A model generated the notes under the pieces. That model was not told where the DNA came from and made no database searches. It saw only the letters and a program-made list of their open reading frames with translations. Positions 1 through 64,000 of a stretch of 64,000 bases of DNA are shown piece after piece. The DNA lies in contig NZ_JAFBCO010000001.1 in assembly GCF_016907775.1 (NCBI RefSeq), forward strand, positions 1,302,001 through 1,366,000, read 5' to 3'. The number at the start of each line of letters is the position of its first letter. The first letter of the stretch is position 1. The position numbers and the translations under genes were made by a program. This stretch comes from Pseudoglutamicibacter cumminsii. Lineage in GTDB: Bacteria > Actinomycetota > Actinomycetes > Actinomycetales > Micrococcaceae.

Positions 1-469
1 AGAACCGCACAATCTCGTCGAGCGCGTCTTCGGGTCGAAGGTGACCGGTGCGGGTGGCGATGCCATCCCGCTGCGCTGAGTGCATAACCACCAGCCTGCA
101 GTCCGCCTCAGCAATATCGGGATAGAGCGCAGGGTCAGGAAATCCTTGGATATCGTTCAGGTAGCCCACGCCGCGCTTGAGCGCATAGCGCTGGGTTTCC
201 GGTTGGAAGCTGTCGATTGAAACACGGTGCATCTGATCGGACAGGGCGTCTAAGAGCGGCGCAATACGTCTGATCTCATCGGCCGGCGATACAGGCCTCG
301 CGTCCGGATGGCTGGCGGCCGGTCCGACATCCACGACGTCTGATCCGACTCGCAGCATTTCGATCGCCGCGGTGACAGCGCCGGCGGGGTCTAGCCGCCG
401 GCTCTCATCGAAGAAGGAGTCCTCGGTGAGATTCAGAATGCCGAACACCGTCACCCTGCTGCGTAACAT
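1..469 (-). CDS. sul1: Sulfonamide-resistant dihydropteroate synthase Sul1, 5' part, fused to integron ORF-11 start (runs off left edge)
   Basis: Sul1 replaces the sulfonamide-sensitive dihydropteroate synthase of folate synthesis in the cytoplasm. The translation after the first five codons follows the Sul1 N-terminus (VTVFGILNLTEDSFFDESRR, then the DVVDVGPAASHPDARPVSP stretch). About 156 residues are in the window; the rest lies to the left. The usual sul1 start (M-V-T-V-F) is missing. The frame opens at an ATG at 467-469 with codons for M-L-R-S-R, which are the first codons of the ORF-11 peptide in attI1, followed directly by Sul1 Val2. A GGAG lies 8 nt upstream of this ATG. No cassette array and no qacEdelta1 lie between intI1 and sul1. 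Transcription probably comes from PcW inside intI1. Identity is strong; expression of the fusion is inferred. Confidence 0.93.
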   Translation of the reverse strand, partial: MLRSRVTVFGILNLTEDSFFDESRRLDPAGAVTAAIEMLRVGSDVVDVGPAASHPDARPVSPADEIRRIAPLLDALSDQMHRVSIDSFQPETQRYALKRGVGYLNDIQGFPDPALYPDIAEADCRLVVMHSAQRDGIATRTGHLRPEDALDEIVRF

Positions 470-471
470 CG

Positions 472-561
472 TTGCTGCTCCATAACATCAAACATCGACC
501 CACGGCGTAACGCGCTTGCTGCTTGGATGCCCGAGGCATAGACTGTACAAAAAAACAGTCA
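472..561 (-). other. Remnant of integron 5'-conserved segment between intI1 and sul1 (attI1 leader, attI1 core lost)
   Basis: This stretch is the standard class 1 integron leader between intI1 and the first cassette: TTGTTATGAC, a T run, TACAGT, then the leader up to ORF-11. It stops at the AGCAGG of ORF-11 and continues as sul1, so the attI1 core (GTTRRRY) and everything up to codon 1 of sul1 are absent. The secondary promoter P2 has TTGTTA and TACAGT separated by 14 nt, the spacing described as inactive. The site can no longer accept cassettes. Confidence 0.8.
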
Positions 562-570
562 TAACAAGCC

Positions 571-1362
571 ATGAAAACCGCCACTGCGCCGTTACCACCG
601 CTGCGTTCGGTCAAGGTTCTGGACCAGTTGCGTGAGCGCATACGCTACTTGCATTATAGCTTACGAACCGAACAGGCTTATGTCCACTGGGTTCGTGCCT
701 TCATCCGTTTCCACGGTGTGCGTCACCCGGCAACCTTGGGCAGCAGCGAAGTCGAGGCATTTCTGTCCTGGCTGGCGAACGAGCGCAAGGTTTCGGTCTC
801 CACGCATCGTCAGGCATTGGCGGCCTTGCTGTTCTTCTACGGCAAGGTGCTGTGCACGGATCTGCCCTGGCTTCAGGAGATCGGAAGACCTCGGCCGTCG
901 CGGCGCTTGCCGGTGGTGCTGACCCCGGATGAAGTGGTTCGCATCCTCGGTTTTCTGGAAGGCGAGCATCGTTTGTTCGCCCAGCTTCTGTATGGAACGG
1001 GCATGCGGATCAGTGAGGGTTTGCAACTGCGGGTCAAGGATCTGGATTTCGATCACGGCACGATCATCGTGCGGGAGGGCAAGGGCTCCAAGGATCGGGC
1101 CTTGATGTTACCCGAGAGCTTGGCACCCAGCCTGCGCGAGCAGCTGTCGCGTGCACGGGCATGGTGGCTGAAGGACCAGGCCGAGGGCCGCAGCGGCGTT
1201 GCGCTTCCCGACGCCCTTGAGCGGAAGTATCCGCGCGCCGGGCATTCCTGGCCGTGGTTCTGGGTTTTTGCGCAGCACACGCATTCGACCGATCCACGGA
1301 GCGGTGTCGTGCGTCGCCATCACATGGGCTCTGTTGCAAAGATTGGCGGCAGTCAGAGGTAG
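571..1362 (+). pseudogene. intI1: Class 1 integron integrase, 3'-truncated by IS6100
   Basis: IntI1 is the tyrosine recombinase that inserts and excises cassettes at attI1. The first ~252 residues match the IntI1 N-terminus ([20 protein letters not shown] onward), including the [22 protein letters not shown] box that carries the first catalytic arginine. After ...SGVVRRHHM the frame enters the IS6100 terminal repeat at 1327 and stops at 1362. Full-length IntI1 is 337 aa, so the HxxR box and catalytic tyrosine are lost and the protein should be inactive. The gene still carries the outward promoter that serves sul1. Confidence 0.93.
658..686 (-). promoter_or_regulatory. Integron common promoter PcW (weak variant)
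   Basis: On the minus strand, TGGACA (686-681) and TAAGCT (663-658) are separated by 17 nt inside intI1. This pair is the PcW variant, and the overlapping IntI1 residues R32 and H39 fit that variant. It points leftward into the ORF-11::sul1 fusion. Confidence 0.85.
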
Positions 1363-2206
1363 GCTGTCGCTCTGCGCCGATCAGGCGGCTGCTGCGAAAT
1401 GGTGGTTGAGCATGCCCATGGCCTCCGTCAGCGCCGAGGGCCCAATGCCAAAAGCTCTCTCCACAAGGCGCACCTCGCCCCTGATGCCGGGCTGCAGGCA
1501 CCAGGGGCGAGCCTGTCCTTTGCGCAGGGCTCGCATGACTTCGAATCCCTTGATCGTGGCATAGGCCGTGGGGATCGATTTGAAACCGCGCACCGGCTTG
1601 ATCAGTATCTTGAGCTTTCCGTGATCGGCCTCGATCACGTTATTGAGATACTTCACCTGCCGGTGGGCCGTCTCCCGGTCCAGCTTTCCTTCGCGCTTCA
1701 ATTCGGTGATCGCTGCACCATAGCTCGGCGCTTTGTCGGTATTGAGCGTGGCAGGCTTTTCCCAGTGCTTCAGGCCTCGCAGGGCCTTGCCCAGGAACCG
1801 CTTCGCTGCCTTGGCGCTGCGGGTCGGCGACAGGTAGAAATCGATCGTGTCGCCCCGCTTGTCGACTGCCCGGTACAGGTAGGTCCACTTGCCCCGCACC
1901 TTGACGTAGGTTTCATCCAGGCGCCAGCTCGGATCAAAGCCACGCCGCCAGAACCAGCGCAGCCGCTTCTCCATCTCCGGGGCGTAGCACTGGACCCAGC
2001 GATAGATCGTCGTATGGTCGACCGAAATGCCGCGTTCCGCCAGCATTTCCTCAAGGTCGCGATAGCTGATCGGATAGCGACAATACCAGCGCACCGCCCA
2101 CAGGATCACATCACCCTGGAAATGGCGCCACTTGAAATCCGTCATCGTTCCGTCCGTCCAATCTCCGCCAAGTATGCTCAAGCTTCACGATTTTTGCAAC
2201 AGAGCC
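1327..2206 (-). mobile_element. IS6100 (IS6 family), complete, 880 bp
   Basis: The element is bounded by 14-bp perfect inverted repeats (GGCTCTGTTGCAAA at 1327-1340 and its complement at 2193-2206) and is exactly 880 bp, the IS6100 length. The 8-bp flanks (ATCACATG left, TCGCTGCG right) differ, so there is no target duplication here. One side is intI1, the other the 3' end of tadA. This fits a copy that took part in a cointegrate or deletion, or one end of a composite element whose other IS6100 lies left of the window. Confidence 0.97.
1381..2145 (-). CDS. IS6100 transposase
   Basis: This is the DDE transposase of IS6100, 254 aa from MTDFKWRHFQGDVILW. IS6-family enzymes act by replicative transposition and form cointegrates. 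The N-terminal helix-turn-helix (YPISYRDLEEMLAERGI) is followed by the catalytic core, with LDETYVKVRGKW giving the first Asp and the TDKAPSYGAA and YLNNVIEADHGKLK segments giving the other acidic residues. The frame also reads 12 codons further upstream, but 254 aa is the usual product. No disruption is seen, so the element looks able to transpose. Confidence 0.96.
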   Translation of the reverse strand: MTDFKWRHFQGDVILWAVRWYCRYPISYRDLEEMLAERGISVDHTTIYRWVQCYAPEMEKRLRWFWRRGFDPSWRLDETYVKVRGKWTYLYRAVDKRGDTIDFYLSPTRSAKAAKRFLGKALRGLKHWEKPATLNTDKAPSYGAAITELKREGKLDRETAHRQVKYLNNVIEADHGKLKILIKPVRGFKSIPTAYATIKGFEVMRALRKGQARPWCLQPGIRGEVRLVERAFGIGPSALTEAMGMLNHHFAAAA

Positions 2207-2703
2207 TCGCTGCGCATCGTGGCGAAGAAATCCTGGAGGATTCTCTGGCATTCATCGGCGCGCATACCCGCGAAAACTTCGGCCCGATGATTGAGCCGCG
2301 GCTCCCGCAGGATGTCCATGACGGAGCCGGTCGCGCCGGCTTTCTCGTCCCACGCGCCGAAAATAACTCGCGGGATCCGTGCCAGAACGATCGCACCAGC
2401 GCACATCGCGCATGGCTCAAGCGTGACCACAAGCGTGCAGTCGGTAAGCCGCCAGCCGTCGCCCGCTTCGGCATCGTCCGCGAGAATGCGCGCGGCCTCA
2501 CGGATAGCTACAACCTCGGCGTGGCCGGTCGGGTCGCCGTCGCGTTCACGGATGTTGTGGCCGCGTGCCACGATCTTCCCGTCAGGCCCCACGATGACCG
2601 CGCCGATGGGAATGTCGCCGTGAAGGGCGGCCGCGCGTGCTTCTTCGAGCGCGGCGTCCATCCATTCGTTGGCGCCTGAAGGTGGTTTGATCGGCATGTC
2701 CAT
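2185..2703 (-). CDS. tadA: tRNA adenosine(34) deaminase TadA, last codons replaced by IS6100
   Basis: TadA deaminates A34 to inosine in tRNA-Arg(ACG) and is usually essential. The zinc and catalytic motifs are present: HAEVVAIREA (His and Glu) and PCAMCAGA (the two zinc cysteines). The native frame runs to ...FFATMRS; the next seven residues (EALLQKS) and the stop come from the IS6100 end. Actinobacterial TadA usually ends near this FFxxxR stretch, so the core is probably intact and only the tail is changed. Anything once downstream of tadA has been displaced. The gene is divergent from upp. Its substrate tRNA-Arg(ACG) is also in this window. Confidence 0.9.
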   Translation of the reverse strand: MDMPIKPPSGANEWMDAALEEARAAALHGDIPIGAVIVGPDGKIVARGHNIRERDGDPTGHAEVVAIREAARILADDAEAGDGWRLTDCTLVVTLEPCAMCAGAIVLARIPRVIFGAWDEKAGATGSVMDILREPRLNHRAEVFAGMRADECQRILQDFFATMRSEALLQKS

Positions 2704-2780
2704 AACGGTAAACCATGATTCTTCGCACCATGTAGTCGGTTGAGGCCCCTACGCGGATGCGTGGGCGGTATTCTGTTTCT

Positions 2781-3419
2781 ATGCGCGTACATGTTGTTGA
2801 GCATCCCCTCGTGGCCCACAAGATTTCGGTTTTGCGTGACAAGACGACCCCGTCGCCGGTATTCCGCCAGTTGACTGAGGAACTTGTGACCCTGCTTTCT
2901 TATGAAGCCACACGTGACATCCGTACCCGTGAAGTCACGGTTGAGACGCCTGTCGCGACGACCAAGGGCGTTGCTTTCGCTAAGCCAACCCCGCTCGTCG
3001 TGCCTATTCTTCGCGCTGGCCTGGGCATGCTTGAAGGCATGATGCGCCTGCTACCTACCGCTGAGGTGGGCTTCTTGGGCATGGCGCGCAATGAGGAGAC
3101 CCTCGACATCATCACGTATGCGGAGCGGCTCCCGGAGGACCTATCGAACCGTCAGGTTTTTGTGATCGACCCGATGCTTGCAACGGGTGGAACGTTGGTT
3201 GAGTCGATCGGCTATCTCTTCGATCACGGCGCGGATCAGGTGACCTGCATCTGCTTGATCGCGGCTCCGGAAGGTGTTGAGCGCCTGCGCAAGGCCTACG
3301 GCGATGACGAGCGCGTGAACCTGTATGTCGCCGCTTTGGACGAGTGCTTGGATGAGAACGCCTACATCGTCCCGGGCTTGGGTGATGCGGGCGACCGCCT
3401 GTACGGCCTCGCTGAGTAA
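2781..3419 (+). CDS. upp: Uracil phosphoribosyltransferase
   Basis: Upp converts uracil and PRPP to UMP in pyrimidine salvage. Starting at [14 protein letters not shown] the protein has 212 aa, normal for the family. An ATG 24 nt upstream is in frame but gives an N-terminus unlike other Upp proteins. The PRPP-binding loop [11 protein letters not shown] lies near residue 130, and the uracil-binding C-terminus ([15 protein letters not shown]) is complete. It is divergent from tadA and convergent with the histidine kinase gene, which ends 9 bp away. Confidence 0.96.
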
Positions 3420-3428
3420 TTCGCAGCG

Positions 3429-5054
3429 CTAGACATCAGCACGGCGGCGTGTTGGCGCTGTTTCTGTTGGAGGGCTGTACGGTAGCCGGATCGTGAAGAC
3501 AGTGTCGCCTGGCTCGGATTGGGCGATGATGGTTCCGTGGTGGGCTTCGACGATCGCTTTGACGATCGCGAGGCCGAGTCCGCTGGTTGAGGATGAACCC
3601 GAGCGTGCTTTGTCAGCGCGGGCCAGTCTGTCGAAAATTTTCGGCAGGAATTCTGGATCGATGCCTTCCCCGGTGTCATGGAATCGGAGTACGACGTCGT
3701 AGCCGCTGTGGCGTGAACGTGCATGTTCGTCTGTATGCAGTTGCGTCGTGGATGTGTTGCCGGGTGAAGTTGAGGTGCGCGGCGTGGGCACGCTGGTCGC
3801 TTCGGACGGTTCGATGCCGACTGTGATGTTGACCTGGGTTCCGGAACTCGTGTGCTTCGCTGCGTTGGACGCGAGGTTGGAAAGGACGCGGCTGAGCTGT
3901 GTCGGGTCGCCTTCGACGTAGGCGGGCGCGCCTTCGGTGAAGGCATCGAATTCCCACGTGTGGTCGGAGAACGCGGCCTGGGAGTCGAGGTAGGCGTTGG
4001 CGGCGAGCTGAACCATGTCGATGGTTTCCATTGCGGAGGCGGTGGTGCCTTCATCAAGACGGTTCAGCAGCAGGAGTTGCTCGACCATCTCGGTCATGTT
4101 TTCTGTCTGCTCAATGAGCCTCTCGAGCGAGCGTTCGCCGTCGGGGGATAACTGGTCGGTGACGTGGATGAGTTGTGCGTAGCCGCGGATTGCTGCGAGT
4201 GGTGTACGCAGTTCGTGGGAGGCGTCGGCTACGAAGCGCCGCATTTTGGTTTCTGATGCGGTACGGGTTTCGAGGGCGCCACCAACGTTGTCGAGCAGCC
4301 GGTTGAGGGCTCCGCCGAGCCGACCGAATTCGGTTGATTTGCTTGCGAGGTCGCGGTCTACTCGTTGGTCGACGTGCACGTCTGACTCTGAGAGCGGCAG
4401 GGTCGCGATCGAGTCGGCGACGTCGACGACGTGTTCTAGCGGTTTCATCGTGGACCGCACAACGAAGGTTCCGATCGCACCGACGAGCACGATACCGACG
4501 GCCGAGACGATCAGCATCGTGAGGTCGAGCGTCCTGAGTGTCGCGTAGGTGCGTTCTGTCGGGAGGCCCGCGACCATCACGGTTGAAGAGGGGAGCTCGG
4601 ATGAGCTGACCGGTTGAATTCGGAGTCGGTAATCGCCTGCGTCGAGGCTGATTGTGATGCCCGCGGAGGTCTCTGTTGGGTCGACTTTGGCGACTTCGGA
4701 GAGAATCGTGTTGCGGTCGGTGTCCGAAAGCTTCGTGGGCATGCCGGTGTAAGGATCAGAGAGCTCTGGCCCGGCACGGAATTGACCGTCCGCGACGAGG
4801 GCGGCGAGGGTTCCGACGGGCTGGCTGCTGACGTCTGTGACGGGCATGTGGTCGCTAGCGGATGTCGCGCGGTCGATGGTTGCGGTGAGGCTGGAATCCA
4901 GTTGCCCCCACAATCGGGCAGCCATGAGGGCGTGTGTGAACCCGCCGATGATCATAGAACCAGCGGCGAGCATAAGGGTCAGCAAGACCACCAAGCGTAA
5001 GCGCAGTGACATGCGCGCATTCTTGCGAGCTGTGTGGCGCTTGCTGAGACGCAC
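3429..5054 (-). CDS. Two-component sensor histidine kinase (HAMP, HisKA, HATPase)
   Basis: This membrane sensor kinase phosphorylates the response regulator encoded just upstream. Membrane segments lie at about residues 20-42 and 180-202, with an extracytoplasmic sensing region of about 140 residues between. A HAMP linker follows, then the H-box ASHELRTPLAAIRGY with the phospho-accepting His near 280, the N-box NLASNAAKH, and G-boxes DTGEGIDP and GLGLAIV. A poorly conserved, Ser/Thr-rich insertion (PTPRTSTSPGNTSTTQLHTD) splits the ATPase domain between the N-box and first G-box. It starts with GTG, 7 bp after the regulator gene stop. The stimulus cannot be told from sequence. Confidence 0.93.
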   Translation of the reverse strand: MRLSKRHTARKNARMSLRLRLVVLLTLMLAAGSMIIGGFTHALMAARLWGQLDSSLTATIDRATSASDHMPVTDVSSQPVGTLAALVADGQFRAGPELSDPYTGMPTKLSDTDRNTILSEVAKVDPTETSAGITISLDAGDYRLRIQPVSSSELPSSTVMVAGLPTERTYATLRTLDLTMLIVSAVGIVLVGAIGTFVVRSTMKPLEHVVDVADSIATLPLSESDVHVDQRVDRDLASKSTEFGRLGGALNRLLDNVGGALETRTASETKMRRFVADASHELRTPLAAIRGYAQLIHVTDQLSPDGERSLERLIEQTENMTEMVEQLLLLNRLDEGTTASAMETIDMVQLAANAYLDSQAAFSDHTWEFDAFTEGAPAYVEGDPTQLSRVLSNLASNAAKHTSSGTQVNITVGIEPSEATSVPTPRTSTSPGNTSTTQLHTDEHARSRHSGYDVVLRFHDTGEGIDPEFLPKIFDRLARADKARSGSSSTSGLGLAIVKAIVEAHHGTIIAQSEPGDTVFTIRLPYSPPTETAPTRRRADV

Positions 5055-5061
5055 GTGTTAA

Positions 5062-5802
5062 TCACGCTCCGGGCTTGAGGACATATCCAGCTCCGCGAAC
5101 CGTGTGGATCATAGGTGAGCGGCCTGTATCGATCTTTTTACGAAGGTAAGAGATGTAGAGCTCAACGATATTGGCTTGCCCATCGAAGCCGTAGTTCCAC
5201 ACAGACTCCAGGATCTGCGGTTTGGATACTACACGACGCGCGTTCTCCATTAGGTACTTCAATAGGTCGAACTCGGTTGCTGTGAGTTGGATTTCAACGC
5301 CGTCACGGTGGACTTCGTGCGATGCAGTGTTGAGGCTGAGGTCTCCGACGACGATTTCAGTTTCGTCGGCGCTTGCCGCCCCGGAGCGTTGCACGAGGCG
5401 GTGGAGACGGAGCAGGAGCTCTTCTAGGTTGAAAGGCTTGGTGACGTAGTCGTCGCCACCGACCGCTAGGCCTTCGATGCGTTCGTTGGGGGAGTCTTTT
5501 GCGGTCAGGAAGAGCGCTGGAAGGTCTGGTTTGAATCCGCGGATTCGTTTGAGGACTTCAGGGCCTTCAATTCCAGGAAGCATCCAGTCGAGGACGACGA
5601 TGTCTGGGTTGATTTCACGTGTGAGCTGAACGGCTTCGAGGCCGTCGTGGCAGACGGTTGCTTCCCAACCGAGCATGCGTATGCCCATTGCTACAAGGTC
5701 TGCAAGGGTTGGCTCGTCGTCTACGACGAGGGTGCGGATTGGGGAACCGTCTGGGTGTTCAAGACGCGGGAGTTCTTGAGGAGAGAAACGAGAAGTGCTC
5801 AT
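5062..5802 (-). CDS. OmpR/PhoB-family response regulator
   Basis: This 246-aa regulator has a receiver domain with acidic pocket VVDDE (about 26-30), phospho-acceptor Asp72 in VVLDWMLPG, the conserved Thr in FLTAKD and Lys in DDYVTKPF. A winged-helix DNA-binding domain ends in HTVRGAGYVLKPGA. It forms an operon with the kinase at 3429-5054. About 22 extra residues precede the receiver, so an internal start is possible. The genes it controls are not evident. Confidence 0.93.
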   Translation of the reverse strand: MSTSRFSPQELPRLEHPDGSPIRTLVVDDEPTLADLVAMGIRMLGWEATVCHDGLEAVQLTREINPDIVVLDWMLPGIEGPEVLKRIRGFKPDLPALFLTAKDSPNERIEGLAVGGDDYVTKPFNLEELLLRLHRLVQRSGAASADETEIVVGDLSLNTASHEVHRDGVEIQLTATEFDLLKYLMENARRVVSKPQILESVWNYGFDGQANIVELYISYLRKKIDTGRSPMIHTVRGAGYVLKPGA

Positions 5803-6061
5803 ATAACTACTTTTCCTGAGAGACGTGAGGCAACTCTATGTGGTAACTGTGTATTGGCTGTGCTGAATCGCTACCTGAGTGAGGTCGGATTGTCAAGAGT
5901 TGATCGAAAGTATATGCAGTGCGTTGAATCAATATTCATTCGATAGCCAATAGATCTGTGCATGGCTGCACTGAGTGACTAGTGTCAGTCACCCCTTGAG
6001 GTCCGCTAGATATGCAAAAAGTCTTTGATAATTCGCATCTATAGTTCAAGATGTCTAATAA

Positions 6062-6077
6062 AGTGACCTTGATCACA
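6062..6077. promoter_or_regulatory. CRP/GlxR-type operator candidate
   Basis: AGTGACCTTGATCACA matches TGTGA-N6-TCACA at all but the first base. It lies 252 bp upstream of the winged-helix gene and 260 bp upstream of the response regulator gene. No CRP gene is visible in the window. Confidence 0.45.
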
Positions 6078-6270
6078 TAAATGGGCGCAAATCTCGGATA
6101 GTGAGACGAATGAATAAATTTTGCTTGCGGTATTGGAATATTGCGAGCAATATCTTGTCATACAAGGAAATGAGTCGAAACTTATAACGTTTCAGGATTT
6201 CGGACCTTTGTGAAAGTCGCCGTTTTATACGGCGTCATCTTCGCTCAGGCGCGTTCATAAGCGTTAGGGC

Positions 6271-6311
6271 TTCGGCCGGCCGAACCCCGGGGCGGCCCGT
6301 GCACCGGGGTT
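6271..6311 (+). promoter_or_regulatory. Structured 5' leader: palindrome and GC-rich hairpin before a translation start
   Basis: TTCGGCCGGCCGAA (6271-6284) is a perfect 14-bp palindrome. It overlaps a stem formed by AACCCCGG (6283-6290) and CCGGGGTT (6304-6311) with a 13-nt loop. The ribosome site AAGGAG of the gene at 6329 follows within 10 nt. The two structures share bases and could be alternative. I do not recognise a known riboswitch. Confidence 0.45.
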
Positions 6312-6328
6312 ACGTCTAAGGAGCAGGT

Positions 6329-7117
6329 ATGTCCACCAATGCCGGATACGTCCACATCTCTGTCCGCGCCGCACAGAAGCGCGCAGCAGCTGCTCGCCGA
6401 GCCGCTGAACTAGGTCGTGCAGGATGGGGGAACCTTGCGCCAGTGCCACAGGGGCGTCACGGCATTCATCCGATGCCGGGGCATCTTGGGCAGGAACAGG
6501 CTGCTCCTGAAGCCGGCTCTGAGCCGACAGCTCGCGGCTTCGTTGTTTACGTAGGTTTGGACGAGGAGACCGCGGCGGCCGCAGGCACTTCGCTCTCACG
6601 CTTGTCTTCGCAGGTGACCACGTTCCTGCAGACCCTCGTCCCGGATGCGCAGACGCACGCAGCAGTCGCGCTCGCACCAGCTAACGCTGGCGGAAACAAC
6701 ATCGACGTTGTGCGTCAGGCCCTCGGCGACCCAACCGTCGCAGGTAACGCACAGGCTCGCCCTGTGCCAGCCATCGCTGACCCGGCTCGCCACACCGTTG
6801 GTGTGCTGATTGATCTTTCCCGCCGCGAGGTGCAGCTCGATGGCGAGATCCTGAACCTGACCCACAAGGAATTCGAGCTGCTCAACTACCTCGTTGAGAA
6901 CGGATCCCGCACCGTGGGCCGCGAGGAGCTGCTTGAGAGCCTATGGCGCGGCGCTGACGAAATTCCGAACGAGCGCACCATCGACGTTCACATCCGTCGC
7001 CTCCGCGCAAAGCTCGGCCGTCTCTCCAATACGGTTCGCACGGTCCGCGGCCAGGGTTACCGCTTCTACGATCACCCAGAGGTGACAGTATGGGCGGTTC
7101 CGGAATACTCGATCTAA
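6329..7117 (+). CDS. Winged-helix DNA-binding protein with OmpR-type C-terminus and no receiver domain
   Basis: The last ~100 of 262 residues form an OmpR/PhoB-type winged helix (LTHKEFELLNYLVENGSRTV, ERTIDVHIRRLRAKLG, VRTVRGQGYRF). The first ~160 residues are not a receiver: there is no acidic pocket, no phospho-Asp and no switch Lys. They begin with an Arg/Ala-rich stretch (QKRAAAARRAAELGR) followed by a linker and a small domain around GFVVYVGLDEETAAAAG. The protein is probably a transcription factor controlled by something other than a kinase. A strong ribosome site (AAGGAGCAGGT) precedes the ATG. The long leader with a CRP-like site suggests regulation at its own promoter. Targets are unknown. 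Confidence 0.8.
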   Translation: MSTNAGYVHISVRAAQKRAAAARRAAELGRAGWGNLAPVPQGRHGIHPMPGHLGQEQAAPEAGSEPTARGFVVYVGLDEETAAAAGTSLSRLSSQVTTFLQTLVPDAQTHAAVALAPANAGGNNIDVVRQALGDPTVAGNAQARPVPAIADPARHTVGVLIDLSRREVQLDGEILNLTHKEFELLNYLVENGSRTVGREELLESLWRGADEIPNERTIDVHIRRLRAKLGRLSNTVRTVRGQGYRFYDHPEVTVWAVPEYSI

Positions 7118-7222
7118 TCGAGAACTACATAACGTAAGCAGTGGGGCGGAGCTTGATGCTTCGCCCCACTCGCATTTAATGGTGTTGGGCCAGCGCTGTT
7201 TCGATGCGAAGTGAGGATGATG

Positions 7223-7735
7223 ATGGCGGCAAAGACTTTGTTGATCATGCGGCACGGTAAAGCCGAAGCTCCGTGGGGTCAGGAGGACCGGATGCGTCAG
7301 CTCACTGAGTTCGGCTGTGAGCAGGCGCGCCGTGCGGGGGAGTATGTGCGGACTGAAGGGCTGGCGCCCGATGCGGCGCTGGTGTCCGATGCGGTGCGTA
7401 CGCGTGCAACGTACGCGATGTTTTCGTCTGCGCTTGGTGAGGATGCGCCGAGTGCATATCTGGATCCGTCCTTGTATCTCACTGACGCCGCGGGGCTGAT
7501 CGCTGCGATCAATCATGTCCCGGAGACGGTTTCGCGCCTGATTGTGGTGGGGCATATGCCATCTGTGCAGGATGCGGCGATGCGGTTGGCTTCTATTGAT
7601 TCGGATGAGCGTGCCGTGATGGACATGGCGGATCACTATCCACCAGCATCGTTGTGTGTGTTCCACTTTGATGGCGTGTGGGCTGAGCTTGATGGGCGCG
7701 ATGCGACTCTTGAGCGGTTCGTGACGTTCAGGTAG
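7223..7735 (+). CDS. SixA-like histidine phosphatase family protein
   Basis: This protein of about 170 aa has the phosphoglycerate-mutase fold signature LLIMRHGKAE, with catalytic His in RHG, a later ALVSDAVRTRATY stretch and a second histidine in VVGHMPSVQDAA. SixA-type enzymes remove phosphate from phosphohistidine, but the substrate here is not known. Three ATG codons in a row (7217, 7220, 7223) and an upstream GTG are possible starts; 7223 is best spaced from AGTGAGG. It stands alone between two unrelated transcription units. Confidence 0.82.
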   Translation: MAAKTLLIMRHGKAEAPWGQEDRMRQLTEFGCEQARRAGEYVRTEGLAPDAALVSDAVRTRATYAMFSSALGEDAPSAYLDPSLYLTDAAGLIAAINHVPETVSRLIVVGHMPSVQDAAMRLASIDSDERAVMDMADHYPPASLCVFHFDGVWAELDGRDATLERFVTFR

Positions 7736-7808
7736 ATCGCGCAGGATCCGCGCTGAGACTCGCGGTTAAAGTGCGGTTGCGCCTAAACCTTGGGGCGTAC
7801 TTAAGGTC

Positions 7809-7838
7809 GGGGCCACTCTTAAAGGGGCCACTCTTAAA
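7809..7838. repeat. Perfect 15-bp tandem duplication
   Basis: GGGGCCACTCTTAAA occurs twice back to back (7809-7823 and 7824-7838), just before a terminator hairpin. It lies in noncoding sequence and has no evident function. Confidence 0.8.
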
Positions 7839-7840
7839 GA

Positions 7841-7873
7841 AAAACTCCGGCAAGCGATGCTTGCCGGAGTTTT
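7841..7873. terminator. Bidirectional rho-independent terminator
   Basis: A perfect 15-bp stem (AAAACTCCGGCAAGC) with a 3-nt loop carries A and T runs at its ends. It can stop transcription from both the phosphatase gene and the leftward tRNA-Arg gene. Confidence 0.88.
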
Positions 7874-7880
7874 GATTTGC

Positions 7881-7953
7881 GCGCCCTAAGGGATTCGAAC
7901 CCCTGACCTTCTGTTCCGTAGACAGACGCTCTATCCAGCTGAGCTAAGGGCGC
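7881..7953 (-). tRNA. tRNA-Arg(ACG)
   Basis: This 73-nt gene has acceptor GCGCCCT pairing with AGGGCGC, the anticodon loop CTACGGA (anticodon ACG) and T-arm GGTTCGAATCC. No CCA is encoded. Its A34 is the substrate of TadA, whose gene in this window is altered at its 3' end by IS6100. Confidence 0.97.
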
Positions 7954-8266
7954 ATTCAGTTTTTCACCTGATGTTCACCTGTTTGGTTCTCATCGATGGC
8001 GACCTGCTCAACAATACAGGCACTTGGAGGGGTGTGCAAATCGGTTTGAGGTCAACACGCAAAAGATGTACCGGTCTATTTGACTTGCACGACCTGTGGA
8101 AACGAGAGAAACCGCGGAAAATCAACGAACTTCCCATATGTTTCGGCTCGTCAAAGCTCTATTCACGTGGGACGCCTCACGTCACAGGAGGCTGACTTCA
8201 GCAAACCATGAGGTTGCACGGCTACTCTTGTTGAAGACGAAACAGTCCATTTGGAGGCACAGTCTT
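7954..8266. other. 313-bp region upstream of pckG and of tRNA-Arg
   Basis: No convincing gene: a 74-codon frame at 7971-8195 has no ribosome site or recognisable product. A PHO-box-like direct repeat lies at 7962-7979. A GGAGG-like ribosome site sits just before pckG. Confidence 0.5.
7962..7979 (+). promoter_or_regulatory. PHO-box-like direct repeat
   Basis: TTTCACC-TGAT-GTTCACC is two 7-bp units at an 11-bp period, the layout of actinobacterial PhoP/RegX3 boxes (GTTCACC-N4-GTTCACC). It shares CACCTGATGTTCA with the repeat in the phoU-senX3 promoter of this window. It lies 8 bp upstream of tRNA-Arg and about 290 bp upstream of pckG, so its target is uncertain. Confidence 0.5.
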
Positions 8267-10102
8267 ATGACCGCGAACGCCGAGCAGACCGCATTGTCCG
8301 CGCCTACTTCCCACCAGAAGTTGGCCCAATGGGTGTCCGAGGTGGCAGCACTGACCCAGCCGGATGCAATCCACTGGGTTGACGGTTCCGAATCCGAAGA
8401 CCTGAAGCTCAAGCAACTCCTGGTTGACTCTGGTACGTTCACCAAGCTCAACGAGGATCTATTCCCTAACTCTTACCTCGCGAACTCCGACCCAGCTGAC
8501 GTCGCTCGCGTGGAATCCCGCACGTTCATCTGCTCCGAGAAGGAAGAGGACGCCGGCTTCACGAACAACTGGATGGACCCAGTTGAGATGAAGACCAAGC
8601 TCAACGGCCTCTTCGAAGGCTCGATGCGCGGCCGCACGATGTACGTCATCCCGTTCGTGATGGGTCACCTTGATGCGAAGAACCCTAAGTTCGGTGTTGA
8701 GATCTCTGACTCCGCATACGTCGTGACGTCGATGCGCATCATGGCCAAGATCGGTAACGAGGTCTTGCGCAAGATGGAAGAGACCGAGGCGTTCTTCGTT
8801 CCAGCGCTGCACTCCGTTGGTGCTCCGCTCGAAGAGGGCGAAGAGGACGTCGCTTGGCCATGCAACGAAGAGAAGTGGATCGTTCACTTCCCTGAAGAGC
8901 GCTCCATCGTCTCCTACGGTTCCGGCTACGGCGGTAACGCGCTACTTGGCAAGAAGTGCTACTCGCTGCGTATCGCTTCCGTCATGGGTCGCGATGAGGG
9001 CTGGCTCGCTGAGCACATGGTTCTTATGCGCCTGACCAACCCAGAAGGTAAGTCCTTCAACATTTCCGCCGCGTTCCCATCGGCGTGCGGTAAGACCAAC
9101 CTCGCTCTCATCGACCCAACCGTCGAAGGCTGGAAGGCCGAGGTTCTGGGCGACGACATCGTCTGGATGAACTTTGACGAAGACGGCTCCCTGCGCGCGG
9201 TCAACCCTGAATACGGTTTCTTCGGTGTGGCTCCGGGCACCGGCTGGTCCACGAACCCGAACGCTATGCGCGCCATCGCCAAGGGCAACACGATCTTCAC
9301 CAACGTTGCACTGACCGATGAGGGCGGCGTTTGGTGGGAAGGCATGACCGACGAAGCCCCACAGCACCTGATCGACTGGCAGGGTAACGACTGGACCCCG
9401 GATGCCGGCCGCCCGGCCGCACACCCGAACAGCCGTTTCTGCACCCCGATTAGCCAGGCCGACATGCTGTCCGAAGAGTACTACAACCCGGATGGCGTCA
9501 AGCTCGACGCGATCATGTTCGGTGGTCGCCGCAAGACGACCGTTCCACTGGTTTCCCAGGCCCGTAGCTGGTCCCAGGGCGTGTTCTTCGGTTCGACCCT
9601 GTCCTCCGAGACGACCGCCGCAGCAGAAGGCGCGGTTGGCGTTGTGCGTCGCGACCCAATGGCGATGCTTCCATTCATCGGCTACGACGCGGGCGATTAC
9701 CTTAACCACTGGGACAAGCTCCGCGAGCTCCCAGCAGCTCAGGGCGGCAAGAACCTCCCGGCTGTGTTCCTGGTCAACTGGTTCCGCCGCAACGCCGATG
9801 GCGGCTTCGCATGGCCGGGCTTCGGCGAGAACTCGCGCGTTCTGAAATGGATCTGCGACCGCATCGAAGGCAAGGTTGAAGCGACCGAGACCCCTCTGGG
9901 CCTCATCCCTGCGGAAGGTTCACTGGATCTGGCTGGCCTCGAGATCAGCGATTCGGACCTCGAAGCCGCAACCCGCTTTGACGTCGAAGAGTGGAAGAAC
10001 GAACTGCCGCTCATCGAGCAGTGGTACGAGAACTTCGGCGACCACCTGCCAGCCTCCATGCGCGCTGAGCTGGACGCCTTGCGTGAGCGCCTCGGAGCTT
10101 AA
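8267..10102 (+). CDS. pckG: Phosphoenolpyruvate carboxykinase (GTP)
   Basis: The enzyme converts oxaloacetate and GTP to phosphoenolpyruvate, CO2 and GDP, the first step of gluconeogenesis. The chosen ATG ([20 protein letters not shown]) follows TTGGAGGCAC and gives 611 aa, typical for the GTP-type family. An in-frame extension to 8096 has no ribosome site. The nucleotide-binding loop [10 protein letters not shown] lies near residue 270, and the GTP-specific signatures (VGDDIVWM-like [24 protein letters not shown]) are present. It is monocistronic and followed by a strong terminator. Confidence 0.97.
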
Positions 10103-10136
10103 CGTAAGTCGTTACAGCTGATGCTGTGAACTGATG

Positions 10137-10183
10137 ACGATGCCGCAGTCACTAAAGTGAAGTGACTGCGGCATCGTTGTTTT
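10137..10183 (+). terminator. Rho-independent terminator after pckG
   Basis: A perfect 17-bp stem beginning ACGATGCCGCAGTCACT, with a 7-nt loop, is followed by TGTTTT. Confidence 0.9.
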
Positions 10184-10205
10184 CTGCTCAGAAAGGCGGG
10201 GCCAT

Positions 10206-10649
10206 ATGGCGGAGCTGACGTTGATTTTCGATGGCCGCTGCGGCGTGTGCACGCGGGCCGCGGGCTGGTTGCGGCGCCTGGATAGGGGCGGCCGGGTTGA
10301 GTTGCGGGCATCACAAGAGCGCGGGGTGCGGGAAGCGTTTGGGCTCACGCAGGAGCAGACCGCCGTTGAGATATGGGCTTTCCGCATGCAGCCCGGTGGA
10401 CGGGATGTAGCGGTTTCGCGTGGCGCAGGCGCGGCTTCTGTTGCGTTGGACGTCGCGTTGGGTACGCGCATTTTCAGGGCTGTGTATCGGTTCCCGCCTG
10501 TGCGGTGGTGTGCCGACCTCGTCTACGCGTGGGTGAGTGCCCACCGCGGGCGGTTCCCGGGCATCACGCCGTGGTGCACGCAAAACCCCGGGGCTTGCGA
10601 GGATGCTGAGGCATCCCGTGCAAACCCCGGGGCGTGCGGAGCGGTCTAG
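10206..10649 (+). CDS. DCC-family (DUF393) thiol-disulfide oxidoreductase-like protein
   Basis: This 147-aa protein begins MAELTLIFDGRCGVCTRAAGWLRRLD. The D-G-R-C-G-V-C signature is the DCC-family mark (DxxCxxC), proposed to give a thioredoxin-like redox centre. The C-terminal part has YRFPPVRWCADLVYAWVSAHR as in the family, then an unusual tail in which NPGAC occurs twice about 14 residues apart. It starts 23 bp after the pckG terminator. The physiological substrate of the family is unknown. Confidence 0.8.
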   Translation: MAELTLIFDGRCGVCTRAAGWLRRLDRGGRVELRASQERGVREAFGLTQEQTAVEIWAFRMQPGGRDVAVSRGAGAASVALDVALGTRIFRAVYRFPPVRWCADLVYAWVSAHRGRFPGITPWCTQNPGACEDAEASRANPGACGAV

Positions 10650-10697
10650 TTAGAGGAAGCGGTCGAGCGCGTGAGGTCTCGAGCGCTTTAGCTCGAG

Positions 10698-12104
10698 CTA
10701 GCCGCGGAGGATTCCGAGTACGGAATCGCGGATACGTTCCATGGTTTCGCGGTCGTTGGCTTCCGCATTGAAGCGGAGTAGCGGCTCGGTGTTGGACGGC
10801 CGCAGGTTGAACCACCATGAGCCGTCGGTTGCGCTGACCGTGGTGCCGTCGAGGGTTTCGACCTCGGTGTCATCGCCGGATCCGAGCTCGTCAACGACCT
10901 TCTGGGTTGCGGCAGCGGCGTCCGCGACCTTGGTGTTGATCTCGCCGGACGCGACATACGGCTCGTATTGGGCAACAAGCTCGGACAACGGCTTGTCTTG
11001 CCCACCGAGTGCGGCAAGAATGTGCATCGCGGCGAGCATCCCGGTGTCGGCGAAGTAGAAGTCCCGGAAGTAGTAGTGGGCGCTGTGTTCGCCACCGAAC
11101 ACAGCGTCTTCTTCCGCCATGACGGCCTTGATGAACGAATGCCCAACGCGGGTTCGCACAGCGCGGCCGCCGGCCGCCTCAACCGTTTCCGGGACTGCCT
11201 TGGACGTGATGAGGTTGTGGATCACCACCGGAGTTTCTTCGCCCGCGGCCTTCGCGCGAGCGATTTCGCGGGCCGCAACCAAAGCGGTGATCGCGGAAGG
11301 GGAGACCGCGGCACCGTTTTCGTCCACCACGAAGCAGCGGTCAGCATCGCCATCGAAAGCAAGGCCAAGGTCTGCGCCGTGCTGCTTCACGGCGGTCTGG
11401 AGGTCAGCGATATTTTCAGGCTCGATGGGGTTAGCGGGGTGGTTCGGGAAGGAACCGTCGAGCTCGAAGTAGAGCGGGAAGATCTCTAGTGGTAGGGCTT
11501 CAAGCTCTGCATCGCCCAGGACGGCTGGGGTCGTGAGCCCAGCCATGCCATTGCCCGCATCGACGACCACCTTGAGCGGCCGGATGCTGGAAAGGTCAAC
11601 AAGGGAACGCAAGTGCCGCGCGTAGTCCGCAAGCACATCGCGGTGTTCAATCTCAGCGGGCGCGTTGAGCGGCTGCGGGAGGCCCTCGTTGAGGTACTTC
11701 TGGGCGAGGATGCGGATGTCCTCTAGGCCGGAATCCGCGGAGATCGGCTTGGCGCCGGCTCGAGTCATCTTGATGCCGTTATAGCCCGCGGGATTGTGGG
11801 ACGCGGTGAAGGTGACCCCTGCGGCGTCGAGGGAGCCGCTTGCGAAGTAGAGCTCATCGGTTGAGATTTGGCCGAGGACCACGGGATTAGCGCCACGTAC
11901 CGCGAGGGTCTCAGCGAAAACATTCATGAACTGTGTGCTGGATGGTCGCATGTCTCCGCCGACAAGTACCGTGGACCCGGCTAGGCCAAGGACATCGACG
12001 AACGCGGCGGCGGTCGCTTGGACGGTTTCGTCTGTGATGGTCTCGCCGACGATACCGCGCACATCATAGGCTTTAAATGAATCGCTGAGATTGATCGTGG
12101 TCAT
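10698..12104 (-). CDS. manB: Phosphomannomutase/phosphoglucomutase
   Basis: This enzyme moves phosphate between C6 and C1 of mannose or glucose, supplying sugar phosphates for wall and glycan synthesis. The 468-aa protein has N-terminal FKAYDVRGIVG, the phosphoserine loop TASHNPAGYNG near residue 100, the metal-binding DGDADR near 250, a sugar-binding GEHSAHYYF loop and the C-terminal phosphate-binding RPSNTEPLLRFNAE. All four domains look intact. The choice between mannose and glucose as main substrate cannot be settled from sequence. Its start region overlaps the leader of the divergent recQ. Confidence 0.92.
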   Translation of the reverse strand: MTTINLSDSFKAYDVRGIVGETITDETVQATAAAFVDVLGLAGSTVLVGGDMRPSSTQFMNVFAETLAVRGANPVVLGQISTDELYFASGSLDAAGVTFTASHNPAGYNGIKMTRAGAKPISADSGLEDIRILAQKYLNEGLPQPLNAPAEIEHRDVLADYARHLRSLVDLSSIRPLKVVVDAGNGMAGLTTPAVLGDAELEALPLEIFPLYFELDGSFPNHPANPIEPENIADLQTAVKQHGADLGLAFDGDADRCFVVDENGAAVSPSAITALVAAREIARAKAAGEETPVVIHNLITSKAVPETVEAAGGRAVRTRVGHSFIKAVMAEEDAVFGGEHSAHYYFRDFYFADTGMLAAMHILAALGGQDKPLSELVAQYEPYVASGEINTKVADAAAATQKVVDELGSGDDTEVETLDGTTVSATDGSWWFNLRPSNTEPLLRFNAEANDRETMERIRDSVLGILRG

Positions 12105-12171
12105 AACTGTCAGACTACGCTGTCATGCTTGTGCCACTGGTCAGGCTCACGGAAACAGCGGGAGGCGTGAG

Positions 12172-14343
12172 ATGGAACATACGGGTAATAAGGGTCTGTC
12201 TGCTGATTTCGATGCGGCTTCTGCGCTCGCCGCGCTCCGCCGCCTGGTGGGCAACGACGCTGCGCAGTTTCACCCGGGGCAACTTGAGGCGATCGAGGCG
12301 TTAGTCGGGCGCCGGCGTAGGGCCTTGGCGGTTCAGCGGACTGGGTGGGGTAAGTCGGCTGTGTATTTTGTGGCGACTGCGTTGTTGCGGGCGCAGGGTG
12401 CTGGCCCAACGTTGATTATTTCTCCGTTGCTGGCGTTGATGCGGGACCAGATTGCGGCGGCTGAGCGGGCTGGTGTGCGTGCGCACGCGATCAATTCGGC
12501 GAACGCGACGGAGTGGGAACAGATTCGAGCCAAGCTCGCTGAAGATCAGGTGGATGTTCTGTTGGTGTCTCCGGAGCGGCTGAATAATCCGCGGTTCCGC
12601 GAAGAGCAGCTTCCGCAGTTGGTTGAGCGGATGAGTCTCCTTGTGGTGGATGAGGCGCACTGTATTTCTGACTGGGGGCACGATTTCCGGCCGGATTACC
12701 GCCGCATCAAGGATCTCATCGAACGCCTTCCGCAGGGAGTTCCTGTTTTGGCGACCACCGCGACCGCGAACGAGCGGGTGGTGCGGGATGTTGAGGAACA
12801 GCTCGCCGCGGGTGGCCAGGACGTTTTCACGTTGCGCGGCCCATTGGCAAGGAAGTCGCTGAGGCTCGGGGTTTTGCGGATGGCGAGCCCGCGCAAGCAG
12901 CTCGGTTGGCTCGTGCAGCACGTGGGGGAGCTTGAAGGCTCCGGGATTATTTATGCGTTGACGGTTTCTGCGGCCGAAGACATCGCGCAGATGCTACGTG
13001 AGGCCGGGTTGAACGTGCGGGCTTACACAGGCCGCACGGACCAGGATGAGCGGCATGAGCTTGAGGATGCGCTCAAGAACAATCAGGTCAAGGCGTTGGT
13101 TGCGACGTCGGCGTTGGGCATGGGCTTCGACAAACCTGATCTTGGTTTCGTGGTGCATGTGGGTGCGCCTAGCTCGCCGGTTGCGTATTACCAGCAGGTG
13201 GGGCGTGCGGGCCGTGGCACTGAGCGAGCGGATGTTCTGTTGTTGCCGGGGCCGGAAGACCGCGAGATTTGGCGGTATTTCGCCTCGGCCTCAATGCCGC
13301 AGGAGTCTGTTGCCCGGGCAGTGATCGATGCGTTGGCTGAGGCGGGTGGGCCGGTTTCGGTTCCGGTTCTGGAAGCGCGGGTCAATGTCCGCCGGACTGC
13401 GCTGGAATTGTTGCTTAAGGTGCTGGCTGTTGACGGCGCGGTTGAGCGCGTTCAGGGTGGCTGGGTTGGCACGGGTGTTCCGTGGAGCTATGACCGTGAA
13501 CGTTATGAACGGGTCGCGCAGGCGCGTGAAGCGGAGCAGGAAGCGATGCTGGCTTATGAGCAGACGGATGGTTGCCGGATGCGTTTCCTCTCCGAGCAGC
13601 TGGATGACCCGCATGCAGAAGACTGCAGGCTCTGCGATAACTGTGCCGGCCGGTGGTTCCCGTCTGATGTGGGGGATGAAGCCACGCACCTCGCTGAGGG
13701 TGGATTGAGCCGGGTTGGTGTCGAGATTGAGCCGCGGAAGATGTACCCGACAGGACTGTCCGCGTTGGGCCTCGATGTAAAGGGGCGGATCCCTGCCGAG
13801 CTTCAGGCCGGTGAAGGGCGCGCGCTGGCTCGGCTAACGGACCCTGGGTGGGGTGCGAGGCTGCGTGAGTTGTTGCAGCAAGCTCCGGATGCCCCGGTTG
13901 CTGCCGATGTGGTTCGTGCGTGCGTCAAGGTCGTCGCTGACTGGTCGTCGGCGGCTGGCTGGATGGGGGAGGACGGCACGGCGTCGCCGGAGCGTCCGGT
14001 GGGTGTTGTGGCGATGCCATCTGCGCAGCATCCGCAGCTCGTATCCAGCTTGGCGTCTGAGCTTGCTCGGATTGGGCAGATGCGCTTTATCGGCGCGCTT
14101 GAGTACGCGGGGGCGCCTCCGCGTACGGGGCCGGGCGGTAACTCGGCGTACCGGTTCGCGGATGTGCAGGGTGCGTTCCTGGTGCCGGAGGCGATGCGTG
14201 ATGCGGTGGCGTCGGCGCCGGGTCCGTTGCTGCTGGTCGATGACCTCGTGGATTCGCGATGGTCGATCACTAGTGCGGCTGCAGTGTTGCGCCAGGCGGG
14301 TGTGCCAGGGGTGCTTCCTTTTGCTTTGGCGGTTGTTGGTTAG
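12172..14343 (+). CDS. recQ: RecQ-family DNA helicase with C-terminal phosphoribosyltransferase-like domain
   Basis: This ATP-dependent 3'-5' DNA helicase acts in recombination and repair. In 723 aa it has a variant Walker A (QRTGWGKSA, near 55), DEAH box with VVDEAHCISDWGHDFRPDYR (near 160), motif III ATTATAN, motif VI QQVGRAGRG, and a zinc-binding segment with cysteines in CRMRFL...DCRLCDNC (about 468-490). The usual HRDC domain is absent; instead the last ~100 residues resemble a type I phosphoribosyltransferase, ending LLLVDDLVDSRWS and a hydrophobic strand. The ATG at 12172 is chosen for GGGAGGCGTGAG just upstream; the frame is open 27 codons further. It is divergent from manB. Confidence 0.9.
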   Translation: MEHTGNKGLSADFDAASALAALRRLVGNDAAQFHPGQLEAIEALVGRRRRALAVQRTGWGKSAVYFVATALLRAQGAGPTLIISPLLALMRDQIAAAERAGVRAHAINSANATEWEQIRAKLAEDQVDVLLVSPERLNNPRFREEQLPQLVERMSLLVVDEAHCISDWGHDFRPDYRRIKDLIERLPQGVPVLATTATANERVVRDVEEQLAAGGQDVFTLRGPLARKSLRLGVLRMASPRKQLGWLVQHVGELEGSGIIYALTVSAAEDIAQMLREAGLNVRAYTGRTDQDERHELEDALKNNQVKALVATSALGMGFDKPDLGFVVHVGAPSSPVAYYQQVGRAGRGTERADVLLLPGPEDREIWRYFASASMPQESVARAVIDALAEAGGPVSVPVLEARVNVRRTALELLLKVLAVDGAVERVQGGWVGTGVPWSYDRERYERVAQAREAEQEAMLAYEQTDGCRMRFLSEQLDDPHAEDCRLCDNCAGRWFPSDVGDEATHLAEGGLSRVGVEIEPRKMYPTGLSALGLDVKGRIPAELQAGEGRALARLTDPGWGARLRELLQQAPDAPVAADVVRACVKVVADWSSAAGWMGEDGTASPERPVGVVAMPSAQHPQLVSSLASELARIGQMRFIGALEYAGAPPRTGPGGNSAYRFADVQGAFLVPEAMRDAVASAPGPLLLVDDLVDSRWSITSAAAVLRQAGVPGVLPFALAVVG

Positions 14344-14366
14344 CGGGGCTTCGTAGAATTAGAAGT

Positions 14367-15329
14367 ATGGAACCATCGTTTCTGGTCTTGGGCGTTGTAG
14401 TTGGTGTGGTCGCGATTGTGTTGGGTCTGCGGTCCGCGGGGAAGCGTGCGCGGAAGAATTTGCAGGAGAACACTACGCCTGAGCGTGCCCGCGAGGTGTC
14501 GGAGCTTTTAGACGTTGAGACCCATAAGGCGGTTTATGCCCGGATCGCTCAGAATGATCTGATGGGTGCGGCGCAGTTGATTAAAAGCGCGACTGACCGT
14601 TCGAACATGGACTGCATCACCGACGTTGTGGCGTTGCAGCAGTACCCGCAGGTCAAGTCGCAGGCCGCGTTCCGCGAGATAGAAACCCCGGAATTCGAGA
14701 CGCCGAAGTTTGAAAATCTGGAGCTGGAAAGCCTGGAGCGCAAGGCGTCTGAGGCGTCGTCAGCTGAACCGCACGCCGACGTCCAGGATTCGACCGCATC
14801 GGGCCCTGTTGATGCCTCTGATCTTGATATTCCTTCTGACCAGGATTGGGCGATCCCGGAAGATTGGGCGGTCCGGTACGGCGATGAGGCGGCGGCGTCC
14901 GAGCGTCACATGAACTTCACCCACAACGATGGGGAGCGTGAGCATTCGTTCAGTACTCAGGACATTCCGGCTGCTGAACGCGACCAGCTGATGGCTAAGT
15001 TGCGTGACCGTCGGTTCGATGAGGCATCCGAGATCATCGGCCGGCATATTGACCTGGATCAGGGGATCATTCGCCGCGCTTTGGAAGCAAACATGGCCGC
15101 TGGTTCGGGCAACGGAGTCACGTTGCAGGTCAACGTTGGTGACGGGCGCACGGTCACGTTCAGTACGGACCGTTTGAGCGAAACCGAGCGGGGCATTTTC
15201 ATGACGGCGATGCACATGGAAGACGTGGACGCTGCCGTGGATATTTTCATGCGTCATACCGGTGTTGATGAGGAACACGCGCGCGAGGTGCTCCAGCAGG
15301 TGGCGCACCTATATAAGCGCGGCCACTAA
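14367..15329 (+). CDS. Membrane-anchored protein of unknown function
   Basis: I do not recognise this 320-aa protein. An N-terminal membrane segment (FLVLGVVVGVVAIVLGL) is followed by basic residues (RSAGKRARKN), so the rest should be cytoplasmic. Residues 35-95 form a helical unit (SELLDVETHKAVYARIAQND). An acidic linker of about 90 residues with ETPEFETPKFENLELESLE follows. The C-terminal ~100 residues hold two similar units, each with AERDQLMAKLRDRRFDEASEIIGRH-like and ETERGIFMTAMHMEDVDAAVDIFMRH-like helices. It begins 23 bp after recQ and may be cotranscribed. Confidence 0.6.
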   Translation: MEPSFLVLGVVVGVVAIVLGLRSAGKRARKNLQENTTPERAREVSELLDVETHKAVYARIAQNDLMGAAQLIKSATDRSNMDCITDVVALQQYPQVKSQAAFREIETPEFETPKFENLELESLERKASEASSAEPHADVQDSTASGPVDASDLDIPSDQDWAIPEDWAVRYGDEAAASERHMNFTHNDGEREHSFSTQDIPAAERDQLMAKLRDRRFDEASEIIGRHIDLDQGIIRRALEANMAAGSGNGVTLQVNVGDGRTVTFSTDRLSETERGIFMTAMHMEDVDAAVDIFMRHTGVDEEHAREVLQQVAHLYKRGH

Positions 15330-15455
15330 GCGCGCATCTGCTTCGTTTAGCTTTCCGCTAAGGCTATTCACCTGGGTGAGGTGTTCGCCTTTAATGGTCG
15401 TGTAGGTCTGATCTAGTTTTCTCGCCTTATACGTTGTCCCGCTAAGGAGGAACAC

Positions 15456-16001
15456 ATGGCATTGGCACCAAACGGAAACGATCCATTTGCTGGCTTGGGT
15501 GAGGTCCCAAGCTTCGAGCTGACGTCCACCACGGTTGAGGATGGTGGGATGTGGCCGGCTGAACAGTACTCCGGCGCTTTCGGCATTGAGGGCGGTAAGG
15601 ACATTTCGCCGCAGCTCAGCTGGTCTGGCGCACCTGAGGGAACTAAGAGCTTCGCGGTCACGGTGTTTGACCCGGACGCTCCAACGCAGTCGGGTTTCTG
15701 GCACTGGGTTCTCACTCGTATCCCGGCTTCGGTTACGGAGCTCGCTGAAGGCGCAGGCGATGGCCTGGACCTTCCGGAAGGTGCGTTCCAGTTGAAGAAC
15801 GATGGCGGCCAGCCTGGCTTCATCGGTGCCGCTCCGCCGCAGGGCCATGGCCCGCATCGTTATGTGATTACCGTACACGCGCTAGACGTTGAGGACCTGG
15901 GTGTGGATGGCGACACCTCGCCGGCTAAGCATGGTTTCATGATGTTCGGTCACACGCTGGGCCGCGCCACGATTGTGGTCAACGGCGAGATCCCAGCGTA
16001 G
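15456..16001 (+). CDS. YbhB/YbcL-family (PEBP-like) protein
   Basis: This 181-aa protein belongs to the phosphatidylethanolamine-binding protein / Raf kinase inhibitor-like family, whose bacterial role is not established. Family motifs are visible: SPQLSWSGAPEGTKSFAVTVFDPDAPTQSGFWHW with the D-P-D-A-P and H-W ligand-pocket residues, and PPQGHGPHRYVITVHALD. There is no signal peptide, so it should be cytoplasmic. A strong AAGGAGGA ribosome site precedes the ATG. It stands alone. Confidence 0.9.
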   Translation: MALAPNGNDPFAGLGEVPSFELTSTTVEDGGMWPAEQYSGAFGIEGGKDISPQLSWSGAPEGTKSFAVTVFDPDAPTQSGFWHWVLTRIPASVTELAEGAGDGLDLPEGAFQLKNDGGQPGFIGAAPPQGHGPHRYVITVHALDVEDLGVDGDTSPAKHGFMMFGHTLGRATIVVNGEIPA

Positions 16002-16101
16002 TTTTCAGCCGATACGGCTTGTATGTGATTCGGGGGTGGTTCCGCGGCATGGGTCGCGGAACCATCCCCGACGCGTTTACTTCTGCCTCCGCCCTGGATG
16101 G

Positions 16102-16120
16102 TTAGGTCTCGCTAACTTTA
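16102..16120. promoter_or_regulatory. DtxR/IdeR-like iron box
   Basis: TTAGGTCTCGCTAACTTTA agrees with the DtxR/IdeR consensus TTAGGTTAGSCTAACCTAA at 14 of 19 positions. It ends next to the likely start of the VIT1-like transporter gene. That location suggests iron-dependent control, repression or activation being open. Confidence 0.5.
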
Positions 16121-16121
16121 G

Positions 16122-16919
16122 GTGATGCTTAGTAAGCGAAGCCTTTCTTTGCTAGCGCTTGCCGTTGAAACGGAGGATGCTGTTCATACGACTTCAACGA
16201 ATGTAGGGCCTGAGAACAGGTCGGAGCCGCATCAGGCTTCGGGACACGCGCAAAAACTGAACTGGCTACGTGCGGGTGTTTTGGGCGCTAATGACGGCAT
16301 CGTTTCTGTCGCTGCGGTGGTGGTTGGTGTCGCGGGTGCGACGAGCCAGATCGGCCCGATTCTGACGGCCGGTGCCGCCGCTGTGATTGGTGGCGCGGTG
16401 TCGATGGGGTTGGGTGAATACGTTTCGGTTTCTTCGCAGAGGGACGCGGAGGAAGCCCTAGTTGCCAAGGAGAAACGTGAGCTTCAAGAAGATCCTGAGG
16501 GTGAGCTTGAGGAGCTGCCGCAGCTGTATCAGGAGCAGGCGCTCTCGCGTGATACTGCGGAGAAGGTCGCGGTTGAGTTGACTGAGAAGGATGCGTTGAA
16601 GGCGCACCTGCAGATGGAGCTCAACATCGATGAGGATGACATTGTGAGTCCGTGGCATGCGGCTTTCGCGTCGATGCTCGCGTTCCTTGCTGGTGCTATC
16701 TTGCCGATGCTGACGATCGTCCTGCTCCCGCAGGGGGCGAACATTGTGGGCACGTTTGTTGCGACGTTGGTTGCGCTCGCGCTTACGGGGGCGGTTAGTG
16801 CCGAGCTGGGCGGTAGTTCGCCGGTCAAGGCCGGTATACGCGTGGTGATCGGTGGCGCGATGGCGCTCGGGTTCACGTACCTTGTGGGCTACCTGCTGGG
16901 CGCGTCCGGGGTCGCTTGA
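16122..16919 (+). CDS. VIT1/CCC1-family iron/manganese transporter
   Basis: Members move Fe(II) or Mn(II) across membranes, usually to detoxify or store metal. After a weakly conserved N-terminus the protein (265 aa from GTG at 16122, or ATG at 16125) has the family opening LNWLRAGVLGANDGIVSVAAVVVG, then GAVSMGLGEYVSVSSQRDAEEALVAKEKREL, a cytosolic metal-binding helical region rich in Glu, and three C-terminal membrane segments (AFASMLAFLAGAILPML, TFVATLVALALTGAVSAELGG, VVIGGAMALGFTYLVGYLLG). The start is uncertain because a DtxR-like box abuts it; a start inside the first 15 codons is possible. Confidence 0.88.
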   Translation: MMLSKRSLSLLALAVETEDAVHTTSTNVGPENRSEPHQASGHAQKLNWLRAGVLGANDGIVSVAAVVVGVAGATSQIGPILTAGAAAVIGGAVSMGLGEYVSVSSQRDAEEALVAKEKRELQEDPEGELEELPQLYQEQALSRDTAEKVAVELTEKDALKAHLQMELNIDEDDIVSPWHAAFASMLAFLAGAILPMLTIVLLPQGANIVGTFVATLVALALTGAVSAELGGSSPVKAGIRVVIGGAMALGFTYLVGYLLGASGVA

Positions 16920-16958
16920 GGTGTAAGTGTTTCAGCGCAAGTTGCCTGCCCCTAATAT

Positions 16959-16999
16959 GGCTTTAGCCCGGCACCCTTATAGGGTGCCGGGCTAAAGCC
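16959..16999. terminator. Terminator-like hairpin between convergent genes
   Basis: A perfect 19-bp stem (GGCTTTAGCCCGGCACCCT) with loop TAT lies between the transporter gene and the leftward Ltp gene. No T-run follows on either side, so termination efficiency is uncertain. Confidence 0.7.
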
Positions 17000-17028
17000 G
17001 GTCTGTCACCAGTCACCTGAAAACAGAT

Positions 17029-17631
17029 TTAGTCGAGGTTAGCGATGGCGTAGTCGGCCTCTTCTTTGGTGAATTTTTCACCGTGTTCGCTCGTCAATTG
17101 GTCATGAATTGCGCTTGGAGACATAGCCATCGAATCTTGATAATTCTTGGCTGTTTCGAGGGCGTTCTTTTTATAGTCTGCCTTGAGATTGTCGATCGCG
17201 TATTGAGCTGCTTCTTTAGTAAATTTTTCACCGTGCTCGCTGGTGAGCTGATCATAGATTCCGGCCTTGCTCATGTGCATCGTATCGGAGTAGGCCTCCG
17301 CAGCTCTGAGTGCTGACTTATATTCCGTCGGAGTTTTCTTTTCAGTTGGCTTATCAGGCTTTGTGGAGGCGCTTGATTTCTCACCTTCACTTGTCTGTGA
17401 CTTAGGCTTCTCTGAAGCTGATGGGGTCGAGGAACCGGCCGGTGATGCGTTCTCTTCACCTCCGTTAGCCAATGCAGCAATGATGCCGATACCGAGGACG
17501 ACGTAGATGGCGATCATCCACCAGCGGGTCCAAAGCGACTTTTTCCTGGAAGTCTCGGGGGTGCTACCCGAGGATTGAATGTCACCCGGCTCAGACACTG
17601 GTGGCATCTGTGGGGAGTTATGGTCTGACAC
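17029..17631 (-). CDS. Ltp-family (PF07553-type) surface protein with two repeats
   Basis: In 200 aa, a short polar N-terminus precedes one membrane segment (WWMIAIYVVLGIGIIAALA), then a Ser/Thr/Lys-rich spacer and two copies of the Ltp repeat: AEAYSDTMHMSKAGIYDQLT...EAAQYAIDNL and AKNYQDSMAMSPSAIHDQLT...EEADYAIANL, both with SEHGEKFTKE. The repeats should lie outside the cell. In streptococcal phage TP-J34 an Ltp lipoprotein blocks DNA entry of related phages; other family members are of unknown role. No lipobox cysteine is present, so it is anchored by the helix. The GTG start follows GGAGG. An IS256-type element sits 76 bp upstream. Confidence 0.82.
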   Translation of the reverse strand: MSDHNSPQMPPVSEPGDIQSSGSTPETSRKKSLWTRWWMIAIYVVLGIGIIAALANGGEENASPAGSSTPSASEKPKSQTSEGEKSSASTKPDKPTEKKTPTEYKSALRAAEAYSDTMHMSKAGIYDQLTSEHGEKFTKEAAQYAIDNLKADYKKNALETAKNYQDSMAMSPSAIHDQLTSEHGEKFTKEEADYAIANLD

Positions 17632-17707
17632 GTATGAACCTCCATGATGAACATGCATTTAACTCTTCTTATCGACACTAGTGTCCCATGAAATGTGGCG
17701 GGTGGAC

Positions 17708-19151
17708 AGTAGTGCCCCATAGAGTGGTGTAACTCGGTGGCCGAGATCGTCTCCGACTTCGTGTCGTTGTCGGATGTAGAGCGGCCACCGCGTGATCCTT
17801 CGAGTCAACCTTCCAAAGAATCCTCGAACGGAGTCATCACGATGACCGCACCCCATATTGTCGACCCTGCCGGCCTGCTGGGCCAAGCCCTCGCCGATGC
17901 ATCACCGGATCTGATGCGCGAGCTGCTGCAGACCATGATCAACGCCCTGCTTTCCGCCGACGCCGACAGCGTGTGCGGGGCCGAATGGAACGCCCGCTCC
18001 GAGCAGCGGACGAATCGCCGCAACGGCTACCGCCAGCGCCCGCTGGACACCCGCGTCGGCACGATCGATGTCGCCGTCCCGAAGCTGCGCCAGGGCTCGT
18101 ATTTCCCGGAGTGGCTGCTCGAGCGCCGCAAGCGGGCCGAGTCCGCCCTGATCACGGTCGTGGCGGACTGCTACCTCGCTGGTGTGTCCACCCGCCGGAT
18201 GGACAAGCTCGTCAAGACGCTCGGCATCCACGCCCTGTCGAAATCCCAGGTCTCGCGCATGGCCGCCGACCTCGACGAGCAGGTCGCCGCGTTCCGCCAC
18301 CGACGTCTGGACGAGGCCGGGCCGTTCACGTTCGTCACCGCTGATGCGCTGGCGATCAAGGTCCGCGAGAACAAGCAGGTCGTCAAAGCCTCGGTGCTGC
18401 TGGCCACCGGCGTCAACGGTGACGGCCACCGCGAGGTCCTGGGCATGCAAGTCGCCACCAGCGAGACGAAGGCCTCGTGGAACACCTTCTTCGCCGACCT
18501 GGTGGCCCGTGGCCTGGGCGGAGTGCGGCTGGTGACCTCCGATGCCCACGCCGGGCTGGTGGAGGCGATCGCGGCACACCTGCCCGGGGCCGCCTGGCAG
18601 CGCTGCCGCACCCACTACGCCGCCAACCTCATGGCCGTGTGCCCCAAGTCCATGTGGCCGGCGGTGAAGGCGATGTTGCACAGCGTGTACGACCAGCCCA
18701 CCGCATCGGCCGTGCACGAGCAGTTCGACCGCCTGCTGGAGTACACCGACAGCAGGCTGCCCGAGGTTGCTGACCACCTCGGCGATGCCCGTGAGGACCT
18801 GCTCGCCTTCACCGGGTTCCCCGACGATGTGTGGCGGCAGATCTGGTCCAACAACCCCACCGAACGTCTCAACCGGGAGATCCGCCGCCGCACCGACGTG
18901 GTCGGGATCTTCCCGAACCGGGATGCCATCGTTCGCCTCGTCGGCGCCGTCCTGGCCGAGCAGACCGACGAATGGGCCGAAGGCCGCCGCTACCTCGGTC
19001 TCGAAGTCCTCAGCCGCTGCCGACTCACCCTGACCACCGACCCCGCCACCAGCTCGCCGACGGAGGTGAGCACCGACGACCTGATGCAACTACCCGCCTG
19101 ACCACCCACGAAGGATCACCATTCAGTTACACCACTTCCAGGGGCTTGACC
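17708..19151 (+). mobile_element. IS256-family insertion sequence, 1,444 bp, with 9-bp target duplication
   Basis: The target repeat CGGGTGGAC flanks the element (17699-17707 and 19152-19160). Its ends form imperfect 27-bp inverted repeats that share GCCCC and AGTGGTGTAACT. A single transposase gene fills it. The intact duplication marks a simple and fairly recent insertion, into the region upstream of the Ltp-family gene. Confidence 0.9.
17842..19101 (+). CDS. IS256-family (mutator-type) transposase
   Basis: This DDE transposase has 419 aa from MTAPHIVDPAGLLGQALADA, the normal family size; the frame opens 35 codons further upstream, but ATG at 17842 has a CGGAG site. Catalytic regions are visible: VTADALAIKV (first Asp), VTSDAHAGLVEAIAAHLPGA followed by WQRCRTHYAANL (second Asp and the C/H signature), and SNNPTERLNREIRRRTDVVGIFPN (Glu region). 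No frameshift is seen. The GC-rich third positions (CCG, GGC, CTG) differ from neighbouring host genes, which fits recent arrival from a higher-GC actinobacterium. Confidence 0.96.
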   Translation: MTAPHIVDPAGLLGQALADASPDLMRELLQTMINALLSADADSVCGAEWNARSEQRTNRRNGYRQRPLDTRVGTIDVAVPKLRQGSYFPEWLLERRKRAESALITVVADCYLAGVSTRRMDKLVKTLGIHALSKSQVSRMAADLDEQVAAFRHRRLDEAGPFTFVTADALAIKVRENKQVVKASVLLATGVNGDGHREVLGMQVATSETKASWNTFFADLVARGLGGVRLVTSDAHAGLVEAIAAHLPGAAWQRCRTHYAANLMAVCPKSMWPAVKAMLHSVYDQPTASAVHEQFDRLLEYTDSRLPEVADHLGDAREDLLAFTGFPDDVWRQIWSNNPTERLNREIRRRTDVVGIFPNRDAIVRLVGAVLAEQTDEWAEGRRYLGLEVLSRCRLTLTTDPATSSPTEVSTDDLMQLPA

Positions 19152-19339
19152 CGGGTGGACTCCGATATGTCTTTACGACATTTTCTTCTACATGTCTGCG
19201 GGGTACTTATCGTGTACAAGGGTGGTGTCCTGTCGCGAAAGACGAGCCGGAAGGTTCGAGGTCTTGGGGTAGGTTCTGCAACCGATTCGTCGAATTGTGA
19301 GTCCCTTTTGAGTCCACCCGGGCATGGAATAGACCTGCG

Positions 19340-19382
19340 TGTGGGCATTCTGTGGGCATTCGGGACAGTTTTGAGACAGTTT
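19340..19382. repeat. Short direct repeats resembling integrase arm-type sites
   Basis: TGTGGGCATTC occurs twice in tandem (19340-19350, 19351-19361), followed by two GACAGTTT units (19364 and 19375) at an 11-bp period. Paired short repeats close to a tRNA 3' end are typical of tyrosine-recombinase arm sites. No integrase gene remains. Confidence 0.5.
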
Positions 19383-19476
19383 GTGCCAGTTTTCCGTTTG
19401 AATATGGCTCTTTGACGCCGCGAGAAGGGGTCACTGCAGCTCCGCTACTTCCGCATGATTCCGGGGTTAAACGGGA

Positions 19477-19510
19477 AAACCCCCGGAACTTCAATAAGTC
19501 CCGGGGGTCG
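19477..19510 (-). terminator. Terminator of tRNA-Ser(GCT)
   Basis: On the minus strand a stem ACCCCCGGGA / TTCCGGGGGT with a 10-nt loop is followed by TTTTC, just after the tRNA. Confidence 0.82.
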
Positions 19511-19514
19511 CGAG

Positions 19515-19603
19515 CGGAGACGGGGGGATTCGAACCCCCGGTCCGGTTTAACCCAGACCCTTCATTAGCAGTGAAGTCCAATCGGCCACTCTGGCACGTC
19601 TCC
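19515..19603 (-). tRNA. tRNA-Ser(GCT)
   Basis: This 89-nt class II tRNA has acceptor GGAGACG/CGTCTCC, anticodon loop TGCTAAT region (anticodon GCT), a long variable arm and T-arm GGTTCGAATCC. The discriminator is G. Repeats beyond its 3' end suggest past use as an integration site. Confidence 0.96.
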
Positions 19604-19730
19604 ACGTTGCCCCGATAAAAGGGCAACATCCCATAGCTTAGCCGAGGGCACGCGCTCACATCAAAGTGAACACCCGCCGCTAGCCGGTCACGTGTCCGTT
19701 CACGCTAGTTAAACGCGGGCCGAAAAACCA

Positions 19731-21890
19731 TTAGCTGCGGGTCATCGCGTCCCAGATGAAGCTGTAGCTTCGGGCAGCGGTGCGGGCCGCCGATGCGTGG
19801 TCAACTGAACCTGAATGTCCGCCATCCACTTCCTCGTGGTACCACGCGTTACGGTGGCCAAGCTCCTCAAGCAACGCATAGAAGTGGCGGGCCTGGACGG
19901 GGCCTACGCGGTCGTCGGACGCTGTGGTCCACACCAGCAGTTCAGGCCACGCAACATCACGGGTATCGTCGGCGGTGTCAGCGAGCCGGTGCGTCGCCGA
20001 AATATCGCGCAGATGCTCAACATCCGCTGGAACATCGGGATCGCCGTATTCAGCGATCCACGAATGCCCAGCCGAAAGTTGCGTGTACCGCAACATATCC
20101 AGCAGCGGGACACCGCACGAGATCGCGCCGAACAGCTCCGGATAGCGCACATACATGTTGCCCGCGAGCAGACCACCATTAGAGCCTCCGGCCATACCCG
20201 TGAAAGCCGGGGAAGAAACGCCGCGCTCGTGAAGATCGCGAACCACGGCGGCGAGATCCTCGTACGCGCGCGGTCGATTCTCGCGCAAAGCTGCCGCGTG
20301 CCACTCCGGGCCGTACTCGCCGCCACCACGGATGTTCGCGACCACAAATGCTGGAGCCCGGCCTTCACTCGTGCGGCGCTCAAGCCAGCCGCGTCCCACC
20401 GCTGCGGAGTAGCCAGGCGTACGGGATACCCGGAAACCGCCATAAGCGCTCACATACACCGGCGTCTTACCGTCCAGCGGCGCATCCTTCGGAGCGATCA
20501 AGAAATACGGGACGCGCGTCCCATCATCAGACACCGCGAAATGCTGCGAAACCTCGTGCACGCTCGCATCGAAACGCTCCGGAGCAACCCCGATGACTCG
20601 CCAGCCAGCGCCGCTGTCAGAGCCGGCCTCAGCGGCGCCGCCAGAATCAGCAGCGCCGCTACCACCAGCGTTACCGGCGGTCGCGAGCGAACCCAGCTGC
20701 AGCGTCGGAGGCTGGAGGAACCCTTCCGAAACCATCCAGATGTCGTCGCTGTTTTCCTCATCGAATGGCCACATGCTTACCGACGACAATTCAGGAACGC
20801 CAGGCAGCTCGGTCACGGCCCAGTTGTTGCGCGGGTCCAAACGCACAACGCGGGAAGCAATGTCCTTCATGATGACTGCGAAGCCGAAGTTCTTAGTGAA
20901 ACCCACCGCCTGAACAGACTCAGACTCCTCGGGCACAAGCACGGCACGCAAGCCGGAACGCTCACCAGCGAGCCACTCCGCGGCCTTGACCACCAACACC
21001 GTACCGGCCGGGTAGGTCTGCCCGCCTACCTCCCATGTGCTCATCGGGCGGATCAGCAGCCAGTCCTGATAGAAACCAACGCGGGCGTCCCCTGGGGCAC
21101 CGATCTTCTGAACCCCAGCCCCGTCGCGCATATCCACGTAGTTCGTGCCCGTGAAGAAGTCCTCCGAATCCCGGAACACGGTCTTCTCAAAACCCGGGGT
21201 CGTGTCCACACCAGCGCCAGCCGAAACGTGGCTCGCGTCGATCTCGAACACAACCTCCGCATCCGCCAGATCCTGCCCGCGGCGCACCTGACGCACACAC
21301 CGCGCATAGGTCGAACGGGTCGCATCGTCCTCGCCCGTCACCGTGGAAACCAAGAACGAATCATCAAAACCCCAGCTCACGGACGTCTTCGCCAACGGCA
21401 ACTCCAAGCCGCCTTCCACGAACTCGCGGTCCACCGCATCGAACTCGCGGACCACCACCGCGTCACCACCATCAGGGGAGAGTACCACCAACGCTCGCCG
21501 CGGCTGCCCGCCCGGCTTCGGTTCCCACGAGGCGCCACGCCACACCCAGTTCACGCCCTCATCGGCGCTCAGCTCATCGAGGTCCAGCAACGTCTCCCAC
21601 TGCGGAGTCCCAGCAACATACGAATCCCAGTCCGTGGTGCGCCAGATCCCACGCGGATGCTCGGCATCCTGCCAGAAGTTCGTGTGGAACTCACCGTGCT
21701 TGCTCACAGCAATGAGCCGGTCTTCAGCATCCATCGCCTCTTGGATCCGCGCCACCACCCGATCATGCTCGTCAGAAGCAAGGTGCGCGTCGGTCGCTTC
21801 AGTGCGCTCCGCCGCCCAAGCGAGTGCCTCCTCGCCGCGGATCTCGTCCAAAAAAGAATGAATATGCGTCAGATCAGTCGGTTTAGTCAC
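19731..21890 (-). CDS. Prolyl oligopeptidase family (S9) serine peptidase
   Basis: This 719-aa cytoplasmic peptidase cleaves after proline in short peptides. An N-terminal beta-propeller is followed by the alpha/beta-hydrolase catalytic domain with nucleophile motif GMAGGSNGGLLAG, the Asp in TASDDRVGP and the His in VDGGHSGSVD; GGGEYGPEWH is also typical. Between propeller and catalytic domain sits a low-complexity Gly/Ala/Ser linker (AGNAGGSGAADSGGAAEAG) not seen in standard members. Translation starts at GTG at 21890 (MTKPTDLTHIHSFL). The gene is divergent from the FAD protein gene, 36 bp away. Confidence 0.92.
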   Translation of the reverse strand: MTKPTDLTHIHSFLDEIRGEEALAWAAERTEATDAHLASDEHDRVVARIQEAMDAEDRLIAVSKHGEFHTNFWQDAEHPRGIWRTTDWDSYVAGTPQWETLLDLDELSADEGVNWVWRGASWEPKPGGQPRRALVVLSPDGGDAVVVREFDAVDREFVEGGLELPLAKTSVSWGFDDSFLVSTVTGEDDATRSTYARCVRQVRRGQDLADAEVVFEIDASHVSAGAGVDTTPGFEKTVFRDSEDFFTGTNYVDMRDGAGVQKIGAPGDARVGFYQDWLLIRPMSTWEVGGQTYPAGTVLVVKAAEWLAGERSGLRAVLVPEESESVQAVGFTKNFGFAVIMKDIASRVVRLDPRNNWAVTELPGVPELSSVSMWPFDEENSDDIWMVSEGFLQPPTLQLGSLATAGNAGGSGAADSGGAAEAGSDSGAGWRVIGVAPERFDASVHEVSQHFAVSDDGTRVPYFLIAPKDAPLDGKTPVYVSAYGGFRVSRTPGYSAAVGRGWLERRTSEGRAPAFVVANIRGGGEYGPEWHAAALRENRPRAYEDLAAVVRDLHERGVSSPAFTGMAGGSNGGLLAGNMYVRYPELFGAISCGVPLLDMLRYTQLSAGHSWIAEYGDPDVPADVEHLRDISATHRLADTADDTRDVAWPELLVWTTASDDRVGPVQARHFYALLEELGHRNAWYHEEVDGGHSGSVDHASAARTAARSYSFIWDAMTRS

Positions 21891-21926
21891 AGCCTAAGAA
21901 TACGTTGAAGTGATAGAGATAAATAC

Positions 21927-23960
21927 ATGGAACAAGCAACAGATCATGCTCAGGATGCAGGCCTTCTTCGCGTCGTCGTGATTGGCGCTGGCCCGCGTGG
22001 AACCTCGGTGGTGGAGCGTCTCGCGCTCGCCGCGGCAGGGCGTCAGGCGTGGGCTCCGGCTGATTTGTTGATTGATGACGACGACGGTGGCACCCTGGAC
22101 ACGCGGCCGTTGCGTATCGATGTGGTTGATCCGTGCCCTCCGGGTTCTGGCAGGGTATGGGATCCGGGGCAGTCGCGGAACTTGTGGATGAACACGCCGT
22201 CGATGTTCCCTACGGTTGCGCCGGAACGGCCGGCTGGCGTGGGGCGGGCTGAGCATCCGGGGCTGAGTTTTGAGCAGTTCCGTCTGTCTGGTGGCGATGG
22301 CGCCGAGTTGAGTGAGGTCGAGCGGGCTGAGCTCGAGGCGTTGGGGTCTGGCAGTTTCCCTCCGCGCCCACTGTACGGCCGGTATTTGCAACACGTGTGG
22401 GAGGGTGTTGCCGCCCAGCTCGATGGTTTGGGTCATGTGGATGGGCCGCATGTTCACGCTACGTTGGCGGTATCGGTTGATCCGCACGTGGGTGGTGGTT
22501 ACCGGGTCGTGTTGGGTTCGGGTCAGGTCTTGTATGCGGACCGTGTGGTTCTGGCTGTTGGGCACGTTCCTGCCCGGATTTCACCTGAGCAGGAAGCCGT
22601 AGGGTCGGCGTGCGCATCGCATCCGGGCACGCACTATGTTCCGCCGCATGTTTCCACTGACGTCGACTACAGCGCGCTCCCTGCCGGGCAGAACGTCCTG
22701 GTTCGCGGCATGGGCCTGAACTTTTTCGACCTCATGGCTGAAGTCACGTTGAGCCGTGGAGGCCGTTTCGAGGAGACCGGCGGCCCTGCAGGCCAAGCGC
22801 TGAAATACATCCCCAGCGGCAAGGAACCCATCCTCATCGCCGGCTCGCGGCGCGGAACCCCGTACCGCGCTAAAGCGGCGATCCCAGCGTTCATCCCGCA
22901 GGGCATCGAACTCAAGTTCTTCACGTATGAGCGCATCGTTGAGGCTGCGGAGAAGGGCGCGACCGGCCGTCTGCCGGGCACCGTGGACTTTGAACGTCAC
23001 GTGTGGCCGTTGCTGAATCGCGACGTGATCCGCACCTACTACAACGAGCTCGCCGCGGCGCCCGAGGTGTTCGAATCCACCCCATCTGTGTTCCTGGACG
23101 AGCTGGACGAGATCCTTGCCGCCCCGACCGACATCGGCGATGAAGTGTGGGTCCTGAAGCTCAAGGATGCGCTGGCTCGCGCGCTCCCGGACCGTGAACT
23201 GTTCGATATCCGCGCTTTGGCCCGTCCGTGGTCAGGGCACGGCGCGATTACCGCCGAGGCGTACCGCGCCGCAACCATCGAGATGCTGGAAAGCGATGTC
23301 GCGGCCGCGTCCTTGGGTACGGGTTCGCCGCTGCACATGGCGATCGGTGCACTGCACGCAGGCCGCATGATCGTGAAGCGATTGATCGCCGAAGGGTACA
23401 TCGACGAACGTTCCGTCGCCGCCCAGGTGCGCGGCTGGTTTGAGCCTCTCGTTGAAGGGTTGGCTTCGGGTCCGCCTTTGGAGCGCATCGAGCAGATGGT
23501 TGCTCTGATGCGCGCCGGGATCGTTGAGGTTCTGGGCCCTGAGCCGTCCTACACCTACGATGCGGAGGCCCGCTTGTTCCGTGCTGTGTCGCCATGGGTG
23601 GGTGGCGCGGAGCCGGAGGCGACGTGGATGGTTGAGGCGATGATGCCGGCCAACCGTGTTGCGATCACGGATTCGCCGCTGTTGCGTTCGATGCTGGCAT
23701 CGGGTCTGGCACGTCCGCGTGTGCGCATCACCGATGATGGCGAGCAGGTTCCCGGCTCTGGTCTTGATGTTGAGGGCGCCGATTACCGTGTGGTCGGCAC
23801 GAGTGGTGCCGCCGCCGATGGCGTGCACGTGCTTGGTCTGCAGTTGTCCTCGGTGCAGTGGGGGACTGCGATCGCGGCCGAGGCCGGCGGTGACCCGCAC
23901 GTGGGTGCCCGGACGCTCGCGGACGCGGAAACAATCGCCCGCTCCATCTTGCTGGCCTAG
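21927..23960 (+). CDS. FAD/NAD(P)-binding protein
   Basis: This 677-aa protein opens with a Rossmann motif VVIGAGPRGTSVVERLALAA and later DRVVLAVGHVPARIS, the pattern of the FAD-NAD(P)-binding family (PF13454-type) found in many actinobacteria. WDPGQSRNLWMNTPSMFPT is typical of the same family. No membrane segment or signal peptide is visible. The substrate is unknown. It ends 56 bp before tRNA-Ser(TGA) and has its own leader divergent from the S9 peptidase gene. Confidence 0.82.
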   Translation: MEQATDHAQDAGLLRVVVIGAGPRGTSVVERLALAAAGRQAWAPADLLIDDDDGGTLDTRPLRIDVVDPCPPGSGRVWDPGQSRNLWMNTPSMFPTVAPERPAGVGRAEHPGLSFEQFRLSGGDGAELSEVERAELEALGSGSFPPRPLYGRYLQHVWEGVAAQLDGLGHVDGPHVHATLAVSVDPHVGGGYRVVLGSGQVLYADRVVLAVGHVPARISPEQEAVGSACASHPGTHYVPPHVSTDVDYSALPAGQNVLVRGMGLNFFDLMAEVTLSRGGRFEETGGPAGQALKYIPSGKEPILIAGSRRGTPYRAKAAIPAFIPQGIELKFFTYERIVEAAEKGATGRLPGTVDFERHVWPLLNRDVIRTYYNELAAAPEVFESTPSVFLDELDEILAAPTDIGDEVWVLKLKDALARALPDRELFDIRALARPWSGHGAITAEAYRAATIEMLESDVAAASLGTGSPLHMAIGALHAGRMIVKRLIAEGYIDERSVAAQVRGWFEPLVEGLASGPPLERIEQMVALMRAGIVEVLGPEPSYTYDAEARLFRAVSPWVGGAEPEATWMVEAMMPANRVAITDSPLLRSMLASGLARPRVRITDDGEQVPGSGLDVEGADYRVVGTSGAAADGVHVLGLQLSSVQWGTAIAAEAGGDPHVGARTLADAETIARSILLA

Positions 23961-23970
23961 TCCCGCGGTT

Positions 23971-24010
23971 TAAAGCGGAAAACCCCGGAATCTCTACGAT
24001 CCCGGGGTTA
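23971..24010 (-). terminator. Terminator of tRNA-Ser(TGA)
   Basis: On the minus strand, TAACCCCGGGATCG pairs imperfectly with GATTCCGGGGTT and is followed by TTTCC. It closely resembles the terminator of tRNA-Ser(GCT). Confidence 0.8.
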
Positions 24011-24016
24011 CGCCAG

Positions 24017-24104
24017 CGGAGGGTAAGGGATTCGAACCCTTGGTACGGGGTTACCGCACAATGGTTTTCAAGACCATCTCCTTCGGCCGCTCGGACAACC
24101 CTCC
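24017..24104 (-). tRNA. tRNA-Ser(TGA)
   Basis: This 88-nt class II tRNA has acceptor GGAGGGT/ACCCTCC, anticodon loop CTTGAAA (TGA), a long variable arm and T-arm GGTTCGAATCC. The discriminator is G. Confidence 0.96.
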
Positions 24105-24165
24105 AACATCGCTCGAGTTTATCGCATGCTTCCGTCAACTCTGTATTCGTGTCAGTCTGGTGTGT

Positions 24166-25236
24166 ATGTGCGCTGATCGTGAGTCCAATACATCCTCCGC
24201 GGCAACCCCTGCCGATGCGGCCCCTCCCACTGAGATGACGGTGGTTTCTTTTGATGGCGCGGGCGGCCCTGAGGTGATCCGGGTCGGCCGCGGCGCGGTT
24301 CCGGTTCCTGGCCCGGGTGAGGTGTTGATCCGCGTGCATGCGTGTGGCGTGAACCCGGCTGATGTTTCGCAGCGGGAGGGGAATTACCGCCCTCCGAAAG
24401 GCGCGTCAGAGGTCCCGGGGCTTGAGGTCGCCGGTGAGGTGGTCGGTCACGGTCGCGGTGTGAATGCCGATGTGTGGCCTCTGGGGGAGCGCGTGGTTGC
24501 GCTGATCGATGCGGGCGGCTATGCGGAGTATGCGACCGCTCCGGTCGCGCAGGTTTTGCGGGTTCCTCGCGGCATCAGCTTGGTCGATGCTGCCGCGTTG
24601 ATTGAGGTTGCGGCAACCGTGTATTCGAACCTCGTGATGACCACCCGACTCCAGGCCGGCGAGACCGTTCTGGTGCACGGCGCATCGGGCGGTATCGGAA
24701 CGTTCGCGGTGCAGTGGCTTTCCGCGTGCGGACATACGGTCTATGCCACCGCATCGACGGCTGAGAAGTGCCAGTGGGCTCGCGATCGCGGCGCAGCTGA
24801 GGCGATCAACTACAAAGACGAAGACTTTGTTGAGCGCATCAAGCACCTCACCGACGGCCGCGGGGTGGATGTTGTGCTCGATGTCGTCGGTGGCGCATAC
24901 CTGGACCGTAATTTGAGGTGTTTAGCTACTGATGGCCGGCTGGTCACGATCGGTTTGGTCGGTGGCCGTAAAGCTGAGCTAGATATGGGTCGGATGATGG
25001 TTAAGCGGCTTTCGGTGCACGGGACAACGTTGCGTGCACGGCCCGCGGATCAGAAGGCCGTGATCGTTGCCGCGGTGGGTCAGCATGTGTGGCCTTTGAT
25101 CGCCGACGGGCGGGTCACGGTGCCGGTTGACGCTCGCTTCCCGCTGGAGCAAGCAAAGGAAGCACATGAATATCTGGCCAGAAAAGAGCATTACGGAAAA
25201 ATTGTCTTAACGACGCTGTCCGGGCATCGGGCGTAA
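24166..25236 (+). CDS. NAD(P)H:quinone oxidoreductase / zinc-type alcohol dehydrogenase family
   Basis: A medium-chain reductase of the quinone oxidoreductase branch (about 356 aa). It shows GPGEVLIRVHACGVNPADVSQREGNY, the NADPH-binding HGASGGIGTFAVQWL, and DGRGVDVVLDVVGGAYL. Structural zinc cysteines are absent, as in QOR enzymes. The open frame extends upstream across tRNA-Ser(TGA), so the start must be later: ATG at 24166 is used here, while ATG at 24235 (MTVVSFDGAGGPEV) aligns better with family N-termini. It is followed 47 bp later by cstA. Confidence 0.85.
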   Translation: MCADRESNTSSAATPADAAPPTEMTVVSFDGAGGPEVIRVGRGAVPVPGPGEVLIRVHACGVNPADVSQREGNYRPPKGASEVPGLEVAGEVVGHGRGVNADVWPLGERVVALIDAGGYAEYATAPVAQVLRVPRGISLVDAAALIEVAATVYSNLVMTTRLQAGETVLVHGASGGIGTFAVQWLSACGHTVYATASTAEKCQWARDRGAAEAINYKDEDFVERIKHLTDGRGVDVVLDVVGGAYLDRNLRCLATDGRLVTIGLVGGRKAELDMGRMMVKRLSVHGTTLRARPADQKAVIVAAVGQHVWPLIADGRVTVPVDARFPLEQAKEAHEYLARKEHYGKIVLTTLSGHRA

Positions 25237-25283
25237 TGTGTCATGTACAAATCATCACGAGTGCCTAGTGAATGAGGTTTCTA

Positions 25284-27539
25284 ATGTCCACAACCTCCGA
25301 CGAGGTTCAGCAGCCACCGGCGTATGTTGATCCTGACGTCCTAGAAGCTGAGGAACGTAAATGGACGCCAACCCGCATCATTGTGTGGGTCGGCGTCGCT
25401 CTTTTGGGTGCTGTCGGTTGGGGCGCTATCGCGCTCGGCCGCGGCGAACCGATTAACGCCGTATGGCTGGTTTTCGCGGCCGTCGGTACCTACCTGATCG
25501 CGTACCGCTTCTATGCAAAGTACATCGAGCGTAAGGTCGCTAAGCCTGATGACCGCAGGGCAACCCCGGCGGAAGTGAAGAATAACGGCCAGGACTACAT
25601 GCCGACTGACCGTCGCGTCTTGTATGGCCACCACTTCGCTGCGATCGCGGGCGCTGGCCCGCTGGTTGGCCCGGTTCTGGCGGCCCAGATGGGTTACCTG
25701 CCTGGCACGATTTGGATCATCGTCGGTGTGATTCTCGCCGGCGCGGTTCAGGACTACCTCGTACTGTTCTTCTCGATGCGTTCCGGCGCGGTTTCGCTGG
25801 GTCAGATGGCTCGCCAGCAGCTGGGTCGTTTCGCTGGTACGGCGGCGATCATCGCGACCGTGTTCATCATGACGATCATCGTAGCGATCCTCGCGCTCGT
25901 CGTCGTGAACGCTCTGGGCGAGTCCGCGTGGGGTCTCTACTCGGTTGGCCTGACCATCCCGATCGCACTTTTCATGGGTATCTACCTGCGCTTCTTGCGC
26001 CCGGGCAAGGTCATGGAAGTTTCCATCATCGGTTTCGTGCTGTTGATGTTCGCCATCATCTCTGGCCGCTGGGTCGCTGAATCCGAGTGGGGCGCTTCGT
26101 TCTTCCACCTGGATAAGACCACGATCGCCTGGATGATCATCATCTACGGTTTCGTCGCCGCTGTCCTTCCAGTGTGGCTGCTACTCGCGCCGCGCGACTA
26201 CTTGTCGACGTTCATGAAGATCGGTGTGATCGCGCTGCTTGCGGTCGCGATTGTTGTGGTGCGCCCGATGCTGGATGCGCCTGCCGTATCGATGTTCGCC
26301 TCGGTCGAAAATGGGCCAGTGGTATCGGGTAAGTTGTTCCCGTTCCTGTTCGTGACGATTGCGTGTGGTGCCCTATCTGGCTTCCACGCTTTGATCTCCT
26401 CGGGTACCACGCCTAAGCTCGTTGAGAAGGAACGCCAGACCCGCTTCCTGGGTTACGGCGGCATGCTCATGGAGTCGTTTATCGCGATCATGGCGCTCGT
26501 TTGTGCCCTCGTGATCGACCGCGGCGTGTACTTCGCTATGAACTCGGGTGCCGGTCTCACGGGCGGCACAGTGGAAGGCGCGGTCCAGTTCGTGAACTCG
26601 CTCGGCTTGGTCGGTGCGACCGAGCTGACACCGAACATGCTGACCGAGCTTGCCAACAACGTCGGTGAAGAATCTGTCGTATCCCGTACAGGTGGCGCCC
26701 CGACGCTCGCGGTGGGTCTCGCCTACATCATGCAGCAATGGTTCGGCGGCATCTCAATGATGGGCTTCTGGTACCACTTCGCGATCATGTTCGAGGCCCT
26801 GTTCATCCTCACCGCTGTGGACGCCGGTACCCGTACCGCCCGCTTCATGCTGCAGGACGCGTTCGGTAACTACATCCCTAAGTTCAAGGACATGTCGTGG
26901 AAACCGGGCGTCTGGATAACCACCGCGATCATGGTCGGCCTATGGGGCTACATCTTGATCTTGGGTGTCACTGACCCGCTCGGCGGTATTAACACGTTCT
27001 TCCCGCTGTTCGGTATCTCTAACCAGCTGCTGGCCGCGATCGCGTTGGCGATCGTCATGGCTATCGTGGCGAAGAAGCAACGCTTCAAGCACATCTGGGT
27101 CGTTGTCTTGCCGATGGCATTCGCCACGGTGATTACGATGTACGCCTCGCTTTTGAAGATCTTCTCGCCTAACCCTTCGGTCGGCTACTGGGCTAACCAC
27201 TTCAAATACAAGGAAGCGCTCGCCGCGGGCGAGACGAGCCTCGGCACCGCCAATAGCGTTGAAGCGATGAACGCAGTTGTTCGCAACACGTTCGTCCAGG
27301 GTTCGCTTTCGATCCTGTTCATGCTGCTGGCGGCTATCGTGATCACGGCTTCGACCATCGTCACGATCAAGGCTTACCGCCACGGCAAGGTCGTGGATCC
27401 GTTCGAGGTTGAGGACGTTGAGTCCCAGTACTACGCTCCGAGCGGTCTGATCGCTTCGAAGTCCGAGCGCGAGCTCGAGAAGCGCTGGCAGGAATACGAC
27501 GAGAAGGTCGCTGCCGGGGGCGCTCCACGGAAGGAGTGA
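25284..27539 (+). CDS. cstA: Carbon starvation protein CstA (peptide/pyruvate transporter family)
   Basis: This polytopic membrane protein of 751 aa has many membrane segments. CstA-family proteins take up peptides or pyruvate. Family-specific stretches are visible: RRVLYGHHFAAIAGAGPLVGPVLAAQMGYLPGTIWIIVGVILAGAVQDYLVLF, ACGALSGFHALISSGTTPK and FGISNQLLAAIAL. The ATG at 25284 lies 7 nt after GAGG; another ATG four codons earlier is less well placed. It is followed 9 bp later by the small ybdD-like gene, the usual partner. Confidence 0.95.
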   Translation: MSTTSDEVQQPPAYVDPDVLEAEERKWTPTRIIVWVGVALLGAVGWGAIALGRGEPINAVWLVFAAVGTYLIAYRFYAKYIERKVAKPDDRRATPAEVKNNGQDYMPTDRRVLYGHHFAAIAGAGPLVGPVLAAQMGYLPGTIWIIVGVILAGAVQDYLVLFFSMRSGAVSLGQMARQQLGRFAGTAAIIATVFIMTIIVAILALVVVNALGESAWGLYSVGLTIPIALFMGIYLRFLRPGKVMEVSIIGFVLLMFAIISGRWVAESEWGASFFHLDKTTIAWMIIIYGFVAAVLPVWLLLAPRDYLSTFMKIGVIALLAVAIVVVRPMLDAPAVSMFASVENGPVVSGKLFPFLFVTIACGALSGFHALISSGTTPKLVEKERQTRFLGYGGMLMESFIAIMALVCALVIDRGVYFAMNSGAGLTGGTVEGAVQFVNSLGLVGATELTPNMLTELANNVGEESVVSRTGGAPTLAVGLAYIMQQWFGGISMMGFWYHFAIMFEALFILTAVDAGTRTARFMLQDAFGNYIPKFKDMSWKPGVWITTAIMVGLWGYILILGVTDPLGGINTFFPLFGISNQLLAAIALAIVMAIVAKKQRFKHIWVVVLPMAFATVITMYASLLKIFSPNPSVGYWANHFKYKEALAAGETSLGTANSVEAMNAVVRNTFVQGSLSILFMLLAAIVITASTIVTIKAYRHGKVVDPFEVEDVESQYYAPSGLIASKSERELEKRWQEYDEKVAAGGAPRKE

Positions 27540-27548
27540 CGTGCTCTC

Positions 27549-27752
27549 ATGAGCCAGGTCATCGCATCAGTAACTGAGTTCCTCCGGAAGTCCGGCCGCT
27601 ACTTCAGCGGTGTCGTCGGTGCAGATAAGTACCAGCGCTACGTTGAGCATTTTCGCCGGGCACATCCGGGCGAGGAGCCGCTCAGCGAGAAAGACTGGTG
27701 GCGCCAGTACCACGACTTCCAGGACAAAAACCCTGGAGCTCGCTGTTGCTGA
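27549..27752 (+). CDS. YbdD/YjiX-family small protein
   Basis: This 67-aa protein matches the YbdD/YjiX family that nearly always follows cstA and is thought to assist it. Family features are the central YQRYVEHFRRAHPGEEPLSEKDWWRQ and the C-terminal basic-Cys tail (RCC). It shares a transcript with cstA, from which it is separated by 9 bp. Confidence 0.9.
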   Translation: MSQVIASVTEFLRKSGRYFSGVVGADKYQRYVEHFRRAHPGEEPLSEKDWWRQYHDFQDKNPGARCC

Positions 27753-27827
27753 GCGGCTACCGCTGACCACAGTTGCTGAGCCGCTGCCGTTGAGGCTTAG
27801 CACGCTCAAACCAGCTATCTTGGGTGC

Positions 27828-28313
27828 ATGCGTGAGTTTTTCAAAAGCATGTTCGGGAACCCCGACCGCAAGGACACTAAAGAGCTGGGCGAGGGCGTGT
27901 GGCGCTCCGACTATTGGCGGTTTCGGCGCGCGGTAGACCGCATGCACCAGGTTCTGGAGCAGGCTCAATCCGACAGCGCGTATAGCGTGATCCTCACGTA
28001 CGCGGACGAGGTGGGCGACCATCTTGACCGCGTACGTGAGGTGGCACGTAGAGCGCACGCCGCGTTCCCGTCGTCGGGGGACCACGTTCCTGCGGCAGCG
28101 ATGGATGTCCACAACGCGCTCACCAAAGCGGCCACACACGCGGCGACGCTCGCGCAGTCTGCGGCGATGCTCGGCTGGGGCACAGCAACGGAAGCTTCGG
28201 AAGCCGGGTGCCTCTCCGTGGCGCAAGAGAACCTGGACCGTAAGAGCGGGGCAGTGGACTCTCAGATCAGCAAGGCGGAAACCGCCCTGCAAGAAGCGCT
28301 GCAAGGGACATAG
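27828..28313 (+). CDS. Hypothetical helical protein
   Basis: I do not recognise this 161-aa protein. It is predicted to be mostly helical, with long stretches of Ala, Glu and Arg (VDRMHQVLEQAQSD, HLDRVREVARRAHAAF, DVHNALTKAATHAATLAQSAAM, KSGAVDSQISKAETALQEAL). There is no signal peptide or membrane segment. Its own promoter is likely in the 75 bp after ybdD. It ends just before the tRNA-Thr terminator. Confidence 0.65.
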   Translation: MREFFKSMFGNPDRKDTKELGEGVWRSDYWRFRRAVDRMHQVLEQAQSDSAYSVILTYADEVGDHLDRVREVARRAHAAFPSSGDHVPAAAMDVHNALTKAATHAATLAQSAAMLGWGTATEASEAGCLSVAQENLDRKSGAVDSQISKAETALQEALQGT

Positions 28314-28337
28314 ATAAAGCTCAATAAGCAATGCAAA

Positions 28338-28380
28338 AGGTTCGGGGCCGCACCAATACTGGTACGGCCCCGAACCTTTC
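28338..28380. terminator. Bidirectional terminator between hypothetical gene and tRNA-Thr(CGT)
   Basis: AAGGTTCGGGGCCG pairs with CGGCCCCGAACCTT around a 14-nt loop, with a T run to the right. Confidence 0.87.
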
Positions 28381-28386
28381 TGTGAG

Positions 28387-28459
28387 AGCCCCCTGCCGGA
28401 ATCGAACCGGCGACCTTTTCATTACGAGTGAAACGCTCTACCGACTGAGCTAAGGAGGC
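28387..28459 (-). tRNA. tRNA-Thr(CGT)
   Basis: This 73-nt gene has acceptor GCCTCCT/AGGGGGC (one G-T pair), anticodon loop CTCGTAA (CGT) and T-arm GGTTCGATTCC. Confidence 0.96.
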
Positions 28460-28570
28460 CTGGCGGTGAACCGCCGGCATACACAAAGGTGCATGCCACG
28501 AGTCGAAACTCTATCGGTTCACAGCGCCGCGGTCAAAACGAGTCCGCAACCCTTCAGTTGCTAACAGTTG

Positions 28571-30133
28571 CTAGCACGAAGTTTTGCTCGGCATTTCCCC
28601 CTGGGTCAGGTACTTGTCGACGCCCGCTGTAACGCACATGTTGGAACGTCCGTAAGCGGTGTGGCCCCATCCGTCCCAGGTGAGCAGGGTCGAACCTGGA
28701 AGCTGCTTCTGCAGGCTCTCAGCCCAGTGGTACGGGGTTGCAGGGTCGTGCTTGGTGCCAACCACCAAAACTGGCGGGATCTCGTCAGACACCGTGAACT
28801 TATCCTGCGCGGCTGCACCGGCGTTAGGCCAGCCGGCACAACCATCGCTCTCGCTGAGTGCCTCCCCATAGAACGGAGCTTCCTTAGCGAACTTCTTGCG
28901 GGATTCTTGACGCGACTCCTCGGTGAGCTCCGGGAGCTTGTAGTCCATGCAGTTGTAAGCGCGGAATGCCTCGCTCGAGTTGGTCCTGTAAGTTCCGTCC
29001 ATCTCGCGGTCGTTCGAAAGATCCCACAAGAACACCAGGCCCGATGGGTCCTTCTGCTTGATCGCAAGGTTCAGCGCCTCAGTTAGCATCTCGTGGGCAG
29101 CCGGCTCGTACATCGGCAAGAGGATCGCTTCGAACGCGGCGGCACCGGTGAGCTGGCGGCCATCATCGATCTTGAGCGGCTTGGCATCCCACTCGTTGAT
29201 CCAGTAGGTGAGCTTCTTACGGCCATCCGCAACATCACCATCGAACCAGCAGTTTGTTTGCTGAGCGCACGACTCCAGGTAATGGTCCAGGCTCTCTTCG
29301 AAGGACTTCGCCTGATCCAACGCGACCTCTTCAATGCCAAGCGATGGGTCCATCGCCGCATCGAGCACCATGCGTCCAGCGTTGCCCGGGAACATCGACA
29401 AGTACTGGGCTCCAAGCTTGGTGCCGTACGAATAACCGAGGTAATCGAGCTTCTCTTCGCCCAGCGCCGCGCGGAGGATATCCATGTCGTGTGCGGAGTT
29501 CGGCGTCGTGATCTGGCTCAGAAGTTCTTCCGGCTTAGTTTTCTGCTTGCACTTGACCACATCGGCTTCTGCGGCTTTCTTGATTTCGTCAACGCTCTTA
29601 TCGTCGTTGCTCGGCATGCGTGAATCGGACATCTGCTGGTCACGGTCTTCGTCCGTGAAGCAGTTCACGGACGTGGATTGGCCCACACCGCGCGGATCGA
29701 AACCTACGATGTCGTAGTTCTTGAGGAGGGTACGCGAGAACATCATGGTGGCTGAGTCTTTGACCATGTTGACGCCCGAGCCGCCCGGCCCGCCAGGGTT
29801 AACAACGAGGCTGCGTTCTGATTTCTCGGTTGCCTTCGCGCGGATCAGCGCGAGCGTGATGGAACCCTCGTCCGGCTTCTCATAGTTCAAAGGAACTGTG
29901 AGTTCGCCGCATTCGAAGTCGTCGCAGTTCTTCCAGTCGATCTTCTGCTCGTAGAAAGACTTGAGCCCCTCGTTGCTTGCCTCGGCTGATTCGGAAGCGC
30001 TCGATGGGTCGGCTGGGGCAGGCTTGGATGCGCCACCACCGCACGCTGTCAGGGTCAACGCAATGGCGGCGGCCGCTGCACCGAACATGGTGAGGCGTCG
30101 GGGCTCACGACGGGTCTTGTGTGGGGAAGTCAC
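28571..30133 (-). CDS. Secreted alpha/beta-hydrolase lipoprotein (tripeptidyl aminopeptidase-like)
   Basis: This 520-aa lipoprotein has a signal peptide with lipobox LTACGGG (Cys near 32), so it is lipid-anchored outside the membrane. It has the SlpD/E-like hydrolase features: oxyanion region NPGGPGGSGVNMV, GFDPRGVGQST, nucleophile GYSYGTKLG, Asp in VVGTKHDPATPY and His in GWGHTAYGRS, plus the C-terminal cysteine region of the TAP-like family (CVTAGVDKYL ... SC). It likely trims peptides. It stands alone, transcribed leftward toward tRNA-Thr. Confidence 0.9.
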   Translation of the reverse strand: MTSPHKTRREPRRLTMFGAAAAAIALTLTACGGGASKPAPADPSSASESAEASNEGLKSFYEQKIDWKNCDDFECGELTVPLNYEKPDEGSITLALIRAKATEKSERSLVVNPGGPGGSGVNMVKDSATMMFSRTLLKNYDIVGFDPRGVGQSTSVNCFTDEDRDQQMSDSRMPSNDDKSVDEIKKAAEADVVKCKQKTKPEELLSQITTPNSAHDMDILRAALGEEKLDYLGYSYGTKLGAQYLSMFPGNAGRMVLDAAMDPSLGIEEVALDQAKSFEESLDHYLESCAQQTNCWFDGDVADGRKKLTYWINEWDAKPLKIDDGRQLTGAAAFEAILLPMYEPAAHEMLTEALNLAIKQKDPSGLVFLWDLSNDREMDGTYRTNSSEAFRAYNCMDYKLPELTEESRQESRKKFAKEAPFYGEALSESDGCAGWPNAGAAAQDKFTVSDEIPPVLVVGTKHDPATPYHWAESLQKQLPGSTLLTWDGWGHTAYGRSNMCVTAGVDKYLTQGEMPSKTSC

Positions 30134-30205
30134 GGTGTCCTCGCTGTTGTCGACGGTTGGGGGTAGGTCTTGTGATTACTAAGCGGCTTGTTATCGGCCT
30201 GCTTA

Positions 30206-31375
30206 TTACCGGGCAACGGTACGCCCGCGTGGGTTGACAATGATCGCGGCCATGAGCGCTTCGATTGCTACCTGTGGACTCACATTACCGGCGATTCGTT
30301 CGCGCGCGGTCGCGATGTGGTCGATCGCGGCTACCGAATGGCCTGGATTGGTCGCGGTCGCGTACTGGGTCAGTTGCGGTGTCAGGTGTGCGTTGACGAG
30401 CTCTTGGTCTGTCCCGAGCTGGATCGTCAAAACGTCGCGGAAGAACGTTGTCAGATCGATCAGTGCCCGGTCTATCGAGTCTGTGGTTCCTCGCCGGCCG
30501 CGGCGTTTAGCGGCGTCGGCAAGGCGTTTGAACTCTGACCGCAACTGCCGTGGGATCGATTCCTCGGGGGAGAGGCCGAACGTTTCCCGCAACGCCGCCT
30601 CATCTGATTGCGTGCGTTCTTCAACCGAGGCCGTCGCTTCCGCCGTTGCGATCTCAACGAAATGAGCCGCCGCGGCCATCGCGTTAGCGATGTTATTGGC
30701 TCTGAACGGCGTATTCACGATGTCTTCGCGCCGCTGCCGGGCACCCTCGTCGCGAGCAAGCCGCCGAGCGACACCGATGTGGCCCTGAGACACCCGCGCC
30801 GCGAATTCTGCTTGCTCCGGCGTCAGCCCGTCCCTGCGCACCAAAAGTTCCGCAACATCGGCGTTATCTGGGATGCGCAACGTGACGTTGCGGCAACGGG
30901 AACGGATAGTGATCAAAACATCCGCGGGCGATGGCGCGCACAGGATCCACACGGTGTGTGGGGGCGGTTCTTCGATCGCTTTCAGCAAGACGTTGGTTGT
31001 GCGTTCCGTCATGCGGTCGGCGTCTTCGACGATGATGATGCGCCACCGGCCGGTCGCGGGTCGGTCATGCGCGGTATTGATGAGGTGTCGGACGTCCTCA
31101 ATCGAGTAGGTCACGTTTTCTGTGGTGACCATGCTGACGTCGGGGTGGGTTCCTGCGAGCACGGTGCGGCAAGCCTGGCATTCACCGCATCCCTTTGCCG
31201 AGGGGTCCGGTTGTTCGCATTCAAGTGCCGCGGCGAAAGCCCTGGCGGCGTTGGTTCGGCCGGAACCGGGCGGTCCGGTCATGAGCCACGCGTGGGTCAT
31301 TGCACCGCCGGTTGCCGCTCGTTGCAGTTGTTCAATAACGCGCTCTTGCCCCGGGAGGTCTTTCCACACGCTCAT
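30206..31375 (-). CDS. holB: DNA polymerase III subunit delta'
   Basis: Delta' is part of the clamp loader that opens the sliding clamp during replication. The 389-aa protein has an AAA+ P-loop variant GPPGSGRTNAAR, zinc-binding cysteines in CEQPDPSAKGCGECQAC, and the sensor-1 region VWILCAPSPADVLITIRSRCRNVTL. It follows tmk with a 4-bp overlap (ATGA), so the two are probably translationally coupled. This tmk-holB order is common in actinobacteria. Confidence 0.94.
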   Translation of the reverse strand: MSVWKDLPGQERVIEQLQRAATGGAMTHAWLMTGPPGSGRTNAARAFAAALECEQPDPSAKGCGECQACRTVLAGTHPDVSMVTTENVTYSIEDVRHLINTAHDRPATGRWRIIIVEDADRMTERTTNVLLKAIEEPPPHTVWILCAPSPADVLITIRSRCRNVTLRIPDNADVAELLVRRDGLTPEQAEFAARVSQGHIGVARRLARDEGARQRREDIVNTPFRANNIANAMAAAAHFVEIATAEATASVEERTQSDEAALRETFGLSPEESIPRQLRSEFKRLADAAKRRGRRGTTDSIDRALIDLTTFFRDVLTIQLGTDQELVNAHLTPQLTQYATATNPGHSVAAIDHIATARERIAGNVSPQVAIEALMAAIIVNPRGRTVAR

Positions 31376-32055
31376 GCGTTCTCCCCAGCGCTACGGGGCA
31401 TCCCGTCTAGAAGCGGGGCGGCCGCCGCATAGATTTGCTGCGCAATGTCCTCGATGCTGGCCCGCGCATCGATGACAAGGTAACGCTGCGGATCCAGGGC
31501 CGCGATGCGCTCAAACTCCTCCATGAGTGTCCCGTGGAACTCGTCGGATTCAGCTTCGATGCGGTCGCTGGTTCCCCGCTCACCTTGCCGTGCGCGTGAA
31601 TCCGCTACCGGCATCGTGAGCACGATGGTGAGGTCAGGTTTCAGCCCGCGGACAGCGGGCGCGTTGATCGCGGAAACCGTTTCGAGTCCGAGTCCTCGGC
31701 CGGCACCTTGATATGCGAGAGAGGAGTCGAGGAAGCGGTCAGAGATCACGACCGATCCGTCGCGTAGCCACGGCAGGATCTTGTCGTTGACGTGAGCTGA
31801 ACGCGCCGCCGCGTAGATCAGCGCTTCAGTGATGGGGTCCATCGGCGCGTAGGTCGGGTCAAGCACGATGCCGCGCAGGGCTTCGGAGACGGGTGTTCCG
31901 CCTGGCTCGCGGGTCGTCTCAACGCGGAGGCCGGCTGAACGCAGACTTTCGGCGAGGAGCCGGGCCTGGGTCGACTTGCCGGTGCCGTCGCCTCCCTCGA
32001 ACACGATGAATACACCGGAGAGGTTCCGGGGTTGCTGCGTTGAATCTCCCTGCAT
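31372..32055 (-). CDS. tmk: Thymidylate kinase
   Basis: Tmk phosphorylates dTMP to dTDP for DNA synthesis. The 227-aa protein has P-loop FEGGDGTGKSTQARLL, the DR(Y/F) motif SDRFLDSSLAYQGAGRG, and the TREPGGTPVSEALR segment. The stop overlaps the start of holB by 4 bp. Confidence 0.96.
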   Translation of the reverse strand: MQGDSTQQPRNLSGVFIVFEGGDGTGKSTQARLLAESLRSAGLRVETTREPGGTPVSEALRGIVLDPTYAPMDPITEALIYAAARSAHVNDKILPWLRDGSVVISDRFLDSSLAYQGAGRGLGLETVSAINAPAVRGLKPDLTIVLTMPVADSRARQGERGTSDRIEAESDEFHGTLMEEFERIAALDPQRYLVIDARASIEDIAQQIYAAAAPLLDGMPRSAGENA

Positions 32056-32191
32056 GCCCTTAACCCTACCGTTGTAGAGGGGACCCTACCGGTGTCCAGG
32101 TGATCAGAGGTCAGCAAATTGAGGTAGCTCGAGACTAAAGGTTGGTAACACGGCCCTGTAGCCTCCGGCGGGGCGGGCAAGACCACATAGA

Positions 32192-32557
32192 ATGGTGCAC
32201 ATGACTTGGGCTCTCATGACCGAATTCGTGATTTCCGTTGTGATCGACGGAATCATCTTCGTTCTCGCGCTGATCGCACTCCTGGACTGCCTCGGGCATC
32301 CTGCGGATCGTTTCCGTGTCTTCAGCAGGATGTCTAAAGGCGCATGGGCGGGAGTCCTTGCGGCAGCCGCGCTCCTAACAGGTCTTTCCTGCATCAGCGG
32401 AGTGAGCGCCCTCATGGGCACGGCCTTCGCGGCAGGCATCCTGGGTGCAGGCGGGTTCGGAATGATCCTGATCTTGGCTTCCGCGGTCTTCACCGGCGTG
32501 TACCTAGCAGGTGTTCGCCCTAACGTGTCCGGCAAGAACGGGTACGGATCGTATTAA
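32192..32557 (+). CDS. DUF2516-family membrane protein
   Basis: This 121-aa protein has three membrane segments (FVISVVIDGIIFVLALIALL, WAGVLAAAALLTGLSCI, AGGFGMILILASAVFTGVYLAGVRP) and matches the actinobacterial DUF2516 layout. The function is unknown. Three in-frame ATGs (32192, 32201, 32216) are possible starts and none has a strong ribosome site. It is divergent from tmk. Confidence 0.78.
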   Translation: MVHMTWALMTEFVISVVIDGIIFVLALIALLDCLGHPADRFRVFSRMSKGAWAGVLAAAALLTGLSCISGVSALMGTAFAAGILGAGGFGMILILASAVFTGVYLAGVRPNVSGKNGYGSY

Positions 32558-32646
32558 GCCGTAGCGCCCATCGTTATCTAAACCCATCGTCATCTAAACA
32601 CCTCGTCAGTTAGGCACCTCGCTCCCGCGAGGATGAAAGGCGGATC

Positions 32647-33390
32647 ATGACTTATAAGCTGATTTTGCTTCGGCACGGTCAGAGCGAGTGGAACGAGAAG
32701 AACTTGTTCACTGGCTGGTATGACGTGACGTTGACTGAGAAGGGGCGTGCGGAAGCTAAGCGTGGCGGTGAGCTGCTCAAGGAGACCGGCAACCTGCCTG
32801 ACATTCTTCACACGTCGCTTCTGACACGCGCCATCGTGACGTCCAACATCGCTTTGGAAGCCGCGGATCACGTGTGGATCCCGGTCAAGCGTTCATGGCG
32901 TCTCAACGAGCGCCACTACGGTGCGTTGCAGGGTAAGAATAAGGCTGAGGTTCTGGAGCAGTTCGGTGAGGAACAGTTCATGACCTGGCGCCGCTCTTAC
33001 GACACTCCGCCGCCGGAGCTCGATGACGATTCTCCGTTCTCGCAGGCGAATGACCCGCGCTACGCCGACCTCGTTTCGATGCCTCGCACCGAGTGCCTCG
33101 AGCAGGTTCTCGAGCGCCTGCTGCCGTACTGGACTGAGCAGATTGTTCCGGACCTGAAGGCAGAAAAGACTGTTTTGGTGACCGCGCACGGTAACTCGTT
33201 GCGTGCGTTGGTCAAGCACTTGGATGGCATCTCGGATGAGGACATCGCCAAGCTCAACATCCCAACGGGTATCCCGCTGGTATACGAGCTCGATGAGAAC
33301 CTCAAGCCGGTCAACCCAGGTGGTACGTACCTTGATCCCGATGCGGCAGCCGCTGAGATCGCGAACGTTGCGAACCAGGGTAAGAAGTAA
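32647..33390 (+). CDS. gpmA: 2,3-bisphosphoglycerate-dependent phosphoglycerate mutase
   Basis: GpmA interconverts 3- and 2-phosphoglycerate in glycolysis and gluconeogenesis. The 247-aa protein has [21 protein letters not shown] with the catalytic His, [13 protein letters not shown] and [14 protein letters not shown] with the second His. A GGAGG-like site (AAAGGCGGATC) precedes the ATG. It is followed by a strong convergent terminator. Confidence 0.96.
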
Positions 33391-33404
33391 GACGAACCGT
33401 CAAT

Positions 33405-33447
33405 AGATTTGGGCCCGGTACCTGTTGCAGGTACCGGGCCCAAATCT
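33405..33447. terminator. Bidirectional terminator between gpmA and phoU
   Basis: A perfect 20-bp stem (AGATTTGGGCCCGGTACCTG) with loop TTG separates two convergent genes. Confidence 0.9.
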
Positions 33448-33492
33448 ATGCCGCGAACGGTTGCTGCGGTGTAAGTTGTCGCCGTGTGCCGC

Positions 33493-34161
33493 TTAGTTGA
33501 ATGGCAGGTCGACGGACTCTGGCTCCCATTCGCCGGTCACGAGGTAGGTGACCTTGCGGGTTACGGAAACGCCGTGGTCGCCGAAGCGCTCGAGGTAGCG
33601 GGAGGTCAGGGTTACGTCCGCGGTGGTTTCGGCGCTTGCATCCCATTCAGGGGAAGCAACTGCGCGGAACACGGAGGAGTGCAGCTCGTCGATCTTGCGG
33701 TTCTTTTCGATGATCTGGCGTGCGAGGCTCAGGTCACGGGTGTCGAGCAGGTCGCCGAGCATGTGTGCCAGTTCGATGTCGAGCTTAGCCATGTCGGCGA
33801 AGGTCGGGACGATGCTTTCTGGAGCTACCGCGTTAGGGAAGCGGAGGCGGGCCAGCTGGGCGATGTGGCGAGCGAGATCGCCCATGCGCTCGAGGGATGC
33901 AGACATGCGCAGGGATCCGACGATCATGCGGAGGTCGGATGCGACTGGGCCCTGGAGTGCGAGGACGTCGATGGCGCGCTCGTCCAGTTCGTTCTGCATG
34001 AAGTCGATGCGAGCGTCGCCTGCGATGACTTCCTGCGCTAGTTCGGTGTCTTGGGTGGTGAATGCCTCCCATGCCTGTTCCATTGCGGTTGCAACGCGGT
34101 GGGACATGGTGATGAGGCCTTCGCCGATGGACGTCAGCTCTGCTTGGAAGACTTTGCGCAC
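33493..34161 (-). CDS. phoU: Phosphate signalling regulator PhoU
   Basis: PhoU damps SenX3-RegX3 signalling when phosphate is plentiful. The 222-aa, all-helical protein has the two repeated PhoU units (ITMSHRVATAMEQAWEAF... and DMAKLDIELAHMLGDLL...) with metal-ligand acidic residues in DARIDFMQNELDERAIDVLA and RYLERFGDHGVSVTR. It is divergent from senX3-regX3; the shared promoter holds a PHO-box-like repeat. Confidence 0.95.
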   Translation of the reverse strand: MRKVFQAELTSIGEGLITMSHRVATAMEQAWEAFTTQDTELAQEVIAGDARIDFMQNELDERAIDVLALQGPVASDLRMIVGSLRMSASLERMGDLARHIAQLARLRFPNAVAPESIVPTFADMAKLDIELAHMLGDLLDTRDLSLARQIIEKNRKIDELHSSVFRAVASPEWDASAETTADVTLTSRYLERFGDHGVSVTRKVTYLVTGEWEPESVDLPFN

Positions 34162-34280
34162 GGTTGCGGGTGTTCCTCTCGATTGTCAGACATATGCCGG
34201 GGCAGTGTGGCTGACACTGGGCACATGTGGGGGACTATGAACTATCTTCGCCCTACTAAGTATCGGGGCGGTAGGCGTTA

Positions 34281-34298
34281 CATGAACATCAGGTGAAC
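34281..34298 (-). promoter_or_regulatory. PHO-box-like direct repeat in the phoU / senX3 promoter
   Basis: Minus strand: GTTCACC-TGAT-GTTCATG, two units at an 11-bp period, matching the actinobacterial phosphate box. It sits 120 bp before phoU and 61 bp before senX3 in the divergent promoter, where RegX3 or PhoP would be expected to act. Confidence 0.65.
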
Positions 34299-34358
34299 AG
34301 GTTGTTGGGAAGTCTATTCTCTGGTTGTTGTCTAGTTTTCCAGGGTTAGGCTCTTAGT

Positions 34359-35552
34359 GTGGACAATACGCAACTCATTGCCGTGATTGCAGGCCTCGTC
34401 GGCCTGCTCATTGGTGTGGGCGGAGTCCTTGCTTATAACGCATCGCAGCGTGGCAGGGTTCTCCAGCTCGCTGACGATACTCCAGACTTGCCGGATGGAG
34501 CGGCTGAAGTCTTAGGGGTTATTGGTCGTGCTTACGTTTTGGTCGATGAGGTCGACGGCGTGGTGCGGGCGAATCCTTCGGCGTACGCGTATGGCTTGGT
34601 GCGTGGCCACACGTTGGTGCATGAGGACATCGTGAAGATGATCGCGAAGGTCCGCCGCGACGGCGTGGTTCGTGAAGGCGAGTTTGAGCTTCCGCGTGGC
34701 CCTGTGGGGCAGGGGTTCATCGTGGTGCATGTTCGTATGGCGCCGCTGGGTGGCGAACATATTTTGATCCTCGCGGATGACCGCACGGAAATCACGCGTA
34801 CCGCTACGATGCGCCGTGACTTTGTCGCGAACGTGTCTCACGAGTTGAAGACTCCGGTGGGTGCGGTCGGTCTGTTGGCTGAAGCCATCGAGAGCGCGGC
34901 TGACGACGAGGTTGCTGTCCGCCACTTCACCAAGCGTCTGGCGAAGGAATCGCAGCGTCTTGCGGCTTTGGTTCAGGACATCATCGAGCTTTCGCGTTTG
35001 CAGTCTGCTGACGTTGTGCAGGCCGGTGAAGAAGTCGATATGTCCAAGCTTGTGAGCGAGGCCGTGGATCGTACCGCTTTGATCGCGGGTGAGAAGAACA
35101 TCGATATCAAGATCGGTGGCGTCAAGAACGCGATTGTTTACGGTGAGTCGGACTTGTTGATGACCGCGGTGCGGAACTTGATCGATAATGCGATCAGGTA
35201 TTCCCCTGAGGGGACGACGGTCGGTGTCGGTATCACTGATCGCAATGGGTTGGTGTCGGTTACGGTGACTGACCAGGGGCCGGGTATTCCGGCTGATGAG
35301 CAGGAACGCGTGTTTGAGCGTTTCTACAGGCTTGATTCGGCTCGTGCCCGCTCGACTGGTGGTAGCGGGTTGGGTCTGAGTATCGTGCGGCATGTCATGG
35401 AGAGCCATGGTGGCGAGGTGACCTTGTGGTCGCAGACGGGCCAGGGCTCGACGTTCACGTTGCGCTTGCCGCGTCTAGAAAGTGAGGAAGCCCAGAGTGT
35501 TTCCTCGTCAGGTTCTAGCCTCGAGGAAACCTCGAGCGTTGAGGGAAAGTGA
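34359..35552 (+). CDS. senX3: Phosphate-sensing histidine kinase SenX3
   Basis: SenX3 phosphorylates RegX3 when phosphate is scarce. The 397-aa protein has one N-terminal membrane helix (LIAVIAGLVGLLIGVGGVLAYNA), a PAS-like region, H-box VSHELKTPVGAVGLLAEA, N-box RNLIDNAIRYS, and G-boxes DQGPGIPADE and GGSGLGLSIV. It starts with GTG. RegX3 follows after 10 bp, in one operon. SenX3 and PhoR proteins look alike; the neighbouring phoU supports this role. Confidence 0.94.
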   Translation: MDNTQLIAVIAGLVGLLIGVGGVLAYNASQRGRVLQLADDTPDLPDGAAEVLGVIGRAYVLVDEVDGVVRANPSAYAYGLVRGHTLVHEDIVKMIAKVRRDGVVREGEFELPRGPVGQGFIVVHVRMAPLGGEHILILADDRTEITRTATMRRDFVANVSHELKTPVGAVGLLAEAIESAADDEVAVRHFTKRLAKESQRLAALVQDIIELSRLQSADVVQAGEEVDMSKLVSEAVDRTALIAGEKNIDIKIGGVKNAIVYGESDLLMTAVRNLIDNAIRYSPEGTTVGVGITDRNGLVSVTVTDQGPGIPADEQERVFERFYRLDSARARSTGGSGLGLSIVRHVMESHGGEVTLWSQTGQGSTFTLRLPRLESEEAQSVSSSGSSLEETSSVEGK

Positions 35553-35562
35553 GTACAGCACG

Positions 35563-36243
35563 GTGACACGCATTCTGATTGTGGAGGATGAGGAGTCGCT
35601 CTCCGATCCGCTCCATTTTCTTTTGGAACGCGAGGGATTTGATGCCGCGGTCGCTGCTGACGGGGAAACCGCTGTTCAGGAGTTTGACCTGCATGGTGCC
35701 GACCTTGTCCTGTTGGACCTGATGCTTCCGGGGCTCCCGGGAACTGAGGTGTGCCGTCAGTTGAGGCAGCGTTCTAACGTCCCGATCATCATGTTGACGG
35801 CTAAGGACTCTGAGATCGATAAGGTCGTGGGTCTTGAGCTGGGCGCTGATGACTATGTGACTAAGCCGTACTCGTCGCGTGAATTGCTGGCTCGTATCAG
35901 GGCTGTTTTGCGTCGTCAGGGTGAGGCTGAGGAGCTGATTTCGACGACGGTGCAGGCTGGCCCGGTCCGGATGGATGTCGAGCGGCATGTGGTGACGGTG
36001 CGCGGTGAGCGCGTGCAGATGCCACTCAAGGAGTTTGAGCTTCTTGAGATGTTGTTGCGTAATGCGGGGCGTGTGATGACGCGCGGGCAGCTGATTGACC
36101 GTGTGTGGGGCTCGGATTATGTGGGCGATACGAAGACGCTTGATGTGCATGTGAAGCGTCTGCGCGCCAAGATTGAGGAGGAGCCCGGCTCGCCTGTTCA
36201 CCTGGTGACGGTGCGTGGCTTGGGCTATAAGTTCGAGGCCTAA
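35563..36243 (+). CDS. regX3: Response regulator RegX3
   Basis: RegX3 controls the phosphate regulon. From GTG at 35563 (MTRILIVEDEESLSD) the protein has 226 aa with the receiver (acidic VEDEE, phospho-Asp in LVLLDLMLPGL, Lys in DDYVTKPYS) and a winged-helix domain ending VRGLGYKFEA. The frame opens 27 codons earlier inside senX3, but the receiver begins at this GTG. It shares an operon with senX3. Confidence 0.95.
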   Translation: MTRILIVEDEESLSDPLHFLLEREGFDAAVAADGETAVQEFDLHGADLVLLDLMLPGLPGTEVCRQLRQRSNVPIIMLTAKDSEIDKVVGLELGADDYVTKPYSSRELLARIRAVLRRQGEAEELISTTVQAGPVRMDVERHVVTVRGERVQMPLKEFELLEMLLRNAGRVMTRGQLIDRVWGSDYVGDTKTLDVHVKRLRAKIEEEPGSPVHLVTVRGLGYKFEA

Positions 36244-36290
36244 ATTTGGAGGCCTCAGCGCAGGGCCTCTGAGCGCGTTGGGCCTGTCTT

Positions 36291-36338
36291 AAACGGTGTG
36301 GGCCGGACACTCGCTTGAGTGTCCGGCCCACACCGTTT
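36291..36338 (+). terminator. Terminator of senX3-regX3
   Basis: A perfect 22-bp stem with loop GCTT (36313-36316) follows the regX3 stop by 47 bp. The right arm ends CCGTTTGTTG. Confidence 0.9.
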
Positions 36339-36377
36339 GTTGCGCCAAACCCTGCCGCTAGCTCGGGCCAGGCCGAA

Positions 36378-36440
36378 GTCTTAGTGATGCTGCAGTCTTA
36401 GTGACGCTACAGCCTTAGTGAGGCTGCAGTTTTAGTGGCC
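36378..36440. repeat. Tandem array of 17-bp units at the end of the lipoprotein gene
   Basis: Three full imperfect copies (36378-36394, 36395-36411, 36412-36428) and a partial fourth (36429-36440) share the pattern GYCTTAGTGANGCTRCA. The partial copy spans the stop codon of the leftward lipoprotein gene, so the array looks like repeated duplication of that gene's last codons. Each copy contains TTAGTG, which encodes a final His and stop on the minus strand. Confidence 0.75.
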
Positions 36441-36992
36441 GTGCTCTGCCTTCTCGGAAGGCTTGAGGTGGTCGCTGCGGGATGCGTCGTGGCCGCCTGG
36501 GACGTAGTCGGCGTATTCAGGCAGGGTGCCGTCGACTACCGGGACCTTGGCGGTCGTGCTGTTGCCGCCGCTCTTGAAGGTCACCAGGACCTGCTGGCCT
36601 GGGTAGGTCCCCTTGTCGGCTTCCTTGTTGGTGTCGCCTGGGACCGTGAAGGTGCTGGCGTACTTGTCGTCTTCGAGGCGCATCTTGTTGCCTGCTTCGA
36701 CCGAGGTGTCCACGCTGCTGCTACCGAACTCGAGGGTCAGGTCGGCAGAGGTGTCGCCCTTGTTTAGGATGGTGCCGATGTAGCGGGCCTGCTGGTCAGC
36801 GCCGTTGGTGACGAGCATCAGGTTCTGGATGGAGACGTCGCCGACGTGTGCGGAGACGCCGTCTGATGGGTCGTACTGGTAGGTGGTTGCCTGGTCGTTG
36901 ATCGCGGCGCAGCCGGTAGCGGTGAGCGCAAGCGCGGCAAGTGCGGCGCCCGAGGCGGCGCGACGGATGCGGGCCTTCACGGGAAGTTTCAC
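36432..36992 (-). CDS. Lipoprotein of unknown function
   Basis: I do not recognise this 186-aa secreted protein. The signal peptide has lipobox LTATGCAA (Cys near 28). The mature part looks like a beta-rich domain (VGDVSIQNLMLVTNGADQQARYIGTILNKGDTSADLTLEF), with the layout of extracellular copper- or surface-type lipoproteins found in actinobacteria, though no metal motif is clear. The C-terminus is charged and His-rich (DASRSDHLKPSEKAEHGH). It faces carD across a 326-bp gap and ends 17-bp repeats. Confidence 0.75.
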   Translation of the reverse strand: MKLPVKARIRRAASGAALAALALTATGCAAINDQATTYQYDPSDGVSAHVGDVSIQNLMLVTNGADQQARYIGTILNKGDTSADLTLEFGSSSVDTSVEAGNKMRLEDDKYASTFTVPGDTNKEADKGTYPGQQVLVTFKSGGNSTTAKVPVVDGTLPEYADYVPGGHDASRSDHLKPSEKAEHGH

Positions 36993-37318
36993 GAAATTCG
37001 CTCCTCATCAATGAGTCATCTGCGCGGTTGTTTGCTCATTTAAGGGTGCAAGCAGACCACCGCCTCCTGCGATTCTATCGTGTTTGAGTGGTTCCCGCGG
37101 CTTTGGGTGTGTGTTGGTGACAAAGTGCTCGCGTTTTAGGGCTCTCGCGGGTGCTTGAAAGCGAGCTGTTCAGACCATATTTGAGAGCTGTCTCACGCTC
37201 ATTTTGAGGTACTCACATTTGAGCCGTTATGGCTTGTTTCCCTTATGTTTACGGGGATCTCCGGCCTGACGCAGGGTTAGTCATGTTATTCTAGATATCT
37301 AGAAAGGGGTTTATCCGC
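36993..37318. other. 326-bp divergent region between lipoprotein gene and carD
   Basis: No gene is seen. The left half holds the lipoprotein leader. The right half is more AT-rich and ends with the carD ribosome site AGAAAGGGGT. A TATTCT at about 37288 is a candidate -10 for carD, but no well-spaced -35 is clear. Confidence 0.4.
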
Positions 37319-37819
37319 ATGATTTTTGACGTCGGAGAGACGGTCGTTTACCCACATCACGGTGCTGCCACGATTGAAGAAATTAAGATGCGCACCATCC
37401 GGGGCGAGGAGAAGATGTACCTCAAGCTTCGGGTTGCACAGGGCGACTTGGTGATTGAGGTCCCCGCTGAGAATGTGGATCTGGTTGGCGTCCGTGACGT
37501 TGTGGACCGTGACGAGCTTGAGCACGTTTTCGAGGTGTTGCAGGCTCAGGATGTGGAAGAACCTGCTAACTGGTCTCGCCGTTATAAGGCGAACTTGGAG
37601 AAGCTGGCTTCTGGCGACGTGAATAAGGTTGCTGAGGTTGTGCGTGACTTGTGGCGTCGTGAGAACGACCGCGGCCTTTCGGCTGGTGAGAAGCGCATGC
37701 TGGCTAAGGCACGCACCATCCTGACCTCGGAGTTGGCTCTTGCTAAGAAGCTGACTGAGGAAGAGGCCGAGGTTGTTCTGGATGACGTGCTGTCCGGCAA
37801 GCGTAAGGCAAAGGCCTAA
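37319..37819 (+). CDS. carD: CarD-family transcription regulator
   Basis: CarD binds RNA polymerase beta and the promoter fork and stabilises open complexes, notably at rRNA promoters; in mycobacteria it is essential. The 166-aa protein has the RNAP-interaction domain ([22 protein letters not shown] ... [26 protein letters not shown]) followed by a basic helical DNA-binding domain ([42 protein letters not shown]). ispD follows 19 bp later, as is common, so they may share a transcript. Confidence 0.96.
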
Positions 37820-37838
37820 GTTTTCATACGGGGGTTGA

Positions 37839-38618
37839 ATGTCGCGTCATGTGACTCATCTTCCGGCTGAGCGTACATCGGAGTCTGTAGCCATCGTGGT
37901 GGTGGCGGCGGGCTCCGGTACGCGTTTAAAGGCCGGTATGCCTAAGGCTTTGGCGGCGGTTGCTGGCCGGAGCCTGGTTGAGCATTGTTTGGATGTTGTG
38001 GTTGACCCGCGGCTCGCGCGGCAGGTTGTTGTGGTGACTCCGCCGTCGGACGTCCGCGTCGCCGAGTTGGTCGCCGCGCATCCTGCGGTTGACGGCGTTG
38101 CACTTTCAACGGTTCCTGGTGGAGCCACGCGTCAGGAGTCGGTTGCCGCTGGCCTTGCTGAGGTGCACGATGCGCGTTTCGTTGTGGTTCACGATGTCGC
38201 CCGAGCCTTCGCGCCGGCCTCACTCTTTGAACGCGTCGTTGACCGGCTACGCTCAGGCGCGGATCTAGATGGTGTGGTTCCGGGCCTACCGGCGGTGGAT
38301 ACGTACAAGATCGTTGATGCGGACGGCGTCGTGGTGAACACTCCGGAACGTTCGTCGTTGCGCGCGGTACAGACTCCGCAGGGTTTTGTCGCTGAGACGC
38401 TGCGCCGGGTGCACCGTGAGTCGGTTGGTCGCGATGCCAGCGACGATGCGGGCTTGCTTGAACAGGCCGGTTTCAGGGTCGCTGTGGTCGATGGGGATGA
38501 GCGGGCGTTGAAGGTCACGCACCCGCGTGATGTTGCTATAGCTGAAGGCATTGTCGCGGCTGAAGGCGTCGCGGCAGCAACCGAAGATGCAGAAGAGAAG
38601 GATGAGAACCGTGAGTGA
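37839..38618 (+). CDS. ispD: 2-C-methyl-D-erythritol 4-phosphate cytidylyltransferase
   Basis: IspD makes CDP-ME in the MEP isoprenoid pathway. The 259-aa protein has the CTP-binding loop [19 protein letters not shown] and [11 protein letters not shown] and later [12 protein letters not shown]. The last ~20 residues are Ala/Glu-rich ([16 protein letters not shown]), longer than usual. The stop overlaps the GTG of ispF by 8 bp, as in other actinobacterial ispD-ispF pairs. Confidence 0.95.
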
Positions 38619-39153
38619 GACGCAAGAAGTGGGCGCACCGTTCCCGGCAGGGTGCTTGCCGATGGTTGGTTTGGGTTTTGATGTTCATGCGTTTTCGGAT
38701 GAGGATCCTTCCGCGCCTGACGCGTTGCCGCTGATGTTGGCTGGGCTTGAGTGGCCGGGTGAGCGTCGTTTGAGTGGCCATTCTGATGGCGATGCGGTCG
38801 CACACGCTGTGTGTGATGCGTTGTTTGCTGCGTCTGGTTTGGGTGACTTGGGTACTCAGTTTGGTACTGATCGTCCTGAGTTCGCGGGGGCGTCCGGTGT
38901 GACGTTGGTGCGTGAGGCCGCGAGGCTTGTTGCGGAAGCCGGTTTCACAGTCGGCAATGTCTCGGTTCAGTTCGTGGGCAACCGCCCGCGTTTCGCCAAG
39001 CGTCGCGAGGAAGCGAACCGGGTTTTGTCGGAAGCCTTGGGCGCTCCGGTAGCTGTTGCGGCGTCGACCTCGGATGGGTTGGGCTTTGAAGGCGCCGGTG
39101 AGGGCATTTCGGCTCGCGCCGTCGCGTGGGTGTATCCGACCCCGAACAGATAG
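38611..39153 (+). CDS. ispF: 2-C-methyl-D-erythritol 2,4-cyclodiphosphate synthase
   Basis: IspF cyclises CDP-ME2P two steps after IspD. From GTG at 38611 the protein has 180 aa with metal ligands in [11 protein letters not shown] (Asp and His) and the [17 protein letters not shown] loop, and the C-terminal signature [11 protein letters not shown]. An ATG further upstream lies deep inside ispD and is rejected. cysS follows after 10 bp. Confidence 0.94.
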
Positions 39154-39163
39154 GGTTAAGCTC

Positions 39164-40618
39164 GTGAGCTTGCGTTTTTATGACACCCGTACCCGTGCCG
39201 TCCACGATTTCGTCCCTGTAACTGAGGGGCACGTGGGGCTGTATTACTGTGGCGCGACGGTTCAGGGTATGCCGCATGTGGGGCATGTGCGTTCGGCTAT
39301 TGCGTTCGACATTTTGCGCCGCTGGCTCACGTATCGCGGTTTCAACGTCACGATGGTCCGTAACGTCACGGATATTGATGACAAGATTTTGGAGAAGTCG
39401 GCGCTGTCGTTCTCTGATCCGGAGCAGTTGGGGCCGGATTATGTGGCTGATGAACAGTGGTTTGCGTTGGCATACCGTTTTGAGGCCGCGTTCCGTGAGG
39501 CGTATGCGACGCTGGGTGTTTTGCCTCCGACGTATGAGCCGCGCGCTTCGGGCCACATGACTGAGATGTTCGCGCTCATCCAGCGGTTGATCGATGCGGG
39601 GCACGCGTATGCGGCTGAGGACGGTTCGGGCGACGTGTACTTCGATGTCCGTTCGTACCCTGCCTACGGTGGTTTGACGCATCAGTCGGTCGATGACATG
39701 CAGGATGCCGGCGACGCCGATCCTCGCGGTAAGCGCGATCCGCGTGACTTCGCTGTGTGGAAGGGCCATAAGGATGGCGATCCGTTGACGGCCTCGTGGG
39801 TTTCGCCGTGGGGTCGTGGCCGTCCGGGCTGGCACATCGAGTGCTCGGCGATGGCGGGCAAGTATCTGGGCGAGACCTTCGATATCCACGGCGGCGGTTT
39901 GGATCTGCGTTTCCCTCACCACGAGAACGAGATGGCTCAGTCGCAGGCTGCCGGCGATGGTTTCGCTCGTTTCTGGATGCACAACGGCATGGTCACGTTT
40001 GAGGGCCAGAAGATGTCGAAGTCGGTGGGCAACACGGTATCTCCGCGTGAGATGTTGGAGCAGGCTCCGGCGGATGTTGTCCGGTATTTCTTGGGGCAGG
40101 CTCATTACCGTTCGCAGTTGGATTATTCGCCGTCGTCTTTGGCGGAGGCTGGTGCCGCGTTGGATCGTGTGAAGGGCTTTGTTGCTCGCGCCGCTGAGAA
40201 GTTCGGTGCCGACGCGTTGGCAGGTGGCGAGGTTGCGCCGGCTTTCGCTCAGGCCATGGATGACGACTTGAATGTTCCGCAGGCGCTTGCCGTGTTGCAT
40301 GAGACGGTGCGTCGCGGCAACGCAGCCTTGGCTGCCGGAAGCGATGCGGATGCCGATGTGGCGTTGCAGGCCGCTCGTCAGGTGGCTGCGATGAAGGCGG
40401 TGCTGGGTCTTGATGATGCAGCGTCGTCTGGTGGCTCGGGTGAGGGGCCTGAAACGGTTGCTTTGACCCAGTTGGTGGAGGCTCGTTTGGCTGAGCGTGC
40501 TGCTGCACGCGCCGCTAAGGATTTCGAGACTTCTGACCGCATCCGTGATGAACTCGCGGCCGTGGGCATCACGGTCAAGGATGGCGCAGATGGCGCATCC
40601 TGGTTTTTGGGAAACTAA
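39164..40618 (+). CDS. cysS: Cysteinyl-tRNA synthetase
   Basis: CysS charges tRNA-Cys. From GTG at 39164 ([16 protein letters not shown]) it has 484 aa with the HIGH-type motif MPHVGHVRS, zinc ligands in [17 protein letters not shown] and HHENEMAQ, and the KMSKS loop QKMSKSVGN. The C-terminal DALR-like helical domain is complete. A longer frame starts inside ispF and is rejected. It follows ispF and precedes rlmB in one run. Confidence 0.96.
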
Positions 40619-40680
40619 ACTTGTCGTTAGCCCGGCTGCCGGGCGTTGTAGTTAATGGTTGTGTCCGTTGAGGAGGGCAT

Positions 40681-41652
40681 ATGTCGGCGCCACGTAAGGC
40701 ACCACGTAACCGTAAGGGGCCCTCTAAGGGCAGTGGCGGTAAGAACAAACGTGCGTTGGAAGGCCGCGGTCCGACTCCTAAAGCGGAGGATCGCGTTTAT
40801 CACAAGGCGCATCGTGCCAAGCTTTTGCGGGAGCGTTCGCAGAATAAGCAGGGGAACCGTCGCCAGCAGACCGGTGGCCGCCGTTTCTCTGAGGAGCATG
40901 TGAACGGTCGCAACGCGGTGTTGGAGGCATTGCAGGCTGATATCCCGGCGAAGGCTCTGTATGTCGCTACCCAGATTGATGTGGATGACCGCGTCCGGGA
41001 GGCCTTGAAGCTCGCGGCTCAGCGTCGAATCCCTATTCTTGAGGCAACGAAGCCTGAGCTGGATCGTTTGACGGATGGTTCGGTTCACCAGGGCATTGCT
41101 ATGCAGATCCCGCCATATGAGTATCCGGATGCGGCAACGAGCCTCGCTGATGCGATGGAGAACTACCGAAACGGTACGGCCGGCGCTCCTTTGGTTGTTG
41201 CTTTGGATGGCATTACCGATCCACGCAACTTGGGCGCGATCATCCGTTCCGCATCGGCGTTCGGTGCTGGAGCTATCGTGATTCCGGAGCGCCGCACTGT
41301 CGGTGTCACGGCTACTGCATGGAAGACTTCGGCGGGGGCTGCGGCTCGCGTGCCGGTTGCTCGAGCAACGAACCTCACCCAGGTTTTGCGTCAGGCCAAG
41401 CAGGATGGCTTCTATGTTTTGGGCTTGGATGGTGGTGGCGATGTGTCTCTGCCTGACCTGGAGCTAGCTAAGGAACCGTTGATTGTTGTTGTTGGCAACG
41501 AGGGCAAGGGCTTGTCCCGCTTGGTTTCCGAGACGTGCGATCAGATTGTGTCGATTCCTATCAGCGCATCGATGGAATCGCTGAACGCCTCGATGGCTGC
41601 GGGGATCACGCTGTACGAGATCGCGAATAAGCGACGAGCGTCACAGAATTAA
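40681..41652 (+). CDS. rlmB: 23S rRNA (guanosine-2'-O-) methyltransferase RlmB-type
   Basis: This SpoU-family enzyme methylates the ribose of a conserved guanosine of 23S rRNA. In 323 aa, a basic N-terminal tail of about 70 residues (RKAPRNRKGPSKGSGG) leads to the substrate-binding domain, then SPOUT motifs TDPRNLGAIIRSA, VVGNEGKGLSRLV and IPISASMESLNASMAAGITLYE with the trefoil-knot AdoMet site. It lies directly upstream of the rRNA operon that it probably modifies. Confidence 0.93.
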   Translation: MSAPRKAPRNRKGPSKGSGGKNKRALEGRGPTPKAEDRVYHKAHRAKLLRERSQNKQGNRRQQTGGRRFSEEHVNGRNAVLEALQADIPAKALYVATQIDVDDRVREALKLAAQRRIPILEATKPELDRLTDGSVHQGIAMQIPPYEYPDAATSLADAMENYRNGTAGAPLVVALDGITDPRNLGAIIRSASAFGAGAIVIPERRTVGVTATAWKTSAGAAARVPVARATNLTQVLRQAKQDGFYVLGLDGGGDVSLPDLELAKEPLIVVVGNEGKGLSRLVSETCDQIVSIPISASMESLNASMAAGITLYEIANKRRASQN

Positions 41653-41663
41653 TTTTTCGCTCT

Positions 41664-41709
41664 AACGCCCCTGGGGACGTCTGTCATGACGTGTTCCAGG
41701 GGCGTTTTT
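41664..41709 (+). terminator. Terminator of the ispD-ispF-cysS-rlmB run
   Basis: AACGCCCCTGG pairs with CCAGGGGCGTT around a 21-nt loop that contains its own small stem, followed by TTTTG. Confidence 0.85.
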
Positions 41710-41762
41710 GCTTGTGATTCGGCGGAACTCTTCGCGCTGCTGAGTTGGCGGAGCACTCGGTT

Positions 41763-41791
41763 TTGCTTTTTGGTGTGGGTGTGTGTAGAGT
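41763..41791 (+). promoter_or_regulatory. rrn promoter P1
   Basis: TTGCTT (41763-41768), 17 nt, TAGAGT (41786-41791), with a GT-rich spacer, 496 bp before 16S. Confidence 0.6.
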
Positions 41792-41972
41792 GTTTTCCTG
41801 TTGCCCGCCGAGATGGAGTGCCGGTTGCCGGCGTGTCTGGTGGACAATAGCCCTTCAAGCCTCTACTAGTTTGTTGCTGTTTTGGTTTCGGGGTTTTATA
41901 TCTCTCATATCGCTGCTTTCCTGGTTGAGGCCTAAGGGTTTCATGGTTGAGTTTCTGGGTGTTTACCTGGTT

Positions 41973-42001
41973 TTGTTCTTTTGGAAAGTTTGTGGTAGTG
42001 T
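41973..42001 (+). promoter_or_regulatory. rrn promoter P2
   Basis: TTGTTC (41973-41978), 17 nt, TAGTGT (41996-42001), 286 bp before 16S. Confidence 0.6.
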
Positions 42002-42087
42002 GGGTATCCGCTCTTGAGTGAAGCGTCCTGGTTATTTTTCTTTTCTCGCATGTTGTGTGTGGGTTTGTGGGGCGTGGATTCTTGGGT

Positions 42088-42118
42088 GTCTGTTGTTTGA
42101 GAACTCAATAGTGTGCCA
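42088..42118 (+). promoter_or_regulatory. rRNA antitermination (nut-like) leader
   Basis: TGTTGTTTGAGAACTCAAT is the box-A-like sequence found upstream of 16S in many high-GC Gram-positives, here about 170 bp before 16S. Confidence 0.6.
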
Positions 42119-42286
42119 AGTTTGTTTGTTGATACCAAATATTTTTTGTTTGGTGGTTGCCTGCATGCCTTGATCCCTGTCGGGGTGTGTGGGTTTCTGC
42201 TTGGATTAGATGTTGGCCATGCTGTGGGGGCGTTTTCCCGCTCTTTGTGGTGTGGTTGTCCGCTTTGTGAACATCGTTTTTTGTTT

Positions 42287-47371
<5,085 letters not shown>

Positions 47372-47533
47372 AACACCAACACATCCTTTACGAGGGTTCG
47401 CGTCCACTAAGCGGTCACCACACCACAAACCCACCCCTTAGGGTGACACACACATAATTCAATACAACAGCACACACGCGTGTGCACGTAACACACAGGT
47501 TTCCCCACCAGCAACACTGGCAGGGGTGAGAAA

Positions 47534-47652
47534 GTTACGGCGGCTATAGCGTGGGGGAAACGCCCGGTCCCATCCCGAACCCGGAAGCTAAGCCCCACAG
47601 CGCCGATGGTACTGCAACCGGGAGGTTGTGGGAGAGTAGGACACCGCCGAAC
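47534..47652 (+). rRNA. rrf: 5S ribosomal RNA
   Basis: The 119-nt 5S sequence starts at GTTACGGCGGCTATAGCG and ends at ACACCGCCGAAC; these ends pair. CCCATCCCGAACCCGGAAG is the conserved loop. Confidence 0.94.
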
Positions 47653-47666
47653 ATAACCATATAAGA

Positions 47667-47735
47667 GGATGTTGGTCCTGAAGCTCCCAACCCCACCAGA
47701 CAGGGGTTCGGTAGAAGCATCAGGACCAACACCTG
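47667..47735 (+). terminator. rrn operon terminator candidate
   Basis: GTTGGTCCTGA and TCAGGACCAAC form a long outer stem enclosing a second stem (AACCCC ... GGGGTT), after 5S. There is only a short T stretch. Confidence 0.65.
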
Positions 47736-47844
47736 TTTAAACCACCAACACACAACAACAAGTCGGTTGCGCCGCTATGCGCTAGCCTCGAGTGCAACCA
47801 ATGCGCTCTACTCAGCTACATGCTCTGTTCTATAAACTGAAGTC

Positions 47845-48324
47845 ATGTCTGACATGCCATGGTTCAGTCACGCAGCACACGAGGCTGTACCTCCAACCCA
47901 TAACAATCAGGGAACGCAGGTTCGAGTGGAAGCTGTCCTCCCCGTCGACATCCTCAGTGCATGCGAAGGACTGCTCGACTATACAGACCTCTGGTGGCCA
48001 CGCGAACACCGTCTCAGTTCAGACCCCGAGGCTCAACTGATATGGGATGAGAACAGTCTGTTCGAGGTGAACGCAGAAGGTCTCACAGCAGTGTGGGGCC
48101 ATAGCCACGGAAGCGAGCCTCCGCTTGAGCTCAGCCTTCTCATCGAGAACGAGAACTTTCCCCGCCACGTAGCAACCTTCACATTTACGCAACTAGGTGC
48201 TCAGTCAACTCGCATCGACCTTCGTGCCCAATCACCGCTGAGTGGTACGCGCGTCGGAGCGAGTATATGGCGCGATGTAGTCCACGGTTATTCGACATTC
48301 ATGGGGAGACGGCAAGACACCTGA
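47845..48324 (+). CDS. Hypothetical protein, possibly SRPBCC/START-like fold
   Basis: This 159-aa protein has no clear family. The pattern VRVEAVLPVDILSACEGLLDYTDLWWPREHRL followed by alternating beta strands (GLTAVWGHSHG, LSLLIENENFPRHVATFTFTQLG) and a final helix (ASIWRDVVHGYSTFMG) resembles AHSA1-type lipid- or chaperone-related domains. The function is unknown. It sits between the rRNA operon and tRNA-Pro and is codirectional with them. A weak start context leaves the first ATG uncertain. Confidence 0.6.
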   Translation: MSDMPWFSHAAHEAVPPTHNNQGTQVRVEAVLPVDILSACEGLLDYTDLWWPREHRLSSDPEAQLIWDENSLFEVNAEGLTAVWGHSHGSEPPLELSLLIENENFPRHVATFTFTQLGAQSTRIDLRAQSPLSGTRVGASIWRDVVHGYSTFMGRRQDT

Positions 48325-48370
48325 TTATGTCTGTCGGCGTAGCTGCTGTAAGGTGTGTACGTCTCGTCTT

Positions 48371-48444
48371 CGGGGTGTGGCGCAGCTTGGTAGCGCGCGT
48401 CGTTCGGGACGACGAAGTCGCAGGTTCAAATCCTGTCACCCCGA
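48371..48444 (+). tRNA. tRNA-Pro(CGG)
   Basis: This 74-nt gene has acceptor CGGGGTG/CACCCCG, anticodon loop TTCGGGA (CGG) and T-arm GGTTCAAATCC, discriminator A. Confidence 0.96.
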
Positions 48445-48449
48445 CGCGC

Positions 48450-48490
48450 AGTTGTGGCCCGGAGAGTGTTCTCCGGGCCACAACTATTTA
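48450..48490 (+). terminator. Terminator of tRNA-Pro
   Basis: A perfect 16-bp stem (AGTTGTGGCCCGGAGA) with loop GTGT is followed by ATTTAA. Confidence 0.87.
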
Positions 48491-48581
48491 AGCGTGTTCT
48501 CTAGTCGCTCGCTTGTTTCTTAGATACTGTTACTCGCAAGTCATTTTCATATTTTTGAGTGCATGTGTGAGGGCTGTTGTC

Positions 48582-64000: not shown

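What the first reader, a model, noticed from the sequence alone, without database searches (positions are those of the whole stretch)
1..560. In-frame fusion of integron leader peptide ORF-11 with sul1
The Sul1 frame starts at the ATG of ORF-11 in attI1 (M-L-R-S-R) and joins Sul1 at Val2, so the first Met of Sul1 has been replaced by five leader residues. ORF-11 is known to raise translation of a downstream cassette; here the leader's ribosome site now drives sul1 itself. The usual cassette array and qacEdelta1 are gone. This gives a minimal Pc-ORF11-sul1 resistance unit. I am not aware of this exact junction in standard integrons.
Basis: partly seen in the sequence, partly recalled or inferred. 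Interest (0 to 1): 0.72.

Follow-up and report, generated by a model that had tools for sequence, protein, structure and literature searches.

The report
Known ORF-11–sul1 fusion in IS6100 transposon
The sulfonamide-resistance gene here really is fused to a short integron leader, but this join is already in print and in many plasmids, and here it travels inside a small IS6100 transposon of the known Tn610 type, so the find is ordinary.

Summary
On the minus strand the ORF-11 ATG (window 467-469) opens a frame, MLRSR, that joins Sul1 at Val2 (452-454): 283 aa instead of 279. It is not new. The exact 30-base junction is in 119 of 72,556 plasmid records and 12 of 5,426 E. coli genomes; a 34-base version is in 16 stretches of genome contigs. 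A RefSeq protein, WP_000946487.1, starts at the ORF-11 ATG. The P. aeruginosa PA7 genome paper (PMC2809737, passages) says sul1 [quoted passage not shown]. Here the fusion sits in a 4,204-bp unit, IS6100–orf5–sul1–ΔintI1–IS6100, with direct IS6100 copies and an 8-bp target duplication at the 3' end of tadA; three congeners lack the insertion. A Propionibacteriaceae MAG holds the same unit with 2 mismatches and another 8-bp duplication. It is a Tn610-like IS6100 pseudo-compound transposon. Identity with Tn610 itself, translation from ORF-11 and resistance were not tested.

The parts
2..469 (-). 5' part of the fused ORF-11–sul1 gene (whole gene L003:9618-10469, 283 aa; the rest lies left of the window)
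   Evidence: alignment to Sul1 7s2i_A from query residue 6
455..469 (-). ORF-11-derived leader codons M-L-R-S-R
452..454 (-). GTG, codon 2 (Val) of standard Sul1: first Sul1 codon kept
   Evidence: standard ATGGTGACGG start in L021-L023
478..481 (-). GGAG Shine-Dalgarno of ORF-11, 8 nt from the ATG
   Evidence: same motif and spacing described in PMC8876359 (passages)
451..495 (-). shortened ORF-17 (MFDVMEQQRCYAAG-stop); its TGA overlaps the Sul1 GTG as GTGA
658..686 (-). Pc promoter, TGGACA-17-TAAGCT (PcW)
   Evidence: hexamers of PcW as in PMC8876359
571..1326 (+). truncated intI1, 756 of 1014 bp; its frame runs on into IS6100 to 1362
   Evidence: 754 of 756 bases match the full gene in L031
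1327..2206 (+). right-hand IS6100, 880 bp with 14-bp terminal inverted repeats (transposase frame on the - strand); the left-hand copy is L003:8003-8882, same orientation, 1 base different
2207..2214 (+). 8-bp target duplication TCGCTGCG; partner copy at L003:7995-8002, outside the window
2185..2703 (-). host tadA-like gene (named from resemblance, recalled); C-terminus changed by the insertion (…RSEALLQKS here, …RNEAST in sister species G002)

Best explanation
A Tn610-like IS6100 pseudo-compound transposon carrying a deleted class 1 integron. A past deletion joined attI1 (inside ORF-11) to codon 2 of sul1, removing the far end of attI1, any cassettes and qacE-delta-1. Pc and the ORF-11 ribosome-binding site would then make a 283-aa Sul1 with N-terminus MLRSR-V. 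IS6100 copies in direct orientation moved the unit into the 3' end of a tadA-like gene, leaving an 8-bp duplication. Shown here: anatomy, open frame, duplications, absence of the insertion in congeners, the same unit elsewhere. Inferred: the deletion as the route, expression from ORF-11, sulfonamide resistance in this host, one origin of the join.
For: Frame and junction. Published description of the fusion in PA7 and, through it, in Tn610; the PA7 locus L014 holds the exact junction. Junction in 119 of 72,556 plasmids, 12 of 5,426 E. coli genomes (some of these plasmids are in both collections), 16 genome contigs stretches. WP_000946487.1 starts at the ORF-11 ATG. Two direct IS6100 copies of 880 bp and 8-bp repeats TCGCTGCG. 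The other three species of the genus that were searched (G001, G002, G003) align across the site without the insertion, at 81%, 93.6% and 77% (the joined query lacked two bases at the join), and the G002 site is printed. The same 4,204-bp unit with 2 mismatches and its own GAACTCCG duplication in L017. IS6 review lists Tn610 as an IS6100 pseudo-compound transposon (passages).
Against: No RNA, protein or MIC data. The original Tn610 sequence was not found in the collections, so base-for-base identity with Tn610 is untested, and the 1990 Tn610 paper was not read. Pc is the PcW form (weak, recalled), and its activity in this host was not tested.
Confidence: 0.95

Rival explanations
1. The join is a new, local event in this genome.
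For: Only 2 of 396 sampled genomes of the same order, this one included, carry it, so it is uncommon among sampled relatives.
Against: Exact junction in 119 plasmid records, 12 E. coli genomes and 16 genome contigs stretches; published in 2010.
Confidence: 0.01
2. The same join arose several times independently, by the 2 bp (GG) shared between attI1 (GCAGCAGGG) and the sul1 start (ATGGTG), each time kept because it is in frame.
For: Among 27 loci with the junction (own-genome rows L001 and L003 and the duplicate L043 dropped) it lies beside PcW (9), PcW with TGN-10 (5), PcH1 (8) or PcS (2), and in 3 the Pc stretch is cut or diverged; PA7 has a more divergent intI1 segment (96.6%).
Against: One exact breakpoint with 2 bp of homology is an unlikely repeat, and homologous exchange in the shared intI1/Pc stretch would also mix Pc types. 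But my searches used the exact join, so other joins were mostly not looked for; the one search that allowed 0-30 extra bases had two hits, both with none.
Confidence: 0.15
3. Sul1 is made mainly by re-initiation at the codon-2 GTG after the shortened ORF-17 stops at the overlapping TGA, so the product is near-native and the ORF-11 fusion is minor.
For: GTGA overlap at 454-451; ORF-17 is reported to help expression of a following gene (PMC8876359, passages).
Against: ORF-11 has GGAG 8 nt upstream and reads straight into sul1; the PA7 paper calls it a fusion. No experiment here.
Confidence: 0.15
4. Sequencing or assembly artefact.
For: None found.
Against: Identical join in many records; window 1-1400 is identical in L008 and L028 and one base different in L017.
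Confidence: 0.005

Closest known systems
Tn610 of Mycobacterium fortuitum (IS6100 pseudo-compound transposon)
   Same: Flanked by IS6100, flanking IS in direct repeat (PMC7986276, passages); sul1 as a fusion with orf11 (PMC2809737, passages)
   Different: Base-level identity not tested: sequence not held. Chromosomal site and target duplication are this genome's own.
Truncated integron of RGP42, P. aeruginosa PA7 (L014)
   Same: Exact ORF-11–sul1 junction and identical sul1
   Different: orf5 cut to 337 of 501 bp, intI1 segment 96.6% identical, an IS6100 piece further off in the opposite orientation, Pc with PcH1 hexamers
The 4,204-bp element in a Propionibacteriaceae MAG (L017)
   Same: Same length and boundaries, 2 mismatches, both IS6100 copies, an 8-bp duplication
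   Different: Other target site (GAACTCCG)
IS6100-flanked class 1 integron of C. diphtheriae FRC24 (PMC3310561, whole text read)
   Same: Framed by two IS6100 copies; intI1 disrupted by IS6100
   Different: Keeps dfrA16 and qacH cassettes and qacE-delta-1; no sul1 fusion described

Membership tests
Tn610-like IS6100 pseudo-compound transposon | Two full IS6100 copies in direct orientation | tested here: met
   L003:8003-8882 and window 1327-2206, 880 bp each, 1 difference, same orientation
Tn610-like IS6100 pseudo-compound transposon | sul1 fused in frame to orf11 | tested here: met
   feature as stated in PMC2809737
Tn610-like IS6100 pseudo-compound transposon | 8-bp target duplication typical of IS6 family insertion | tested here: met
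   TCGCTGCG on both sides; no insertion at this site in G001-G003; 8 bp as family rule from PMC7986276
Tn610-like IS6100 pseudo-compound transposon | Sequence identity with the original Tn610 | not testable with these tools
   record asked for by a recalled accession is not in the collections
Tn610-like IS6100 pseudo-compound transposon | Replicative transposition with cointegrates | not testable with these tools
   needs a bench assay
Functional class 1 integron | Complete intI1 | tested here: not met
   756 of 1014 bp left, cut by IS6100
Functional class 1 integron | Complete attI1 with its crossover end | tested here: not met
   attI1 ends at the junction (GCAGCAGGG, then sul1); standard copies L021 and L023 run on to GCAGTCGCCCTAAAACAAAGTT; place of the crossover recalled
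Functional class 1 integron | Pc promoter | tested here: met
   PcW hexamers at 686-658; activity not tested
Sul1 sulfonamide-resistant dihydropteroate synthase | Sequence of Sul1 | tested here: met
   residues 6-283 align to 2-279 of 7s2i_A, identical in the printed alignment
Sul1 sulfonamide-resistant dihydropteroate synthase | Confers sulfonamide resistance | not testable with these tools
   needs an MIC test

The most novel reading that the evidence does not exclude
The join offers two starts for one gene: direct translation from ORF-11 (283 aa) and coupled re-initiation at the codon-2 GTG from a shortened ORF-17 (GTGA overlap). Together these would raise Sul1 output from a weak Pc and help explain why this one join has spread across phyla beside several Pc variants.
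Probability: 0.15. Interest if true: 0.3.

Novelty: already known. Interest (0 to 1): 0.08.

Why it matters
It shows that a rare-looking join is a widely deposited, mobile resistance unit found in proteobacteria and actinomycetes alike. By inference, screens that require qacE-delta-1 or a complete attI1 would miss it, and the fused form has its own RefSeq accession, which can make one gene look like two alleles. As a discovery it adds little.

Tried and rejected
Rejected: a novel junction; an artefact; a join made by IntI1 at the usual place, because the breakpoint lies inside attI1, before the GTT end seen in standard copies L021 and L023 (crossover position recalled). No phage record holds the junction (0 of 50,697).

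Literature searches that did not give the join: (listings). Seen from them: passages in PMC3350403, PMC11721406, PMC8876359, PMC5641379, PMC13023784, PMC6222124 and PMC4245530; the whole text of PMC3310561. In PMC11721406 "fused to sul1" is about qacE, not ORF-11. The decisive paper, PMC2809737 (passages), was opened by a recalled DOI because the PA7 locus L014 had turned up. Searches for Tn610; passages in PMC7986276, PMC1590026, PMC10470526 and PMC7925387. Hanau-Berçot 2002 and Martin 1990 were not read; they are known here through PMC2809737 and PMC8876359.

Not settled: the species of the window's genome. I treat it as an actinomycete because its PEPCK-like gene (name recalled from resemblance) is 68-71% identical in DNA to that of Tessaracoccus, Corynebacterium propinquum, Flavimobilis and a Propionibacteriaceae MAG.

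Full report
What is there. On the minus strand, window 469-455 reads ATGTTACGCAGCAGG (MLRSR) and runs in frame into GTG at 454-452 and Sul1. The genome search places the window at G000:C1:1302001-1366000; the stretch to its left (L003) completes the gene as a 283-aa frame, L003:9618-10469. Against solved Sul1 (7s2i_A, 279 aa) the alignment starts at query residue 6 and Sul1 residue 2 and is identical to the end, so five leader residues stand in place of Met1. Standard copies in relatives (L021-L023) keep ATGGTGACGG at the sul1 start and, where attI1 lies in the fetched stretch (L021, L023), an attI1 that runs on past GCAGCAGGG. Read against these, the join shares 2 bp (GG) between its two parents.

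Signals. GGAG lies 8 nt before the ORF-11 ATG, as the review PMC8876359 describes for ORF-11 (passages). The promoter TGGACA-17-TAAGCT lies at 686-658, with the hexamers that this review gives for PcW. The overlapping ORF-17 is shortened to MFDVMEQQRCYAAG, and its TGA overlaps Sul1 codon 2 as GTGA; that this could serve as a second start is my inference.

The mobile unit. IS6100 copies of 880 bp lie at L003:8003-8882 and window 1327-2206, in the same orientation, one base apart. Between them lie orf5 (GNAT family), the fused sul1 and intI1 cut to 756 of 1014 bp. The 4,204-bp unit is bounded by TCGCTGCG on both sides. In the three other species of the genus that were searched (G001, G002, G003) the joined flanks align in one piece across the site, at 81%, 93.6% and 77% (my joined query lacked two bases at the join). 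The G002 site reads TTCATTGCG where this genome has TTCGCTGCG. The insertion changes only the last residues of a tadA-like gene (RNEAST in G002, RSEALLQKS here). A tRNA-Ser gene lies on the other side. In a Propionibacteriaceae MAG (L017) the same 4,204 bp occur with 2 mismatches and a different duplication, GAACTCCG: the unit has moved as a whole.

How common. The exact 30-base junction is in 119 of 72,556 plasmid records (129 places; 60 of the 119 rows were listed), 12 of 5,426 E. coli genomes (11 places on plasmids, 1 on a chromosome) and 0 of 50,697 phage records. Some E. coli plasmids are in both of the first two collections, so these counts overlap. A 34-base version is in 16 stretches of genome contigs. 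Of 396 sampled genomes of the same order, 2 hold it, this one included. Records very near the window's genome may be left out of these collections, as the tools state. I fetched 11 annotated stretches of my own choice, picked for variety and not at random. In four (CP026189, LC663736, NZ_CM148631, NZ_CP026405) a full-length Sul1 CDS starts at the ORF-11 ATG; in the last two it is WP_000946487.1. In NZ_CP038103 a CDS called folP starts there but keeps only the first 541 bases of the fused frame. In NZ_CP039857 only the first 60 bases of the fused frame remain. In the other five the start is given only by a resistance-gene predictor; the plasmid gene tables are incomplete by their own statement.

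Lineage. Of 27 loci with the junction (16 and the 11 fetched; own-genome rows L001 and L003 and the duplicate L043 dropped), 9 have PcW, 5 PcW with TGN-10, 8 PcH1 and 2 PcS, and in 3 the Pc stretch is cut or diverged (the hexamers of PcS are recalled). Of the 25 that cover window base 657, 5 share this genome's T (L008, L011, L017, L028, L029: Corynebacterium, Flavimobilis, Propionibacteriaceae, Dietzia, Paenarthrobacter) and 20 have C, among them one further actinomycete, Tessaracoccus (L015). The IS6100 cut at 1326/1327 is shared by L008, L017 and L028. So this copy seems to belong to an actinomycete sub-lineage of a wider family of fused copies. One origin followed by exchange of Pc regions seems likelier than repeated identical joins, but is not shown.

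In print. [quoted passage not shown] The IS6 family review (PMC7986276, passages) lists Tn610, flanked by IS6100, among pseudo-compound transposons. The fusion and this kind of carrier are therefore both known.

Verdict. Observation confirmed; interpretation right in anatomy and wrong in novelty. It is a Tn610-like element. Identity with Tn610 base for base, translation from ORF-11 in this host and the resistance phenotype were not tested.

Noticed in passing
L036 (Sphingobium yanoikuyae pF3) 4001-4180: The fused junction with only about 98 bp of its attI1 side lies next to an aadA1 cassette, in a record that has a second, complete intI1 further off: it looks like a fused copy placed behind a cassette array.
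   Followed up: partly
L032 (Salmonella IncHI2A plasmid) 3971-4030: Only the first 60 bases of the fused frame remain; a tet(M) leader peptide and tet(M) follow, and intI1 next to it is annotated at full length.
   Followed up: no
L022 (G002, same genus) and L023 (G008, same family): Relatives carry standard, non-fused sul1; their intI1 matches stop at window base 691-692, and in G008 IS6100 follows at once, a different cut from this genome's.
   Followed up: partly
L034 (Aeromonas salmonicida pAsa5-3432) 3047-4030: A frame annotated folP (WP_149604791.1) keeps the first 541 bases of the ORF-11–sul1 frame and then continues into other sequence.
   Followed up: no
window 42287-47652: 16S, 23S and 5S rRNA genes, all matched over their whole models; could be used to name the host.
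   Followed up: no
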